Of a stretch of 64,000 nt of DNA, positions 1-64,000 are shown piece after piece. Source of the DNA: Rikenellaceae bacterium (GTDB taxonomy: Bacteria; Bacteroidota; Bacteroidia; Bacteroidales; Rikenellaceae); NCBI GenBank assembly GCA_015060105.1, contig SUZD01000002.1:1-64000 (forward strand), read 5' to 3'. The position numbers and the translations under genes are program-made. The number at the start of each line of letters is the position of its first letter. Within the stretch, counting starts at the first letter, position 1. The notes under the pieces were generated by a model, which was given only the letters and a program-made list of their open reading frames with translations, had not been told where the DNA came from and did no database searches.

Positions 1-906
1 GCTGCCGATAATGGCAATATTTTGGTTAATGGCTCGCCCGTTAAATCGAGTTATAAGGTAAAACCGCTCGACCGCATATCGTTGGTAATGCCTTATCCTC
101 GTCGGGAACTCGAAATTATACCCGAAAATATTCCTCTGAACATCGTTTACGAGGACGATGATATTATCATTGTCAATAAAGAGGCTGGAATGTGCGTACA
201 TCCCGGTCACGGTAACTATACAGGAACGCTGGTCAATGCGCTGACCTACCATCTTCGCGAACTGCCTATGTTCCAAGAGGGGGATATGCGCGCAGGATTG
301 GTGCACCGCATCGACAAAAACACTTCGGGTTTGTTGGTAGTAGCCAAAAATGAACGCGCCCATACACACCTTGCCAAACAGTTCTTCGACCACACCATAA
401 GTCGTCGATATGTGGCTCTTGTATGGGGTAATTTCACAGAGGACGAGGGTACTATTACAGGAAACATTGCCCGCAGTCGATACGACCGTCTTAAAATGGC
501 CGTATATCCCGATGGTGACGAGGGTAAACACGCAGTAACACACTACAAGGTACTCAAACGCTATGGCTATGTAACGCTTATTGAGTGTCGTTTGGAAACG
601 GGTCGTACCCACCAAATTCGTGTGCATATGGAGTATATCGGCCACCCGCTGTTCAATGACGAACGATATGGTGGCGATCGTATCCTCAAAGGTACGACAT
701 TCAATAAGTATAAGCAGTTTATCGAGAATTGCTTTCAGTTGATGCCTCGCCACGCTTTACACGCGCGCAGTCTAGGTTTTGAACACCCATCGAAACGAGA
801 TGAGGTCTATTTTGAAAGCAATTTGCCACAAGACTTTATGGCAGTTCTCTCGAAATGGGATACCTACACCGCCGCACGAGATACATTCGTTGATGACGAG
901 GAGTAA
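1..906 (+). CDS. rluD: RluA/RluD-family pseudouridine synthase, 5' partial
   Basis: Frame is open from base 1 (AADNGNILVNGSPVKSSYKVKPLD, S4-like) with catalytic HRIDKNTSGLLVVAK motif. Confidence 0.9.
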   Translation, partial: AADNGNILVNGSPVKSSYKVKPLDRISLVMPYPRRELEIIPENIPLNIVYEDDDIIIVNKEAGMCVHPGHGNYTGTLVNALTYHLRELPMFQEGDMRAGLVHRIDKNTSGLLVVAKNERAHTHLAKQFFDHTISRRYVALVWGNFTEDEGTITGNIARSRYDRLKMAVYPDGDEGKHAVTHYKVLKRYGYVTLIECRLETGRTHQIRVHMEYIGHPLFNDERYGGDRILKGTTFNKYKQFIENCFQLMPRHALHARSLGFEHPSKRDEVYFESNLPQDFMAVLSKWDTYTAARDTFVDDEE

Positions 907-907
907 T

Positions 908-932
908 AAAGGTCGCTATTCGGCGACCTTTT
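908..932. terminator. Convergent intrinsic terminator rluD/miaA
   Basis: AAAGGTCGC-tattcg-GCGACCTTTT inverted repeat. Confidence 0.7.
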
Positions 933-1827
933 CATTTATATACTTAACAATATTCTCTATGTCGGTTGGCGCAAACCAACGCACATCATTATCACGCCCA
1001 AACCAAGTCATCTGTCGCTTGGCATAACGGCGCGAATTTCGTTTAATCAATTCAATTGCCTCATCACGAGTAATCGCGCCATCGAAATAGTCGAAAAATT
1101 CACGATAACCAACCGTTTGTAACGAATTTAACGCGCGTTTGGGATAGAGAGCGCGTGCTTCGTTCTCCAATCCTTGCTCTACCATCACATCAACTCTGCG
1201 ATTGATACGGTCATACAATACATCACGAGGCATATCAACGCCTATTTTCACAATGCGGAAAGGTCGATCTGCAACTCGGCCTTTGCGTTGCTCGGAGTAG
1301 GGACGACCCGTCGTCAGACACACCTCCAAAGCACGCAGTACACGCACGGGATTTTGGCGGTCCACTTGTTCATAAAACACAGGGTCAAGTTGATGTAGCT
1401 GTTCAAGTAAATCCGATAATCCGTTATTTTGCAGGCGTTTATTCAATTCATCACGCACCACATCATTACGCAATGGCATATCGTCCATACCTCGACACAG
1501 CGCATCAACATAGAGTCCCGAGCCTCCAACCGCTACAACAATATCATTGTGTTTGAACAACTCCTCCAACAAAGCCAAAGCACGACGCTCAAATTCACCA
1601 CAAGTAAAATCTTCCTCTGGCTCCAAAATATCGACAAAGTGGTGAGGGGCTGCTGCTCGCTCCTCGGCAGTGGGTTGCGCCGTACCAATCGCCATTCCCT
1701 TGTAAATCTGACGAGAATCGGTCGAGATAATCTCGGCACCATAGTGCATAGCAAGGTTTACGGCAAGCGCTGTTTTACCAGAGCCCGTCGGTCCTACAAT
1801 GGTGATAAGTGTTGGTTTAGTACTCAT
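916..1827 (-). CDS. miaA: tRNA dimethylallyltransferase
   Basis: TIVGPTGSGKTALAVNLA P-loop and STDSRQIYKGMAIGTAQPT; start chosen at MSTKPTLITIVG (ATG 1825-1827). Confidence 0.92.
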   Translation of the reverse strand: MSTKPTLITIVGPTGSGKTALAVNLAMHYGAEIISTDSRQIYKGMAIGTAQPTAEERAAAPHHFVDILEPEEDFTCGEFERRALALLEELFKHNDIVVAVGGSGLYVDALCRGMDDMPLRNDVVRDELNKRLQNNGLSDLLEQLHQLDPVFYEQVDRQNPVRVLRALEVCLTTGRPYSEQRKGRVADRPFRIVKIGVDMPRDVLYDRINRRVDVMVEQGLENEARALYPKRALNSLQTVGYREFFDYFDGAITRDEAIELIKRNSRRYAKRQMTWFGRDNDVRWFAPTDIENIVKYINEKVAE

Positions 1828-2356
1828 CGTCGGCATAATCATCCGAGCCATAATCGCTAAAATCATCGAATTCCGACATCACTTCATCGAAAATCGAACC
1901 ACGATCACTACTCTCGGCCGAAGCATCATATTGGTCGGGGGCGGCTGCCTCCGAAGCCGATGTACGAGGATAACGAACGCCCTCTTGCGCGACATCAGCA
2001 CCTGTCAATTCAAGATAGAATGCTCGCTCGGCAAGCATATCGAACATATAAATCAAACGGTCGCGATTGTGATGCATTATCTGACCGAGAGTCACATTTC
2101 CCATATATTGCGGCATTTGGTCAGCCATCTCCTCGGGCATATCCTCATCAAATCCCATATCCATCAGAGTAAACTCTCGTCCTTTATTCCATTCGGCATC
2201 CGACAAAAAGAAAGACGCCATATCGGAATCATAGTGCAAACTACGACAGATATAGTCATTAAAATCGAGCAGAGTTGCATCATAAGGCATTTCGTACTCG
2301 CGCAAGAATGCATCATTTTCATCAGATAACATTCTGAATCTCAATATCATTGACAT
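1817..2356 (-). CDS. Plasmid pRiA4b ORF-3-like domain protein with acidic C-terminus
   Basis: RFRMLSDENDAFLREYEMPYDATLLDFNDYICRSLHYD...; stop overlaps miaA start. Confidence 0.6.
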   Translation of the reverse strand: MSMILRFRMLSDENDAFLREYEMPYDATLLDFNDYICRSLHYDSDMASFFLSDAEWNKGREFTLMDMGFDEDMPEEMADQMPQYMGNVTLGQIMHHNRDRLIYMFDMLAERAFYLELTGADVAQEGVRYPRTSASEAAAPDQYDASAESSDRGSIFDEVMSEFDDFSDYGSDDYADDEY

Positions 2357-2392
2357 AAAGCAACGCTTTTTGGTTTATTACAAATATACTAA

Positions 2393-3373
2393 TTATATCG
2401 AATTAAGGAACTGCATTGTATCTATTCCGTCGGGATAATCCCATAGCGTAGGGTGTTGCGCCCGACCAAAAGCCACAGCACGAGGATGGGAGACACGCCC
2501 AACCACACATTGAACTTTATCGTTGTGGGCATTGAGCCACTCATCAATTTCCGCTTGCGAAGCATATTCAGCATAGTGGATTGTTGCAATATTCATCGGA
2601 AACTCATCGGAACGAGCCACAATAGTATTTGTTGCATCAATAAACGAGACTCCCGACATTCGACACAACGCTTTGGTGTGCTTATAAACCTGCATCCACT
2701 TTTTTGACACTTCACATTCGGCAAGAGCCGACAACAAGCCGCCAAAATCGTATCCACAAGGCACAAATACAAGCGATACGCTACGACAACCCCGACCATC
2801 ATAAGCAGTTATATCCTGACACAAACCTTGCAAATCCGAAGCGCTTTCATCACCACTCAAAACAGCCAACGAACTACGAGATGCACGGATTAACATCGGT
2901 ACTCCTACGTATTTCTCGCGCAATACTGCTGCTGTCGCATCACTGCCCATTGCGAGGAGTGCATCTATCTGCTCACCGCCATCATACTCTCGCACATCGA
3001 AATATTCGGCAAACAGACTCACAACATATTGCATTGTCGGGGTATCCTTACTCGAATATTTAACAAGCGCGGCATGGCCCGACGCCACGACACACAACAA
3101 ATCTGCAAAGCCCACAGCAGGGATATTACCAGCCATTATCACTAAAACTCGTCGAGGCTGGGCAACGGGAATAGGGTAGTGCGACAGCCATTCATTCAGC
3201 AGTTCAGGCTGTAACATATCGGTTGCTATCGCCCTTACGGAGTTTATAACACTCTGATCCGTAAACCACGAATTTAGCTCCACTGCGCGCTGCACAACTG
3301 CTTGACTTTGGGCATCATCGCCAAAAGTTGTCAAGCGCATAGCGATTTTTGCTATTTTTTCTGCGGTTGTCAT
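2393..3373 (-). CDS. Acyl-CoA reductase (LuxC-like)
   Basis: 326 aa; LVIMAGNIPAVGFADLLCVVASGHAALVKYSSKD motif. Confidence 0.75.
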   Translation of the reverse strand: MTTAEKIAKIAMRLTTFGDDAQSQAVVQRAVELNSWFTDQSVINSVRAIATDMLQPELLNEWLSHYPIPVAQPRRVLVIMAGNIPAVGFADLLCVVASGHAALVKYSSKDTPTMQYVVSLFAEYFDVREYDGGEQIDALLAMGSDATAAVLREKYVGVPMLIRASRSSLAVLSGDESASDLQGLCQDITAYDGRGCRSVSLVFVPCGYDFGGLLSALAECEVSKKWMQVYKHTKALCRMSGVSFIDATNTIVARSDEFPMNIATIHYAEYASQAEIDEWLNAHNDKVQCVVGRVSHPRAVAFGRAQHPTLWDYPDGIDTMQFLNSI

Positions 3374-3407
3374 AGTACAAATGTAACCATAATTCGAAAA
3401 AAAAATC

Positions 3408-3415
3408 TATTTTTG
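3408..3415 (+). promoter_or_regulatory. Bacteroidota-type -7 element (TATTTTTG) upstream of kdsB
   Basis: TAnnTTTG match 22 nt before kdsB ATG. Confidence 0.5.
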
Positions 3416-3436
3416 CATAAACAATTGTTGCTTGCT

Positions 3437-4183
3437 ATGAATTTTCTCGCAATTATTCCCGCCAGATATGCCTCGACACGCTTCCCGGGCAAACCATTAG
3501 TTTCGATTCTTGGCAAACCTATGATTCAATGGGTTTACGAACGCACCTCGGCACACTTTGCCGACACTTGGGTTGCTACTGATGATAAACGCATATTTGA
3601 GGCCGTAACATCTTTCGGCGGACGAGTTGTAATGACCTCGGACAGTCACAAAAGCGGCACCGACCGTATTGCCGAGGCTCTTGAAACAATCGAGCGCTTA
3701 TCGGGCGCAAAGTACGATGTTGTAATCAATGTTCAAGGCGACGAGCCTCTTATCGCCACCGACCACCTCTCGACCATTGCATCGTTGTTTGATGATGATT
3801 CTACGCAAATTGGAACGCTGGTTAAACCATTTGCTGCCGACGAGGATATTTTTAATCCCAACACCCCCAAAGTAGTTTTGTCGGCCGATAATCGCGCACT
3901 ATATTTCAGTCGCTCGGTAATTCCGTATATTCGTGGTGCCGAGAGCTGTGATTGGCAAAGCCGCCATACCTATTACAAACATATCGGCATGTATGCCTAT
4001 CGTGCTGATGTTTTGCGCCAAATTACACGTTTGCCCCAAAGTTCACTCGAATTGGCAGAATCTTTGGAACAACTACGATGGCTCGAAAACGGCTATACGG
4101 TGCGAGTTGGCATAACCAATGTCGAAACCGTATCAATCGACACTCCCGAAGATTTGGAAAAACTAAATCAAAGTTTGAAATAG
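3437..4183 (+). CDS. kdsB: 3-deoxy-manno-octulosonate cytidylyltransferase
   Basis: MNFLAIIPARYASTRFPGKPL; VINVQGDEPLI. Confidence 0.95.
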   Translation: MNFLAIIPARYASTRFPGKPLVSILGKPMIQWVYERTSAHFADTWVATDDKRIFEAVTSFGGRVVMTSDSHKSGTDRIAEALETIERLSGAKYDVVINVQGDEPLIATDHLSTIASLFDDDSTQIGTLVKPFAADEDIFNPNTPKVVLSADNRALYFSRSVIPYIRGAESCDWQSRHTYYKHIGMYAYRADVLRQITRLPQSSLELAESLEQLRWLENGYTVRVGITNVETVSIDTPEDLEKLNQSLK

Positions 4184-4194
4184 TCGTATCAAAA

Positions 4195-4225
4195 TTTGTT
4201 TTTCAACAAGTTTACATTACCTTTG
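4195..4225 (+). promoter_or_regulatory. Promoter of rho (TTTG-N19-TACCTTTG)
   Basis: Bacteroidota sigma-ABfr-like consensus upstream of rho. Confidence 0.65.
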
Positions 4226-4296
4226 CAGAAGATTCATTCACAAAGGCACTCGTTCGATGTGCCATATTTTCCCGAAACAACACATAATAGTTGATA

Positions 4297-5862
4297 ATGC
4301 AAGACATTGATATATTGAAAGCAAAGTCGCAGGAAGAGCTTGAAGTCATCGCTGCGGCTATGGGTATTTCCGGAGCACACAACAAGGCAGAACTTATAGC
4401 TCTGATTACAGGAGAGCCTGCAACTCCGTCGGAAGAGGCTGTTGCTCCCGCGCCACGACGCCGAGGTCGCCCTCGCAAAACAGAGGCGCAAAAAGTTTCG
4501 CCCACACCCGCAGAGCCTGTGCAAAACAACGAGCCTATCGCAGCAGAGGTTACAACAGCTCCCGAAGAGGTAAAGGTCGAGGAGAAGCCGCAACCCAAGA
4601 AGCGCGGTCGTAAGCCCAAAAACAAGACAGAGGAGAGCGCACAATCGACCGAAACGTCTGCAACTCCCACCATCGAGGAGAGCGCTGCGACTACTATTGA
4701 GCCTATCATCAACACCAAGAATTACAATGAATTCAAAGATGATTTCTTGGGCGTTATCGAGTGTGAGGGTGTTTTGGAGATTATGCCCGACGGCTATGGT
4801 TTTTTGCGTTCGGCCGACTATAACTATCTCAACTCGCCCGACGATGTCTATGTAGCACCTTCGCAAATCAAGAACTTTGGTTTGAAACCCGGCGATACTG
4901 TAACTGGCACCATTCGCCCGCCCAAAGAGGGTGAAAAATACTTTCCGTTGTTGAAAGTCGATATGATTAACGGACTTACACCCGAGCAGGTACGTGACCG
5001 CGTACAATTCGAGTATATGACCCCGCTATTCCCCAGCAAAAAATTCTGTTTGACCGAGAAAGGACACAACAATCTCTCGACACGTGTGGTTGATCTCTTC
5101 TCGCCAATCGGCAAGGGACAACGCGGACTTATCGTAGCTCAACCCAAAACCGGTAAAACCGTCCTACTTCAAAATATTGCTAACGCTATTGCTGATAATC
5201 ATCCCGAGGTTTATATGATTGTCCTGCTTATTGACGAACGCCCCGAGGAGGTTACCGAGATGGCTCGCAATGTTAAGGCCGAAGTTATTGCATCTACCTT
5301 CGACGAGCAGGCAAGCCGCCACGTCAAGGTTGCCGAAATGGTGCTCGAAAAGGCAAAACGTATGGTTGAATGTGGACACGATGTAGTGATTTTCCTCGAC
5401 TCTATCACCCGTTTGGCTCGCGCCTACAACACCGTGCAACCCGCTTCGGGCAAGGTCCTCTCGGGTGGTGTCGATGCTAATGCACTGCACAAGCCCAAGC
5501 GTTTCTTTGGTGCCGCTCGTGATACCGAGGAGCGAGGCTCGCTTACCATCATTGCGACCGCTCTTATTGACACCGGCTCCAAGATGGACGAGGTTATCTT
5601 CGAGGAGTTCAAAGGTACGGGTAATATGGAGTTACAACTCGACCGTAAGCTCGCCAATAAACGTATCTATCCCGCTGTTGATGTTGTGGCATCGGGTACT
5701 CGTCGCGAGGATTTGTTACTCAACAAAGACGCACTGCAAAAGACTTGGATTTTGCGTCGCTACCTGTCGGATATGACCTCGGTTGAAGCGATGGAGGAGA
5801 TTCGCAAACACATGGAGAACACTATCGACAACAACGAGTTGTTGGCAACTATGAACAACTAA
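4297..5862 (+). CDS. rho: Transcription termination factor Rho with basic/acidic N-terminal insertion
   Basis: [35 protein letters not shown]; low-complexity RRRGRPRK region after N-terminal Rho domain. Start could also be ATG 4291. Confidence 0.95.
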
Positions 5863-5863
5863 T

Positions 5864-6637
5864 ATGAAGCGTTTTTCGTTACTTGCCGTCGTTGCGCTTT
5901 GTTTTAGCCAAAGTATTTTTGGCTGGGGCGCCGTTGGTCACGATGCTGTTTGCGCCATAGCCGACCATAACCTCAAACCCAAAGCCCGACGCGAACTACA
6001 CAAGATACTCGACGGACACACCATTGTATATTATTCGTCGTGGATGGACTATCTGCGTAATGTTGATGGCTACGAGGCGACTTACACATGGCACTACGCC
6101 AATGTCGATGAGGGTAAAAGCTACGAAACGATGCGCAAAAATCCCAAAGGCGATGTTGTAACCGCCATCAACGACTGCATCAACACTTTGCAGCAACGCG
6201 ATATTTGCGACAGCCTGCGCTCGACCTATACCAAATACTTAATTCATCTTGTTGGCGACCTTCACTGCCCGATGCATGCTGGTCGAGCAACTGACGCAGG
6301 TGGCAACAGACATCAAATCAAGTGGTTTGGCAAGAGCACTAATTTACACTCTTTGTGGGATTCGAAACTCATTGAGTCCTACCACAAATGGCACTATTCG
6401 GAGTGGTGCGAACAACTTGACCGCGCAGACCGTCGTACCCGCCGAGAAATATGCAAAGGTAGTGTCGAGGATTGGTTTGCCGAGAGTGTCGAGATTGCAA
6501 AAATGGTTTACGAAAAGACCCCCGCAAATGGTAACTACTCCTACGCATATTCGTTCGAAATGCCCCCCGTTGTAGAGGAGCAAATCGCCAAAGCAGGGTA
6601 CCGATTAGCATACCTTCTCAATAAAATTTTCGGGTAG
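5864..6637 (+). CDS. Secreted S1/P1-type nuclease
   Basis: Signal peptide ending before WGAVGHDAVCAIA, HLVGDLHCPMHAGRATDAGGN. Confidence 0.88.
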   Translation: MKRFSLLAVVALCFSQSIFGWGAVGHDAVCAIADHNLKPKARRELHKILDGHTIVYYSSWMDYLRNVDGYEATYTWHYANVDEGKSYETMRKNPKGDVVTAINDCINTLQQRDICDSLRSTYTKYLIHLVGDLHCPMHAGRATDAGGNRHQIKWFGKSTNLHSLWDSKLIESYHKWHYSEWCEQLDRADRRTRREICKGSVEDWFAESVEIAKMVYEKTPANGNYSYAYSFEMPPVVEEQIAKAGYRLAYLLNKIFG

Positions 6638-6655
6638 GTAATAACGACTTAAATA

Positions 6656-6689
6656 AAGAACGCCTCGCAGATTATGTGAGGCGTTCTTT
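6656..6689. terminator. Bidirectional intrinsic terminator
   Basis: AAAGAACGCCTC-N11-GAGGCGTTCTTT. Confidence 0.8.
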
Positions 6690-7613
6690 CTATTTCATAT
6701 CAGCAAACCGAGCGGCAACAATATCGTAGGTTGGAGTAGGGATACCCTGCTTTTGGCCCAACTCTACCATATCAAACAACATTCCTTTGATTTCGGATTG
6801 ACGACCTGCTGCTACATCTTTCTGTGTCGAAGCCGTACTCTCGGGATTGATGCCTGATGCAACTTTAACATTATAGACGTCCATCGGTTGCGGGAATACT
6901 ATTCCCAAGGATTCTCCAATCGCCTGACTCTCACGTGAGAGGGCACAAAACATATCTTGCGCCTCGCCCGGGAATTGCAAACCACCCATTGTGACATTGT
7001 GATATAATCCCGCGCAGTTTGTAGCCGAGATGTACGACCATTTGATAAAGGTATCACGATTGATATCCTCCGATATTTTATTGGAGATATGTGCCGTTGT
7101 TAAAATCTCGCTAATCTCCTGCAAACGCTCCGGAGCAACATTTTGTTCTGGACGCGCACCAAAGATAAGTTTCAGCATTGCTCCCGTTTGGGTAATCTCG
7201 GCTACGGCAGATTTATAGGCTGCCACATATATCAAACCATCGAGAACAGTCACAGTCGAGGGCACCATACGGGCAATACGAGGTCCCGTTCCATATACAT
7301 TCAAAATCGGTATTACAAGAGTATCGGACTTTGCTGCGCGAGTAATCACATCGGCCACCGAATCCAACGAATAACCTTTAACGCACACAAAAATAACATC
7401 GGCTTTACGGTCATACTCCTCGGCTGTAAAAGCATTGAGCATCACTTGATGCTCGCCCATAATGCCCGATTTGAGATGCAAACCTTGTCGTCGCATGGTT
7501 TCAAGTTGCTCTCCACGAGCGATACAATCAACATCAACTCCCGACAACGCCAAAAACGACGCCAACGTTCCTCCGACGCCACCCGTTCCAACAATAAGAA
7601 ATTTCTTATCCAT
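6690..7613 (-). CDS. panE: Ketopantoate reductase (PanE/ApbA family)
   Basis: MDKKFLIVGTGGVGGTLASFLALSGVDVDCIARGEQ. Confidence 0.82.
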   Translation of the reverse strand: MDKKFLIVGTGGVGGTLASFLALSGVDVDCIARGEQLETMRRQGLHLKSGIMGEHQVMLNAFTAEEYDRKADVIFVCVKGYSLDSVADVITRAAKSDTLVIPILNVYGTGPRIARMVPSTVTVLDGLIYVAAYKSAVAEITQTGAMLKLIFGARPEQNVAPERLQEISEILTTAHISNKISEDINRDTFIKWSYISATNCAGLYHNVTMGGLQFPGEAQDMFCALSRESQAIGESLGIVFPQPMDVYNVKVASGINPESTASTQKDVAAGRQSEIKGMLFDMVELGQKQGIPTPTYDIVAARFADMK

Positions 7614-7665
7614 TACTCATTTGGTTTATACTACAAAGTTAATTGTTTATTGCCAAAACGCAAAA

Positions 7666-7689
7666 GCCGTGCGCAATTAGGCGCACGGC
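7666..7689 (-). terminator. Terminator of hsp20
   Basis: GCCGTGCGC-aattag-GCGCACGGC followed by TTTTG on minus strand. Confidence 0.65.
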
Positions 7690-7713
7690 ATCGTCCATCA
7701 ATCGAGGGCCATT

Positions 7714-8148
7714 CTACTTAATTTCGATTTGACGCTTGGTTTTGTGTTCAACAGACTCTGGTTTCTTGGGCAACTCAATGCACAAAATACCCTTCTCCAT
7801 AGTTGCTGCGATACGCTCGCGATCAACATCTTCGGGGAGAATCATTGTTTGTTGAAACTTGGTGTAAGCGAACTCTCGACGCAAATAGTGCGTTTCTTTG
7901 TTCTCATCACGCATTTCACCCTTGCGTTCCATGGTGATTACCATATCACCATTCTCGTTGATACCCACATTGAAATCCTCCTTGCACATACCGGGTGCTG
8001 CAACCTCTACCTGATATTCGGTTTTTGTTTCCTTTACATTGATGGCAGGGGTAGCGCCGTTTGCGCGAGGTTCCAGCCACTCATTACCCAACCATTCGTT
8101 AAAAATGGAAGGCAACCAGCTTTGATTTCGTCTTGTGATGGTCGACAT
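7714..8148 (-). CDS. Hsp20/alpha-crystallin small heat shock protein
   Basis: ACD motifs YQVEVAAPGMCKEDFNV...GILCIELPKKP. Confidence 0.92.
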   Translation of the reverse strand: MSTITRRNQSWLPSIFNEWLGNEWLEPRANGATPAINVKETKTEYQVEVAAPGMCKEDFNVGINENGDMVITMERKGEMRDENKETHYLRREFAYTKFQQTMILPEDVDRERIAATMEKGILCIELPKKPESVEHKTKRQIEIK

Positions 8149-8153
8149 ATTAA

Positions 8154-8162
8154 CTCCTCCTT
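8154..8162 (-). promoter_or_regulatory. Strong Shine-Dalgarno (AAGGAGGAG) before hsp20
   Basis: Minus strand AAGGAGGAGTTAATATG. Confidence 0.75.
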
Positions 8163-8219
8163 AAAATTTAGTTAAACATTCGTTTATCGGCTGTTCAAAG
8201 TACGTGCCAGCAAAATATT

Positions 8220-8251
8220 TTTGGAGGTCTTACACAAAAAAACTACATTTG
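8220..8251 (+). promoter_or_regulatory. Promoter of sdaA (TTTG-N20-TACATTTG)
   Basis: Consensus match with 20-nt spacer. Confidence 0.65.
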
Positions 8252-8284
8252 CATTGTTTTTAAACCATTCACCAGAATATTACA

Positions 8285-9487
8285 ATGGAATCTCTCAAAG
8301 AACTATATAGAATCGGTCGTGGCCCGTCAAGTAGCCACACTATGGGTCCTGCAAAAGCAGCATCACAATTTGCATCACGTCACCCCGAGGCCGAGAGTTT
8401 CAGAGTTACCCTCTATGGTAGCCTCGCCGCTACGGGCAAAGGCCACATGACCGATATTGCAATCATTGATGAATTGCAGAAAGTCGCTCCCGTTGAAATC
8501 ATCTGGAAAGCCGACACCGTACTCGAACGACACACCAACGGAATGTTGTATGAGTCGCTGGTTGGAGGCGAAGTTACAGACAAATGGTTAGTATTCAGTG
8601 TTGGTGGTGGCAAGATTGTCGATGAGCACGAAATAAACAAGCCCGAGAAGGTATATTCTCTTTCGACTATTCACGATATTTTGGAGTGGTGTCGCAATGA
8701 GGGTTGCGCCTTTTGGGAGTATGTCGAGATGTGCGAGGGTCCCGAGATTTGGGACTATTTACAAGAGGTATGGCAAACTATGTGTCAGTCTATCGAGAAC
8801 GGACTAAACCACGAGGGCGTACTACCCGGAGGTTTGGGTGTGAGACGCAAAGCCGCAACCTACTTTGTAAAGGCAAAAGGATATACACACTCGCTAAACT
8901 CTCGCGGTAATGTTTATGCCTATGCATTGGCAGTATCAGAAGAGAATGCGAGTGGTGGTATCATTGTAACTGCACCAACTTGTGGTTCGAGCGGTGTTCT
9001 TCCTGCGGTTCTGTATCACTTGTATAAGGCGCATCAATTCCGCGATGTCCGCATTATTCGCGCATTGGCTACTGCCGGTTTGTTTGGTAATGTTGTCAAA
9101 AGGAATGCTTCGATTTCGGGAGCAGAGGTGGGTTGCCAAGGTGAGGTTGGTGTTGCGTGTGCTATGGCCGCAGCTGCCTCTTGCCAGCTTTTCGGAGGTA
9201 CTCCCAATCAGATTGAGTATGCAGCCGAATTGGCGTTGGAGCACCACCTGGGTCTTACTTGCGACCCTGTTTGTGGATTGGTACAAGTGCCGTGTATCGA
9301 GCGAAATGCCATTGCCGCAGCTCGTGCTTTGGACGCTAATATTTATGCAACTTTCTCGGACGGTATTCACGGCGTAAGTTTTGATGATGTAGTCGAGGCG
9401 ATGAAACAAACCGGACACGATATTCCAAGTCTTTATAAAGAGACCGCTATGGGTGGACTTGCAAAACTTAAAAATAAAAGAAAATAA
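8285..9487 (+). CDS. sdaA: L-serine ammonia-lyase, single-chain
   Basis: GPSSSHTMGPAKAA and VTAPTCGSSGVLPAVLYHL, CDPVCGLVQVPCIERNA. Confidence 0.94.
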   Translation: MESLKELYRIGRGPSSSHTMGPAKAASQFASRHPEAESFRVTLYGSLAATGKGHMTDIAIIDELQKVAPVEIIWKADTVLERHTNGMLYESLVGGEVTDKWLVFSVGGGKIVDEHEINKPEKVYSLSTIHDILEWCRNEGCAFWEYVEMCEGPEIWDYLQEVWQTMCQSIENGLNHEGVLPGGLGVRRKAATYFVKAKGYTHSLNSRGNVYAYALAVSEENASGGIIVTAPTCGSSGVLPAVLYHLYKAHQFRDVRIIRALATAGLFGNVVKRNASISGAEVGCQGEVGVACAMAAAASCQLFGGTPNQIEYAAELALEHHLGLTCDPVCGLVQVPCIERNAIAAARALDANIYATFSDGIHGVSFDDVVEAMKQTGHDIPSLYKETAMGGLAKLKNKRK

Positions 9488-9509
9488 ACAACCTAACACT
9501 ACTCAAAAG

Positions 9510-9550
9510 GAACAGTTATTGCCTACCACGACAATAACTGTTTTCTTTTT
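9510..9550 (+). terminator. Terminator of sdaA
   Basis: AACAGTTATTG-N10-CAATAACTGTT + TTTCTTTTT. Confidence 0.85.
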
Positions 9551-9557
9551 TGTAGTT

Positions 9558-10220
9558 ATGAAATATTTGCTCGCAATCATTCTTTGCATCACTTGCTATG
9601 GTGCTTCTGCACAACAAAATTGGTATATCCCGTCGGACACAACCGCTAAATTCAAATATGCAGTCTATAACCAAAACGGACAGATAATCAGTTACTCTAT
9701 TGCCCGCGTTGATTCGGTTTACAAAGCCGGCAACCGTTGGATTGTCCGCCAAAGTTCAACGCTATACAATGCCCGAATGCAACCGACAGGAGCAGTACTG
9801 TATGCCGAGAGTTATGTTTCCAACGACACAACCTACCTTGCAATCAACCGAACAATGAATATGTCGGGTGCCACCGTGCACACCAAAGGCATACTCATAG
9901 CTCTGCCTGCTACGATTGACGGGCAAACTACGTTCGCCAATCAGCAACTTAATTGTCGCATCAACTTTGCAGGTATGAATTTTCGCACAACAACCGAGGT
10001 CTATGACATACAGATTATGAATCAGGAGACACTAACGGTCGATAACCGAATATTCAACACTCTGAAAATATCATACAACACCTCGACCAGAGTTCTCGGA
10101 CGACGCGAACAAACCTTTGTAACCACTTGGATTGCCAAGGAGATGGGCATAATGCTCGCTGTTGTCAATAATGAGCAAAACGGCAACTCGACTACAACAA
10201 AACTAATATCAATAGAGTAG
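9558..10220 (+). CDS. Secreted hypothetical protein (DUF3108-like lipid/envelope-associated beta-rich protein)
   Basis: Signal peptide MKYLLAIILCITCYGASAQQ; beta-rich repeats; family assignment tentative. Confidence 0.5.
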   Translation: MKYLLAIILCITCYGASAQQNWYIPSDTTAKFKYAVYNQNGQIISYSIARVDSVYKAGNRWIVRQSSTLYNARMQPTGAVLYAESYVSNDTTYLAINRTMNMSGATVHTKGILIALPATIDGQTTFANQQLNCRINFAGMNFRTTTEVYDIQIMNQETLTVDNRIFNTLKISYNTSTRVLGRREQTFVTTWIAKEMGIMLAVVNNEQNGNSTTTKLISIE

Positions 10221-10225
10221 GGCTG

Positions 10226-12523
10226 CTATGCAGCGCGAACTAACAATCGCAGCTCCTGCTCAACATAGTCTATATCAACCGTTTCGCCTTGCGAGATTTC
10301 GCCCGACACAATCATCTGCGCCAAAGGCTCCTCGATTCGTTCCAGGATTGTTCGTTTAAGCGAGCGAACTCCATAATCGGGCTGATAACCCCACAGCGCG
10401 AGTTGTCGTCGTGCGTCATTCGACAACTCAATGCGATAGCCCAAGCTTTCGGCTCGACGGCTCAACTGCGATAATTCCAAATCCACAATTGCCTCAATAT
10501 CCACCATCTGTAATGTATTGAATATCACCACATCATCTATACGATTGATAAATTCAGGTGCAAATGTTTCCATCAACGCTTTGCGATACTCCGACTCTGC
10601 TGTTACTCGATTGCGATTATTGGCAGATGTCACATAACCAACCGTTTGACTGCGACGCACCGCGTTAGCCGAGCCCACATTCGAAGTCATTATTATAATG
10701 GTGTTTTTAAAATCTACCTTGCGACCATTACCATCGGTTAACATTCCATCGTCCAACAACTGCAACATTAGATTATAGACCTCGCTATGCGCCTTCTCAA
10801 TCTCGTCGAAAAGTATCACAGAGTAGGGTTGTCGTCGCACGGCCTCGGTCAGTTGTCCACCCTCGCCATAACCAACATATCCGGGAGGAGAGCCAATCAA
10901 TCGTGATACATTATGTTGCTGACTATATTCACTCATATCGATACGAATTAACGCATCGGTGTTATCGAAAAATCGTCGTGCCAACTCCTTTGCCAAGTGT
11001 GTTTTACCAACCCCCGTAGGTCCGACAAACATAAAAACGCCTATCGGTTTATTGGGGTCTTTCAATCCTGAGCGACTTCGGAAAATCGCCTTAACAACCT
11101 TACCGACAGCCTCCGACTGTCCGATTACTACGCTTTCCAATTCGGAATTCATACCCACCAAACGCCCACGCTCACTTCGAGCCACGCGCTCAACAGGGAT
11201 ACCTGTAATCGAAGTTATCACACGCCCTATATCCTGCTTATCAACCACTCGACAATCCTCCGCTCCGAAAAGTTGTTGTCGCGCACCCGCTTCGTCCATT
11301 ACATCAATAGCCTTGTCGGGGAAATGACGATCGGCAATGTAGCGTTGAGTAAGTTCAACACACGCCACCAAAGCCTCATCGGTATAGCGCACCGAGTGAT
11401 GTTGTTCGTAGTGAACTTTTATGTTTTGCAGAATACGCAAGGTCTGTTCTGCGGTGGTAGGCTCAACCGTAATCTTCTGGAAACGGCGTTCCAACGCAGC
11501 ATCTCGTTCAATACTCTGTCGATATTCGTCAAAAGTTGTCGCACCAATACATTGCACTTCGCCTCGCGCCAATGCGGGTTTGAGAATATTGGCAGTATCA
11601 AGGCTTCCTTGTGTACTACCTGCACCAACAATGGTGTGTATCTCGTCAATAAATACAATAATATCCTTATTGCTACGCAACTCGTCGAGAATCACACTCA
11701 TACGCTCTTCAAACTCGCCACGATATTTGGTGCCGGCCACCAATGAGGCTACATCAAGCGACAAAACCCGTTTACCTTGCAATGAACGCGGAACAGTATT
11801 ATTGACAATGCGCAATGCCAAGCCTTCGACAATGGCACTCTTGCCGACACCCGCCTCACCGATTAGTACCGGGTTGTTCTTCTTGCGGCGACCCAACACC
11901 TGTATCAATCGCTCAATCTCGGCCTCACGTCCAATCACCACATCTATTTTGCCCCTACGAGCCACCTCTGTCAAATCAGTCGAGAAACGAGCCAGCACCG
12001 ACTCCTTTTTCTCGGAGCGTACCGAATCTGCAATATTTATGGGTAACGACGAGGTGCTGCCAAACAGACGAGGGTCACGAACAACCATAGTATCCTCGTC
12101 TTCGACAATACCAAACATTTTCTCCTCGATGGCCGATACCGTTATGCCATACATTTCGAGTACGCGCGATGATATAGTATGCTTGTCGTTCAGCACCATC
12201 AGTACGATGTGTGCCGTTGTCAGCGTTGCATCAACACCCGCAATCGCGTCGAGTATGTCCGATAAATTTGCGAAAAAAGTTCCACGCGATGGGGCATTAT
12301 GTTGTATGGTTGATTCTATTTCTCGCTCGATGCGACTCTTCATTCGATGTATCTCCCAATCTTTGAGAAGTGACGAGAGTATCGTTTCGGCACGACAACC
12401 TGCCGACGACAAAACACGAAGAAACAAACGGTCGCTGAGCCAATCAGTGTAGTTGTTGCGCTCGGCATCAAAAGCCATACGGCTGATGATACTACCAAGA
12501 GTGCGCGAGTGTTTTGCTTGCAT
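10226..12523 (-). CDS. ClpA/ClpC-type AAA+ ATPase
   Basis: Two Walker A sites ([30 protein letters not shown]), Clp N-domain. Confidence 0.92.
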
Positions 12524-12584
12524 ATAATAATCATTTTGGTTCGCCCATATAACGGCGCTACCGCAAACGATATTACATCACATT

Positions 12585-13088
12585 TTACTCGAAACTACGC
12601 TTGGGCCACTCTCCGAGCTCCATTTTGCGAGCCTCGCCGCCTTCAATCTCGAAACGCAAAGCCGTTCTAACTTGATGAAATCCATAGATACCCGCCGCAC
12701 CCGGATTGAGATACAACATATCAAAACGGCGGTCAAACATCACACGCAAAATATGTGAATGTCCTGCAATAAAAATATTGGGGCGAGCCAAACGAATGGC
12801 ATCGACTATTCTGGAATCGTAGTGATTGGGGTATCCTCCGACATGGGTCATCAAGACTCGACTGCCCTCGCACACGAAGTTCTGCGATGACGGCATCCAA
12901 TGGCGCAGATTGCCTCCATCGACATTGCCATAAACCGCAACCAGAGGTTTGAACGAAGCTATTTTCTTGTAGCACTCCTCGCTACCAAAATCGCCGGCGT
13001 GCCACACCTCATCGACATCTGCCAAAAACTCTTGGAGTACGGAATCAAAAAGTCCGTGCGTATCGGATATGAGCCCTATCTTTCTCAT
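12585..13088 (-). CDS. YfcE/MJ0936-type metallophosphoesterase
   Basis: GLISDTHGLF, HAGDFG, YGNVDGG, HVGG, GHSHI. Confidence 0.9.
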   Translation of the reverse strand: MRKIGLISDTHGLFDSVLQEFLADVDEVWHAGDFGSEECYKKIASFKPLVAVYGNVDGGNLRHWMPSSQNFVCEGSRVLMTHVGGYPNHYDSRIVDAIRLARPNIFIAGHSHILRVMFDRRFDMLYLNPGAAGIYGFHQVRTALRFEIEGGEARKMELGEWPKRSFE

Positions 13089-13150
13089 AGCGCAAATGTA
13101 GTGATAAAACTCTGTGGGGCAAAAAAAATCGAAAAAAGTATATTAAAATT

Positions 13151-13180
13151 TTGTTGTACCAAAAAAAGTTTATACTTTTG
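13151..13180 (+). promoter_or_regulatory. Promoter of tRNA-Lys
   Basis: TTG-N19-TACTTTTG directly upstream. Confidence 0.6.
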
Positions 13181-13196
13181 TGCCGTCTAAAACGAT

Positions 13197-13269
13197 GCTT
13201 CTTTAGCTCAGCTGGTAGAGCACGACACTCTTAATGTTGGGGTCCAGGGTTCGAGCCCCTGAGGAAGCA
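13197..13269 (+). tRNA. tRNA-Lys (anticodon CTT)
   Basis: Full cloverleaf: GCTTCTT/AGGAAGC acceptor, D stem GCTC/GAGC, anticodon stem CGACA/TGTTG, TTCGAGC T-loop; no encoded CCA. Confidence 0.95.
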
Positions 13270-13272
13270 CTG

Positions 13273-13302
13273 AAAAGGCAGTCCGTGTGGACTGCCTTTT
13301 TT
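13273..13302. terminator. Intrinsic terminator after tRNA-Lys
   Basis: AAAAGGCAGTCC-gtgt-GGACTGCCTTTTTT. Confidence 0.85.
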
Positions 13303-13310
13303 CATATTTG

Positions 13311-14819
13311 TTATTCAAAGATATTCATCTGCTCGTCGTATATCGGGCTTGCGATATTGAGGAAGTTGAGTACGCTATGAAAAACGTGGTAGTGACCAAC
13401 TTTGTCAAGCGGTTTAACCGTCTGCGCGCCCTCCGAAGTCCACACAACAAACGGGATATCAATCTGTTCGCGAGGAGCAAGGCTCATAGGAACACCGTGC
13501 ATATAGAGCCCATTCTCGCCAAGCGACTCTCCATGATCCGACACGAACAACATACAACTACGGTGCGATGGCACATCACGCAAAATCTCAATCACAGAGT
13601 GCAACAGATAGTCGGTATATAGAATCGTATTGTCATAGGCATTAACCAGTTCGCTATGGTCTGCCGCCGACACCTCGACCGCAGTACAAGCGGGAGTAAA
13701 CCGTTCAAACTCGGCTGGGTATTTTTTGAAATAGGTAGGGCCGTGACTTGTACTACAATGCAGCACAATTAACACTTTGTCCTTATCACTACCTTCAATT
13801 TCATCTTTCAGTCCTGCCAACAGCAGTTCATCGTATTTGCCATTCGCTTCGGGATAAAGCGATTGCAACTCTCTTGCTGTAAAGTATTTATCTATATGCA
13901 CAGGTGGCTCTCCCCAATTATATGAACGCCACACGACATCAACTCCCGCACGATTGAGGTAGTTGGGCAGTATCTCATACAAATCATTTGAGGGTTTATG
14001 GTCGAGTATCGCCTTTACGCCAGCGGTTGTATATGTTGCCGACGCCTCGGCACGAAGGGCGACGACACTATCTTGTCGGAGCAGCGGGTTGGTATCACGC
14101 TCATAGCCATATAGCGAGAAGTTTTGTTGTCGGGCGGACTCACCGATAACAAGCACGCAGACCTCTTTGTCGGTTGTTGCAATATGAGCATCAGGCAACA
14201 AAATCTCCTTACGATTCTTCTGCTGTTCCTGATTATAGTATCGCACAGTATTAACGACATAGGACCACGGCATCAATAGGCTGCCCAATTCGGTAGAATT
14301 ACGGTCTATCCACAACACATTCCGCATATTTCCCAGCACCACCAAGGCCACAACAGCCAATGCTACTCCCATATTCGCAAAGAAGCGTCGAATCGTACCA
14401 TAATCAACTTTGCGTACAAACAAATAAACACTGGGCACCACGCCAAGCAACAAAAAGTACCAAACGGCCGTCATCGAGAAGTATGCCGACGCCTCCGAGA
14501 AACGCGTATTAAACACATTTCCCATCATCTTGTCCGTTATCAACACATCATAGACGTCGATAAAGTAGAAACTGATTGCATTGGCCAGAAATGTAAATGC
14601 CAAAATACATTTACCCACAAGGCGACCTGCATACAACAGCAGATAATAGACAAAGAAGTTGCCTGCCAGCAGAAGCAAAGCGCTTCCACAACCCAGAAGC
14701 AAAGTATTAACCCCCTCTACATTCTCGAATACCAAGCGTAAAGCGGGAATGTGATAGGCCACCAGCGTAAACACGCTCAACACCAAACTAATGACGGTTA
14801 TATTGGTCTTTTTCTTCAT
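13311..14819 (-). CDS. Phosphoethanolamine transferase/sulfatase-type membrane protein (EptA-like)
   Basis: N-terminal TM helices; VLVIGESARQQNFSLYGYERDTNP, FVSDHGESLGENGLYMHG. Confidence 0.9.
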   Translation of the reverse strand: MKKKTNITVISLVLSVFTLVAYHIPALRLVFENVEGVNTLLLGCGSALLLLAGNFFVYYLLLYAGRLVGKCILAFTFLANAISFYFIDVYDVLITDKMMGNVFNTRFSEASAYFSMTAVWYFLLLGVVPSVYLFVRKVDYGTIRRFFANMGVALAVVALVVLGNMRNVLWIDRNSTELGSLLMPWSYVVNTVRYYNQEQQKNRKEILLPDAHIATTDKEVCVLVIGESARQQNFSLYGYERDTNPLLRQDSVVALRAEASATYTTAGVKAILDHKPSNDLYEILPNYLNRAGVDVVWRSYNWGEPPVHIDKYFTARELQSLYPEANGKYDELLLAGLKDEIEGSDKDKVLIVLHCSTSHGPTYFKKYPAEFERFTPACTAVEVSAADHSELVNAYDNTILYTDYLLHSVIEILRDVPSHRSCMLFVSDHGESLGENGLYMHGVPMSLAPREQIDIPFVVWTSEGAQTVKPLDKVGHYHVFHSVLNFLNIASPIYDEQMNIFE

Positions 14820-16033
14820 CGGGTAGATTTCTTTTTGCGAAAAACTTTGCACAGTAGCCACACATCGCCAACGAACAGCACAAGCAGCATCACATTAAAC
14901 AAAACCGACAACCACACATTTACTTTGTGTTGGGGAGCTGTAAATGGTGTTCGAGCCACCGAAGCATCATATCGGGCAAAGGGATTGGTATAAACAACCT
15001 CGCCATCGGGCAGATAGGCTGTAAAACGGGCATAGGTATCATCGGTGGCAAAGGTATAACTTGTACTGTCTGCGTCGGCAGCCTTATGGCAAACCCTATG
15101 GTCTTGCCCCCAAACTATTATACTATCGGCTTTTTGCGACAATGCAATATAAATCGTACTATCTTGCACTCCAATATTCGTAATATATGGCACACATTTA
15201 TTGCGAGCATACTTTACACTCCAATCGCCATTGCCATAGTTTGGCACGCGCATCGAATAGTAGCAACCATCACGCAATGTGGCAAGAATATCGCTATATT
15301 TTGCAGACGGGCAATCAAGAAAGTTGCAACGAATTGCAATAGCCGACGAGCGATCGGGAAAATGTAAACCGTCATTTGCCAAAGCAAAACTATAATGGCC
15401 CGCACTCAAAGCCCAATCCCAATACTCGTTTTCGGTACTCTTGCCACTATCAAGTTCCATTAACTCATACCCTTCGAGGCGTTCCATATCGCGTTTCGAA
15501 AGGAAATTTGTTCGGAGCGGGTGGTTTATCTGTATAATGTCGCTATCCGTACCCAAAACATTCAGTTGAAACTGTTTTTGCGAAGATAGCAAGGGTAGAA
15601 GATGGTCAAAATAGTTTACGCAAGGCGAGCCGAACACAAGTTTATGATATTTGAACAGATTATATCCGTGCTCATAAACATTAACTTGCAGTACAGAATC
15701 AAACGGGTGAGTGGTCAATTCGTTATGATTCGAGAAAGTTACTATATCGTAGTTTAGTTTCTCGTAGCACTCATACACCTCACTCGGCCACTTCTCACAC
15801 TCATTAAATATTCCCTCTACGCGAGTATGGGTATGGAAGTTGGCTCGTTTCCATACTGTGGTCGTATCGAAATTTCGATAGGGATTGAAAATATCGGGGC
15901 CACTGAATGGTTGGGGCTCGGCGAAATCATATATCGGGCTGACACTTGTGGCTATACACAACGCAAGCGCAATCAGCACCAATGAAACCGCTGTTTTCCA
16001 TAACACTCTCAATATGGTTTTTACGACTCTCAT
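14816..16033 (-). CDS. Membrane-anchored PHP-domain predicted phosphoesterase
   Basis: N-terminal TM, NFHTHTRVEG, FSNHNELTTH, INHPLR, C-terminal TM; 4-nt ATGA overlap with EptA-like gene. Confidence 0.75.
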   Translation of the reverse strand: MRVVKTILRVLWKTAVSLVLIALALCIATSVSPIYDFAEPQPFSGPDIFNPYRNFDTTTVWKRANFHTHTRVEGIFNECEKWPSEVYECYEKLNYDIVTFSNHNELTTHPFDSVLQVNVYEHGYNLFKYHKLVFGSPCVNYFDHLLPLLSSQKQFQLNVLGTDSDIIQINHPLRTNFLSKRDMERLEGYELMELDSGKSTENEYWDWALSAGHYSFALANDGLHFPDRSSAIAIRCNFLDCPSAKYSDILATLRDGCYYSMRVPNYGNGDWSVKYARNKCVPYITNIGVQDSTIYIALSQKADSIIVWGQDHRVCHKAADADSTSYTFATDDTYARFTAYLPDGEVVYTNPFARYDASVARTPFTAPQHKVNVWLSVLFNVMLLVLFVGDVWLLCKVFRKKKSTR

Positions 16034-16063
16034 TCTGCAAGGTTAATAATTTTTTGTCAAAAA

Positions 16064-16094
16064 GGGCTGTTCCAACACTCTTGTCGAACAGCCC
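16064..16094 (-). terminator. Terminator of uppS-bamA-ompH-ompH transcription unit
   Basis: GGGCTGTTC-N13-GAACAGCCC followed by TTTTTG on minus strand. Confidence 0.8.
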
Positions 16095-16117
16095 CTAATT
16101 ATCTGTTTGATTACGGA

Positions 16118-16657
16118 CTACAAACCGGCTTGCTCTGTTTGTGTAGGACGATCTACACAACCCAAAGTAGTACGAATCTCTTCGGTCACATCCTTAACAG
16201 CCTCCTCATCGAGATAGACAACTTGCTCGTTTTGGAATACAACCACATAACCGTTTGCTTTACACAGTTTGGTAATAGCCTCTTTGGCGCGAGCTACAAG
16301 GGGCTCCATCAACTCGGCCTCCACTTTGGCAAGCTCTTGTTGTGCCGATTGGTAGAACTCTTGCAAACGAGTATTAAGGTCTTGCATCTCTTTCTCTTTG
16401 AGTTGTTTTACCGCAGCCGACATAGTAGCACTGTTTTTCTCGTAGTCGTAGCGTTTATTATTCAACTCAACTTGAATATTCTCCAACAAATCTTGGTAGT
16501 CTTGTGCTGCTTTTTGGTATTTCAAATCAACCGAATCCATCTCGGGCATAGTAGCAATTACGCGCTCATAATCGATACGTGCAAACTTTTGCGCCGATAC
16601 ATTGGCTGCCGAAACAATAAACAAGCAGGCAAGTAAGAGTTTAATAGCTTTTTTCAT
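16118..16657 (-). CDS. OmpH/Skp periplasmic chaperone
   Basis: Signal peptide + coiled-coil QKFARIDYERVIATMPEMDS. Confidence 0.88.
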   Translation of the reverse strand: MKKAIKLLLACLFIVSAANVSAQKFARIDYERVIATMPEMDSVDLKYQKAAQDYQDLLENIQVELNNKRYDYEKNSATMSAAVKQLKEKEMQDLNTRLQEFYQSAQQELAKVEAELMEPLVARAKEAITKLCKANGYVVVFQNEQVVYLDEEAVKDVTEEIRTTLGCVDRPTQTEQAGL

Positions 16658-16661
16658 CTTT

Positions 16662-17183
16662 CTAGTTATTATTTACAATTTTAATGATTTCTTGGGTTTT
16701 GTCAGCCGAAGGTGCGTAGTACAATACGGTCGGGTTCGAAGCGATGTCAATAATCAAGCCCAAACCTTTGGCCGCAGCATACTCATCAATGATTTTGAAT
16801 ACTTTGTCCTGAATAGGTTTCAGTTTCTCGTCACGCATCTTCTCGATAGTGCCATTCTCGCCAAAGACTTGCTCTTGGAATTTGGTAATTTCCTCTTCAC
16901 GCGAGATGATTTTACGCTCGGCTGCGCTACGTTGCGAAGCCGAATACGAAGCCTTTACACTTTGATAAGTGTTATACTCTTTTTCGAGTTCGTCAAACGC
17001 TTGGTCAATTTGTTGTTGGTAGTTCTTGCTTTGACTCTCCAACTCTTTGACCGCTGTATTGTAACTTTCAATAGACTTGAATATTTTCTCGCTATCAACG
17101 ACAGCATAGTTTTGTGCATAAGCATTGCTTGCACAGATTGACAAAATAGCTACCACAAAGGCTGCAAACAGATTCTTTTTCAT
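16662..17183 (-). CDS. OmpH/Skp periplasmic chaperone (second copy)
   Basis: Signal peptide + QNYAVVDSEKIFKSIESYNTAVKELE coiled coil. Confidence 0.88.
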   Translation of the reverse strand: MKKNLFAAFVVAILSICASNAYAQNYAVVDSEKIFKSIESYNTAVKELESQSKNYQQQIDQAFDELEKEYNTYQSVKASYSASQRSAAERKIISREEEITKFQEQVFGENGTIEKMRDEKLKPIQDKVFKIIDEYAAAKGLGLIIDIASNPTVLYYAPSADKTQEIIKIVNNN

Positions 17184-17203
17184 AATTAGGTAGTTATATT
17201 AGG

Positions 17204-19738
17204 TTAAAATTCGGTTCCAATAGTGAAGTGGAATTGGCTTCCGCTTCGTTTTGTTGCTCCGGCAGGTGCGTCAAAGCCCCAACCCCAATCGACACCAAGC
17301 ATTCCGACGATAGGCAGATATACTCGAACACCGACACCCAATGAGCGTTTAACATTGAACGGGTCAAAGTTTTTCCACGAAGAGTATCCGTTACCTGCCT
17401 CGGCAAAAACCAAGCCGTAAATGGTTGAACGAGGTTGCAATAGGAAGGGGTAGCGCAACTCCAACGTGTATTTGGTATAACCACGAGCATAGTCATTCTT
17501 GGCTGTTGATTCGGCCGGCACCAATGCTCCATCGGTATAACCACGCAGACCAATCACATCGACACCATAAACACTATATCCTGTCAAACCATCACCACCA
17601 ATGGTGAAGCCCTCAAACGGCGACAACTTATTCTTATTATACGAGCCGAGGTAACCGAACTCCAAACGAGCCATCAATATCAACTTATTGGCAGGATCCA
17701 GCGGTGTGAACAATTTGCCTTTGAATTGCCATTTATGGTACTCAATCCAGCCATAACGCAGATTGTTGCTCATTGACTTATCCGAATAGTCACGTTTATC
17801 GAAGAGCGAGTAGGGAGGTGTTACCGCAACCGACAACGAGAAGTCCGAACCCGTACGAGGATAGATAGTCTGGTTTACAGAGCTACGACCCAATATCGCA
17901 CGGAAGCTAATGATATTGCTCGAACCATTCGACACGATAAAGCTTGTCCAATCCTTCAACATATAGCGTTGATACGACAACTCGGTATAGAGCGAGAAGT
18001 AGGGGTCGGGCCAACGCAGACGCTGACCAATACCTGCCGACACACCAAATGTACGGAAGTGGGCGTTGCCCTCCTGCCAAGCATAATAAGCATCGGTCTC
18101 GTCCGAATAGTATGCCGAGATTGAGAGCGAATTGGGGCGTTTACCACCCAACCAAGGCTCCGTAAAGCTCATCGAAATAGCCTTATAGTAGGTACCATTG
18201 GATTGTCCTTGAATACGGAGTTGTTGGTTTTGTCCTTGCGGATAGGGTCGCCAAGCGTCTTTCTTGAAGAACTTACGAAGCGACAAGTTATTGAGTTGCA
18301 CTCCAATCGAGCCGACAAACATACCGGCACCCCAACCACCCGAGATATCGACCTTATCACTTGCTTGCTCCTCCAATGGCCATGCAATATCCACCGAATT
18401 GGCAGTAACAGGTTGGGGAACAGGTTGAATACTCTCGGCGTTAAAGTGACCCATACTATTAAGACGGTAAACCGTCTCCATCAACAACGAGCGGTTATAC
18501 AAATCTCCGGGTTGTGTTACCAACTCACGACGAATAACCTCGTCATTCACACGGTTGTTACCCGAAATCTCGACATTATTGATTGTAAAGGGCTCTCCCT
18601 CAAAAATTTTGATTTCGAGGTCGATTGAGTCCTCGCCAACAATGGTTTCACTCGGGTCAATTTTCGCCATCAGATAACCATTGTTCTGATATAGCGAGTT
18701 TATGGTCGATTCGTCATCAATATTATCTTCCTTACCATAACCCAAACGCTTATACAAAGTCTTGCGGTCGTACAAATCGCCCGATTTAACACCCAACAAA
18801 GTCTTCAAATCGCGTGTATCATAAACACTATTACCGACCCAAGTGATATTACGGAAATAGTACTGATTACCCTCGTGTACTTTGACATACAAGCCAATAC
18901 GATTTTCCTTATCGGGAATAGGGTAGAGCGAGTCTGCCAAAATTGCGGCGTTACGATAACCCTTCGAGTTATAGAAGTCGAGCAAGTTCTCCTTATCCTC
19001 CTCAAACTCCTTCTCTTTGAACTTATTATTTTGGAAGAACAGAGGACTAACTTTATGTATTTTCTTAAAGGTACGAGCCAAACGCTTATCGGGGAATGCC
19101 TCATTGCCATCAAAAACAATCTCACCCACACGCACCTTTGTCTTGCGGTCAATTACAAACTTGATGTTTACGGCATTTTGAATAACATTGTCGTTCGAAA
19201 TGACAGTCGAGACCTCTACATTGCGGAAACCTTTATCGACATAGAAGTTACGAATGATATTCTCGCAATTATTGATAAGGTGTTCCGACAGTTCAACGCC
19301 TCGTTTCAGGTCTTGCAATTTCTCTTTCAAATCGCTGGTTTCGCCCTTACGCGCACCAACATACTCCCAACGATAAACTCTCGGGCGCTCCTGCAAAACG
19401 ATGTCAATATCGACAACATTGCCAGCTTGCGGGTGTGCAATAATCTGCACGTCCGAGAAGTAGCGCATGCTCCACAATTTATTGATAGCATTGGAAATTC
19501 GGGAACTCGGAATGGTAATACTGTCGCCGCGAGTAAAACCGACATTGGAGCGAATCACATTGGCGTCAAAGAATTTTACGCCTTTCACCTTAACATCTCC
19601 AATCACATATCGTTGTGACTTTTGATAGTCGGCCGTTGCGGTCACTTGTTGTTGAGAGAGTGTGTCGCTTGGTTGTTGGGCCGAAACATCAACCCACATC
19701 GACAGCATCATCACAACTAATAATATAAGGTATCTCAT
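17204..19738 (-). CDS. bamA: Outer membrane assembly factor BamA
   Basis: POTRA repeats and C-terminal barrel VGMLGVDWGWGFD...FHFTIGTEF; start taken at MRYLILLVVMML (signal peptide, preceded by AAAAGGAG); track start 19762 is the alternative. Confidence 0.92.
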   Translation of the reverse strand: MRYLILLVVMMLSMWVDVSAQQPSDTLSQQQVTATADYQKSQRYVIGDVKVKGVKFFDANVIRSNVGFTRGDSITIPSSRISNAINKLWSMRYFSDVQIIAHPQAGNVVDIDIVLQERPRVYRWEYVGARKGETSDLKEKLQDLKRGVELSEHLINNCENIIRNFYVDKGFRNVEVSTVISNDNVIQNAVNIKFVIDRKTKVRVGEIVFDGNEAFPDKRLARTFKKIHKVSPLFFQNNKFKEKEFEEDKENLLDFYNSKGYRNAAILADSLYPIPDKENRIGLYVKVHEGNQYYFRNITWVGNSVYDTRDLKTLLGVKSGDLYDRKTLYKRLGYGKEDNIDDESTINSLYQNNGYLMAKIDPSETIVGEDSIDLEIKIFEGEPFTINNVEISGNNRVNDEVIRRELVTQPGDLYNRSLLMETVYRLNSMGHFNAESIQPVPQPVTANSVDIAWPLEEQASDKVDISGGWGAGMFVGSIGVQLNNLSLRKFFKKDAWRPYPQGQNQQLRIQGQSNGTYYKAISMSFTEPWLGGKRPNSLSISAYYSDETDAYYAWQEGNAHFRTFGVSAGIGQRLRWPDPYFSLYTELSYQRYMLKDWTSFIVSNGSSNIISFRAILGRSSVNQTIYPRTGSDFSLSVAVTPPYSLFDKRDYSDKSMSNNLRYGWIEYHKWQFKGKLFTPLDPANKLILMARLEFGYLGSYNKNKLSPFEGFTIGGDGLTGYSVYGVDVIGLRGYTDGALVPAESTAKNDYARGYTKYTLELRYPFLLQPRSTIYGLVFAEAGNGYSSWKNFDPFNVKRSLGVGVRVYLPIVGMLGVDWGWGFDAPAGATKRSGSQFHFTIGTEF

Positions 19739-19754
19739 CACTCCTTTTACTCTT

Positions 19755-20474
19755 CTATTCATTATTCAACAAGCCAAAACGGCGATCACGCTTATTGTAC
19801 GCCTCTATCGCATTCACAAGTTGCGCCTCATCGAAATCGGGCCACAACACATCCATAAAATAGAGTTCACTATAAGATGCTTGCCACATCAAAAAGTTAC
19901 TCAAACGGCACTCTCCGCTTGTACGCACCACCAAATCAGGGTCGGGGATATCTGCCGTATATAGATTCTCCGTTATGGTTTGTTCTGTTATATCTTCTAC
20001 TTTCAAATCTCCCGCAACCACTCGCTCGGCAATCATACGCACAGCGCGAGTTATCTCGCTACGAGAACTATAATTAAACGCCAACAACAGCGTCAGGGTT
20101 TTGCCATCAGCTGTTTTGCGTTCAATATCATCGATACTTGCATTGACCTTCTCGGACAAAGCGCTACGGTCGCCAAGAATACGAACAGCAACACCTTGTT
20201 TGCACAACTCCGGAGTTTCGCTTGCTATACTACTACACATCAACTCCATAAGAGCGTTTACCTCCTCGGCGGGACGTCCCCAATTCTCGGTTGAGAATGT
20301 GTACAAAGTCAGATACTTAATGCCATACTTCGGACAAGCCTTTATGACTCGACGTACACTTTCTACGCCCTGCATATGGCCATAAACACGCTCCTTGCCA
20401 TGAGCTTTCGCCCAACGGCCATTGCCGTCCATGATGATAGCAATGTGTTGCGGTATTTTCTCAAACTTGGTCAC
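19755..20474 (-). CDS. uppS: Isoprenyl (undecaprenyl) diphosphate synthase
   Basis: PQHIAIIMDGNGRWAKA; GTG start at 20474 preferred because the track's TTG at 20498 overlaps a TATCTTTG promoter box. Confidence 0.9.
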   Translation of the reverse strand: MTKFEKIPQHIAIIMDGNGRWAKAHGKERVYGHMQGVESVRRVIKACPKYGIKYLTLYTFSTENWGRPAEEVNALMELMCSSIASETPELCKQGVAVRILGDRSALSEKVNASIDDIERKTADGKTLTLLLAFNYSSRSEITRAVRMIAERVVAGDLKVEDITEQTITENLYTADIPDPDLVVRTSGECRLSNFLMWQASYSELYFMDVLWPDFDEAQLVNAIEAYNKRDRRFGLLNNE

Positions 20475-20536
20475 TATTGTATCCGTATTAAGGCACAAAG
20501 ATAAACATAAAAAAATTATTACGATTGCAAAATCGA

Positions 20537-21421
20537 TTATTTTTCACGTGGATCGACTCCCCACATCATCTTATTACGTAACGTGTCGAAAAACGAAATA
20601 TTTTGAAACTTGGCTATAAATACTGTTTTTTTTGACTTTGCAACCCTAAAAGTTGCATTACTCGGCACCTGATAAATGCAGTTATCAAGAGTTACGGTCG
20701 CATTGGGTGATTGTGACGTGAGAGTAAACTGCAACTCGGTTGTATCGGGTACAACAAGCGGGCGCATAGACAAATTATGCGGTGCAATGGGCGACAATAC
20801 GAAGCAGTTGCAATCGGGTGCAATAATAGGGCCTCCGACACTCAATGAATAGGCGGTCGAACCGGAAGGAGTGGACAAAATGATACCATCGCCTGCATAG
20901 CGAGCCACCATCTGTTCGCCTGCAAATGTATCGACATATATCATACTTGTATCCTGTCGTTGTATCGAAAATTCGTTAAACGCATAGGGGAATGGCGGAC
21001 GAACAGGAAAATCGCCCGAGATTTCGAGCATCGAGCGCTTCTCGATAACGAAGTTTCCACCAACAATCTCTTCGAGTGCCTCCTCGATATTCAGCGTCGG
21101 AATACTTGACAAAAATCCGAGATGGCCACAATTAACACCCACCAACGGAATCTGATTACCGGCCAAACGTCGCACTGCTTCAAGGAATGTTCCATCGCCA
21201 CCATAGCTAACCATAATAGCGTCAGCAACATCGTCCAAAGGGGGTAATGTTGTAAATATAGACTCGTGCGGCAATACTATTCCGCACAACTTTTGCATCA
21301 ACTCGGCAAGTTCCGCATTTACCATAAGTTGCACGCCCAAACGCTCTGTAACTTCGACGATTTTACTGAGGTCTGCGGCTGTGTGAGAAGGCAGCGGACG
21401 CGAAAAAAAGTAGATTTTCAT
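20537..21421 (-). CDS. nadK: NAD kinase
   Basis: [14 protein letters not shown] (GGDG), [30 protein letters not shown]. Confidence 0.95.
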
Positions 21422-21473
21422 TTCAATAACGAAAAATAGTGGTAACTTTACACCTGCAAATATACAAATTTAT

Positions 21474-22196
21474 ATGACAAAACTCAGCGTAAACATAAAC
21501 AAGATAGCCGTTTTACGTAATTCGCGTGGCGGAAATGTACCTAATTTATTGAAAGTTGCCGGTGATATTGAGCGTTTTGGAGCCGAAGGAATCACAGTTC
21601 ACCCGCGTCCCGACGAGCGTCACATTCGTTATTCCGACGTTTATGACCTCAAACCAATGCTAACAACGGAGTTCAATATCGAGGGTAATCCTATCCCGAA
21701 GTTCATTGACCTTGTGAACGACATTTGTCCTGCGCAAGTAACACTCGTTCCCGATGCCGAGAACGCAATCACTTCAAACGCAGGCTGGGATACTATCAAT
21801 AACGCCTCGTTTTTGCGCGAGGTTACTACCGAATTCAAAAAACACGGAATCCGAGTTTCGATATTCGTTGATCCCGACGCCCGAATGGTCGAGGGAGCTG
21901 CCGCAGTTGGTGCCGACCGTGTCGAATTGTACACCGAGGCATACGCTCGTCAATATACCGAGTTGTCTCCCGCAGAGGCCATTGCTCCTTATCTTGTTGC
22001 TGCCGAAGAGGCACGCAAATGCGGACTCGGACTTAATGCAGGCCACGATTTGAGTCTCGAAAATATAGAGTACTTTGCAAAGCAAATACCTTGGCTCAAT
22101 GAGGTGTCTATCGGTCACGCTCTCATCTCCGAGTCTTTATACCTCGGACTTGAAAATGTTGTCGGTATGTATTTGCGAAAACTTCAAAACAGATAA
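21474..22196 (+). CDS. pdxJ: Pyridoxine 5'-phosphate synthase
   Basis: [39 protein letters not shown]. Confidence 0.96.
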
Positions 22197-22199
22197 ATT

Positions 22200-23597
22200 T
22201 TGCAACCTTTATCATTACCCATATTCCGACTCGTTTCGGACATTGTAAGTGAGATGGGCGTCGAAGCCTATGTCATTGGCGGTTATGTTCGTGATTACTA
22301 TCTGCATCGCCCATGCGACGATGTGGATATTGTGGTTGTGGGCGATGGCATTGCCGTAGCGAGTGCAATAGGCAAAAAGTTGCGTACCAAAGTATCTATT
22401 TTCAAACGTTTTGGAACGGCTATGTTGCGCGCCGATGGTATGGAGATTGAGTTTGTCGGAGCTCGCAAAGAGTCCTATTCTCCCGACTCGCGCAAACCAT
22501 CGGTCGAGGCCGGTACACTGGAAGACGACCAACTGCGCCGTGACTTCACTATCAATGCGTTGGCGTGGTCGCTGGGCCGTGACGATTTCGGACGACTTGT
22601 CGATCCGTTCGGTGGTATGGAGGATATGGAAGATTGTATTATCCGCACCCCTTGCGACCCCGATATTACATTCTCGGACGACCCTCTGCGAATGATGCGC
22701 GCCATTCGCTTCGCATCACAGCTCGGGTTTGATATTTGCGACGAAACATTCGAGGCAATACAGCGCAATGCCGAACGCATCAAAATTGTATCCAAAGAGC
22801 GCATCATCATAGAATTGAATAAAATCGTTCTTTCGCCGGTTCCGTCTATTGGCTTTACACTATTGAGTAATGCAGGATTGTTACCTCTTATTTTTCCCGA
22901 GATGGAACGCCTCAAAGGTGTGGAGCGACGAGGAGCCAACTCGCACAAAGACAACTTTGAACATACGCTGAAAGTTTTGGATAACATTGCCCTTAAAACC
23001 AACGACTTGTGGCTGCGATGGGCTGCCGTTGTTCACGACATTGCCAAACCGCTTACCAAAGCATACGACCCCAAGTTGGGTTGGACATTCCATGGCCACG
23101 AGGCTTTGGGCGCGAAGTTGGTACCACATATTTTCCGCAATATGCGCCTGCCACTTAACGAGCATATGAAATTCGTTCAAAAGTTGGTTGGGTTGCACTT
23201 GCGCCCCATAATTTTGGCGGAGGAGGTTACCGACTCGGCAGTCAGACGTCTGCTGTTTGAGGCTGGCGATGACGTCGAGGCGCTTATGACTTTGTGCGAA
23301 GCAGACATAACCTCGGCCAATGACGCCAAAGTCAAACGCTTCTTGGCTAACTTCCAACTTGTCAGACAGAAGATGCGCGAGATTGAGGAAAAAGACCGTA
23401 TTCGCAACTTCCAACCACCAATTGACGGCGAACTTATTATGCGCACTTATGGCATAGAGCCTTGTCGTGAGGTCGGAGAGATTAAAGCAGTTATCAAAGA
23501 TGCTATTCTCGATGGCAAAATTGCCAACGACTACGATGAGGCATACGCACTTATGGAAAAACTTGCAGCCGAAAAAGGATTCACGAAAGTAATATAA
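22200..23597 (+). CDS. CCA-adding enzyme / polyA polymerase family with HD domain
   Basis: VIGGYVRDYYLHRPCDDVDIVV, RRDFTINALAW; TTG start 3 nt after pdxJ stop. Confidence 0.92.
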   Translation: MQPLSLPIFRLVSDIVSEMGVEAYVIGGYVRDYYLHRPCDDVDIVVVGDGIAVASAIGKKLRTKVSIFKRFGTAMLRADGMEIEFVGARKESYSPDSRKPSVEAGTLEDDQLRRDFTINALAWSLGRDDFGRLVDPFGGMEDMEDCIIRTPCDPDITFSDDPLRMMRAIRFASQLGFDICDETFEAIQRNAERIKIVSKERIIIELNKIVLSPVPSIGFTLLSNAGLLPLIFPEMERLKGVERRGANSHKDNFEHTLKVLDNIALKTNDLWLRWAAVVHDIAKPLTKAYDPKLGWTFHGHEALGAKLVPHIFRNMRLPLNEHMKFVQKLVGLHLRPIILAEEVTDSAVRRLLFEAGDDVEALMTLCEADITSANDAKVKRFLANFQLVRQKMREIEEKDRIRNFQPPIDGELIMRTYGIEPCREVGEIKAVIKDAILDGKIANDYDEAYALMEKLAAEKGFTKVI

Positions 23598-23604
23598 ATC
23601 AAAT

Positions 23605-24636
23605 ATGTACAAAAAACTAATACGCCCAATTCTGTTTCTATTCAACCCCGAAACTGCGCACAAATTCACAGCCGCGATGTTGCGATTCTTTGGCGCGTTG
23701 CCACTGGGACGACGCATTATTGCTCTGTTTTGCAAGGTAGAACACCCCTCACTCGAACGCGAGGTGCTTGGCATAAAGTTTCCCAATCCAATTGGAGTTG
23801 CTGCCGGATTGGATAAAGATGCCACATTCTATCGTGAACTTTCGGCTTTGGGCTTCGGTTTTATTGAGGTAGGTGCCGTTACTCCTCGTCCGCAACCAGG
23901 TAATGCAAAACCGCGTTGCTTCCGACTTAAAAAAGACAGGGGCCTTATAAACCGCTTTGGTTTCAATAATCTCGGTATGGAGAAGATGGCCGAGCGCTTG
24001 TCGGCAAAACGCAAGAAGGGTATTGTTGTAGGCGTAAACCTCGGCAAAAACAGCGACACCCCCAACGAGCAGGCTGCAAGTGACTATCTCAAATCCTTCC
24101 GTGCGCTCTATGATTCAGCCGATTACTTTGTAGTAAATGTAAGTTGTCCCAATGTCGAGAATATCGGAAAGTTACAAAACAAGGACTCTATTTCGGAGAT
24201 TTTGGAGCCAATGTTTGACTTCCGTCGCGGACAAAACAACTATCGTCCGATTCTCGTCAAAGTTTCACCTGATTTAAGTTTCGAACAGTTGGACGAGATT
24301 GTCGATGTACTTATCGAAACTCCGCTGGACGGACTTGTTGCGACCAATACAACCACATCGCGCGACAACCTTAAAACCTCGGAAAAACGCATTAAACGCA
24401 TTGGTCGTGGCGGTTTGAGTGGTGCTCCATTGCATACACGAGCTGTCGAGGTTGTGCGCTATTTGCACAAGAAAACAGAGGGCAACTATCCGATTATTGG
24501 CGTAGGAGGAATTATGTCTGTCGATGAAGCACAAGAGATGTTGGACGCAGGTGCGAACCTTATCCAGCTCTACACTGGCTTCATTTATGAAGGCCCATCG
24601 CTTGTTAAAAACATCTGTAAACGATTGATAAAATAA
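23605..24636 (+). CDS. pyrD: Dihydroorotate dehydrogenase (quinone)
   Basis: GVAAGLDKDATFYRELSALGFGFIEVGAVTPRPQPGN. Confidence 0.95.
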   Translation: MYKKLIRPILFLFNPETAHKFTAAMLRFFGALPLGRRIIALFCKVEHPSLEREVLGIKFPNPIGVAAGLDKDATFYRELSALGFGFIEVGAVTPRPQPGNAKPRCFRLKKDRGLINRFGFNNLGMEKMAERLSAKRKKGIVVGVNLGKNSDTPNEQAASDYLKSFRALYDSADYFVVNVSCPNVENIGKLQNKDSISEILEPMFDFRRGQNNYRPILVKVSPDLSFEQLDEIVDVLIETPLDGLVATNTTTSRDNLKTSEKRIKRIGRGGLSGAPLHTRAVEVVRYLHKKTEGNYPIIGVGGIMSVDEAQEMLDAGANLIQLYTGFIYEGPSLVKNICKRLIK

Positions 24637-24643
24637 CAGCTAA

Positions 24644-25918
24644 ATGAATGCAACACTCATAACCATTGGCGACGAATTACTTATCGGCCAAGTGGTTGAC
24701 ACCAACTCTTGCTTCATATCGCGCAAGTTTGGTGATTGTGGTATTCGTGTAATTGAGCGCACCTCGATAGGAGATGACGCTGGCACCATTATTGCAACAC
24801 TTAATCGAGTGCTGCAACAATCCGAAATCGTTGTTATAACAGGAGGCCTGGGTCCAACGAAGGACGACCTTACCAAGCATACTTTGGCGCGTTATTTTGA
24901 TTCAAAACTCGTACAAGACCCTGCAACATACCGTTTTGTCGAGCAAATGCTCGCTCGTCGGGGTATCGAATTTAACGAGTTAAATCAAGCGCAAGCCCTT
25001 GTACCAGAGTGCTGTACTGTTCTCCCAAACAGAAACGGCACCGCCCCAGGAATGTGGTTTGATACCGAAGACGGAAAGATTGTTATCTCGCTACCTGGCG
25101 TGCCATTCGAGATGGAGGCGCTTATAACCGACGAGGTTGTTCCGCGCCTTGTGAATCGCTTTGCTTTGAAGTCGATTATTCATCGTACAATGATTACTTT
25201 CGGAATGGCAGAGTCGGTTTTGGCAGCCACCATAGCCGATTGGGAAGACGCCTTGCCCAAAGAGTTACATTTGGCCTATCTGCCCAACCCCAAAGCCATA
25301 AGACTACGCTTATCATGTTACGACATAGAGCGCGAAAAGGGCGAAGCCATGATAGGTAAAGCGTTTGATGAATTAAATGCTATAATTCCCGAATATATAC
25401 TTGGTTACGAGGGCGCATCAGTTGCCGAAGAGGTTGCCAAAATTCTATATCAAAGAGGAGCAACATTGGCAGTTGCCGAGTCGTGTACGGGCGGAAAAAT
25501 AGCCAACACTTTTACCGCTATGGCAGGTGCTTCGGAGTACTTCAAATGCGGTGTTGTGGCGTATGCCAACGAAGCGAAACAGGCCTTGCTTGGAGTAAAA
25601 CCCGAAACACTTAACACATATGGAGCCGTAAGTCAGCAAGTCGCCGAACAGATGGCCGAAGGGGTGCGCAGAGTAGGGCAGAGCGACTACGCAATCGCAA
25701 CCACAGGCATTGCAGGTCCAACGGGAGGTAGTGACGAAAAGCCCGTAGGTACGGTTTGGATTGCTATTGCAACACCAACGCAAACTATCGCTCGAAAGAT
25801 GACGTACGGACAAATACGAATACAAAACATTGAGCGTGCCACAACATCAGCAATCAACCTTTTGCGCTTGGCACTGCTCGATAAAATTGACACAGCAACA
25901 TCTGATACAATATTATAG
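24644..25918 (+). CDS. cinA: CinA family nicotinamide-nucleotide amidohydrolase
   Basis: ITIGDELLIGQVVDTNS, GGLGPTKDDLT, AESCTGGKIANTFTAMAGAS. Confidence 0.95.
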   Translation: MNATLITIGDELLIGQVVDTNSCFISRKFGDCGIRVIERTSIGDDAGTIIATLNRVLQQSEIVVITGGLGPTKDDLTKHTLARYFDSKLVQDPATYRFVEQMLARRGIEFNELNQAQALVPECCTVLPNRNGTAPGMWFDTEDGKIVISLPGVPFEMEALITDEVVPRLVNRFALKSIIHRTMITFGMAESVLAATIADWEDALPKELHLAYLPNPKAIRLRLSCYDIEREKGEAMIGKAFDELNAIIPEYILGYEGASVAEEVAKILYQRGATLAVAESCTGGKIANTFTAMAGASEYFKCGVVAYANEAKQALLGVKPETLNTYGAVSQQVAEQMAEGVRRVGQSDYAIATTGIAGPTGGSDEKPVGTVWIAIATPTQTIARKMTYGQIRIQNIERATTSAINLLRLALLDKIDTATSDTIL

Positions 25919-25922
25919 TTCT

Positions 25923-27050
25923 ATGAAAGTCCTTGCAATATGCCACCATGCTGGTAGTGGAATTTCGGTTATATACGAACGAATCATCGGCGAGTTGTGT
26001 CGCTATGCCGAGGTCGATGTATTGGCCGATTATACGCCTGATATTCAAGGAGTACGCAACACTTACACACACCAATTCTCGAAACAGCAAAGGAAATGGA
26101 CTCGCAAACTTCTCCATTGGTTCGGAGTACTACCGATTGTTGAGAAGTGGAGTCGCCAAGCGGTTACGCTTGTCGCCGACGACTATGATATTGTAATGGG
26201 TTTTATGGCGAGCTCACAACTAATGCCGATGGTCTGCGGCCGATATATCGCACAAAAACTGAATTGCAAATTCGGAATCTATGCCGTCGATGCTATACCG
26301 GGGCCTGGTGGTTGGACCAAACCTCACGAATACCGCAGCAAATTAAAAGCCATTCGCAACTACTATCAGTATGCCGATTATGTAGCCTCGTCGAATCCGC
26401 ACATGCTTGATTTTCAACTAACAACGTTCTCTCATAAGCCAGGATTGCAAACGGGTGTATTACTCACGCCATCACCTGACGAGGAGTTTGTTGCACCGCC
26501 ATCAACCGAGAATATATTGCTATACACGGGTAGTCTTTACGGCAAACGCAATCCGAATCACATTTTCAAGGCATTCAAACGATTACTTGCCACATACCCC
26601 GATGCGCAATTCATCATGATTGGTCTAAAAATCAAGTTACGCAAAGCCGAAAAGCATTTAAGCGCAAGCGAGCGAGAGCATATTCAAATCCTGAAACCTA
26701 CAAATAATCTTGCGCCACTGTTTGCACGAGCCAAAGTACTTATTGATATTGACGCGGACCTTGACACGGACCCATTCTTGTCGAGCAAAATTGTGTCATA
26801 TCTCAAAGTAAACCGCGTAATACTCTCCGAAACAGGCACACACTCTCCTTCGCGCGATATGTTTCGTGGTCTTGAAACCATTATTCAGTGCAACCACAAC
26901 GCCGATAGCCTATACGAAGGATTGATTAAAGCTATGAATATGGCCGATTCAAATCCCGATTTTTCGGAGCGCAACGACGTCATTCAGCAGTTCTCGATTA
27001 AGACCGTAGGTCGAAAGTTGGCCGATGACCTCCAAAAACTCTTGGGTTAA
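25923..27050 (+). CDS. Glycosyltransferase (GT4-like)
   Basis: MKVLAICHHAGSGISVIYERIIGEL; ILLYTGSLYGKRNPNHIFKAF. Confidence 0.75.
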   Translation: MKVLAICHHAGSGISVIYERIIGELCRYAEVDVLADYTPDIQGVRNTYTHQFSKQQRKWTRKLLHWFGVLPIVEKWSRQAVTLVADDYDIVMGFMASSQLMPMVCGRYIAQKLNCKFGIYAVDAIPGPGGWTKPHEYRSKLKAIRNYYQYADYVASSNPHMLDFQLTTFSHKPGLQTGVLLTPSPDEEFVAPPSTENILLYTGSLYGKRNPNHIFKAFKRLLATYPDAQFIMIGLKIKLRKAEKHLSASEREHIQILKPTNNLAPLFARAKVLIDIDADLDTDPFLSSKIVSYLKVNRVILSETGTHSPSRDMFRGLETIIQCNHNADSLYEGLIKAMNMADSNPDFSERNDVIQQFSIKTVGRKLADDLQKLLG

Positions 27051-27068
27051 TCCAAGAGTTTTTTTTTT
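27034..27068 (+). terminator. Terminator overlapping the glycosyltransferase stop codon
   Basis: AAAAACTCTTGG-GTTAA-TCCAAGAGTTTTTTTTTT. Confidence 0.9.
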
Positions 27069-27086
27069 GCAAGACACCCTCTTTTA

Positions 27087-27118
27087 TTTGCAATTCCGCC
27101 CTATAATGGTTACTTTTG
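27087..27118 (+). promoter_or_regulatory. Promoter of recQ (TTTG-N20-TACTTTTG)
   Basis: -7 box ends 5 nt before the recQ ATG. Confidence 0.7.
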
Positions 27119-27123
27119 GGGTT

Positions 27124-29037
27124 ATGAATAAGATTAGCGAACGAGAACTATACGAAGTTCTGTTGCGTGTATGGGGCTACACCTCATTTCGACGCACGCA
27201 GCTCGAAACCATCGTATCTATATGCGAGGGTAACGACACTCTGGCCCTCATGCCGACAGGTGCCGGAAAATCGCTAATCTATCAAGTGCCTACACTTGCA
27301 ACGGACAAGGGTTTTTGTTTGGTCATTACTCCTCTCATCTCGCTGATGAAAGACCAAGTCGATAAACTGCGTCGCAAAGGTATCTCGGCAGTAGCAATTC
27401 ACTCCGGCATGACCCCTCGACAAATCGACATCGCCCTCGACAACTGCGTGTATGGCGACACCCGTTTCTTATACGTTTCGCCCGAACGCATTGCCACCGA
27501 GGTATTTCGTGCTCGTTTCGAGCGTATGCGTCCAACGTTGATTGCTGTTGATGAAGCACACTGTATCTCGCAATGGGGCTACGATTTCAGACCTTCGTAT
27601 CTACGTATTGCCGAGTTACGCAAGCAATGCCCCAATATTCCAATACTTGCATTAACGGCTTCGGCAACAGATGCAGTAGCCGACGACATTATGCAGAAAC
27701 TCGAATTTCGCAAAGGGCATATCATTCGTTCGAGTTTTTCGCGACCAAATATATCATTCTCGGTGCGCAAAGTTGAGAACAAAAACGCCCAAATGCTACG
27801 CGTAATACAGAATGTTCAAGGCTCCGGTATCGTCTATGCCCGCACTCGCGAAGCGACCCAACAACTTGCAGAATTGCTACGCGAACACGGCATTTCGGCA
27901 TCATACTATCACGGAGGATTGGAACCTACTGAAAGAGCCATACGACAAGACGAATGGGTGAGTGGTAAATGTAGAATTATGGTCGCTACAAATGCATTTG
28001 GTATGGGTATCGACAAAGCCGATGTCCGCTTTGTGATTCACTACTCGATTTGCGATTCGCTTGAACATTACTACCAAGAGGCTGGACGTGCAGGACGAGA
28101 CGAGAAAAAGGCCTATGCCGTGCTGTTGGTAGGTCCCGACGATCACGCCAAAGCCAAAAGAATGTTCTCGTTTGAGTTTCCATCGCTCGAAATCATCAAA
28201 AAGGTTTATGAGGCCATTGCCAACTATCTGCAAGTAGCAATTGGCGATGGCGCAGGAATATCATACGACTTCAATGTCTATGAATTCTGTAAAAAGAATA
28301 AGATGTTTGTCGGTACGGTACTCAATGCTATCGACATTTTGCGAATGAACAACTATCTGACACTTACTGACGAATCGGAGCACCCATCACGCATTATGTT
28401 TACTATCAGTCGTGACGAGTTGTACAAACTTCGCGTCGAGCGCACCGATTTGGACCACTTCATTCGCACGATTTTGAGAATGTATGATGGCGTTTTCACC
28501 GAGTTCCGAGCCGTCAGCGAATCTGCCATAGCCACTGCAAGCGGATACACCATAGACAAGGTGCGCAACCTTTTCCGTACGCTATGGCAACTCCGCGTAA
28601 TACGCTATATTCCAAGCCGATGTACGCCACTAATGATTTATGCCGATTGTGGCAGACTTCCGCAAGAAAATCTATACATAAGCCCCGAAAGTTACACTCT
28701 TCGCAAAGAGATGGCTGCCGAGCGTTATCGTCGAATGTTTGAATACGCCGACAATACCGAGGTCTGTCGTAGTCGTATGATACAAAACTATTTTGGCGAA
28801 ACCGATGCCGAAGATTGTGGTGTTTGCGATATCTGTCTTGCCCGCAAGAAACGAGAGCGCAACAAACCCGAGCTCGAAGAGCAAATATTACGTCTTGCCA
28901 CCGATGAGGGTACTATACGGCAAGCGGTGGAGCAACTCGAATATGACCCCGATGTGATTGCCCGTACCATCGACAAATTGCAGGACGAAGGCAAAATTTC
29001 GGTCGGAGAGATGGGACAACTCCGAATAAATAAGTAA
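27124..29037 (+). CDS. recQ: ATP-dependent DNA helicase RecQ
   Basis: MPTGAGKSLIYQVP, DEAHCISQWGYDFRPSY, RAGRDEKKA, RecQ zinc cysteines near C-terminus. Confidence 0.94.
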   Translation: MNKISERELYEVLLRVWGYTSFRRTQLETIVSICEGNDTLALMPTGAGKSLIYQVPTLATDKGFCLVITPLISLMKDQVDKLRRKGISAVAIHSGMTPRQIDIALDNCVYGDTRFLYVSPERIATEVFRARFERMRPTLIAVDEAHCISQWGYDFRPSYLRIAELRKQCPNIPILALTASATDAVADDIMQKLEFRKGHIIRSSFSRPNISFSVRKVENKNAQMLRVIQNVQGSGIVYARTREATQQLAELLREHGISASYYHGGLEPTERAIRQDEWVSGKCRIMVATNAFGMGIDKADVRFVIHYSICDSLEHYYQEAGRAGRDEKKAYAVLLVGPDDHAKAKRMFSFEFPSLEIIKKVYEAIANYLQVAIGDGAGISYDFNVYEFCKKNKMFVGTVLNAIDILRMNNYLTLTDESEHPSRIMFTISRDELYKLRVERTDLDHFIRTILRMYDGVFTEFRAVSESAIATASGYTIDKVRNLFRTLWQLRVIRYIPSRCTPLMIYADCGRLPQENLYISPESYTLRKEMAAERYRRMFEYADNTEVCRSRMIQNYFGETDAEDCGVCDICLARKKRERNKPELEEQILRLATDEGTIRQAVEQLEYDPDVIARTIDKLQDEGKISVGEMGQLRINK

Positions 29038-29050
29038 CTTTGCACTCCGT

Positions 29051-29632
29051 ATGAGCAACTACATCGCAACCATATCGAAAGAGGAACTGGAAAATCTGCC
29101 AAAAGCGGCTTTCCCGGGCCAAATCGTTGTGGTTGATTCTTCGGAGCAGATTGCCGAGGCGTGCCAATACCTATCGCAATTCGAACAGATTGGTTTCGAT
29201 ACCGAATCTCGTGCCGTATTCCAGAAAGGTGTAGTTAATAAAATATCGCTACTACAACTCTCGACACCCGAGAGATGCTACCTATTCCGCTTGTGCCGAA
29301 TAAGGTTGGATAAAGCGATATTGAAGATTCTCGAAAACCCCAATATCCGCAAAATTGGCCTTGCAACAAATGGCGATTTGAAGGAGTTGCACACATTGCG
29401 AAAATTCCGTGCGCGCAACTTTATCGACCTACAAACCATTGTTGGCGATTACGGAATACAAGAGCTCGGTTTGACAAAAATCTCGGCCATTGTGCTTGGT
29501 AAGCGCGTTGCCAAAGCGCAACGATTAAGCAATTGGGAAGCTCTGCAACTCACCGAGGCTCAACAACTTTACGCTGCGACTGACGCTTGGATTTGCAGCT
29601 GCATCTACGACAAACTCACTTCTGAACAATGA
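29051..29632 (+). CDS. 3'-5' exonuclease (RNase D / DEDDy family)
   Basis: IGFDTESRAVFQKG, LQTIVGDYGIQELGL, AATDAWI. Confidence 0.88.
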   Translation: MSNYIATISKEELENLPKAAFPGQIVVVDSSEQIAEACQYLSQFEQIGFDTESRAVFQKGVVNKISLLQLSTPERCYLFRLCRIRLDKAILKILENPNIRKIGLATNGDLKELHTLRKFRARNFIDLQTIVGDYGIQELGLTKISAIVLGKRVAKAQRLSNWEALQLTEAQQLYAATDAWICSCIYDKLTSEQ

Positions 29633-30819
29633 TAGCCAAAGTATATCTGAAACGCGGCAAAGAGGAGTCACTACTCCGTCGCCACCTATGGATTTTTTCG
29701 GGCGCAATAGCCCGCATCGAGAATGACGAAAACCTACTCGAAGGCGATATCGTCGATGTCTATACCAACGACAAACAGTTTATCGCTCGCGGTCACTATC
29801 AAATCGGCTCCATCACCGTACGAATTTTGACATTCCAACAAGAAGAGATTAACCAAGATTGGTGGACACTGCGAATCCGCCAAGCATACCAAGTGCGTCA
29901 GGCACAAGGCCTTGTCGATAGCAAAATCACAACTTGTTATCGTTTGGTACACGGCGAGGGAGATATGCTTTCGGGCCTTGTTGTCGATATTTACGGCACT
30001 ACCGCCGTTGTGCAATGCCATAGCGTCGGTATGTATCACTCGCGCAAACAGATTGCAACGGCTATTTCCAAGGTATATGGTTCAAAGATTGAGTCGGTTT
30101 ACGATAAGAGTAGTCGTACACTACCGTTCAAAGCGGGAATAGACACTTGTGATGGCTATCTTACCGCGCAACACAACCATGTTGGATATGTATTGGAAAA
30201 CGGACTTAAATTCGAGGTTAATTGGGAGGAAGGACAAAAGACCGGCTTCTTTATTGACCAGCGCGTCAATCGTGAGTTGGTGCGCCGTTACTCCAAAGGT
30301 CGTCGCGTACTCAATACATTCTGCTATACAGGCGGTTTCTCGGTATATGCTGCCGATGGAGGTGCTACCGAGGTGGTTTCGGTTGATAGTTCGGAACGCG
30401 CCGTTGAGTTGGCTTCTCGCAATATGAAGCTCAACTTTGGCGAACAAATTCCGCACAAGGCAATCGCAATGGACACCTTCGATTTTCTGAAAGAGATGGA
30501 CGATTCATTCGATTTGGTTATCCTTGACCCTCCCGCATTTGCCAAACACCACAAGGTTGTTCACGAGGCACTTAAAGCATACAAACGACTGAACGCCAAA
30601 GCGATGCAAAAGATTAAATCGGGTGGTATTCTCTTCACATTCAGTTGTTCGCAGGCTGTCAATAAGGAACAATTCCGAATGGCTGTATTCTCGGCTGCGG
30701 CTATTGCAGGACGCCGTGTTCGGATTTTGCACCAACTGACACAACCCGAGGATCACGCAATCAACATCTATCACCCCGAGAGCGAGTATCTGAAAGGTTT
30801 AGTCTTGTATATAGAGTAG
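29629..30819 (+). CDS. rlmI: 23S rRNA m5C methyltransferase (RlmI-like, PUA + SAM MTase)
   Basis: LNTFCYTGGFSVYAADGGA, DLVILDPPAFAKH; ATGA overlap with the exonuclease gene. Confidence 0.88.
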   Translation: MIAKVYLKRGKEESLLRRHLWIFSGAIARIENDENLLEGDIVDVYTNDKQFIARGHYQIGSITVRILTFQQEEINQDWWTLRIRQAYQVRQAQGLVDSKITTCYRLVHGEGDMLSGLVVDIYGTTAVVQCHSVGMYHSRKQIATAISKVYGSKIESVYDKSSRTLPFKAGIDTCDGYLTAQHNHVGYVLENGLKFEVNWEEGQKTGFFIDQRVNRELVRRYSKGRRVLNTFCYTGGFSVYAADGGATEVVSVDSSERAVELASRNMKLNFGEQIPHKAIAMDTFDFLKEMDDSFDLVILDPPAFAKHHKVVHEALKAYKRLNAKAMQKIKSGGILFTFSCSQAVNKEQFRMAVFSAAAIAGRRVRILHQLTQPEDHAINIYHPESEYLKGLVLYIE

Positions 30820-30828
30820 GGGGAATGA

Positions 30829-30860
30829 AAAAAGGAGTTGCGATTGCAACTCCTTTTTTC
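30829..30860. terminator. Bidirectional terminator
   Basis: AAAAAAGGAGTTGCGATTGCAACTCCTTTTTT. Confidence 0.9.
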
Positions 30861-30864
30861 ATTT

Positions 30865-31002
30865 TTAAGCTTTGTGAGGATAGAACATCTCGGCCAAACA
30901 AACCGACAGATAACACAATTCCCAATCGTCTTGAATTACCTCTTTCCAATATTGTTCTTCGTCCTCATTTGCTCTTTGCGTGTTGATGTCAATATCTGTC
31001 AT
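30865..31002 (-). CDS. Small hypothetical protein, 45 aa (below the 60-aa cutoff of the supplied ORF track)
   Basis: My translation: MTDIDINTQRANEDEEQYWKEVIQDDWELCYLSVCLAEMFYPHKA*; sits between the ECF sigma gene and a terminator on the same strand. Confidence 0.55.
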   Translation of the reverse strand: MTDIDINTQRANEDEEQYWKEVIQDDWELCYLSVCLAEMFYPHKA

Positions 31003-31061
31003 AGGCCTTCGGTTTTTCTGTTTGCATATTAAACGGAAAGCCCTGAGGAATTATTGCACAC

Positions 31062-31646
31062 CTAACACAAAACAAGTTGATTTTCTTTTATCATCTTGCG
31101 CAAGTTAATCAAAGCATAGCGCATACGGCCAAGCGCAGTATTGATACTTACACCGGTTTGTTCGGCAATCTCCTTGAAGCTCAAATCCTCGTAGTAGCGC
31201 ATTTTGATCACCTCTTTCTGCTCGTCAGGCAGGTGTTCAATCAGTCGTCGTACATCATCTTTGATTTGGTCTGCCACGATGTCATCTTCGACAGTCTTGC
31301 TCGAAAATTTGACAGTTCCCAACAAATCGAATCCGGCGTCAGATTCGGTAATCTTGTTCTCGTGCTTATTTTGACGGAAATAATCAATCACCTGATTGTG
31401 TGCGATACGCATTACCCACGAAAGAAATCTTCCGTTGTCGGTATATCGTCTTTCATCGATGAATCGTACAACCTTGATAAAAGTCTCTTGGACAATGTCA
31501 TCAGCAATATCGCCGTCTTTGACCATCATCATAACATAGTCAAACACCTTCTTGCGATGCAATTCGATAAGTTGTGAGATAGCATCCTTATTGCCTGAAA
31601 GATACTCGTTAAGCAACGCGCTGTCGCTTAATGGTCTTACATTCAT
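31062..31646 (-). CDS. ECF-type RNA polymerase sigma-70 factor
   Basis: DIADDIVQETFIKVVRFIDERRY...FLSWVMRIAHNQVIDYFRQ...LPDEQKEVIKMRYYEDLSFKEIAEQTGVSINTALGRMRYALINLRK. Confidence 0.94.
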   Translation of the reverse strand: MNVRPLSDSALLNEYLSGNKDAISQLIELHRKKVFDYVMMMVKDGDIADDIVQETFIKVVRFIDERRYTDNGRFLSWVMRIAHNQVIDYFRQNKHENKITESDAGFDLLGTVKFSSKTVEDDIVADQIKDDVRRLIEHLPDEQKEVIKMRYYEDLSFKEIAEQTGVSINTALGRMRYALINLRKMIKENQLVLC

Positions 31647-31653
31647 ACTCTTT

Positions 31654-31660
31654 CCTCCTT
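31654..31660 (-). promoter_or_regulatory. Strong Shine-Dalgarno (AAGGAGG) before the ECF sigma gene
   Basis: Minus strand TAAGGAGGAAAGAGTATG. Confidence 0.75.
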
Positions 31661-31924
31661 ATAATAAGTTAATTAAGAGTAAAATTGGCAATAGGCAATT
31701 AGAATTTAAGGTTATACTTTGGTTTTATTTTCGATTGCAAGATACGAAAATGTTTTGAGAGTTCAAATTTTTGCCACAAAATTCCGCTCAAACGGCCATT
31801 TTCGACCCCGAATCGCCCAAATCCTTGCAAAACTTATGCCACAAAACCGAAAACACCCGATACACAAGGTTTGGTTAGTGAGAGTGTTACTCCGATTATC
31901 GAAGGCGCAAGATTTATGTACAAC

Positions 31925-31965
31925 AAAATAGGCTGTCAAACGCGTTAGTTTGACAGCCTATTTTA
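31925..31965 (-). terminator. Terminator of trpB2
   Basis: AAAATAGGCTGTCAAAC-gcgtta-GTTTGACAGCCTATTTTA. Confidence 0.85.
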
Positions 31966-31980
31966 TTGATTGGTAAAATA

Positions 31981-33342
31981 CTACAAAAGTTTGTCGAGCT
32001 CGGCTATATTCTTGGCGATTTCCTCGTCCGAAACCTCGTAGTTTCTCAAATTACCAGCAAAGTATTGCTCATAGGCAAACATATCGACCATACCGTGACC
32101 CGAAAGGTTAAACAGAATGGTTTTGGATGTGCCCTCCTCCTTACATTTCAACGCCTCACGAATAGCGTAGGCAATAGCGTGGGTCGATTCGGGTGCGGGA
32201 ATAATACCCTCGGCTTGCGAGAAGAGGATACCCGATTTGATACACTCTACTTGCGGCATATCTGCGGCCTCGATATAGCCATCTTTCAGTAGTTGGCTGA
32301 CAATCGAGCCTGCGCCGTGGTAGCGCAAACCTCCTGCGTGGATACTTGCAGGGTGGAAGTTATGACCAAGTGTGTACATAGGCAGCAGCGGTGTCAAACC
32401 GATGGTATCGGCATAGTCGTATTGGAACTCTCCGCGTGTTAGTTTCGGGCAGCTCTCCGGCTCAACCGCAACAAAACGGGTTTTACGGCCCTTGGTGAAG
32501 TTCTCGCGCAAGAACGGGAAGGTGATACCCGCAAAGTTACTACCACCGCCGAAGCAACCAATAACTACATCGGGATAGTCGCCCGTCATCTCCAACTGTT
32601 TCAAGCACTCCTCGCCAATAATGGTTTGGTGCAACAATACATGGTTCAAAGAACTACCCAAGCAGTAGCGGGTGTCGTGTTGGTTTTTGAGAGCCATTTC
32701 GACAGCCTCCGAAATCGCAATACCAAGCGAGCCTGTACAATCGGGATCTTTGGCAAGTATGGCACGGCCTGCATCAGTCATATTGGTAGGAGAGGGATAG
32801 ACATTTGCACCCCAAGTCTTCATCATCATACGACGATAGGGCTTCTGCTCGCAACTAACCTTCACCATATAGACATCGACATCGATGCCAAAGTGTTTTC
32901 CGGCCATCGAGATAGCCGAGCCCCATTGTCCTGCGCCCGTTTCTGTTGTAAGGCGTTTAATACCTTGCATCTTGTTGTAATAGGCTTGCGGAACGGCCGA
33001 GTTGGTCTTGTGTGAGCCCGAAGGCGAAACACTCTCATTCTTGAAATAAATCTTGGCAGGGGTTTGCAACATTCTCTCCAATCCGTGCGCGCGCACCAAC
33101 GGTGTGTTACGCCAGATACGGAAAATATCTTGTACCTCTTCGGGAATGTCGATATAACGCTCGGTGCTCAACTCTTGCTCGGCAAGCTCACGAGCAAAGA
33201 TAACAGACAGGTCATCAACCGACATCGGTTTGCGTGTCTTTGGGTCAAGTGGCGGAAGTGGCTTGTTGGGCATATCGGCCACGATATTGTACCATTGCTT
33301 TGGGTTTTCGCTCTCAGGTAGCAATATTTTCTTGGTTACCAT
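31981..33342 (-). CDS. TrpB2-type tryptophan synthase beta subunit-like PLP enzyme
   Basis: RNTPLVRAHGLERMLQTPAKIYFKNESVSPSGSHKTNSAV, TETGAGQWGSAIS; N-terminal extension typical of TrpB2. Confidence 0.93.
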   Translation of the reverse strand: MVTKKILLPESENPKQWYNIVADMPNKPLPPLDPKTRKPMSVDDLSVIFARELAEQELSTERYIDIPEEVQDIFRIWRNTPLVRAHGLERMLQTPAKIYFKNESVSPSGSHKTNSAVPQAYYNKMQGIKRLTTETGAGQWGSAISMAGKHFGIDVDVYMVKVSCEQKPYRRMMMKTWGANVYPSPTNMTDAGRAILAKDPDCTGSLGIAISEAVEMALKNQHDTRYCLGSSLNHVLLHQTIIGEECLKQLEMTGDYPDVVIGCFGGGSNFAGITFPFLRENFTKGRKTRFVAVEPESCPKLTRGEFQYDYADTIGLTPLLPMYTLGHNFHPASIHAGGLRYHGAGSIVSQLLKDGYIEAADMPQVECIKSGILFSQAEGIIPAPESTHAIAYAIREALKCKEEGTSKTILFNLSGHGMVDMFAYEQYFAGNLRNYEVSDEEIAKNIAELDKLL

Positions 33343-33423
33343 AAGTTAATAGTGTGTTATTTATTTTTGTTTGGTTTATCGCTTTTGTTCATTAGTGGGC
33401 TCCCCACTATTTATCATATTTAA

Positions 33424-33455
33424 GACCCCCGTCGTCAAGTAAACAACGGGGGCCT
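33424..33455 (-). promoter_or_regulatory. Terminator hairpin of the trpB2 attenuator
   Basis: Minus strand CCCCCGTTG-tttacttga-CGACGGGGG; weak U-tract UCUUAAAU. Confidence 0.7.
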
Positions 33456-33501
33456 CTTTTATATCTTGTCAAACATACACACGCTCGGTCACTACCATTG
33501 T

Positions 33502-33558
33502 TTACTTTGCCAACGGGAGCCACCACCAACGACGTGCTATGTTGATATTGATGCTCAT
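33502..33558 (-). CDS. Tryptophan leader peptide (18 aa) MSINIINIARRWWW-type: MSININIARRWWWLPLAK
   Basis: Read directly: ATG AGC ATC AAT ATC AAC ATA GCA CGT CGT TGG TGG TGG CTC CCG TTG GCA AAG TAA, i.e. MSININIARRWWWLPLAK; three consecutive Trp codons. Confidence 0.85.
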   Translation of the reverse strand: MSININIARRWWWLPLAK

Positions 33559-33577
33559 AATTTCTCTCTTGCAAATG

Positions 33578-33609
33578 CAAACTTAAACATCTTTTTTGAA
33601 TTTGCCAAA
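33578..33609 (-). promoter_or_regulatory. Promoter of the trp leader/trpB2 (TTTG-N20-TAAGTTTG)
   Basis: Consensus Bacteroidota promoter about 20 nt upstream of the leader ATG. Confidence 0.7.
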
Positions 33610-33635
33610 CATTCGCATCATTTTTTGCCCTACTC

Positions 33636-34946
33636 CTAAAATTTATATTGAATCATAGTCTGTATGCGATTGGCGTGACCTTTTGCACCATCTTGATTCT
33701 TGCGAGTGCCGTAGAGGTACTCCAATGCTATGCGGCAATTAGGCGCAAGGTTATAGAAAATGTTGGCAAAGATGTATTGGCCTTTCTTGTATTCGCCTCC
33801 GACCGAGTATCCGTTGCTGTGATCCACATTAACCTCGGAGTAACCACCCGACACAAAGATACGCGGTGTGATATTGTACTGCAACGACGCAAACCAGCCC
33901 CACATTGTCGGCATCTGCATCTCGCCCTCGGTTTTGGGATTAGGCACAAGGTCGAGTCCCGAACCCGTAAGGTCTTGCAAATAGGGAGTAATGCCCTTGC
34001 CATACACGCCATTCATACAGATATTAAAATGGCGAGCAAATGCAATATTACCACTCAACTGCACACCATATCCGACTTGCTTCTGATTGTCATCTTTAAT
34101 CAAATCACGATAGTACATAGTGCGCACCACACCAGACACTCGCAAGTGGCTCTTCTGATAGCGACCCCAACCATACTGTACATAGGCGACAAAGTCGGGA
34201 ATGCGCTGGGTTTGCGCCGCATTGTTATCCGTAGCATAGGTAGCAACCACACCGGGTGTTTCTGCCGCCGCTGCAATGCTCCAATGGCGATTGAATTTGT
34301 GGGTATAACGAATTACCTCGTTGTAGTTGCTATTGTAGGCATTGGGACCCTGAAAATCAATAGTATTGGGGCCTGCACTCAAATCGCAGAAAGTCGAATA
34401 GGTGCGACCAAACAAAAAGCCCTTGAACGAGATGTAGGCTTGACGCATCGCCATATCATTGCGATAGCCTCGAAAATCCGTTTCGATAAAGGCTACAACA
34501 TCGCCCAATAAGCGTGTATGCGCAATGGCTTTGAGGTGCAGTGTCGAGGTCGATGCACTCATAAACAACTTTTGACGATTGGCATAAGTCATCGTGGTTG
34601 AGATATCGGCCGGAATGAAATCGGTATTGTTGGATATACCCTCGAAATCATAACCCGCGCGCAAAGTAACCGAGCCACCCACAGCCAACGAGATTTTGTT
34701 GTTGTGCGAAGTGAAAATCAAATTGGGTCGTCCAATCTGCTTTATGCCTTCAATGTGGTTGCGGTCAAAGATTATAGCCGCCATTTGACTTGCCTGACGC
34801 TCCACCGTATCTCGGCATGATGGATGGTGTTTGTAAAGCCCCAGCACCACCACGTGCGGAGTGTACGAGCCGGAGTCTTGCGCTTGTGCTTTGGGGATTG
34901 CCAAAGCAGAAACAGCCATAACTAACAGTAGTAAAACTCTTTTCAT
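33636..34946 (-). CDS. DcaP-like outer membrane porin
   Basis: Signal peptide; beta-barrel; GGSVTLRAGYDF...; C-terminal QTMIQYKF. Confidence 0.7.
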   Translation of the reverse strand: MKRVLLLLVMAVSALAIPKAQAQDSGSYTPHVVVLGLYKHHPSCRDTVERQASQMAAIIFDRNHIEGIKQIGRPNLIFTSHNNKISLAVGGSVTLRAGYDFEGISNNTDFIPADISTTMTYANRQKLFMSASTSTLHLKAIAHTRLLGDVVAFIETDFRGYRNDMAMRQAYISFKGFLFGRTYSTFCDLSAGPNTIDFQGPNAYNSNYNEVIRYTHKFNRHWSIAAAAETPGVVATYATDNNAAQTQRIPDFVAYVQYGWGRYQKSHLRVSGVVRTMYYRDLIKDDNQKQVGYGVQLSGNIAFARHFNICMNGVYGKGITPYLQDLTGSGLDLVPNPKTEGEMQMPTMWGWFASLQYNITPRIFVSGGYSEVNVDHSNGYSVGGEYKKGQYIFANIFYNLAPNCRIALEYLYGTRKNQDGAKGHANRIQTMIQYKF

Positions 34947-35061
34947 AAGCTTTGTTTTTAGGTTCTGATTAAATTATCGCCACCAAAGAGAGCGACAATG
35001 CACTTTCGGCAAGATATGTGCCACTTTTTTTTGTATATTTGCACGACGAAAACAGTTCACT

Positions 35062-36222
35062 ATGACTATTCTGTTTTGGACACTCACAATACTCGCGACC
35101 ATTATAGACATTGGAGTAATCTACGCGCTACACAGGAGGCGGGCACATATCGGCATGTGGTGCTACACTCTGTTTGCTCTACTCACAGACATCGTCGTAC
35201 GAGTCATTCCCTACATTACAATCATAGGCGAGCGGCAGCCGTTAATACCCGTTTTCTGCACCTACATTTTACTTCTGACCGCTCCCTGTAAGATAATGCT
35301 GGCCGTTGGTTGGTTCATTGACTATCGTCGCAAAACCGCTTGTCGATATTGGCTCACAGGAGCTATTTGTGTCGGACTCACATACATTATGATAATGGTT
35401 GTCGGCGCTATCTATCCAATACGCAGCATCCGTGTTCAACATTTGGAGTTCCAATATCGAAATCTGCCCGAGGCCTTCGATGGTATCAAAATAGGTTTCT
35501 TCACGGATATTCATCTCGGTAGTTTGACCGCCGCCGAGCGAATTTTGCAACAAATGGCAGATTCGCTTAATGCTGCCGAATGTCTGTTTGCGATTAATGG
35601 TGGCGACCTTATAAACATTCGCAACTCGGAACTTACCCCCAAGTACACAGAATTGCTCGGCGCAATTGATATGCCCGTATATTCCGTTGTTGGCAATCAC
35701 GACCTCGGCTACTATCGCAAGGACACTCTTGAATACACCGTAGCACAATCAACGGCCGATTTCAAAAAGGCAATAGACGCACTTGGTTGGATACGCCTTG
35801 ACAATGACTCACAATGGATACACCATGAAGGCGATAGTATTATGATTACGGGTGTGGAGTTCAATCGAACAATAGCAGACAATCGCCACAAACGCGATGT
35901 GGGTGGCATCAATATAGATTCGTTGTTGAGTGGCGTACCGCCCGAAACATTCCACATTGCCGTAAGTCATATTCCTCAATATTGGAAACAAATTGCGGCA
36001 ACATCCGGAGGGGATTTAACGCTTGCTGGACATACTCACGCGATGCAGTTCAAAATACTTGGCTGGTCGCCTGCTGCTTTACTTTATGATTGGTGGAGTG
36101 GCACATACAAAGCCAACGACAAGATACTTTATGTAAGTGAAGGTGTAGGGTTTGCAGGAATACCTGTACGCTTGGGAACTCCTCCTCAAATTGCAATTAT
36201 TACGCTCAGAAAATGTATATAG
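35062..36222 (+). CDS. Membrane-anchored metallophosphoesterase (YkuE/YaeI-like)
   Basis: N-terminal TM helices; IGFFTDIHLGSL, INGGDLINIRN, VVGNHDLGYYR, LAGHTHAMQ. Confidence 0.9.
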   Translation: MTILFWTLTILATIIDIGVIYALHRRRAHIGMWCYTLFALLTDIVVRVIPYITIIGERQPLIPVFCTYILLLTAPCKIMLAVGWFIDYRRKTACRYWLTGAICVGLTYIMIMVVGAIYPIRSIRVQHLEFQYRNLPEAFDGIKIGFFTDIHLGSLTAAERILQQMADSLNAAECLFAINGGDLINIRNSELTPKYTELLGAIDMPVYSVVGNHDLGYYRKDTLEYTVAQSTADFKKAIDALGWIRLDNDSQWIHHEGDSIMITGVEFNRTIADNRHKRDVGGINIDSLLSGVPPETFHIAVSHIPQYWKQIAATSGGDLTLAGHTHAMQFKILGWSPAALLYDWWSGTYKANDKILYVSEGVGFAGIPVRLGTPPQIAIITLRKCI

Positions 36223-37283
36223 TTTTATCGGTAGCGCTCTCGTCAGACTGGTGTCTTGACGATTGCTCGGAACAACGACTTGTAATATCTAACGCCAAAG
36301 ATTGGGACGAGGTTTACGCTCTCCGAGGAGAGTGTGATGCCATTCTGGTTGGTGCCGAGACTCTGCGTCGTGATAATCCGAGTTTACGAATCAAATCGGA
36401 GTTGATACGCTCCGAGCGCATGGCTCGTGGCAAATCGCCCAACCTGCAACGAATAACCATGACTCGTACAGGAAAACTTGACCCTAATTTAAAATTCTTT
36501 TCGCCCGACGGCGACGCTATTGTTTTTACCGAAAGTCCTGCTAATATCGAGCAATCAACACGCGTTATTTGTCGCAAATGCCTTACCGCCCGTAGCGTTG
36601 CGGCAGAATTGGAGCAGATGGGTTGCGAAAAGTTAATGGTCGAGGGTGGCGCACAAATTCTGCGTATGTTTCTCTCGGAGGGAGTGTTCGACGAGTTGCG
36701 CGTAGCACAATCGCCTATTGTGGTAGGAGAGGAGTCTGCCCCGAAACTCGTTGAGCCATGGACTATGTACGCAACCGAACTGAACAAATGTTATCACCTT
36801 GACGATATGGAAGTGAGATGGTACAAGCGCACCGGCTCTGATGGTCGCAAAGATTACTCGCTGATGTCGCAGGCCATTGAACAAAGCCGTCTATGCAAAC
36901 AAGACCCAACACACTATTGCGTGGGAGCGGTTATCGAAACTCGCAACGGACAGATTTTCACTGGCTATACGGGCGAAACCGACGACCACGATCACGCCGA
37001 AGAGGCCGCTATAAAAAAGGCTGACGCTGCGGGTGCCGACCTACAAGGAGCAACCATATATAGTTCGATGGAGCCCTGTTCCAAACGGAGTTCCAAAGCC
37101 CGTTCGTGCTCGGAGTTGATTATCGAACGAGGCTTCGCACGAGTGGTCTTTGCACTTGCCGAGCCGTTGAATTTTGTACGATGCGTTGGCGAGAGCATGT
37201 TGCGTTCGGCCGGCATCGAGGTCGTCCGCATACCCGAGTTAGCCGATTGCGTCGAGGAGATAAATGCATACCTTAATCAATAA
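36213..37283 (+). CDS. RibD-like pyrimidine reductase-deaminase with reversed domain order
   Basis: N-terminal RibD_C reductase (ILVGAETLRRDNPSL, LMVEGGAQIL), C-terminal deaminase (HAEEAAI, EPCSKRSSKARSC). Confidence 0.8.
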   Translation: MYIVLSVALSSDWCLDDCSEQRLVISNAKDWDEVYALRGECDAILVGAETLRRDNPSLRIKSELIRSERMARGKSPNLQRITMTRTGKLDPNLKFFSPDGDAIVFTESPANIEQSTRVICRKCLTARSVAAELEQMGCEKLMVEGGAQILRMFLSEGVFDELRVAQSPIVVGEESAPKLVEPWTMYATELNKCYHLDDMEVRWYKRTGSDGRKDYSLMSQAIEQSRLCKQDPTHYCVGAVIETRNGQIFTGYTGETDDHDHAEEAAIKKADAAGADLQGATIYSSMEPCSKRSSKARSCSELIIERGFARVVFALAEPLNFVRCVGESMLRSAGIEVVRIPELADCVEEINAYLNQ

Positions 37284-37290
37284 TAGAACC

Positions 37291-38511
37291 ATGTCACAAG
37301 AACCAAAAAAATCGGTAGCCGACCGCCTATGGACGCGTGACTACATATTTCTATGCTTAGCCAACTTTATGATGTGCTTTGCATTCTATCTGTTGGTACC
37401 CACCTTACCTTTCTATTTGGAGGCCGAGTTCGATGCGTCCAAATCTATAATAGGTATGGTGCTGTCGTGCTATACGATTGCAGTCTTGGCCGTGCGTCCA
37501 TTCTCGGGATACATCGCCGACACATTTCAACGCAAACCCGTATATCTGATAGCATATTTTCTGTTTGTATCGATATTCTGTGGTTATCTGCTTGCGGGTA
37601 CACTTACAATGCTTATGATTATCCGCATCGCCCACGGCTTGGCATTCGGAATGATTACCACAACGGGTAATACACTTGTTGTCGATGTCCTGCCGTCGAG
37701 TCGTCGTGGTGAGGGTTTGGGATATTATGGCGTTGTGAATAACCTTGCGATGAGCATAGGCCCGATGATTGGCCTTTTCATCGCCGACACGGGCAACTTC
37801 GATATGATATTCGGTTGCAGTTTGGCTATGGGTGTTGTGGGAATGGTCTTTGCAACACTGGCCAAAGTACCTCGCAAAATACCAAACACAGCCAACAATG
37901 TGCTGTCGATTGACCGTTTCTTTTTGGTCAAAGGCCTCAGAGCCTGCTTTACTCTATTACTGCTTGCCATACCTTATGGTATGACCACATCATTTATTGC
38001 GATGTATGCCAAAGAGTTGGGCATTACCGCCAATACGGGCCTGTTCTTTACGGTTATGGCAGTAGGTCTGATTGTATCGCGTATCGGCAGTGGTCGCCGT
38101 GTGGATAGGGGACTTGTAACAAAGGTTATCACACAAGGTATTATCATTGCCACACTCGGAATTATTGCCGAGGCAATGTTGGGCTTTGCCGCAGGTGTAG
38201 ATATACGTTTGGGATATGTAATCTACTTCTTATCTGCTTTTTTGATTGGCTTCGGCTACGGAACTATGTTCCCTGCATACAACACTCTCTTTATAAACCT
38301 TGCTCCCAACAGCCGCCGAGCAACAGCAAGCGCCACCTACCTTACAGGATGGGATGTTGGTATCGGCTTGGGTATGTGGTTTGGAGGTCGTGTTGCTGAG
38401 AATTGGGGCTTGGCTACGGTTTATAAAATAGACATTGCATTGGCTCTAATTGCTTTTGTGTGGTTTGTAAGCAGTGCCGCGCCACACTTCAATCGCAATA
38501 AACTGCGATAA
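37291..38511 (+). CDS. MFS transporter
   Basis: 12-TM pattern; RPFSGYIADTFQRKPVYLIAY. Confidence 0.9.
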   Translation: MSQEPKKSVADRLWTRDYIFLCLANFMMCFAFYLLVPTLPFYLEAEFDASKSIIGMVLSCYTIAVLAVRPFSGYIADTFQRKPVYLIAYFLFVSIFCGYLLAGTLTMLMIIRIAHGLAFGMITTTGNTLVVDVLPSSRRGEGLGYYGVVNNLAMSIGPMIGLFIADTGNFDMIFGCSLAMGVVGMVFATLAKVPRKIPNTANNVLSIDRFFLVKGLRACFTLLLLAIPYGMTTSFIAMYAKELGITANTGLFFTVMAVGLIVSRIGSGRRVDRGLVTKVITQGIIIATLGIIAEAMLGFAAGVDIRLGYVIYFLSAFLIGFGYGTMFPAYNTLFINLAPNSRRATASATYLTGWDVGIGLGMWFGGRVAENWGLATVYKIDIALALIAFVWFVSSAAPHFNRNKLR

Positions 38512-38533
38512 TCCCCGCCCCAAAAAAAAACAA

Positions 38534-38564
38534 GAGCCGAACTCCATTGGAATTCGGCTCTCTT
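38534..38564. terminator. Convergent terminator MFS/zinc ribbon
   Basis: GAGCCGAA-N11-TTCGGCTC with flanking A/T tracts. Confidence 0.8.
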
Positions 38565-38585
38565 AATATATAAGTCTATTCGGGA

Positions 38586-39341
38586 TTACTCAACCGAAGG
38601 CTCATTGACAAGGATACGACCGCAATACTCGCAGATGATAATCTTCTTGTTTTGACGGATATCGACTTGGCGTTGGGGCGGGATACGATTGAAGCAACCA
38701 CCACATGCATCACGTTTAACGGTAACAACTGCCAAACCATTACGCATATTCTTGCGGATACGTTGGTATGCATTCAACAAACGCTCGTCAATCTTCGATT
38801 GCGCCTCGGCAACCTCGGCACGCAAAGCAGCCATCTCCTCGGCGGTCTCTGCCTCAATGCTGTTCAACTCGTTACGTTTACTTTCAAGGTCAATATTACG
38901 CTCGGCAAACATTGCTTCTGCCTCTTCGAGCACTCTTTTCTTAACCTTCAACTCGGCTGCGTACTCTTTGAGTTTCTTGGCATAGAGTTCGATATTGAGT
39001 TTTTGGTACTCAATCTCTTTGTTGATTGCCTCGAACTCGCGGTTGTTACGCACATTTTGTTGTTGTGCCTCGTATTTCTCGATCAACATCTTCGACTCAT
39101 CGGTCTCGCGACGACGTTGACGGGTAAGTGCCGAAAGCTCCTCTACATCGGCATTAATGTTGTCGATACGGGTTTGCAATCCAGCAACCTCATCTTCGAG
39201 GTCTTGAACTTCGAGAGGAAGTTCTCCCTTAATCTTCTCAATCTCGTCGATTTTGCTATCGATTTGTTGAAGGCGATACAGAGACTCGATTTTCTCCTCC
39301 ATCGAGAACTCATTCTCAACTGTTTTCTTTTGTGTTGACAT
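38586..39341 (-). CDS. Coiled-coil protein with C4 zinc ribbon
   Basis: Long coiled coil; DACGGCFNRIPPQRQVDIRQNKKIIICEYCGRILV. Confidence 0.88.
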   Translation of the reverse strand: MSTQKKTVENEFSMEEKIESLYRLQQIDSKIDEIEKIKGELPLEVQDLEDEVAGLQTRIDNINADVEELSALTRQRRRETDESKMLIEKYEAQQQNVRNNREFEAINKEIEYQKLNIELYAKKLKEYAAELKVKKRVLEEAEAMFAERNIDLESKRNELNSIEAETAEEMAALRAEVAEAQSKIDERLLNAYQRIRKNMRNGLAVVTVKRDACGGCFNRIPPQRQVDIRQNKKIIICEYCGRILVNEPSVE

Positions 39342-39347
39342 ATATCG

Positions 39348-40127
39348 TTATGCTAAATAATTTATCGGATTTTGCGACTCCTTACTTTTACGAACTGCAA
39401 AAGTAGGTATTTTTTTTGAAATTACCTCACAAATAAGTTCAATTGCACAATATTCGCTCTCGAAATGGCCAATATCTGCGATTGTGATAAGTTTTGTGGC
39501 ATCCAAAAAGTGGTTATATTTGAAATCTGCCGACACATACAGTTCGGCCCCAGACTCGATAGCCGCTTGCAGCAATGAGCCACCCGAGCCTGTGCAAACC
39601 GCCACTCGATGCACCTCTTTCGACATCGGTTCGCTATATTTTACCGCTCCGACACCAAACAACTCTTTAATTCTACCAATACACTCCACCGTACCCTCTG
39701 CCATAGGCAAATCACCAACAACGCCGTAGCCGTGTTCTGCCGATAAAGAGTCCAGCACTTGCACATTCAGCAAGCCAATCTTATCGGCCACACGATAACT
39801 CATTCCGTTTGTAGTGCTATCGAGATTGGTATGACAAGCATAGAGAGCCACGCCTGCACGAATAGCTTTCTCGACAACTCGCTCCACATAGCTACGAGAA
39901 TTCAAACGTTTGATACCACCAAAAATAATGGGGTGATGCGAAATCACAACCCCAGCGCCCACACGCACAGCCTCATCAATAACCGCCTCGGTTGCATCAA
40001 CACACACCAACGCCATATCGACATCGTCATCATAACGACCGACAATCAATCCCGAGTTATCGTAACTATCTTGATAGGATAGGGGGGCAAACTCCTCCAA
40101 CGGAGCAACCACATCTTTGATTTTCAT
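39348..40127 (-). CDS. Nif3-like dinuclear metal center protein
   Basis: YDNSGLIVG, VVISHHPIIFGGIKRL, YACHTNLDS. Confidence 0.93.
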   Translation of the reverse strand: MKIKDVVAPLEEFAPLSYQDSYDNSGLIVGRYDDDVDMALVCVDATEAVIDEAVRVGAGVVISHHPIIFGGIKRLNSRSYVERVVEKAIRAGVALYACHTNLDSTTNGMSYRVADKIGLLNVQVLDSLSAEHGYGVVGDLPMAEGTVECIGRIKELFGVGAVKYSEPMSKEVHRVAVCTGSGGSLLQAAIESGAELYVSADFKYNHFLDATKLITIADIGHFESEYCAIELICEVISKKIPTFAVRKSKESQNPINYLA

Positions 40128-40132
40128 CAGCG

Positions 40133-40828
40133 CTAAAAAAGTGTTTGTTGAACTTCATCATTACCACGTCTTTCACCTGGCTTGGGCTGCATTGCATCAA
40201 GCTCGTCAAGCGAGAACAACTCAACCTCCTTAAAGGCAAATTTAGGACGTTTTGCACGAGGCTTACGAGGGGTTTTGGGCTTTTCTGCTTTCTTATCCTC
40301 ATTATCCTCTTTGGCGTTGTCTTCCGATTCGGCGACTGTTTCAACCTCTTCGTTGCTTGCGGTTTCGTGCTGTTCGACTTCAACCATTGATTGAGGTTGA
40401 ATATCCTCTTTAATTGCTTGAACCACGGGCAGTATCTCCTCCAACTCGCCTACGGCAGACTCAACATCTACCTCAATCTCCGATTCAGCATCAAGCGATT
40501 GTTTAACTTCAATCAAGATGGCACGTATGGCTTGTAACTTCTCGACAATCAGCGCCTCACGCGACAATTCGTAGGTGTCACCCAATTTGAGTTGTCTTTT
40601 GGCGGCTGCGATTTTGAGTCCTTTCTCTTTTACCAAATGGTAGATCTTTTTCAGAGTTTTGACATCTTGCGCCGTAAAAAGACGATTGCCTTTTTTGTTA
40701 CGACGGGGGCGTATTTCGTCAAACTCTTTTTCCCAAAAACGCAAAAGCGATTGCGAAACGTCGAGCATTTCCGACACTTCGCCCATGGTATAATATAGCT
40801 TTTCTGATTGATTGTCAGCAGATTTCAT
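40133..40828 (-). CDS. MerR-family transcriptional regulator with acidic/basic tail
   Basis: YYTMGEVSEMLDVSQSLLRFWEKEFDEIRPRRNKKGNRLFTAQDVKTL. Confidence 0.9.
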   Translation of the reverse strand: MKSADNQSEKLYYTMGEVSEMLDVSQSLLRFWEKEFDEIRPRRNKKGNRLFTAQDVKTLKKIYHLVKEKGLKIAAAKRQLKLGDTYELSREALIVEKLQAIRAILIEVKQSLDAESEIEVDVESAVGELEEILPVVQAIKEDIQPQSMVEVEQHETASNEEVETVAESEDNAKEDNEDKKAEKPKTPRKPRAKRPKFAFKEVELFSLDELDAMQPKPGERRGNDEVQQTLF

Positions 40829-40877
40829 CTTTTTATCGATATTTTTGTTTCGCAAGATAACAAACTTATCTCAAATA

Positions 40878-42233
40878 TCAAAGATTAACGATGCGAAAAG
40901 CGCTGGGGAGCAGCGTGTTTGCTCGATTACCTATACGTTTACTCCAACCCACAGGTGCACCCTCATAACATATCAAATTAAGGCCTTCGGAAAGTGGTGA
41001 CAAATCGTGTTCTTGACGACGCAAATAATTCAACACCTGTTCTTTAGCCAATTCAGCTATCGAACATTTATCGCGATTCAGCTCGTGATACAACGCAAGG
41101 GCATGGTCCGGACGCAATGTTTTGCCAAAAATCTGACCCATACAAACACCCGAATATATCATATTCAAGCCCTCTGCCAACGACTTAATCACAGGATATT
41201 GGCTTCGATAATAACCATACATCGAATCCTCACCAACCTGCATAAAGCGCACATATTCGGGTTGTTGCACCCACTCTTGCAACAATAGTATCTCGCGTTT
41301 ACCAAGCTCTGCAAAAGGCGTTTTACGAGCCTTCGGACTCTTCGTTTTAATTCGACCATCGCCCTTTCGCAATATAGCAGCAAAGAAGCCCTCGCCTTTG
41401 GCCAAATGGGGATAGAAATGGAAGCACTCCACGCCGCCTGCCGTAGTACGAACAATTCCCCAATCATCTGGTAATTCTACACCAATTGGCTCACAATCAA
41501 AATTCTGCGTAATCCACTCAACCACGCCTTCATCTTCGGTCTGATTAAAGGTACACGTTGAATAGATAAGTACGCCACCGGGCTTCAACGCTGACCAAGC
41601 ATCGGCAATTATTCTCTTTTGACGAGCAGCGCACATCTCTACATTCGACGCACTCCACTCCTTGCGAGAATCCGCATTTTTACGAAACATACCTTCACCC
41701 GAACAAGGTGCATCAATCGCCAATAGGTCAAACATATGTTCATAAGCGCCTATTTGACTTGGATCATTACAAGTCACGGCTACATTACCGAGACCCCAAC
41801 GTTTCACATTATCCGCGAGCACCATTGCACGATTACGGATAGGCTCATTCGCCAGCACCATACCGCCAACACCGACAAGGGTAGAGTAGAGTGTGGTTTT
41901 ACCTCCGGGGGCCGCGCACAAATCCAACACACGCACGTCCTCTCTATCTCCAAACGCCTGACGATACAACTCCTCGACAAACATCGAGCTTGCCTCCTGC
42001 ACATAGTACATACCACCATGCATCAGCGGGTCGAGGGTAAACACAGGTCGCTCATTCAGATAAAAACCATATCTATTCCAGGGCACCGAATCTCCTTCGG
42101 GTCTTTGCGCTACTTTGAACGGATTGAAACGAATAGAAGTCGTAGCCGGCTCATTCAAAGCCGCCAATAATCGGGCACACTCCTCTGCTCCGAGGGTCTG
42201 CTCCATACTATTCACAAACTCTTGCGGAAACAT
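40878..42233 (-). CDS. RsmF-like rRNA cytosine-C5 methyltransferase
   Basis: VLDLCAAPGGKTTLYSTLV, LAIDAPCSGEGMFRK; ATG at 42233 preferred over the track's TTG at 42245. Confidence 0.9.
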   Translation of the reverse strand: MFPQEFVNSMEQTLGAEECARLLAALNEPATTSIRFNPFKVAQRPEGDSVPWNRYGFYLNERPVFTLDPLMHGGMYYVQEASSMFVEELYRQAFGDREDVRVLDLCAAPGGKTTLYSTLVGVGGMVLANEPIRNRAMVLADNVKRWGLGNVAVTCNDPSQIGAYEHMFDLLAIDAPCSGEGMFRKNADSRKEWSASNVEMCAARQKRIIADAWSALKPGGVLIYSTCTFNQTEDEGVVEWITQNFDCEPIGVELPDDWGIVRTTAGGVECFHFYPHLAKGEGFFAAILRKGDGRIKTKSPKARKTPFAELGKREILLLQEWVQQPEYVRFMQVGEDSMYGYYRSQYPVIKSLAEGLNMIYSGVCMGQIFGKTLRPDHALALYHELNRDKCSIAELAKEQVLNYLRRQEHDLSPLSEGLNLICYEGAPVGWSKRIGNRANTLLPSAFRIVNL

Positions 42234-42234
42234 C

Positions 42235-42840
42235 TTACTCGGCAAGTTTCTGCTCTATTTGCGCAAAGATACGATTGGCATCATCGGGATTATTGACAAA
42301 ATCACAGTTATCAATATCGAGAACCAACACTTTACCATCGTAGATATTCTCAATCCAATCATTATATTTCTCGTTCAAACGAGCCAAGTAGTCCTCATCA
42401 ATAGACATCTCATAAGAGCGTCCGCGACGACGGATTTGGTTTTTCAATGTAGGCACACTCGCTTTGAGATATATCAACAAATCGGGTTTTTGAATCAAGC
42501 CCGTCGATAATCCAAATACCTTCATATAAGTTTCGAAATCGCGGGTATTCATCAATCCCATTTCATAAAGGTTTTTGGCAAAGATATATGCGTCCTCGTA
42601 AATCGTTCTATCTTGAATCAGTTTATCTCCCTCCTGCAACGCTTTGATAGATTGTTCAATGCGATTGCCAAGAAAGCAAATTTGAAGATGGAACGACCAG
42701 CGATTCATATCCTCATAGAAATCGCTGATGTAGGGGTTTTCGACATTCTCAAAGTGGGCTGTTGCGCCAAAGCGTTTAGCCAAAATCTCGGTCAGCGATG
42801 TTTTACCGCTACCGATGTTTCCTGCAATAGCTATATACAT
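42235..42840 (-). CDS. Deoxynucleoside (dG/dA) kinase
   Basis: MYIAIAGNIGSGKTSLTEIL; QDRTIYEDAYIFAKNL. Confidence 0.92.
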   Translation of the reverse strand: MYIAIAGNIGSGKTSLTEILAKRFGATAHFENVENPYISDFYEDMNRWSFHLQICFLGNRIEQSIKALQEGDKLIQDRTIYEDAYIFAKNLYEMGLMNTRDFETYMKVFGLSTGLIQKPDLLIYLKASVPTLKNQIRRRGRSYEMSIDEDYLARLNEKYNDWIENIYDGKVLVLDIDNCDFVNNPDDANRIFAQIEQKLAE

Positions 42841-42842
42841 AG

Positions 42843-44375
42843 TTAGTGGGTTGTGTGTTGGTTATATTTATTTGTTTCTATCATTTTCAAAATTGCATCG
42901 ACCACCATTCGGTCGTTTTTTAATCGTGGCACCTTATGTTGTCCTCCCAACTTTCCCGCCGAGGCCAACCAAGCTGCAAAACCGCCCTTCGGCACCGCAA
43001 CAACAATAGGACGTTTCAATGTAACATTTCCCTCTCGTTTTGCATCATAATCCGAGTTACATCTACGCAACTGCTCGTCCAAGGCCTCAACAAATCGCTC
43101 CATGCTCAACGGCTCTTGACGAAACTCTATGAGCCATTGATGAGCGCCTTGTGCGTTATCGGCACTCATATAGAGTGGGGCGGCGGTATATTCCTCAACC
43201 TCGGCACCCGTCACACGACAAGCATAATCAATTGCGCTATCGGCATCATCAACCATCAACTCCTCACCAAATGCGTTAATATAACTACGAACTCGTCCCG
43301 TTATACGCACTCTGTATGGAGCAATCGAGGTAAACTCCACCGTGTCGCCTATCATATATCGCCACAGTCCGTTACAATTACTTACAACTATGGCATAATT
43401 AACTCCACATTTAACTTCCGAAAGAGGAATTACACTCTCCGGCGAGTCAATCTTCGACATTGGCAGGAACTCATAAAAAGCTCCATAATCCAACATCAGC
43501 AACATATCGTCGGCGTCGCATCTATCCGCCATCGCAAAGAAACCTTCGGAGGCGTTATAGGTCTCCATATATCTCATTCGTGGCGAGGGTATCAATCTCT
43601 CAAACGCCTTGCGATATGGTGTAAAATTAACCCCTCCGTGAACAAATAGTTCCAAATTGGGCCACATCTCGGATATATTGCTCTTGCCACTATACTCCAA
43701 CAGTCGTCGCAACATCACCAAAACCCACGAAGGCACTCCTGCAATCGACGTTATATTCAACGTCGCGCACTCTCTGCACAGAGCCTCCATTTTGCCTTCA
43801 AAGTTCGACATCAGAGCCACTCTACGCGAAGGTCGCCTAAAAACCGACGCTACTCGTGGCGTTTGAGAGATTAGTATAGCACTCAAATCTCCGATGCAAA
43901 GGTTCTCCCTCTCCAACGCAAACGACCCACCCAACGTCAATGTGTGTCCACCAAAAATCTGCGACTGCGGAAATAGTCGCGAGGCCATTGCCGCTACATC
44001 TTTCATTCCCCGCATATGATTATAGTGCAAACCATCAATCGTTACGGGTATATATTTGCTACGCACATCTGTTGTTCCCGATGACTTTGCGAACCACTTT
44101 ACTCGCCCCGGCCACAAAACGCTCTCCGCTCCACGAAGCGAATGTTCTATATAGTATCGGTGCGTCTTATAGTCGCCCAAATCAACGCGCTTGCGAAACT
44201 CATCGTAATTGTTCACCAAACCGAAACTCCGTTCCCGACCAAATCGGGTATGTCGGCCCTTGGCAACCAAGAACGCAAGTTGTTCTTGTTGTACCGCTCG
44301 GGGATTAGCCTGATAGCGTTGTATAAGGTCAAGTCTATGTCGAGTCAATATGCGAACTATTTTTTGCACCAGCAT
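42843..44375 (-). CDS. GH3-family acyl-adenylate/amido synthetase
   Basis: FAKSSGTTDVRSKYIPVT, YNASEGFFAMAD, GLWRYMIGDTVEF. Confidence 0.9.
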   Translation of the reverse strand: MLVQKIVRILTRHRLDLIQRYQANPRAVQQEQLAFLVAKGRHTRFGRERSFGLVNNYDEFRKRVDLGDYKTHRYYIEHSLRGAESVLWPGRVKWFAKSSGTTDVRSKYIPVTIDGLHYNHMRGMKDVAAMASRLFPQSQIFGGHTLTLGGSFALERENLCIGDLSAILISQTPRVASVFRRPSRRVALMSNFEGKMEALCRECATLNITSIAGVPSWVLVMLRRLLEYSGKSNISEMWPNLELFVHGGVNFTPYRKAFERLIPSPRMRYMETYNASEGFFAMADRCDADDMLLMLDYGAFYEFLPMSKIDSPESVIPLSEVKCGVNYAIVVSNCNGLWRYMIGDTVEFTSIAPYRVRITGRVRSYINAFGEELMVDDADSAIDYACRVTGAEVEEYTAAPLYMSADNAQGAHQWLIEFRQEPLSMERFVEALDEQLRRCNSDYDAKREGNVTLKRPIVVAVPKGGFAAWLASAGKLGGQHKVPRLKNDRMVVDAILKMIETNKYNQHTTH

Positions 44376-44428
44376 TACATCATTGTTTTATCAGGTGCAC
44401 GTCGCATTATCAACTACATAACACCTCG

Positions 44429-45772
44429 TTAGTTAAAGTATTTACCCACCTGCGAGACCACATTCGGCTTGGCAAAGACCACAACTCGGTCGTATGCCTG
44501 AATTTGTGTTGAACCGACAGCTATCATAACATTGTCGCCTCTCACAATACCACCGATAGTGGCGTCCACAGGAAATCCCAATTCGCTCAGTGGGCACTTT
44601 GTCGCAGCCGAATTGGGCTTGACGATAAACTCCAACACCTCGGCATTACTACCCGTCAGACACTTAATCGCCTGCACATCGGTATTCATTGTAAATCGGA
44701 AGATATTACTTGCCGTAATCAACTTCTTGTTCACAACCGTATCAACTCCGATACTCTCTGCCAATGTTATGTAGTTAAGGTTCTCAACCTCGGCAATGAC
44801 CTTCTTCACGCCCAAACGTTTGGCCAACATTGCCGTCAGGATATTTGTCTCAGCACGACCCGTAACCGCCACAAATGCATCCATATTGTTAAGTCCCTCT
44901 TCGAGCATAGCCTCGGTATTTCGTCCATCCTCGTTTATAATGAGGGTTTTATCCAAAATCTCTGCCAAATGGTAGGCCTTCTCGGGATTATAATCAACGA
45001 GTTTAATGTTTATCTCGTTCTGCAACTCGGTTGCAATACGCACTCCGATACGACTACCACCCAGAATCATCATATTGTTAATCTCGACATCGGCTTTACC
45101 CGAGAAACGCAAAACTTCGTCGGTAGCACCTTGGGTAGTAATCACATAAATAGTATCGCCAACTTGGAAACGGTCATTACCGTGCGGGATTATGGTTTCG
45201 CCATCACGCGAAATAGCAATAGTACGGAATGTAAATATACCATCGCTGCCGGGTTTGAAATCCGACAAGGACATACCCACAATAGGAGAGGTAGGTTCCA
45301 ATTTAATGACCGCAAGCGATAGTTTTCCGCCCGAGAAATCAACAAATTCGGTCGAAGAGGTGTGTCCAAGCAGCGTAATAACCTCACGTGCTGCAACTCG
45401 CTCGGGATAGAAAAGGTAATCAATACCAAGATTGATAAACATCTCCTTATTATTGGGCTCCAAATACTCATTATTGTCAATACGGGCAATAACCTTTTTT
45501 GCGCCCAACTGTTTGGCCAGCATAGCCGATATGATATTTTGATTCTCCACTTGACTTACAGCCAAAAAGAGGTCTGCTTTACGCACAACGGCTTTTTTAA
45601 GTACCGCAATTGCAGTACTATCGCCCTCAATAGCGATTACATCGGCAATGCCTGTAATATTATCCAAAAGTTTTATGTCGCTGTCAATAACGGTAATGTC
45701 GTGCAAACCACCGCTCAACATCTTGGCCAAGTGACTACCAACTTCACCTGCGCCTGCGATAATAATCTTCAT
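44429..45772 (-). CDS. trkA: Trk system K+ transport protein TrkA
   Basis: MKIIIAGAGEVGSHLAKMLSGG; two RCK/TrkA-N domains. Confidence 0.93.
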   Translation of the reverse strand: MKIIIAGAGEVGSHLAKMLSGGLHDITVIDSDIKLLDNITGIADVIAIEGDSTAIAVLKKAVVRKADLFLAVSQVENQNIISAMLAKQLGAKKVIARIDNNEYLEPNNKEMFINLGIDYLFYPERVAAREVITLLGHTSSTEFVDFSGGKLSLAVIKLEPTSPIVGMSLSDFKPGSDGIFTFRTIAISRDGETIIPHGNDRFQVGDTIYVITTQGATDEVLRFSGKADVEINNMMILGGSRIGVRIATELQNEINIKLVDYNPEKAYHLAEILDKTLIINEDGRNTEAMLEEGLNNMDAFVAVTGRAETNILTAMLAKRLGVKKVIAEVENLNYITLAESIGVDTVVNKKLITASNIFRFTMNTDVQAIKCLTGSNAEVLEFIVKPNSAATKCPLSELGFPVDATIGGIVRGDNVMIAVGSTQIQAYDRVVVFAKPNVVSQVGKYFN

Positions 45773-45980
45773 ACCTACAAAAAGGTTACTTATATGTATA
45801 TTCTCAACAAAGTTATAAACTTTTAGAGCAAACAACAAACCCTTTCGGCTAAAACACCAAATTTATTTTACAAAACGGGGTTTCGTAGCGTTCCCGTCTT
45901 TCGAAAAAAACAACAAAAGGTTTGGAATAGCCAAAATAAAGTTTTACTTTTGTGCGCTCGTTTGAGTTATCAAGCGACTG

Positions 45981-46055
45981 CGGGGTGTAGCGCAGCCCGG
46001 TTAGCGCGCCAGCTTCGGGAGTTGGAAGTCCCGGGTTCGAATCCCGGTACCCCGA
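45981..46055 (+). tRNA. tRNA-Pro (anticodon CGG)
   Basis: CGGGGTG/TACCCCG acceptor, CCAGC-TTCGGGA-GTTGG anticodon arm, TTCGAAT T-loop. Confidence 0.95.
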
Positions 46056-46065
46056 CACAATTTCA

Positions 46066-46103
46066 ACAAAAGAGTGTGACTAAAATTAGCCACACTCTTT
46101 TGT
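46066..46103. terminator. Terminator after tRNA-Pro
   Basis: ACAAAAGAGTGTG-N12-CACACTCTTTTGT. Confidence 0.8.
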
Positions 46104-46137
46104 TATTATCGGGATTGGATAAGTCTGTCTGCCCTTT

Positions 46138-46686
46138 TTACTCGTCTTTGAGTTCAATCGTACCCTCTTCGACGCCACGATAAACACGGGCAAGTTCAGC
46201 AATGACGGGCGAGATAGTTTTGACAATTTCATCACTTAACTCGCTGTGTTCGCCTTTCATACGGTACAACATCGACGCATACAAAGCACGGAAACAGAGC
46301 TCAATATCGCCAACCTCTTGTCCCTCCATCTTTTGACGCAATTCGGGAAGCAGAGGAGCAATTTTTTCATACTCTCGACGATAGTCTGCGCCAACCGCAA
46401 GTTTACTGATACGATTTGCCAAATCCTGCATATCCGCAATCAAATGAAGAGTATGCTCCAAGTGTCCTTTCTCGGTCTTACCCTCACGGCGAAGCAGATT
46501 ACCCATCTCGACATACCAACTGCGGAAAAGCATACTTTTGGACTCCGAAAAGCCACGAGGAGCAACAAGTGCTGCATCAATCGAAGCCTCATCAAAGCGC
46601 AAAGCACGCAACAAATCCTCAATCTGCCACAGATAGAGGATATACTCGGCAATATTCTCCTTTCGTTTTGTTTGTGCTATATCCAT
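46138..46686 (-). CDS. DUF4924-family protein
   Basis: [29 protein letters not shown]. Confidence 0.75.
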   Translation of the reverse strand: MDIAQTKRKENIAEYILYLWQIEDLLRALRFDEASIDAALVAPRGFSESKSMLFRSWYVEMGNLLRREGKTEKGHLEHTLHLIADMQDLANRISKLAVGADYRREYEKIAPLLPELRQKMEGQEVGDIELCFRALYASMLYRMKGEHSELSDEIVKTISPVIAELARVYRGVEEGTIELKDE

Positions 46687-47666
46687 TAGATAGAGAGTAT
46701 TTTAATGGTATTAAGAAGTGAGCGATCAACAGTTTTATTTTTGCGTATGGCCTGAATAAGCGGAACAAGTTTGATAACATCGTTTTCGATACCGACCATC
46801 ACATTGCGTTGTCCCTCCATAAGTGCATATACGGCAGCCTCACCCATACGGCTTGCAAGGATACGGTCATTGGCAGTAGGGGAGCCGCCGCGTTGGATAT
46901 GTCCAAGGATTGTCACACGCGAATCAAACTGCGGGAACTCCTTTTTAACACGCTCGGCCATAGCCATTGCGCCTCCCGTCAAAGGACTCTCTGCAACAAG
47001 CACGATACTACTATTCTTGCTCTTACGGAAACCATTTGCGATAAGTTCGCCCAGCTGGTCGACCTCGGTTGCTATCTCGGGGATAATCGCCGCCTCCGAA
47101 CCTGTTGCAATAGCTCCATTCAAAGCAAGGAAGCCTGCGTTACGACCCATAACCTCGACAAAAAACAGTCGCTCGTGCGAAGAGGCCGTATCACGCAATT
47201 TATCAACACACTCCATAATGGTATTAAGTGCTGTATCATAGCCGATTGTAGTATCTGTGCCATATAGGTCGTTATCAATCGTTCCGGGCAAGCCAACAAT
47301 TGGGATATCATACTCTTCGGCAAAAATACGAGCTCCCGATAGTGAGCCATCACCACCAATCACAACAAGCGCATCAATTCCCGCTTTTTTCATATTCTCA
47401 TAGGCTACCGCGCGACCTTCGGGAGTTTTGAACTCTGTCGAACGAGCTGTTTTGAGAATTGTTCCGCCTTGCTGAATAATATTGCTGACGGTTTGAGTTT
47501 TCATATCGATAATCTCGCCCGTGATAAGTCCACGATAACCACGCATAATACCCTTAACCGTAAATCCGCTATAAATAGCAGTACGGGTAACGGCACGGAT
47601 AGCCGCATTCATTGCCGGTGCATCTCCACCCGAAGTGAGAATACCTATACATTTAATTCGAGCCAT
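46686..47666 (-). CDS. pfkA: 6-phosphofructokinase
   Basis: [39 protein letters not shown]. Confidence 0.95.
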
Positions 47667-47868
47667 AAATTTCGTTGTCTATTAAATCTGTTTTATGTCC
47701 TAAATCGTCCCGCCTTGGCGCGATATTTGTCCTTTTCGCAATCCCGAGGGCGAGTCAAGATAACTAAAATTTATCTTTGATATGTTTCGGACATATTATT
47801 CTTTGTTATATTTTCTGTTTGCTTTATCGGTTTAGTTATCGGTGCATACGCACCCTCGTCCTCGGCTC

Positions 47869-48831
47869 TTATTTCATCAATAGCCATACCATATATCCAA
47901 TATAGCAGGCCAAAAATAGAGCACCCTCCACGCGGTTGATATGATTACGGCCCAAGGTCCACGCTGCAACGAAAAGAGCAATAGGAGCCAAAAGTACCAT
48001 CATCAAATCAAGTTGTCCAATACCGCTCAATGTGAGAGGATGGATGGTTGCACTTGCTCCTATCACAAGGAAAATATTGGAGATATTACTACCCACAACA
48101 TTACCAAGCGCAATGCTATTACGACCTTTAAGCATAGCTACAACCGAGGTTGCCAACTCCGGCAGAGAGGTGCCGGCAGCAACAATGGTAATCGAGATAA
48201 CCCTCTCGCTGATATTCATTTTTTGGGCTATCACTACAATATTGTTAATAAAAATCTCGCCACCATAAATCAAACCTGCAAAACCACCAATTAGCATAAT
48301 CAATGCCAGCCAAATTGGAGTAGGCTTTTTATCTGTCGTTTCCTCCTCACTACCAATATCACTACGGCTCGAACGAAGCATAATATACATAAATGCAACA
48401 AACAAGCACAGCATAATGACACCATTGGAACGACTTACGGTATTAACCGTTGTACCATCTAACAAGTTGGTCGAACAAGCCGCCCACAACACAATCGAAG
48501 ATAGTAAACACAACGGCAAATCACGTTTAATATTATTTGGAGTCAAAGGTACAGGACGAATCAACGCCACAACACCGAGGATTACAAACACATTAAAAAT
48601 ATTGGAGCCAACGACATTTCCAACCGAAATATCATATTGACCACTCGCTGCCGAGATAACGCTGACAACAAATTCGGGCATCGAAGTTCCGATAGCAACA
48701 ATCGTCAGTCCGATTACCATTTCCGAAACATTAAGTTTTTTTGCAATAGCCACAGCACCATCGGTCAGATAGTTAGCACCAAGCAAAATAAGCGCAAGAC
48801 CGGCAACACACAAGACAATAGGTAAAAACAT
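47869..48831 (-). CDS. Calcium/sodium (K+-dependent) antiporter
   Basis: Duplicated motif AIGTSMPEFVVSVISA...NVVGSNIFN / AAGTSLPELATSVVAM...NVVGSNISN. Confidence 0.93.
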   Translation of the reverse strand: MFLPIVLCVAGLALILLGANYLTDGAVAIAKKLNVSEMVIGLTIVAIGTSMPEFVVSVISAASGQYDISVGNVVGSNIFNVFVILGVVALIRPVPLTPNNIKRDLPLCLLSSIVLWAACSTNLLDGTTVNTVSRSNGVIMLCLFVAFMYIMLRSSRSDIGSEEETTDKKPTPIWLALIMLIGGFAGLIYGGEIFINNIVVIAQKMNISERVISITIVAAGTSLPELATSVVAMLKGRNSIALGNVVGSNISNIFLVIGASATIHPLTLSGIGQLDLMMVLLAPIALFVAAWTLGRNHINRVEGALFLACYIGYMVWLLMK

Positions 48832-48932
48832 TTTATGTATGTAAATTTTATATGATAACTGTTTTTGAAGGCACAAATTTAAGGAAAAAATGGGAAACTT
48901 GTCAAAATATTGCTTAAAGATTATCCGAGAGA

Positions 48933-48963
48933 TTGCAGAACCAAATTGTTTTTAGTACTTTTG
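48933..48963 (+). promoter_or_regulatory. Promoter of purB (TTG-N20-TACTTTTG)
   Basis: Consensus match 21 nt upstream of ATG. Confidence 0.6.
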
Positions 48964-48984
48964 CGTGCATTAACGCTTTTTTCT

Positions 48985-50340
48985 ATGGAAATTTCACAAA
49001 TTACAGCTATTTCGCCCGTAGATGGACGCTATCGTGGCGCATCGGAACCTTTGGATAACTACTATTCGGAGTTCGCTCTTATTCGTTTCCGCATTTTTGT
49101 AGAGGTAGAATATTTCATCGCTTTGTGCAAATTACCTTTACCACAATTGGTATCGGCTGCCGACGAGAAAAACTACGAGGCACTGCGTGGACTGTATCGT
49201 AATTTTACCGTAGAGGACGCCTTACGCGTTAAGCAGATTGAAAGTGTCACCAATCACGATGTGAAGGCTGTCGAATACCTTATTAAAGAAAAACTCGACA
49301 CACTTGGTCTGCAAGATGTCAAAGAGTTCGTACACTTCGGCCTCACATCACAAGACATCAACAACACTGCCATTCCTTACTCCATCCGTTTGGCTTTGGA
49401 CGAGGTTTACTACCCCTCGATGGAAGAGTTGGTTTCGACCCTGCGTGGTTTGGCAGAGGAGTGGAGCGATATTTCGATGTTGGCACGCACACACGGCCAA
49501 CCCGCATCGCCAACCCGTTTGGGCAAGGAGATTATGGTCTTTGTTGAGCGTCTTGAAACTCAACTTGCATCGCTTCGCGCAGTTGCCGTACCCGCCAAAT
49601 TCGGTGGCGCAACAGGTAACTTCAACGCCCATAGTGTTGCTTATCCCGAAATTGATTGGGTTGCATTTGCTAACAAATTCGTAGGCGAGACTCTTGGACT
49701 GAAACGCTCGCAATATACCACTCAAATTGAGCATTATGACGGACTTGCAGCGATTTTTGATGCGGCAAAACGCGTAAACACTATCCTCATCGACCTTTGT
49801 CGCGACATTTGGACCTATGTGTCGATGGAGTACTTCAAACAACGCATCAAAGCGGGAGAGGTTGGCTCATCGGCTATGCCTCACAAGGTAAATCCTATTG
49901 ACTTCGAGAATGCCGAGGGTAACTTGGGTATCGCTAATGCCATTTTCGAGCACTTGGCTGCAAAGCTCCCCGTTTCGCGCCTGCAACGCGACCTTACCGA
50001 CTCAACCGTTTTGCGTAATGTGGGTGTTCCCTTTGCTCACACCGCCATCGCAATCCGCTCGATTAAAAAAGGCTTGGGCAAATTGTTGCTCAATGTCGAA
50101 GCCGTTGATCGTGACTTGGAGAACAACTGGGCTGTGGTTGCCGAGGGTATTCAAACAATCCTTCGCCGCGAGTGCTATCCCTCGCCGTATGAGGCACTTA
50201 AAGCATTGACTCGCACTAACTCGCACATCACAGAACAGACCATCAAAGAGTTTATCGAGACCCTCGATGTGAACGAGAATGTGAAGGCAGAATTGCGAGC
50301 ATTGTCACCCAAAAGTTACACAGGTATCAAAAATCTTTAA
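48985..50340 (+). CDS. purB: Adenylosuccinate lyase
   Basis: ISPVDGRYRG, ARTHGQPASPTRLGKE, VGSSAMPHKVNPIDFENAEGNL. Confidence 0.95.
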   Translation: MEISQITAISPVDGRYRGASEPLDNYYSEFALIRFRIFVEVEYFIALCKLPLPQLVSAADEKNYEALRGLYRNFTVEDALRVKQIESVTNHDVKAVEYLIKEKLDTLGLQDVKEFVHFGLTSQDINNTAIPYSIRLALDEVYYPSMEELVSTLRGLAEEWSDISMLARTHGQPASPTRLGKEIMVFVERLETQLASLRAVAVPAKFGGATGNFNAHSVAYPEIDWVAFANKFVGETLGLKRSQYTTQIEHYDGLAAIFDAAKRVNTILIDLCRDIWTYVSMEYFKQRIKAGEVGSSAMPHKVNPIDFENAEGNLGIANAIFEHLAAKLPVSRLQRDLTDSTVLRNVGVPFAHTAIAIRSIKKGLGKLLLNVEAVDRDLENNWAVVAEGIQTILRRECYPSPYEALKALTRTNSHITEQTIKEFIETLDVNENVKAELRALSPKSYTGIKNL

Positions 50341-50342
50341 TA

Positions 50343-50382
50343 AAAAGCATACGCAGGTATTGTGTCCTGCGTATGTTTTTTT
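50343..50382 (+). terminator. Terminator of purB
   Basis: CATACGCAGG-N8-CCTGCGTATG + T7. Confidence 0.85.
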
Positions 50383-50412
50383 ATCTTTGCAATAACAAAA
50401 AAGGTCAAACCG

Positions 50413-51009
50413 ATGATTATTACCTCGGCAGAGTTTCGTTGCAGTAGCCAGAAAGTGTCACAAGTCCCCAATGACGGACTGCGTGACTATGCCTTCATAG
50501 GCCGAAGCAATGTCGGTAAATCATCACTTATCAATAGACTGACGGGACGCAAACTCGCCAAAGTTTCGGGTACTCCGGGTAAGACTCGTTTGATTAACCA
50601 CTTTTTGATTAACAAATCGTGGTACTTGGTCGATCTTCCGGGATATGGTTATGCCCGAACTTCGAAGAGCCTCAAAGAGCAGTTTTCGCAAATCATTGTC
50701 GATTATGTCAAAGGTTGCGAGAAGATGTATTTTTTGTTCGTATTGGTTGATTCTCGCCTTGAACCGCAACGCATCGACTTGGAGTTTATGGAGATGTTGG
50801 GGGTCGAAGGCATACCTTTCGGCATTATATTTACAAAGGCCGACAAGATGGGAGTCAATAAGTTAGCATCGAACATTGCAGCTTACAAGCGTCGTCTGTT
50901 GGAGAATTGGGAAGAGTTACCTCCTATGTTTACAACCTCTTCGGAGAGTGGGGTAGGGTGCGACACCGTGCTCGACTTCATAGAACAATGTCAAAATCAA
51001 ACAAACTAA
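50413..51009 (+). CDS. engB: Ribosome biogenesis GTPase YsxC/EngB
   Basis: FIGRSNVGKSSLINRLTG, GTPGKTRLINHF, DLPGYGYA, FTKADK. Confidence 0.95.
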   Translation: MIITSAEFRCSSQKVSQVPNDGLRDYAFIGRSNVGKSSLINRLTGRKLAKVSGTPGKTRLINHFLINKSWYLVDLPGYGYARTSKSLKEQFSQIIVDYVKGCEKMYFLFVLVDSRLEPQRIDLEFMEMLGVEGIPFGIIFTKADKMGVNKLASNIAAYKRRLLENWEELPPMFTTSSESGVGCDTVLDFIEQCQNQTN

Positions 51010-51038
51010 AAAACATACAACTAAAAAACCTCTTGAAT

Positions 51039-51980
51039 ATGGGAACCCACAAATTGAAAATTTTTGCTTGTACCGGTTCAAAACCTTTGGCCGAGAAGAT
51101 TGCCAAAAGTTATGGTATTGAGCTTGGAAGCTCCGATATGCTTCATTTTAGCGACGGCGAGTTTCAACCTGCATTTACCGAGAGTATTCGCGGTTGCACC
51201 GTATTTATCGTTCAATCAACGTTCCCGCCAACCGACAACCTTATGGAGTTGTTGTTGATGATTGATGCAGCTCATCGCGCATCGGCTCACCGCGTCATCG
51301 CCGTATTGCCTTATTTTGGCTGGGCTCGTCAAGACCGCAAAGACCGTCCTCGTGTGTCGATTGGAGCCAAATTGGTTGCCAATATGTTGGTTGCTGCCGG
51401 TGCTGACCGCATTATGACGATGGACTTGCACGCCGACCAAATTCAAGGTTTCTTCGATATTCCCGTTGATCATCTGTACGCAAGCGGAATCTTCGTTCCT
51501 TATATTAACTCGCTGAAAATCGAGAACTTGTCGGTTGCTTCGCCTGATATGGGTGGTGCTAAACGCGCCAGCGCATACTCGAAATATTTGTGTGCTCCAA
51601 TGATTATCAGCCACAAACAACGCGAGAAAGCCAATGTCGTTGGTAAAATGACCGCTATTGGCGATGTCGAGGGCCGTAATGTTATCATTATTGACGATAT
51701 GATTGATACAGCTGGTACAATCACTATGGCTGCCGATATGTTGATGGATAAAGGTGCTGCAAGTGTTCGTGCCGTTGCAACTCACGCATTGTTGTCGGGT
51801 CCTGCATACGACCGTATTAACGCCAGCAAATTGGAGGAGGTTATCGTAACCGATACAATTCCTTTGAGCACAACAGCCGACACTCACAAATTTACCGTAT
51901 TGAGTGTTGCCGACATCTTTGCCGATGTTATGGAACGCGTGTATAACTATAAAGAGATTTCGAGCCGTTTCATCTTCTAA
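51039..51980 (+). CDS. prs: Ribose-phosphate pyrophosphokinase
   Basis: LPYFGWARQDRKDRPRVSIGAKLVANML, NVIIIDDMIDTAGTI. Confidence 0.96.
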   Translation: MGTHKLKIFACTGSKPLAEKIAKSYGIELGSSDMLHFSDGEFQPAFTESIRGCTVFIVQSTFPPTDNLMELLLMIDAAHRASAHRVIAVLPYFGWARQDRKDRPRVSIGAKLVANMLVAAGADRIMTMDLHADQIQGFFDIPVDHLYASGIFVPYINSLKIENLSVASPDMGGAKRASAYSKYLCAPMIISHKQREKANVVGKMTAIGDVEGRNVIIIDDMIDTAGTITMAADMLMDKGAASVRAVATHALLSGPAYDRINASKLEEVIVTDTIPLSTTADTHKFTVLSVADIFADVMERVYNYKEISSRFIF

Positions 51981-52002
51981 ACCTCGAATTACTTTGTAAT
52001 GC

Positions 52003-52038
52003 AAGAGCCCGCCATTTTTTGGTGGGCTCTTATTTTTT
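52003..52038 (+). terminator. Terminator of prs
   Basis: AAGAGCCCGCC-attttttt-GGTGGGCTCTTATTTTTT. Confidence 0.85.
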
Positions 52039-52112
52039 ACAGACCAACAAACAGCATCAACAAGTATATGAATAATATTTATATTATGTTAAATGGCATG
52101 TTGATAAAAAAA

Positions 52113-52138
52113 TAGGGCGCAAGCGGAATTGCTCCCTA
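52113..52138 (-). terminator. Probable terminator of the minus-strand zinc-ribbon gene
   Basis: Minus strand TAGGGAGCAA-ttccgc-TTGCGCCCTA followed by TTTTTTT. Confidence 0.6.
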
Positions 52139-52201
52139 TCCATATCTATTTTGTTAGAGGTATTTATATACAAATTTACACTTAAAAATTTTGTTATCAA
52201 A

Positions 52202-52223
52202 GGGAGCAACCGAAATTGCTCCC
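52202..52223. repeat. Perfect 8-bp hairpin related to 52113-52138
   Basis: GGGAGCAA-ccgaaa-TTGCTCCC. Confidence 0.6.
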
Positions 52224-52313
52224 GAATCGTTACTATCTACCGTGTTTTCCTCCGAGAATTTCTGTAAGAAAAGCAAAGAAACATAGAATACTAAATAACA
52301 TACACTATATGAT

Positions 52314-52649
52314 TTAAGAATGTAAATATTTAAGACAACATCTAACTATAATTGCCAATACTTTCCAAGAAACGAAAGAAACAATAGTACAGATTAACGC
52401 AACTATGAATCCCCAAATGTCAAAATAATCCCAGTCGAAGCCTAAATATGGTCTATCACAATTGCGAATTGAAAATAGGATTGTACAAATTCCTCCTGCT
52501 ATGAGTATTAAATATGACAATACATTTATCGCAGACTCTACCCATTGGTGATTGTCAGCAAATTCGTTCGATTTGCACGAATCGCAGCAATAGTCGCTAT
52601 TTTGGTCAGATAAAACGCAACCACATTTCTTGCATAATTTTCCGCTCAT
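52314..52649 (-). CDS. Small zinc-ribbon membrane protein of unknown function
   Basis: CKKCGCVLSDQNSDYCCDSC plus two hydrophobic segments; 111 aa in an AT-rich island. Confidence 0.6.
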   Translation of the reverse strand: MSGKLCKKCGCVLSDQNSDYCCDSCKSNEFADNHQWVESAINVLSYLILIAGGICTILFSIRNCDRPYLGFDWDYFDIWGFIVALICTIVSFVSWKVLAIIVRCCLKYLHS

Positions 52650-52710
52650 AATACTTTGAATTTTAAGTTAAACAATAAGTGTCAAGCCGTAGATGGCAAC
52701 CGTTTAACTC

Positions 52711-52870
52711 AAAAAAGAGAAAGCGTGGGTCACGCTTATACCTTGAAGGGACGACCAAGTACCCATACACACATAAGCACAACTCACGCCATAGAGCGTG
52801 AGCATTTAGCGTGCCTATTGCTTGTGTGTAATAATTTGGTCGTTTTACAAGGTAAGCAATAGCCTAAATG
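52711..52870 (-). ncRNA. Candidate pseudoknotted structured RNA (sRNA or cis-regulatory leader) with intrinsic terminator
   Basis: Nested complementary arms 52854-52871/52802-52823 and 52823-52853/52739-52773, hairpin 52783-52802, terminal hairpin AAGCGTG-ACC-CACGCTT + TCTCTTTTTT (minus strand). Confidence 0.5.
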
Positions 52871-52874
52871 CCAT

Positions 52875-52909
52875 CAAACATATTGCGTATTCCGCAATAC
52901 ATCTACAAA
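52875..52909 (-). promoter_or_regulatory. Candidate promoter of the structured RNA with internal dyad
   Basis: Minus strand TTTG-N23-TATGTTTG (spacer 2-4 nt longer than ideal); dyad TATTGCG-N5-CGCAATA inside the spacer. Confidence 0.4.
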
Positions 52910-53008
52910 ATTCGTGATTATTTTTCAAATATCATAATTTTAGCTCCCTTTTTATTGATTTGGAGTTTTCAACATTTTGGAATATATTTGTGGAAAAGAA
53001 TTACACTT

Positions 53009-53398
53009 ATGAAAAAACTACTTATTGCCATTATGTTTGTGATGTCGGGACTTGTTGCCTCGGCGCAAACAACCAAATCGAGCGTTCGCATCATTAGCGA
53101 CCAATATCCGTTCCTGAACTCGACACACTCGCTATCTACAATCAAGCGTCTTTACAATATGTTCCCCGATTTTATGATTGAGAAAGGCAATCGCGCGTTC
53201 CAAATTATTTGGAGCGACTGGAAGACCGAGAACAACATCAACTACGGAGGTGCGACTTTGGTTTCGCATCGCGAAGGCGAATGGGATATTATGGACATCG
53301 AGTACAAAAAGATGGGCGTAAAACTGCAAGTCCGATTGGACGAGCGCGGTCGCCGCGATGTTGAAAAGATGTTCAACTACAAGAAACCCAAAGAGTGA
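53009..53398 (+). CDS. Secreted hypothetical protein
   Basis: Signal peptide MKKLLIAIMFVMSGLVASAQ; upstream TATATTTG promoter box. Confidence 0.6.
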   Translation: MKKLLIAIMFVMSGLVASAQTTKSSVRIISDQYPFLNSTHSLSTIKRLYNMFPDFMIEKGNRAFQIIWSDWKTENNINYGGATLVSHREGEWDIMDIEYKKMGVKLQVRLDERGRRDVEKMFNYKKPKE

Positions 53399-53420
53399 TA
53401 AATTAACACCCTTAGAAATA

Positions 53421-53448
53421 AAAACCTCGGTCCTTGGGCCGAGGTTTT
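53421..53448. terminator. Convergent terminator
   Basis: AAAACCTCGG-tccttggg-CCGAGGTTTT. Confidence 0.85.
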
Positions 53449-53455
53449 GCATTTA

Positions 53456-54091
53456 TTAACAGTTGTTCAAGTTGTCAAAAAGTGTGTTGAAATGCTCACG
53501 CAAGAGAGTTTCGTTGTCAATAACGCCGCGCAGTTGTTCCAACCGCTCGGCATTATCGGATTGGGGTATCCAACAACGCAAATACCCTCCCCTACCATAC
53601 TTTTCAACAAGGTGTTGGCGAAATCGCTCGTAGTGCTCCTCGCGCGACATCTCGGGATAGTGTTTCAGCCCGTATTGCACTGTACGACGCATACATACCT
53701 CCGGGAATATTTGTCGGTCGGCTTCGGCAACCAAACGTCCATAAATGGTGCGTGGCTCGTGTTTGTTTGACGCACGATGGTCCTCGGCAGCGTCGGCAAT
53801 AATATCAATCTGTGCGGGTGTAAAATAGGTGTTAATAAACTCGTCTGCGCGAATTATGCGTGCCGAATGTATGTGATGTTCCTCGCGCCCAAAGGCAAGT
53901 CCCGTATCGTGAAAAGCCGCAGCCGCATACAACATATCAACACTCACATCGTAATACGCTGCAAGTCGCAAAGCCTCGTTAATAACCCACTCTACATGGT
54001 CGCGCCGATGGGCTGCGTCAAAATTGTCATATTGAGGCAGAATAGTGCTCTCAATATACTCTCGCAATATGCGTGACGGTTGTTGTTTCAT
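53456..54091 (-). CDS. HD-domain phosphohydrolase
   Basis: HRRDHVEWVINEALRLA, AAAFHDTGL, AAEDHRA, VAEADRQ. Confidence 0.85.
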   Translation of the reverse strand: MKQQPSRILREYIESTILPQYDNFDAAHRRDHVEWVINEALRLAAYYDVSVDMLYAAAAFHDTGLAFGREEHHIHSARIIRADEFINTYFTPAQIDIIADAAEDHRASNKHEPRTIYGRLVAEADRQIFPEVCMRRTVQYGLKHYPEMSREEHYERFRQHLVEKYGRGGYLRCWIPQSDNAERLEQLRGVIDNETLLREHFNTLFDNLNNC

Positions 54092-54174
54092 ATAACAAAT
54101 ATATGAAAAAAAGAGAGAATAAGATGTTTTTCGTGGTTTTTGGGTATCTTTGTTGCTCCAATTTACTTTTAACT

Positions 54175-55014
54175 ATGAGAAAACACCTATATATATTATG
54201 TCTGACGGCCTTGTTGGTTGGTTGTTCACAACCGCAGAAAACAGCCACTAACACTATGGTTGTCAGCATAATGCCACTAAAATACATTGTTGAAAACATT
54301 GTTGGCGATGATTTCAACATAGATGTCGTTGTTCCCGCAGGAGCAAGTCCCGAAACCTATGAGCCCACGCCCGCCCAAATGGAGCGCATCGAGAATGCCG
54401 ATATGATTTTTGCAGTTGGTTTGATGGGCTTTGAGCAGGCTACCATTGAGCGAATGACACAAAGTGCCCGCAATCGTTATATTGCGCTATCCGACGGCAT
54501 CGAGTTGCACGGCGAGCACGCACATCACGGTTGTCTCGAAGGCGCAAATCCTCACTTGTGGACATCGCCCCAAGAGTTGAAATTGATGAGCGATAACGCC
54601 TATCGCGCTATTGCTGCGGCATATCCCGACTCGACAAAGTACGCGCATTCATACGAAATGTTATGCGCCCGATTGGACTCGTTGGAGCGCGAGGTTGCTG
54701 TACGTTGCGAGGCTCTCCCCTCTCGTAGTTTTGTGATATACCACTCGACTTTTCACTACCTTGCCGAGCATTATAACCTAAATGAGATTGCCATTGAGCA
54801 CGACGGCAAAGAGCCTTCTGCCAAACATATTCGCGAGGTCATCGACAAGGCTCGCACCGAGAACGCAACAAAGGTATTTTACCAAAAGGAGTTTCCGCAA
54901 AGCGTAGTTCAGACTATTGCAACAGAACTAAACAGCCAACCCATCGAGGTTGATATTCTCGAAGCAGATGTGCCCCGTATGATTCTCGAATTTATCGATA
55001 AACTTGCCGAATAA
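54175..55014 (+). CDS. Zn/Mn ABC transporter substrate-binding lipoprotein (ZnuA-like)
   Basis: Lipobox LLVGCSQ; VVSIMPLKYIVENIVGDDFNIDVVVPAGASPETYEPTPAQ; NPHLWTSP. Confidence 0.92.
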   Translation: MRKHLYILCLTALLVGCSQPQKTATNTMVVSIMPLKYIVENIVGDDFNIDVVVPAGASPETYEPTPAQMERIENADMIFAVGLMGFEQATIERMTQSARNRYIALSDGIELHGEHAHHGCLEGANPHLWTSPQELKLMSDNAYRAIAAAYPDSTKYAHSYEMLCARLDSLEREVAVRCEALPSRSFVIYHSTFHYLAEHYNLNEIAIEHDGKEPSAKHIREVIDKARTENATKVFYQKEFPQSVVQTIATELNSQPIEVDILEADVPRMILEFIDKLAE

Positions 55015-55015
55015 A

Positions 55016-55771
55016 ATGAAACTTATAGAGTTAAATAATGTTTCGGTGGCCTATGACACCACTACCGTCCTCGAACACGTAAATTTAAGCGTGAACGAAG
55101 GCGATTTTATCGGTATCATCGGGCCAAACGGTGGTGGCAAGACAACCCTTGTCAAGTCGATGCTTGGACAAGTAAATTACAGCGGCACAATCACTTATGC
55201 CGACACAATAAAGACCACAAGCGGTTTGGCTATCGGATATCTTCCGCAGCAAAACCTGTTTGACCGCAGCTTTCCTATATCAATGCGCGAGGTTGTATTG
55301 TCGGGTTTGCAGTCCCAAAAACGCTGGGGCATTGGTTATACCAAAGAGGACAAGGCTCGCGTAGAGCAAACGCTCGAACTTATGGGAATACTCCCACTTG
55401 CCGACAAAGCTATTGGCGAAATATCGGGAGGACAAATGCAGCGAGCGTTGCTATGTCGAGCCATTATCTCGGAGCCCAAAGTGCTGATACTTGATGAGCC
55501 GACAACCTATGTTGATAATCGTTTCGAGGGCGAATTATATGAATTGCTGGATAAATTGAGCGAGCGTATGGCTATTGTTGTTGTGTCGCACGACATTGGC
55601 ACCATTACATCGAAAGTTCGCAGCATTGTGTGTGTCAATCGCACCGTACATCGCCACGACTCGAACATTATAACCCCCGAACAACTTGCCAATTACAACT
55701 GCCCTATCCAAATCATATCACACGGCAACATACCGCATACGGTGCTCGAACATCACAATCATACACATTAA
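55016..55771 (+). CDS. Metal ABC transporter ATP-binding protein (ZnuC-like)
   Basis: GPNGGGKTTLVKSMLG, ISGGQMQRALLCRAII, LILDEPT, FDRSFPISMREVVLSG. Confidence 0.92.
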   Translation: MKLIELNNVSVAYDTTTVLEHVNLSVNEGDFIGIIGPNGGGKTTLVKSMLGQVNYSGTITYADTIKTTSGLAIGYLPQQNLFDRSFPISMREVVLSGLQSQKRWGIGYTKEDKARVEQTLELMGILPLADKAIGEISGGQMQRALLCRAIISEPKVLILDEPTTYVDNRFEGELYELLDKLSERMAIVVVSHDIGTITSKVRSIVCVNRTVHRHDSNIITPEQLANYNCPIQIISHGNIPHTVLEHHNHTH

Positions 55772-55807
55772 AAAATGGCGTGCCCCGCATGAGGACACGC
55801 CATTTTT
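55770..55807. terminator. Intrinsic terminator ending the metal ABC operon
   Basis: AAAAAATGGCGTG...CACGCCATTTTT. Confidence 0.85.
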
Positions 55808-55825
55808 GTCAGAAGTTGCAACACC

Positions 55826-56467
55826 TTACTTTTTCAACAAGTCCGATATTTGTGTACGGACTGTTTTCTCGTACTCGGGCATAGGGATATCCTTGCCTGC
55901 CTCTTTTAGGCGCAACATCCAAGCGATGTTACGAGCAAGGTGGCGCATTGTTTGCAAGCCTTCGGCATCACAAATTGCATCGCCAACCGCGCGACCGTGC
56001 ACAGAGTTCCAATAACTCGAACCCGCCACCATCATTTGCGAGATTTGCAGATAATAGTTCAAGCCGGCAAAGGTCGAACTTGCACCTCCACGACGAGCAG
56101 CAACCACCACGGCACCAACTTTATTCTTAAAGGCATTACCGGTCATCGAAGCGGTATAAAACGCTCGGTCAAGGAAACACTTCATTGTTCCTGCGATACC
56201 TGCATAATAGACAGGCGAGCCGAGGATAATCGCATCGGCCTCGGCCATCTTGGGCAGCACCTCATTGACGCAGTCATCAACACCACAGGTCAAATCACGA
56301 CGCTTGGCACAAATGCCGCAAGACATACAGCCGTGAATAGCCTTATGACCTATCTGTATAATCTCCATCTCGATATCGAATTGTGCAAGTTCATCGGCGA
56401 TTGCAGCCAAAGCCAATGCTGTATTGCCGTCCTTGCGGGGACTTCCGTTGATTGCTACTACTTTCAT
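55826..56467 (-). CDS. Flavodoxin-family/NADPH-dependent FMN reductase
   Basis: VVAINGSPRKDGNTALAL; CGICAKRRDLTCGVDDC; LGSPVYYAGIAGTMKCFLDR. Confidence 0.9.
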   Translation of the reverse strand: MKVVAINGSPRKDGNTALALAAIADELAQFDIEMEIIQIGHKAIHGCMSCGICAKRRDLTCGVDDCVNEVLPKMAEADAIILGSPVYYAGIAGTMKCFLDRAFYTASMTGNAFKNKVGAVVVAARRGGASSTFAGLNYYLQISQMMVAGSSYWNSVHGRAVGDAICDAEGLQTMRHLARNIAWMLRLKEAGKDIPMPEYEKTVRTQISDLLKK

Positions 56468-56494
56468 TGTCTGTTTATTTTATTTCGTTTCTAA

Positions 56495-57517
56495 TTAAAT
56501 CTCGTGAGAGAGCGATGCGGGCACACACTCCGAACTATCAAACGCGCCAAAAACCTCGCCCACTTGATCCAGTGTTTCGAGTATTGTCGGAATATCGGTT
56601 TCGGTTACAAGTCGCATACGATAAGGTTTGAAATCGGGCAAACCTTTGAAATAGTTGGTCAAGTGACGACGCATCTCAAAAACGCCAACCTTTTCGCCCT
56701 TGATTTCCACCGATTTCAAGAGGTGTTTTTTGGCTATCTCGACCCGCTCCAAAACCGTTGGCTGGGGCAATATCTCACCTGTCTGCAAATAGTGACGCAC
56801 CTCGCGGAAAATCCAAGGGCGACCATAAGTTGCACGACCAATCATCACGCCATCGACACCATAACGGTCAAAAGCCTCCTTAGCCTTCTGGGCAGAGTCT
56901 ATATCACCATTACCAATAATCGGGATTGTAATACGCGGATCGTTCTTGATTTTACCGATGAGAGTCCAATCAGCCTCACCTTTATACATTTGTGCACGAG
57001 TGCGTCCATGAATCGTTAGTGCTTTAATACCAACATCTTGAAGGCGCAGCGCAATATCTTCAATATTCTTATGTTCATCGTCCCAACCCAGACGGGTCTT
57101 AACCGTTACGGGCAACTTCACGGCCTCTACAATACGTCGCGTCATCTCGACCATCAAAGGCACATCACGCATCATTCCGCTACCCGCTCCACGCGATGCT
57201 ATTTTCTTGACAGGGCAGCCAAAATTGATGTCGATAACCTCGGGATTTGCGGCTTCGGCTCGTATGGCAGCCTCGACCATTGGCTCGATAAGGTGGCCAT
57301 AAATCTGAATACCTACGGGTCGCTCGGCATCATCAATATTGAGTTTTGCCAACGATTTGGCGGCATCACGAATCAGTCCGTCGCTCGAAATGAACTCGGT
57401 ATATACCATATCGGCGCCAAACTCCTTGCACATATGTCGGAACGACGGGTCGGTGACGTCCTCCATGGGAGCAAGAAACAGAGGCTGCGAGCCCAAATCC
57501 AAATCGGCAATCTTCAT
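56495..57517 (-). CDS. dusB: tRNA-dihydrouridine synthase
   Basis: FLAPMEDVTDPSFRHMCKEFGAD, DINFGCPVKKIASRGAGSGMM. Confidence 0.93.
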   Translation of the reverse strand: MKIADLDLGSQPLFLAPMEDVTDPSFRHMCKEFGADMVYTEFISSDGLIRDAAKSLAKLNIDDAERPVGIQIYGHLIEPMVEAAIRAEAANPEVIDINFGCPVKKIASRGAGSGMMRDVPLMVEMTRRIVEAVKLPVTVKTRLGWDDEHKNIEDIALRLQDVGIKALTIHGRTRAQMYKGEADWTLIGKIKNDPRITIPIIGNGDIDSAQKAKEAFDRYGVDGVMIGRATYGRPWIFREVRHYLQTGEILPQPTVLERVEIAKKHLLKSVEIKGEKVGVFEMRRHLTNYFKGLPDFKPYRMRLVTETDIPTILETLDQVGEVFGAFDSSECVPASLSHEI

Positions 57518-57640
57518 ACGCTTGTGTGAATTATTTGGGCAAATATACGGAAAAGTCCGTAAGTTGCCATAATCTCCTTTGCTAAAAAAATACGTTTTGG
57601 CAGTAATTTGCGAATTATGAGAGTTGGATTGTTAATATCT

Positions 57641-57661
57641 TACGAAAAATTCGTACCTTTG
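57641..57661 (+). promoter_or_regulatory. argS promoter box overlapped by a perfect dyad
   Basis: TACGAA-aaa-TTCGTA (57641-57655) overlapping TACCTTTG (57654-57661). Confidence 0.5.
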
Positions 57662-57700
57662 TCGATTGAGAATAAAAGTAGAAAATAAAATATACCAGCA

Positions 57701-59479
57701 ATGAATATCGAAAAAATCATTCAACAAGCCGCATCTGACGCTATCACAAAACTCTATGGCGAGGTAGCTCCTGCTCTTGTACAAATTCAAAAAACACGCA
57801 AAGAGTTTTCGGGCGACTACACTCTTGTAGTATTTCCTTTGCTGAAAACCAGCCGCAAGGCTCCCGAGGCTACTGCCGTCGAGATTGGCGAACAGATTAA
57901 AGCTGATTGCCCATTGGTTGCAGGTTACAATGTAATCAAAGGTTTTCTTAATATCGAGCTTAACGCCTCTTTCTGGGCAGAGCAGTTTGAGGAGATTCGC
58001 TCGACCGAGGAGTTTGGCAAAGCAGCATCGACCGGCAAAACCGTGATGATTGAGTATTCATCGCCCAACACCAATAAACCCCTCCACTTGGGACATATTC
58101 GTAATAACCTACTCGGCTATTCGGTGTCGCAAATCCTCAAAGAGGCCGGTCACAACGTAATCAAAGTGAACCTTGTGAACGACCGAGGTATTCACATCTG
58201 CAAGAGCATGATTGCTTGGTTGCAATATGGCGAAGGCGAAACACCCGAAACAAGTGGTATGAAAGGTGACCACTTGGTTGGTAAATACTATGTTGAGTTC
58301 GACAAGCACTACAAAGCACAAATCAAAGAGTTGATGGCCGAGGGTGTTAGCGAGGACGACGCCAAGAAACAGGCTCCTATTATGAAGGGTGCACAAGAGA
58401 TGTTGCGTAAATGGGAGGCCAAAGACCCCGAAACCATCGCTCTGTGGGAGAAGATGAATGGCTGGGTTTACGAAGGCTTCGATGTTACCTACAAAGCTTT
58501 GGGCGTCGATTTCGATAAGGTATATTACGAGTCGCAAACCTACCTTTTGGGTAAAAGTATAGTTGATGAGGGCTTGGCAAAAGGCGTATTCTTCCGCAAA
58601 GAGGATAATTCGGTATGGATTGACCTCACTGCCGACGGCCTTGACCAAAAACTCTTGTTGCGCGGAGATGGCACCTCGGTCTATATGACACAAGATTTGG
58701 GTACCGCTTTCCGTCGCTGGGAGGACAACAAACTCGACGAGATGATTTATGTTGTCGGCAACGAGCAAAACTATCACTTCGAGGTGTTGAAACTTGTGTT
58801 GAAAAAACTCGGATACGATTGGAGCGACAACATCTACCACCTTTCGTATGGTATGGTTGAGCTTCCAGAAGGTAAGATGAAATCACGCGAAGGCACTGTT
58901 GTCGATGCCGACGATTTGGTAGCCGAAATGATTGGTACTGCACGAGAAATGTCGGCAGAGCTCGGTAAACTCGATGGCCTTGATATTGAGGAACAAAACA
59001 AGATTACCGCAATGATTGGTTTAGGTGCTCTCAAATACTTTATCCTCAAAGTTGATCCTCGCAAAACGATGCTTTTCGACCCCAAAGAGTCTATCGATTT
59101 CAATGGAAACACAGGCCCCTTCATTCAATACACTCACGCCCGTATCAAATCTGTTTTGCGTAAAGCAGCCGAGGCCGGCATCGACTACTCGGCAAAGAGC
59201 GAAATAGAATTGTTGGCAGAGGAGGTTGAGTTGATTAAGACCCTGACCGAATACCCCGCAGTAGTATTGTCGGCAGCCCAAAACTTTGCGCCTTCAATTA
59301 TCGGTGCTTATGTTTATGAGCTATGTAAAAGTTTCAATAGTTACTATCATGACCATTCTATTTTGCGCGAGGAGAACGAGGCTGTTCGCAACTTCCGTCT
59401 GCAACTCGTTGAGCAAGTTGCAAAAATCGTTTCGCGCGGCATGAATTTGTTGGGCATTTCGGTTCCCGAAAGAATGTAA
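57701..59479 (+). CDS. argS: Arginyl-tRNA synthetase
   Basis: EYSSPNTNKPLHLGHIRNNLLG (HIGH), KMKSREGTVVDADDL. Confidence 0.96.
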   Translation: MNIEKIIQQAASDAITKLYGEVAPALVQIQKTRKEFSGDYTLVVFPLLKTSRKAPEATAVEIGEQIKADCPLVAGYNVIKGFLNIELNASFWAEQFEEIRSTEEFGKAASTGKTVMIEYSSPNTNKPLHLGHIRNNLLGYSVSQILKEAGHNVIKVNLVNDRGIHICKSMIAWLQYGEGETPETSGMKGDHLVGKYYVEFDKHYKAQIKELMAEGVSEDDAKKQAPIMKGAQEMLRKWEAKDPETIALWEKMNGWVYEGFDVTYKALGVDFDKVYYESQTYLLGKSIVDEGLAKGVFFRKEDNSVWIDLTADGLDQKLLLRGDGTSVYMTQDLGTAFRRWEDNKLDEMIYVVGNEQNYHFEVLKLVLKKLGYDWSDNIYHLSYGMVELPEGKMKSREGTVVDADDLVAEMIGTAREMSAELGKLDGLDIEEQNKITAMIGLGALKYFILKVDPRKTMLFDPKESIDFNGNTGPFIQYTHARIKSVLRKAAEAGIDYSAKSEIELLAEEVELIKTLTEYPAVVLSAAQNFAPSIIGAYVYELCKSFNSYYHDHSILREENEAVRNFRLQLVEQVAKIVSRGMNLLGISVPERM

Positions 59480-59496
59480 TAGCAACATCATATCAA

Positions 59497-59529
59497 CCTA
59501 AAAGCCTCCCCGACGGGAGGCTTTTTAGG
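59497..59529 (+). terminator. Terminator of argS
   Basis: AAAGCCTCCC-cgac-GGGAGGCTTTTTAGG. Confidence 0.88.
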
Positions 59530-59586
59530 TATTTATACCTATAATAATTAAGTATATAACCACCTCGCTCAGAATACGAAAAGCCC

Positions 59587-59594
59587 TATCTTTG
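59587..59594 (+). promoter_or_regulatory. -7 element (TATCTTTG) upstream of the Hdr-like cluster
   Basis: TAnnTTTG match; -33 element not obvious. Confidence 0.45.
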
Positions 59595-59635
59595 CAAAGT
59601 AAAATGCCTATTAGGGCTTATATTTATAGAGAAAG

Positions 59636-60328
59636 ATGGGGAAATATTACGATATTTTAGCACAAGACGTTCGACTTCGCGAAGGGTTGAAGGCGTGTAT
59701 GAACTGCGGCATTTGTACGGGAGTGTGTCCCGCAGCCGAGTTCTACAACTACGACCCTCGCCAAATCATAGTTACAGTCCAATCCCGAGATGACGAAGCA
59801 ATCGAGGCGCTGCTCAAAAGCAACACTATTTGGTATTGCGGCGAATGTATGTCATGCCGACCAAGATGTCCGCGTGGCAACACTCCCGGCTATGTAATTC
59901 AGGCACTACGCACACTCTCGCAACGCCTCGGTTTCTTTGTAGAATCGGAGAAAGGACGTCAGCAGTTGGCCATCAAACGCACCATAGGCCAACATATTCT
60001 CGACAAAGGATATTGTATCAGTCCCAAACTGATAAACCCCCAACTACACCCCGAGCAAGGCCCCGTATGGCAATGGATATACGACAACGACGTCGACATA
60101 TTCGGTCGTTTTACGCCCAATTACGGAACCGAAGGAGCAGGCCCTGTTCGAGAGATTGACCCCGAAACGCTCGGCGAAATCCGTCGCATATTCGAGGTCA
60201 CAGGCGGTATGGATATGTATAACACTATCGAGGAGCACTCTCGTCGTAAAGCTCGCGAGATGGGCTTTGATGACGCCGACGACGAGTACTTCATGGAGGT
60301 TTACCGCTACAATTCCAACAACCACTAA
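59636..60328 (+). CDS. HdrC-like 4Fe-4S dicluster protein
   Basis: CMNCGICTGVCPAAE and CGECMSCRPRCPRG. Confidence 0.9.
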   Translation: MGKYYDILAQDVRLREGLKACMNCGICTGVCPAAEFYNYDPRQIIVTVQSRDDEAIEALLKSNTIWYCGECMSCRPRCPRGNTPGYVIQALRTLSQRLGFFVESEKGRQQLAIKRTIGQHILDKGYCISPKLINPQLHPEQGPVWQWIYDNDVDIFGRFTPNYGTEGAGPVREIDPETLGEIRRIFEVTGGMDMYNTIEEHSRRKAREMGFDDADDEYFMEVYRYNSNNH

Positions 60329-60341
60329 TTCAGCAATCACT

Positions 60342-61430
60342 ATGTCAAAAAGATACTCTTGGAACGAATTTCAGAAGGAGATAGCGGATGACCACTACTT
60401 CTATGCCCGTAGTTGTATTCGTCAAAATTTCTTTCCCGGAAGCGAGCAGGCTTTCCTGAATATCATGCGTAATGATTTGGGCAAAGATGTGTTCGAGGAT
60501 GCACGCCATACATCGTGTACAGGTATCGGCTACCACTCCGACATTGTGCCACTCGAAACCATTATGACGGTGGTTGCTCGCCAATTTGCGCTGATGACCG
60601 AGGCCGGCTACGAGAATCTGACCTCGTCGTGCATCACCTCATTTGGAATATACACCGAGATTTTGGAGACTTGGAAAGAGTTTCCCGAAACGCTTGAACA
60701 GACTCGCAAATCACTTTATGAGGCTACGGGACGCACCTTCGAGATACCCAAAAATGTGGCACACACCTCGGACGTGATATTTCATAATCGGGAGCAGATT
60801 GCCGAGAAAGCCAAGCTCAAATTGGTCAATGCCATGACGGGAGAGCCGCTGCGCGTTGTGGAACATATCGGCTGTCACTATGCCAAAATTTTCCCAAGTA
60901 AGGGCGTCGGTGGCTCGGAATTCCCCTATGTATTGGCTGGTATGATTGAGTCATGGGGTGGCGAGGTTGTCGATTACCCCGAGCGTCGTCACTGCTGTGG
61001 TTTTGGCTTCCGCAACTATTTGGTACAAGCCAATCGTGGATACTCGGTAGCCAACTCCCGCAAGAAATTTGAGAGTATGGCTCCATATAAGCCCGATTTC
61101 ATTGTCTGCAACTGTCCCGGCTGTACAATGTTCCTCGACAAGTGGCAATACACACTTGCCGAAATGGAGGGCTCAACCTATGGACAAGACAACCGAGGAA
61201 TACCCGTATTGTCGTACGAGGAGATGGCGGGCCTGGTTTTGGGTTATGACCCTTGGGAGTTGGGTATGCAAATGCATCAAGTCGATGTAGAGCCTTTATT
61301 AGACAAGATGGGCGTTGATTATGAGCCATCGAGCAAATATTTGGGCAAGAAAGGCAAGTTTATCGGAGCTCCCAAATCAGCCATTGTAAACAGTTCTCCC
61401 GCCGAGAAATATTACAGAATCAAACGATGA
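60342..61430 (+). CDS. HdrB-like (CCG domain) subunit
   Basis: CTGIGYHSDIVP; EHIGCHYAKIF...RRHCCGFGFRN...VCNCPGCTMFLD. Confidence 0.9.
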   Translation: MSKRYSWNEFQKEIADDHYFYARSCIRQNFFPGSEQAFLNIMRNDLGKDVFEDARHTSCTGIGYHSDIVPLETIMTVVARQFALMTEAGYENLTSSCITSFGIYTEILETWKEFPETLEQTRKSLYEATGRTFEIPKNVAHTSDVIFHNREQIAEKAKLKLVNAMTGEPLRVVEHIGCHYAKIFPSKGVGGSEFPYVLAGMIESWGGEVVDYPERRHCCGFGFRNYLVQANRGYSVANSRKKFESMAPYKPDFIVCNCPGCTMFLDKWQYTLAEMEGSTYGQDNRGIPVLSYEEMAGLVLGYDPWELGMQMHQVDVEPLLDKMGVDYEPSSKYLGKKGKFIGAPKSAIVNSSPAEKYYRIKR

Positions 61431-62428
61431 AAGTAACTGTTATAGGAGGCGGTGTTGCCGGCATACAGACGGCCATCGCTTTGAAAGAGTTAGGCTTAAC
61501 GCCTATTATTATCGAAAAGAATGACCACCTCGGAGGTAAACTATGTGGGTGGCACAAACTATTTCCAACGATGACTCCTGCCGAGCAGGTACTCACACCC
61601 TTATTAGAGAGAGTTAAGGCGTTGGGTATCGAAGTTATGCTCTCGACCGAGGTTACCAGCATCGATAGCGACGGTGTACAAACATCACAAGGTCGCATCG
61701 AGAGTGCGGCAACGGTTATCTGCTCGGGCTTCGACCTATTTGATGCAACACTCAAAGAGGAGTATGGATATGGCATATATGACAATGTCATTACCTCGGC
61801 CGATTTGGAGCGAATGATGAACAATGGCAAGGTAGCTTTGGCCGACGGGACACAACCTCATCGCATCGCTTTTTTGCACTGTGTAGGCTCGCGTGACGAG
61901 AAGGTACAACAACGCCACTGCTCAAAGGTATGTTGCGTTACGGGCGTTAAACAGGCTATCGAAATGCGTCGTTGGTTTCCCAAAAGCGAGATTTATAACT
62001 TCTATATGGATATCCGTATGTTCGGTGCCGGATATGAAGAGATGTATCGCTCGGCACAACAAGAACACGGCATACAATTCATACGTGGTCGAATTTCGGA
62101 AGCAGCTCCTGTTCTGAACGGGAAGGTGCAGATTAAAGCCGAAGACACACTGATTGGTCGCCCGTTGAAAATGACGGTTGATTTGTTGGTACTGCTTATC
62201 GGAATGACCGCAGGCCAAAGCAACAAGTGCTGGACACGATGCGCAGGCATAACACAAAGTGATAGCATGTTCCTCAAACCGAAGAATATGTTCGCAGGTA
62301 ACGTATGCTCCGATGCACCAAACATATTCTACGCAGGAACAGTAACTGCACCCAAGACAATCGGAGAATCACTGAACGAAGCTAATGCTGCTGCAATGCG
62401 CGTGGCACAATATCTTGGACGCTTATGA
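61427..62428 (+). CDS. HdrA-like FAD-dependent subunit, short form
   Basis: VIGGGVAGIQTAIALKELG; LHCVGSRDEKVQQRHCSKVCC; 333 aa. Confidence 0.88.
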   Translation: MKVTVIGGGVAGIQTAIALKELGLTPIIIEKNDHLGGKLCGWHKLFPTMTPAEQVLTPLLERVKALGIEVMLSTEVTSIDSDGVQTSQGRIESAATVICSGFDLFDATLKEEYGYGIYDNVITSADLERMMNNGKVALADGTQPHRIAFLHCVGSRDEKVQQRHCSKVCCVTGVKQAIEMRRWFPKSEIYNFYMDIRMFGAGYEEMYRSAQQEHGIQFIRGRISEAAPVLNGKVQIKAEDTLIGRPLKMTVDLLVLLIGMTAGQSNKCWTRCAGITQSDSMFLKPKNMFAGNVCSDAPNIFYAGTVTAPKTIGESLNEANAAAMRVAQYLGRL

Positions 62429-62754
62429 TAGACTTTGGATTTGGAGTCAACGTGGCTCGCGCCGTAAATATGGACCGAAATAATCTGGATACGGCACACG
62501 ACATATTCAACAGCCTGCCCGATTTACAAGCCTGCATTGCTTGCGGAAGTTGTACTGCAACTTGCACAGCAGGTAACCTCACATCGTTCAATTTCCGCAA
62601 GGTACACACATTGGTAAGACGTGGTGAGTACAAAGAGGCTTATTCCGAGATGAGCAAATGTATGTTGTGTGGCAAATGCCGATTGGTGTGTCCGCGCGGC
62701 ATCAATACTCGCGGCGTAGTTCTGACTATCAAAAAGAAATTGGGAGATTACTAA
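62425..62754 (+). CDS. Second small HdrC-like 4Fe-4S dicluster protein
   Basis: CIACGSCTATCTAGNLTSFNFRK; CMLCGKCRLVCPRGINTRG; 109 aa. Confidence 0.88.
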   Translation: MIDFGFGVNVARAVNMDRNNLDTAHDIFNSLPDLQACIACGSCTATCTAGNLTSFNFRKVHTLVRRGEYKEAYSEMSKCMLCGKCRLVCPRGINTRGVVLTIKKKLGDY

Positions 62755-62755
62755 T

Positions 62756-64000
62756 ATGCATTTCGACTTACATACAAACCCCTTCGCCATACCTTTTACC
62801 ATAGGTTGTATTGTGATGTTCGCAGTACTCGCTTACAAGTATGTGCGTTGGATTTATCGTCTCCCGAAGAGCGACAAAAGGCTGATTCGCAAAAATCTCT
62901 TTTCGAGTAAAAGTTGGCGCGCTGTGTGCGAAGCCATTTCGGAATCACTCCTACACCGACGCATATTCCGCACAAATCCCATATTAGGATATATGCACAT
63001 GAGCTTGGCTTTTGGCTGGTTTTTATTGATTGTTGTCGGTTTTATCGAAACTGTCGCCTATATGGGCTGGACACCCATACCATTACGGGGTCACGTCTTT
63101 TTCAAGTTCTACTCTCGCGAGTTGGAGCATAGCGCATTGTGGCAAAGCGTATTCACAAACATTATGGATGCGCTATTGCTATTTGTGCTGTCGGGCGTAG
63201 CATTGGCCTGGCTTAAACGCTTGTACTCCCGAATGATGGGCATGCGCCGAACAACTCGACACGTTTGGGGCGACCGCGTTGCATTATCGGCATTGTGGTT
63301 TATCTTCCCGTTGCGACTTATAGCCGAAAGTACAACAAGTGCAATTTGGCACAATGGAGGATTTCTGACAGGTTCATTGGGCGAGTTTATTGACAAAACG
63401 CTCTCTTTTGAGGCTATTTGGCATTTAGAGAGTGTATCTTGGTTTATTTATGCATTGGCCTTGGGTGTTTTTTTCTGTGCTATGCCGTTTTCTCGCTACA
63501 TGCATATTTTTACCGAAGTTCCACTTATTTTTTTGCGTAAGTATGGAATTAAGAGCGATGTACAACCGAAATCATTTGACCATTTTCAGATTGAAGCATG
63601 CTCTCGATGCGGAATTTGCATAGACCCATGTCAATTACAACGCGACGCAGGTATTGATAATGTCCAAGCAGTTTATTATCTTCGCGACAGACGCTACAAT
63701 ATGCTGACAGCCGAGGTTGCCGACAACTGCCTTATGTGTGGTCGTTGTGCCGAGCGCTGCCCTGTGGGTGTGGACATATTGCAGTTGCGTCAAAACTCGC
63801 GTTATACGCTGCATAACTCACCATCTTTCCGCCGTTACAACTATCTGCAAGGAGTTGATACATCGACCGGAAGCGGACGTGTGGGTTATTTTGCCGGTTG
63901 TATGACACTGCTATCTCCTCGCATTATGAATGCGATGGAGCGCATATTCAAAGCCGCCAACGAAGAGGTATGGTGGGCCGATAAAAATGGAGGTGTTTGT
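62756..64000 (+). CDS. Membrane-bound HdrDE/DsrMK-like fusion (cytochrome-b-like TM + 4Fe-4S + CCG domain), 3' partial
   Basis: Frame open from ATG 62756 to window end (415 codons); TM helices; CSRCGICIDPCQLQRD; CLMCGRCAERCPVGVD; start of CCG-type domain VGYFAGCMTLLSP. Confidence 0.82.
   Translation, partial: MHFDLHTNPFAIPFTIGCIVMFAVLAYKYVRWIYRLPKSDKRLIRKNLFSSKSWRAVCEAISESLLHRRIFRTNPILGYMHMSLAFGWFLLIVVGFIETVAYMGWTPIPLRGHVFFKFYSRELEHSALWQSVFTNIMDALLLFVLSGVALAWLKRLYSRMMGMRRTTRHVWGDRVALSALWFIFPLRLIAESTTSAIWHNGGFLTGSLGEFIDKTLSFEAIWHLESVSWFIYALALGVFFCAMPFSRYMHIFTEVPLIFLRKYGIKSDVQPKSFDHFQIEACSRCGICIDPCQLQRDAGIDNVQAVYYLRDRRYNMLTAEVADNCLMCGRCAERCPVGVDILQLRQNSRYTLHNSPSFRRYNYLQGVDTSTGSGRVGYFAGCMTLLSPRIMNAMERIFKAANEEVWWADKNGGVC

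Follow-up and report, generated by a model that had tools for sequence, protein, structure and literature searches.

A segment of the minus strand at 52711-52871 of the window, i.e., the whole stretch of 64,000 nt of Rikenellaceae DNA analyzed here, raises the question of whether it encodes a structured RNA in its own right or a leader that controls the gene located behind it. The initial annotation had described an H-type pseudoknot, and all of the helices that it named were found at the expected sites on this strand: GCATTTAG (52871-52864) pairs with CTAAATGC (52809-52802), CTATTGCTT (52862-52854) pairs with AAGCAATAG (52823-52815), and the segments ACCTTG, ACGACCAA and ACACACA pair downstream. 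The features of the element and its surroundings, all of them on the minus strand, are the following:

52906-52913, minus strand: probable -7 promoter box GAATTTTG, with one mismatch to the consensus TAnnTTTG
52880-52900, minus strand: 5' leader hairpin GTATTGCG...CGCAATAT, read from the sequence; similar palindromes occur at the equivalent place in family members
52854-52871, minus strand: segment A, GCATTTAG-G-CTATTGCTT, the 5' strand of the pseudoknot helix A:B
52848-52853, minus strand: 5' strand of S1, ACCTTG, with its partner at 52745-52740; of all the helices, S1 shows the strongest covariation in relatives
52836-52843, minus strand: 5' strand of X, ACGACCAA, with its partner TTGGTCGT at 52758-52751
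52823-52829, minus strand: 5' strand of V, ACACACA, with its partner TGTGTGT at 52773-52767
52802-52823, minus strand: segment B, AAGCAATAG-GCACG-CTAAATGC, partner of A or, in part, of C
52783-52802, minus strand: hairpin h, CTCACGC/GCGTGAG, whose 3' strand is common to segment C
52773-52789, minus strand: segment C, GCGTGAGTTGTGCTTAT, partner of D (terminator) or of B and the 5' strand of h
52767-52773, minus strand: 3' strand of V, TGTGTGT, placed by the sequence and the relatives
52751-52758, minus strand: 3' strand of X, TTGGTCGT, with a short GGGT/ACCT helix around it in relatives
52740-52745, minus strand: 3' strand of S1, CAAGGT, which pairs with ACCTTG
52723-52739, minus strand: segment D, ATAAGCGTGACCCACGC, the 3' strand of the terminator helix C:D
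52711-52722, minus strand: T-rich run of the intrinsic terminator
52666-52709, minus strand: second leader stem, AGTTAAAC (52709-52702) with GTTTAACT (52673-52666), kept among family members
52314-52649, minus strand: downstream gene for a 111-aa protein with a Cys-rich, zinc-ribbon-like N-terminus and hydrophobic segments

The second leader stem also occurs in two relatives (L003 and L020), and hairpin h, noticed from the start, is present in nearly all of the copies. The 111-aa protein matched no Pfam family above its cut-off. A small divergent gene with a signal peptide lies on the plus strand at 53007-53398, with its start about 100 nt from the promoter of the leader, and the ORF containing it had no Pfam match.

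The 165 nt between 52875 and 52711 (minus strand) gave a folding energy of -64 kcal/mol, compared with -38.6 kcal/mol (sd 3.8) in 200 shuffles (z = -6.6). The minimum-energy fold was a long nested rod composed of S1/X/V and hairpin h, not the pseudoknot, which would form once segment A, on the 5' side, engages segment B within this rod. Independently of the folding energy, a chance origin is excluded by the homologs and their compensatory changes. Double changes in the stems were already visible in the first alignment of 11 sequences, and in a sequence-only alignment of 39 members 86.0% of the S1+X+V cells were paired, vs 59.0% (sd 1.2) in shuffles, with 246 double changes vs 84.6. The covariation score of these three helices in the same members was 0.664, whereas it was 0.186 after shuffling and about 0.1 or less when the partners were slid. 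Swapping partners between members left weaker duplexes: S1 went from -10.5 to -4.7 kcal/mol, V from -12.1 to -5.5 kcal/mol; the swapped-partner value for X is biased by the way in which X was located, and this helix is supported by the sequence-only alignment. The short GGGT/ACCT helix around the 3' strand of X was also supported, and the segments GAAA, GGGT and ACCT are invariant in the S1/X/V core. Helix A:B, on which the pseudoknot depends, performed better with its own partners than with swapped ones (-17.2 vs -12.5) and had a covariation score of 0.228 vs 0.184, so that the comparison among relatives supports it, but more weakly than the core helices and C:D. An alternative closing helix, A:D, was rejected as barely above chance, and a coding reading of the element was discarded since stops and indels vary between copies.

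The T-run at the 3' end had been recognized correctly, and at least six T in 8 nt were found at this place in 96% of 105 parsed copies, compared with 11% just upstream of the element. The stem assigned to it fared differently. The proposed hairpin, AAGCGTG-ACC-CACGCTT, does exist in the window, which explains why it was chosen, but it is not conserved: a stable local hairpin precedes the T-run in only 17% of the relatives. The conserved terminator stem is instead the long-range helix C:D (52789-52773 with 52739-52723, minus strand), located immediately 5' of the T-run, with a mean duplex energy of -23 kcal/mol vs -3.5 kcal/mol for the local hairpin. In an alignment of 103 members built without this helix, C:D showed 56 double changes vs 26.3 (sd 4.4) expected, a value reached in none of 500 shuffles, and G-U pairs are frequent in it. 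The element thus ends as an intrinsic terminator does, in a stable GC-rich stem followed by a T-run.

Segments B and C also have a second choice of partner. The duplex energy of B:C was -13.8 with own partners vs -11.4 with swapped ones, whereas no difference between own and swapped partners was observed for the controls A:C and B:D. Conserved and mutually exclusive helices that include the terminator, the signature of an attenuator, are therefore found here, with A:B, B:C and C:D all surpassing their swapped partners. In many members, a segment E complementary to D lies downstream of the T-run; D:E was better with its own partner than with 62% of the swapped ones (controls, 51%), which lends moderate support to this predicted pairing. 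The pairings A:B, B:C, C:D and D:E therefore make up a chain of alternatives. Since a single four-way junction joins A:B, S1, C:D and V, their co-existence is a three-dimensional question; topology makes it demanding to form the full S1-X-V stem alongside A:B and C:D, and any particular co-existing state is tentative.

The box TATGTTTG at 52882-52875, originally taken as the promoter, fits the -7 consensus of Bacteroidota, but the closest relatives lack it. These share a box about 25-30 nt farther upstream, whose equivalent in the window is GAATTTTG (52913-52906) and which reads TAATTTTG, TATATTTG, TATCTTTG or TACCTTTG in those relatives. Overall, TAnnTTTG, the Bacteroidota -7 box, was found upstream of 84 of the 119 copies (12.3 expected), but only 2 of 118 had one in the 60 nt that follow the T-run (5.3 expected). 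An ATG-started ORF follows within 250 nt in 109/119 elements, at a median distance of 51 nt from the T-run. With a -7 box upstream and none enriched between T-run and gene, the simplest assumption is that transcription reaches the gene by way of the element. By these sequence signals, the element lies between a promoter and a start codon with no promoter in between, as a cis-acting 5' leader does. Additionally, a minimal ORF (ATGnnnStop) within 60 nt upstream was detected in 36/119 copies (13.7 expected), an enrichment confined to some lineages. The motif ATGACATAA was found upstream in 15 copies (0.2 expected) and is conserved 5' of segment A in L046, L048, L051, L054, L058-L060 and other loci; it may represent an ORF of two codons or a palindromic site, TATGACATA.

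The search for further copies was carried out with plain DNA comparison and with models derived from the element of the window. In 101 related genomes, the DNA search yielded clear homologs within the family of the window, and the other families of the order gave weaker ones. A first covariance model gave matches in 151 of the 393 genomes sampled from the order and in 43 of the 396 from the phylum, other classes included; Bacteroidota was the only phylum sampled, and the copies per genome in these two samples are to be read as at least the numbers counted. A second model, from 103 members, matched in 51 of 61 genomes of Rikenellaceae, the family of the window, and found 2 to 40 copies per genome in 15 chosen carriers. 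The genome of the window itself has five copies at E <= 0.01, of which three also pass E <= 0.001. The copies on its contigs C3, C12 and C10 each lie 39-72 nt 5' of a lipoprotein-like ORF, and the match on C1 is weak and its ORF not exported.

Several particular copies deserve description. About 40 belong to one 2.6-Mb genome (L055, L065-L070, L170-L189), where many precede paralogs with formylglycine-generating-enzyme-like and glycine-rich domains and where hairpin h carries a long AT-rich insertion. Another lies at about 4969-5138 of a contig from human faeces labelled Bacteriophage sp. (L025, MT835758.1 reversed), near an ORF resembling an AAA/OLD-type ATPase. A further one is found at about 6001-6120 of a mobilizable plasmid of Rhizosphaericola mali (L169, NZ_CP044017.1), where it follows a replication initiation gene and precedes a hypothetical gene by about 94 nt.

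The genes behind the element share a destination. A signal peptide or lipobox was called, by a simple heuristic, in 43 of the 56 downstream ORFs with a length of 100 aa or more (77%), compared with 35 of 160 other ORFs of the same loci (22%; p = 4.6e-13). Most of the downstream genes thus appear to encode exported proteins, i.e., lipoproteins, secreted proteins and outer-membrane proteins. Their families are diverse, including formylglycine-generating-enzyme-like and tail-collar proteins and TonB-dependent receptors, to which inspection by eye added leucine-rich-repeat proteins, BACON-like proteins and short lipoproteins. For the target in the window, a small protein of membrane-like character, the same heuristic called no signal peptide. 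In genomes labelled Flavobacteriaceae-like on the basis of their genes, several copies are placed 200-370 nt before TonB-dependent SusC-like receptors, and not at about 50 nt. In seven such loci (L148, L150-L155), small divergent genes of the XRE-like helix-turn-helix type lie about 280 nt upstream, and a common motif, ATGGCCCTC..., is present between the element and the receptor gene.

Altogether, the element probably belongs to a new family of 5' leader RNAs that control exported-protein genes in cis, by transcription attenuation. The relatives strongly favor what the initial annotation had offered as an alternative, a leader whose terminator controls the gene behind it. That reading had missed the C:D helix, the competition between helices, the multi-copy spread across the phylum and the link to exported proteins. 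Under the attenuation model, the transcript would start about 20-60 nt upstream and carry the S1/X/V core, A:B, h and C:D, the last of 17-20 bp and followed at once by the T-run, with the coding region, devoid of a promoter of its own, about 50 nt later. Formation of A:B and C:D would exclude B:C, and because these pairings are exclusive, termination is expected when A:B frees C for D. In the off state, A would capture B, C would be free for D and transcription would stop before the gene. In the on state, A would be unavailable, B:C and hairpin h would occupy C, no terminator would form and RNA polymerase would read into the gene, with D pairing with the downstream segment E. The anatomy, the alternative pairings and the terminator emerge from the comparison of relatives, whereas which of the states is on, and what flips the switch, we infer; the input may be a ligand that binds the S1/X/V core, a protein, a ribosome close to segment A or an antisense RNA.

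The first of these inputs leads to a riboswitch, a sub-case of the attenuation leader in which a small molecule, perhaps a second messenger, would bind the S1/X/V core as its aptamer and a large envelope regulon would be under this control. The conserved unpaired segments beside sequence-variable helices, the terminator as an expression platform and the single class of targets agree with it, but these targets lack a metabolic theme, and we consider this version possible rather than probable. Equally tentative is the broader proposal of an orphan riboswitch-like switch with two pseudoknots, present throughout the phylum and employed up to about 40 times by a single genome, by which one global cue would set the expression of the exported proteome of Bacteroidota.

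A discrete small RNA acting in trans and ending at the terminator, with the downstream gene incidental or reached only by leak-through, is unlikely. A promoter-like box, a compact structure and a T-run would suit it, and terminating leaders would release an RNA of about 190 nt as well. However, an ORF at a nearly fixed distance (median as above), without its own promoter and of one functional class, is not expected behind such an RNA, and many divergent copies per genome would be unusual for a single trans-acting RNA. The relatives accordingly do not bear out a discrete RNA of about 155 nt as the main function.

More improbable still is a mobile repeat, a MITE-like cassette of promoter and leader whose structure serves its own spread. 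It would account for a copy number that reaches 40 in a genome, for the frequent location of copies close to contig ends, for those on a plasmid and a phage-labelled contig, and for flanks that are alike within a genome; but no terminal repeats or transposase were noticed in the flanks examined, the relation to the start codons of exported proteins is fixed, and the common G-U pairs of the conserved helices fit RNA rather than DNA. The copies within a genome are, moreover, old and divergent. In one genome, of which 27 copies were examined, S1 was only 38% identical between copies, yet 95% of the S1 cells paired, and identity was 74% in the unpaired columns and 87% in the 45 nt that follow the T-run; stems S1 and V vary within one genome and the loops stay similar. 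Paralogous downstream genes were 0.49 identical at four-fold degenerate sites, against 0.36 for S1. Diversifying selection on the stems, as address tags, was rejected given that S1 does not lie far below the four-fold sites, and a constraint on pairing only is sufficient. Old paralogy with this constraint explains most of the stem variability, and the unpaired segments, at 75% identity, are more alike than synonymous sites, which indicates that purifying selection acts on them. Lastly, a recombination site of folded single-stranded DNA, similar to attC, can practically be dismissed: variable but paired stems and conserved unpaired positions recall it, whereas the copies are scattered rather than arrayed as cassettes, no integrase association was noticed, and an upstream promoter, a T-run on one strand and frequent G-U pairs speak against it.

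The RNA family is absent from Rfam 15 and spread across Bacteroidota. At gathering cut-offs, the window and 10 divergent relatives gave no match other than tRNAs elsewhere in the window, as the lack of any recognized family had suggested, and a lax search returned only matches at chance level, the best below threshold being rteR (18.8 bits vs a cut-off of 72), outside the core. A description of such an RNA family was not found in the open-access literature, which does not prove that none exists. With the Bacteroidota motifs of Rfam (rteR, Bacteroidales-1, Flavo-1 and others) the element shares the phylum, without a match at gathering level. Structured 5' regions reported in Flavobacterium psychrophilum include pheA, hisG, ftsY, acsA, alaS, rimP and Flavo-1 (PMC9723704); like the element, they comprise unassigned structured leaders of this phylum, and the examples named in that source concern other genes.

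The element resembles known terminator-controlled leaders (amino-acid attenuators, transcriptional riboswitches and the T-box) in being a 5' leader with mutually exclusive helices and an intrinsic terminator just 5' of the coding region, and some of those classes also have many members per genome. It differs from them in that most copies appear to have no leader peptide, in that no tRNA or ligand motif was recognized, in that the 5' strand of the terminator lies inside a structured core with a double pseudoknot, and in that its targets are defined by export, not by a pathway. Riboswitches for c-di-GMP, classes I and II, occur in many copies per genome before diverse, often cell-surface genes. 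The element does likewise, but is larger, has no Rfam match and is found in Bacteroidota, the phylum sampled.

Bacteroidota are dominant in many guts and degrade polymers by means of huge sets of surface proteins, and to our knowledge few of their RNA regulators have been described. An abundant and easily recognized leader RNA before such genes would define a regulon, provide targets that can be studied without delay and raise the question of what signal it reads, and its covariance model can be used at once for annotating new genomes.
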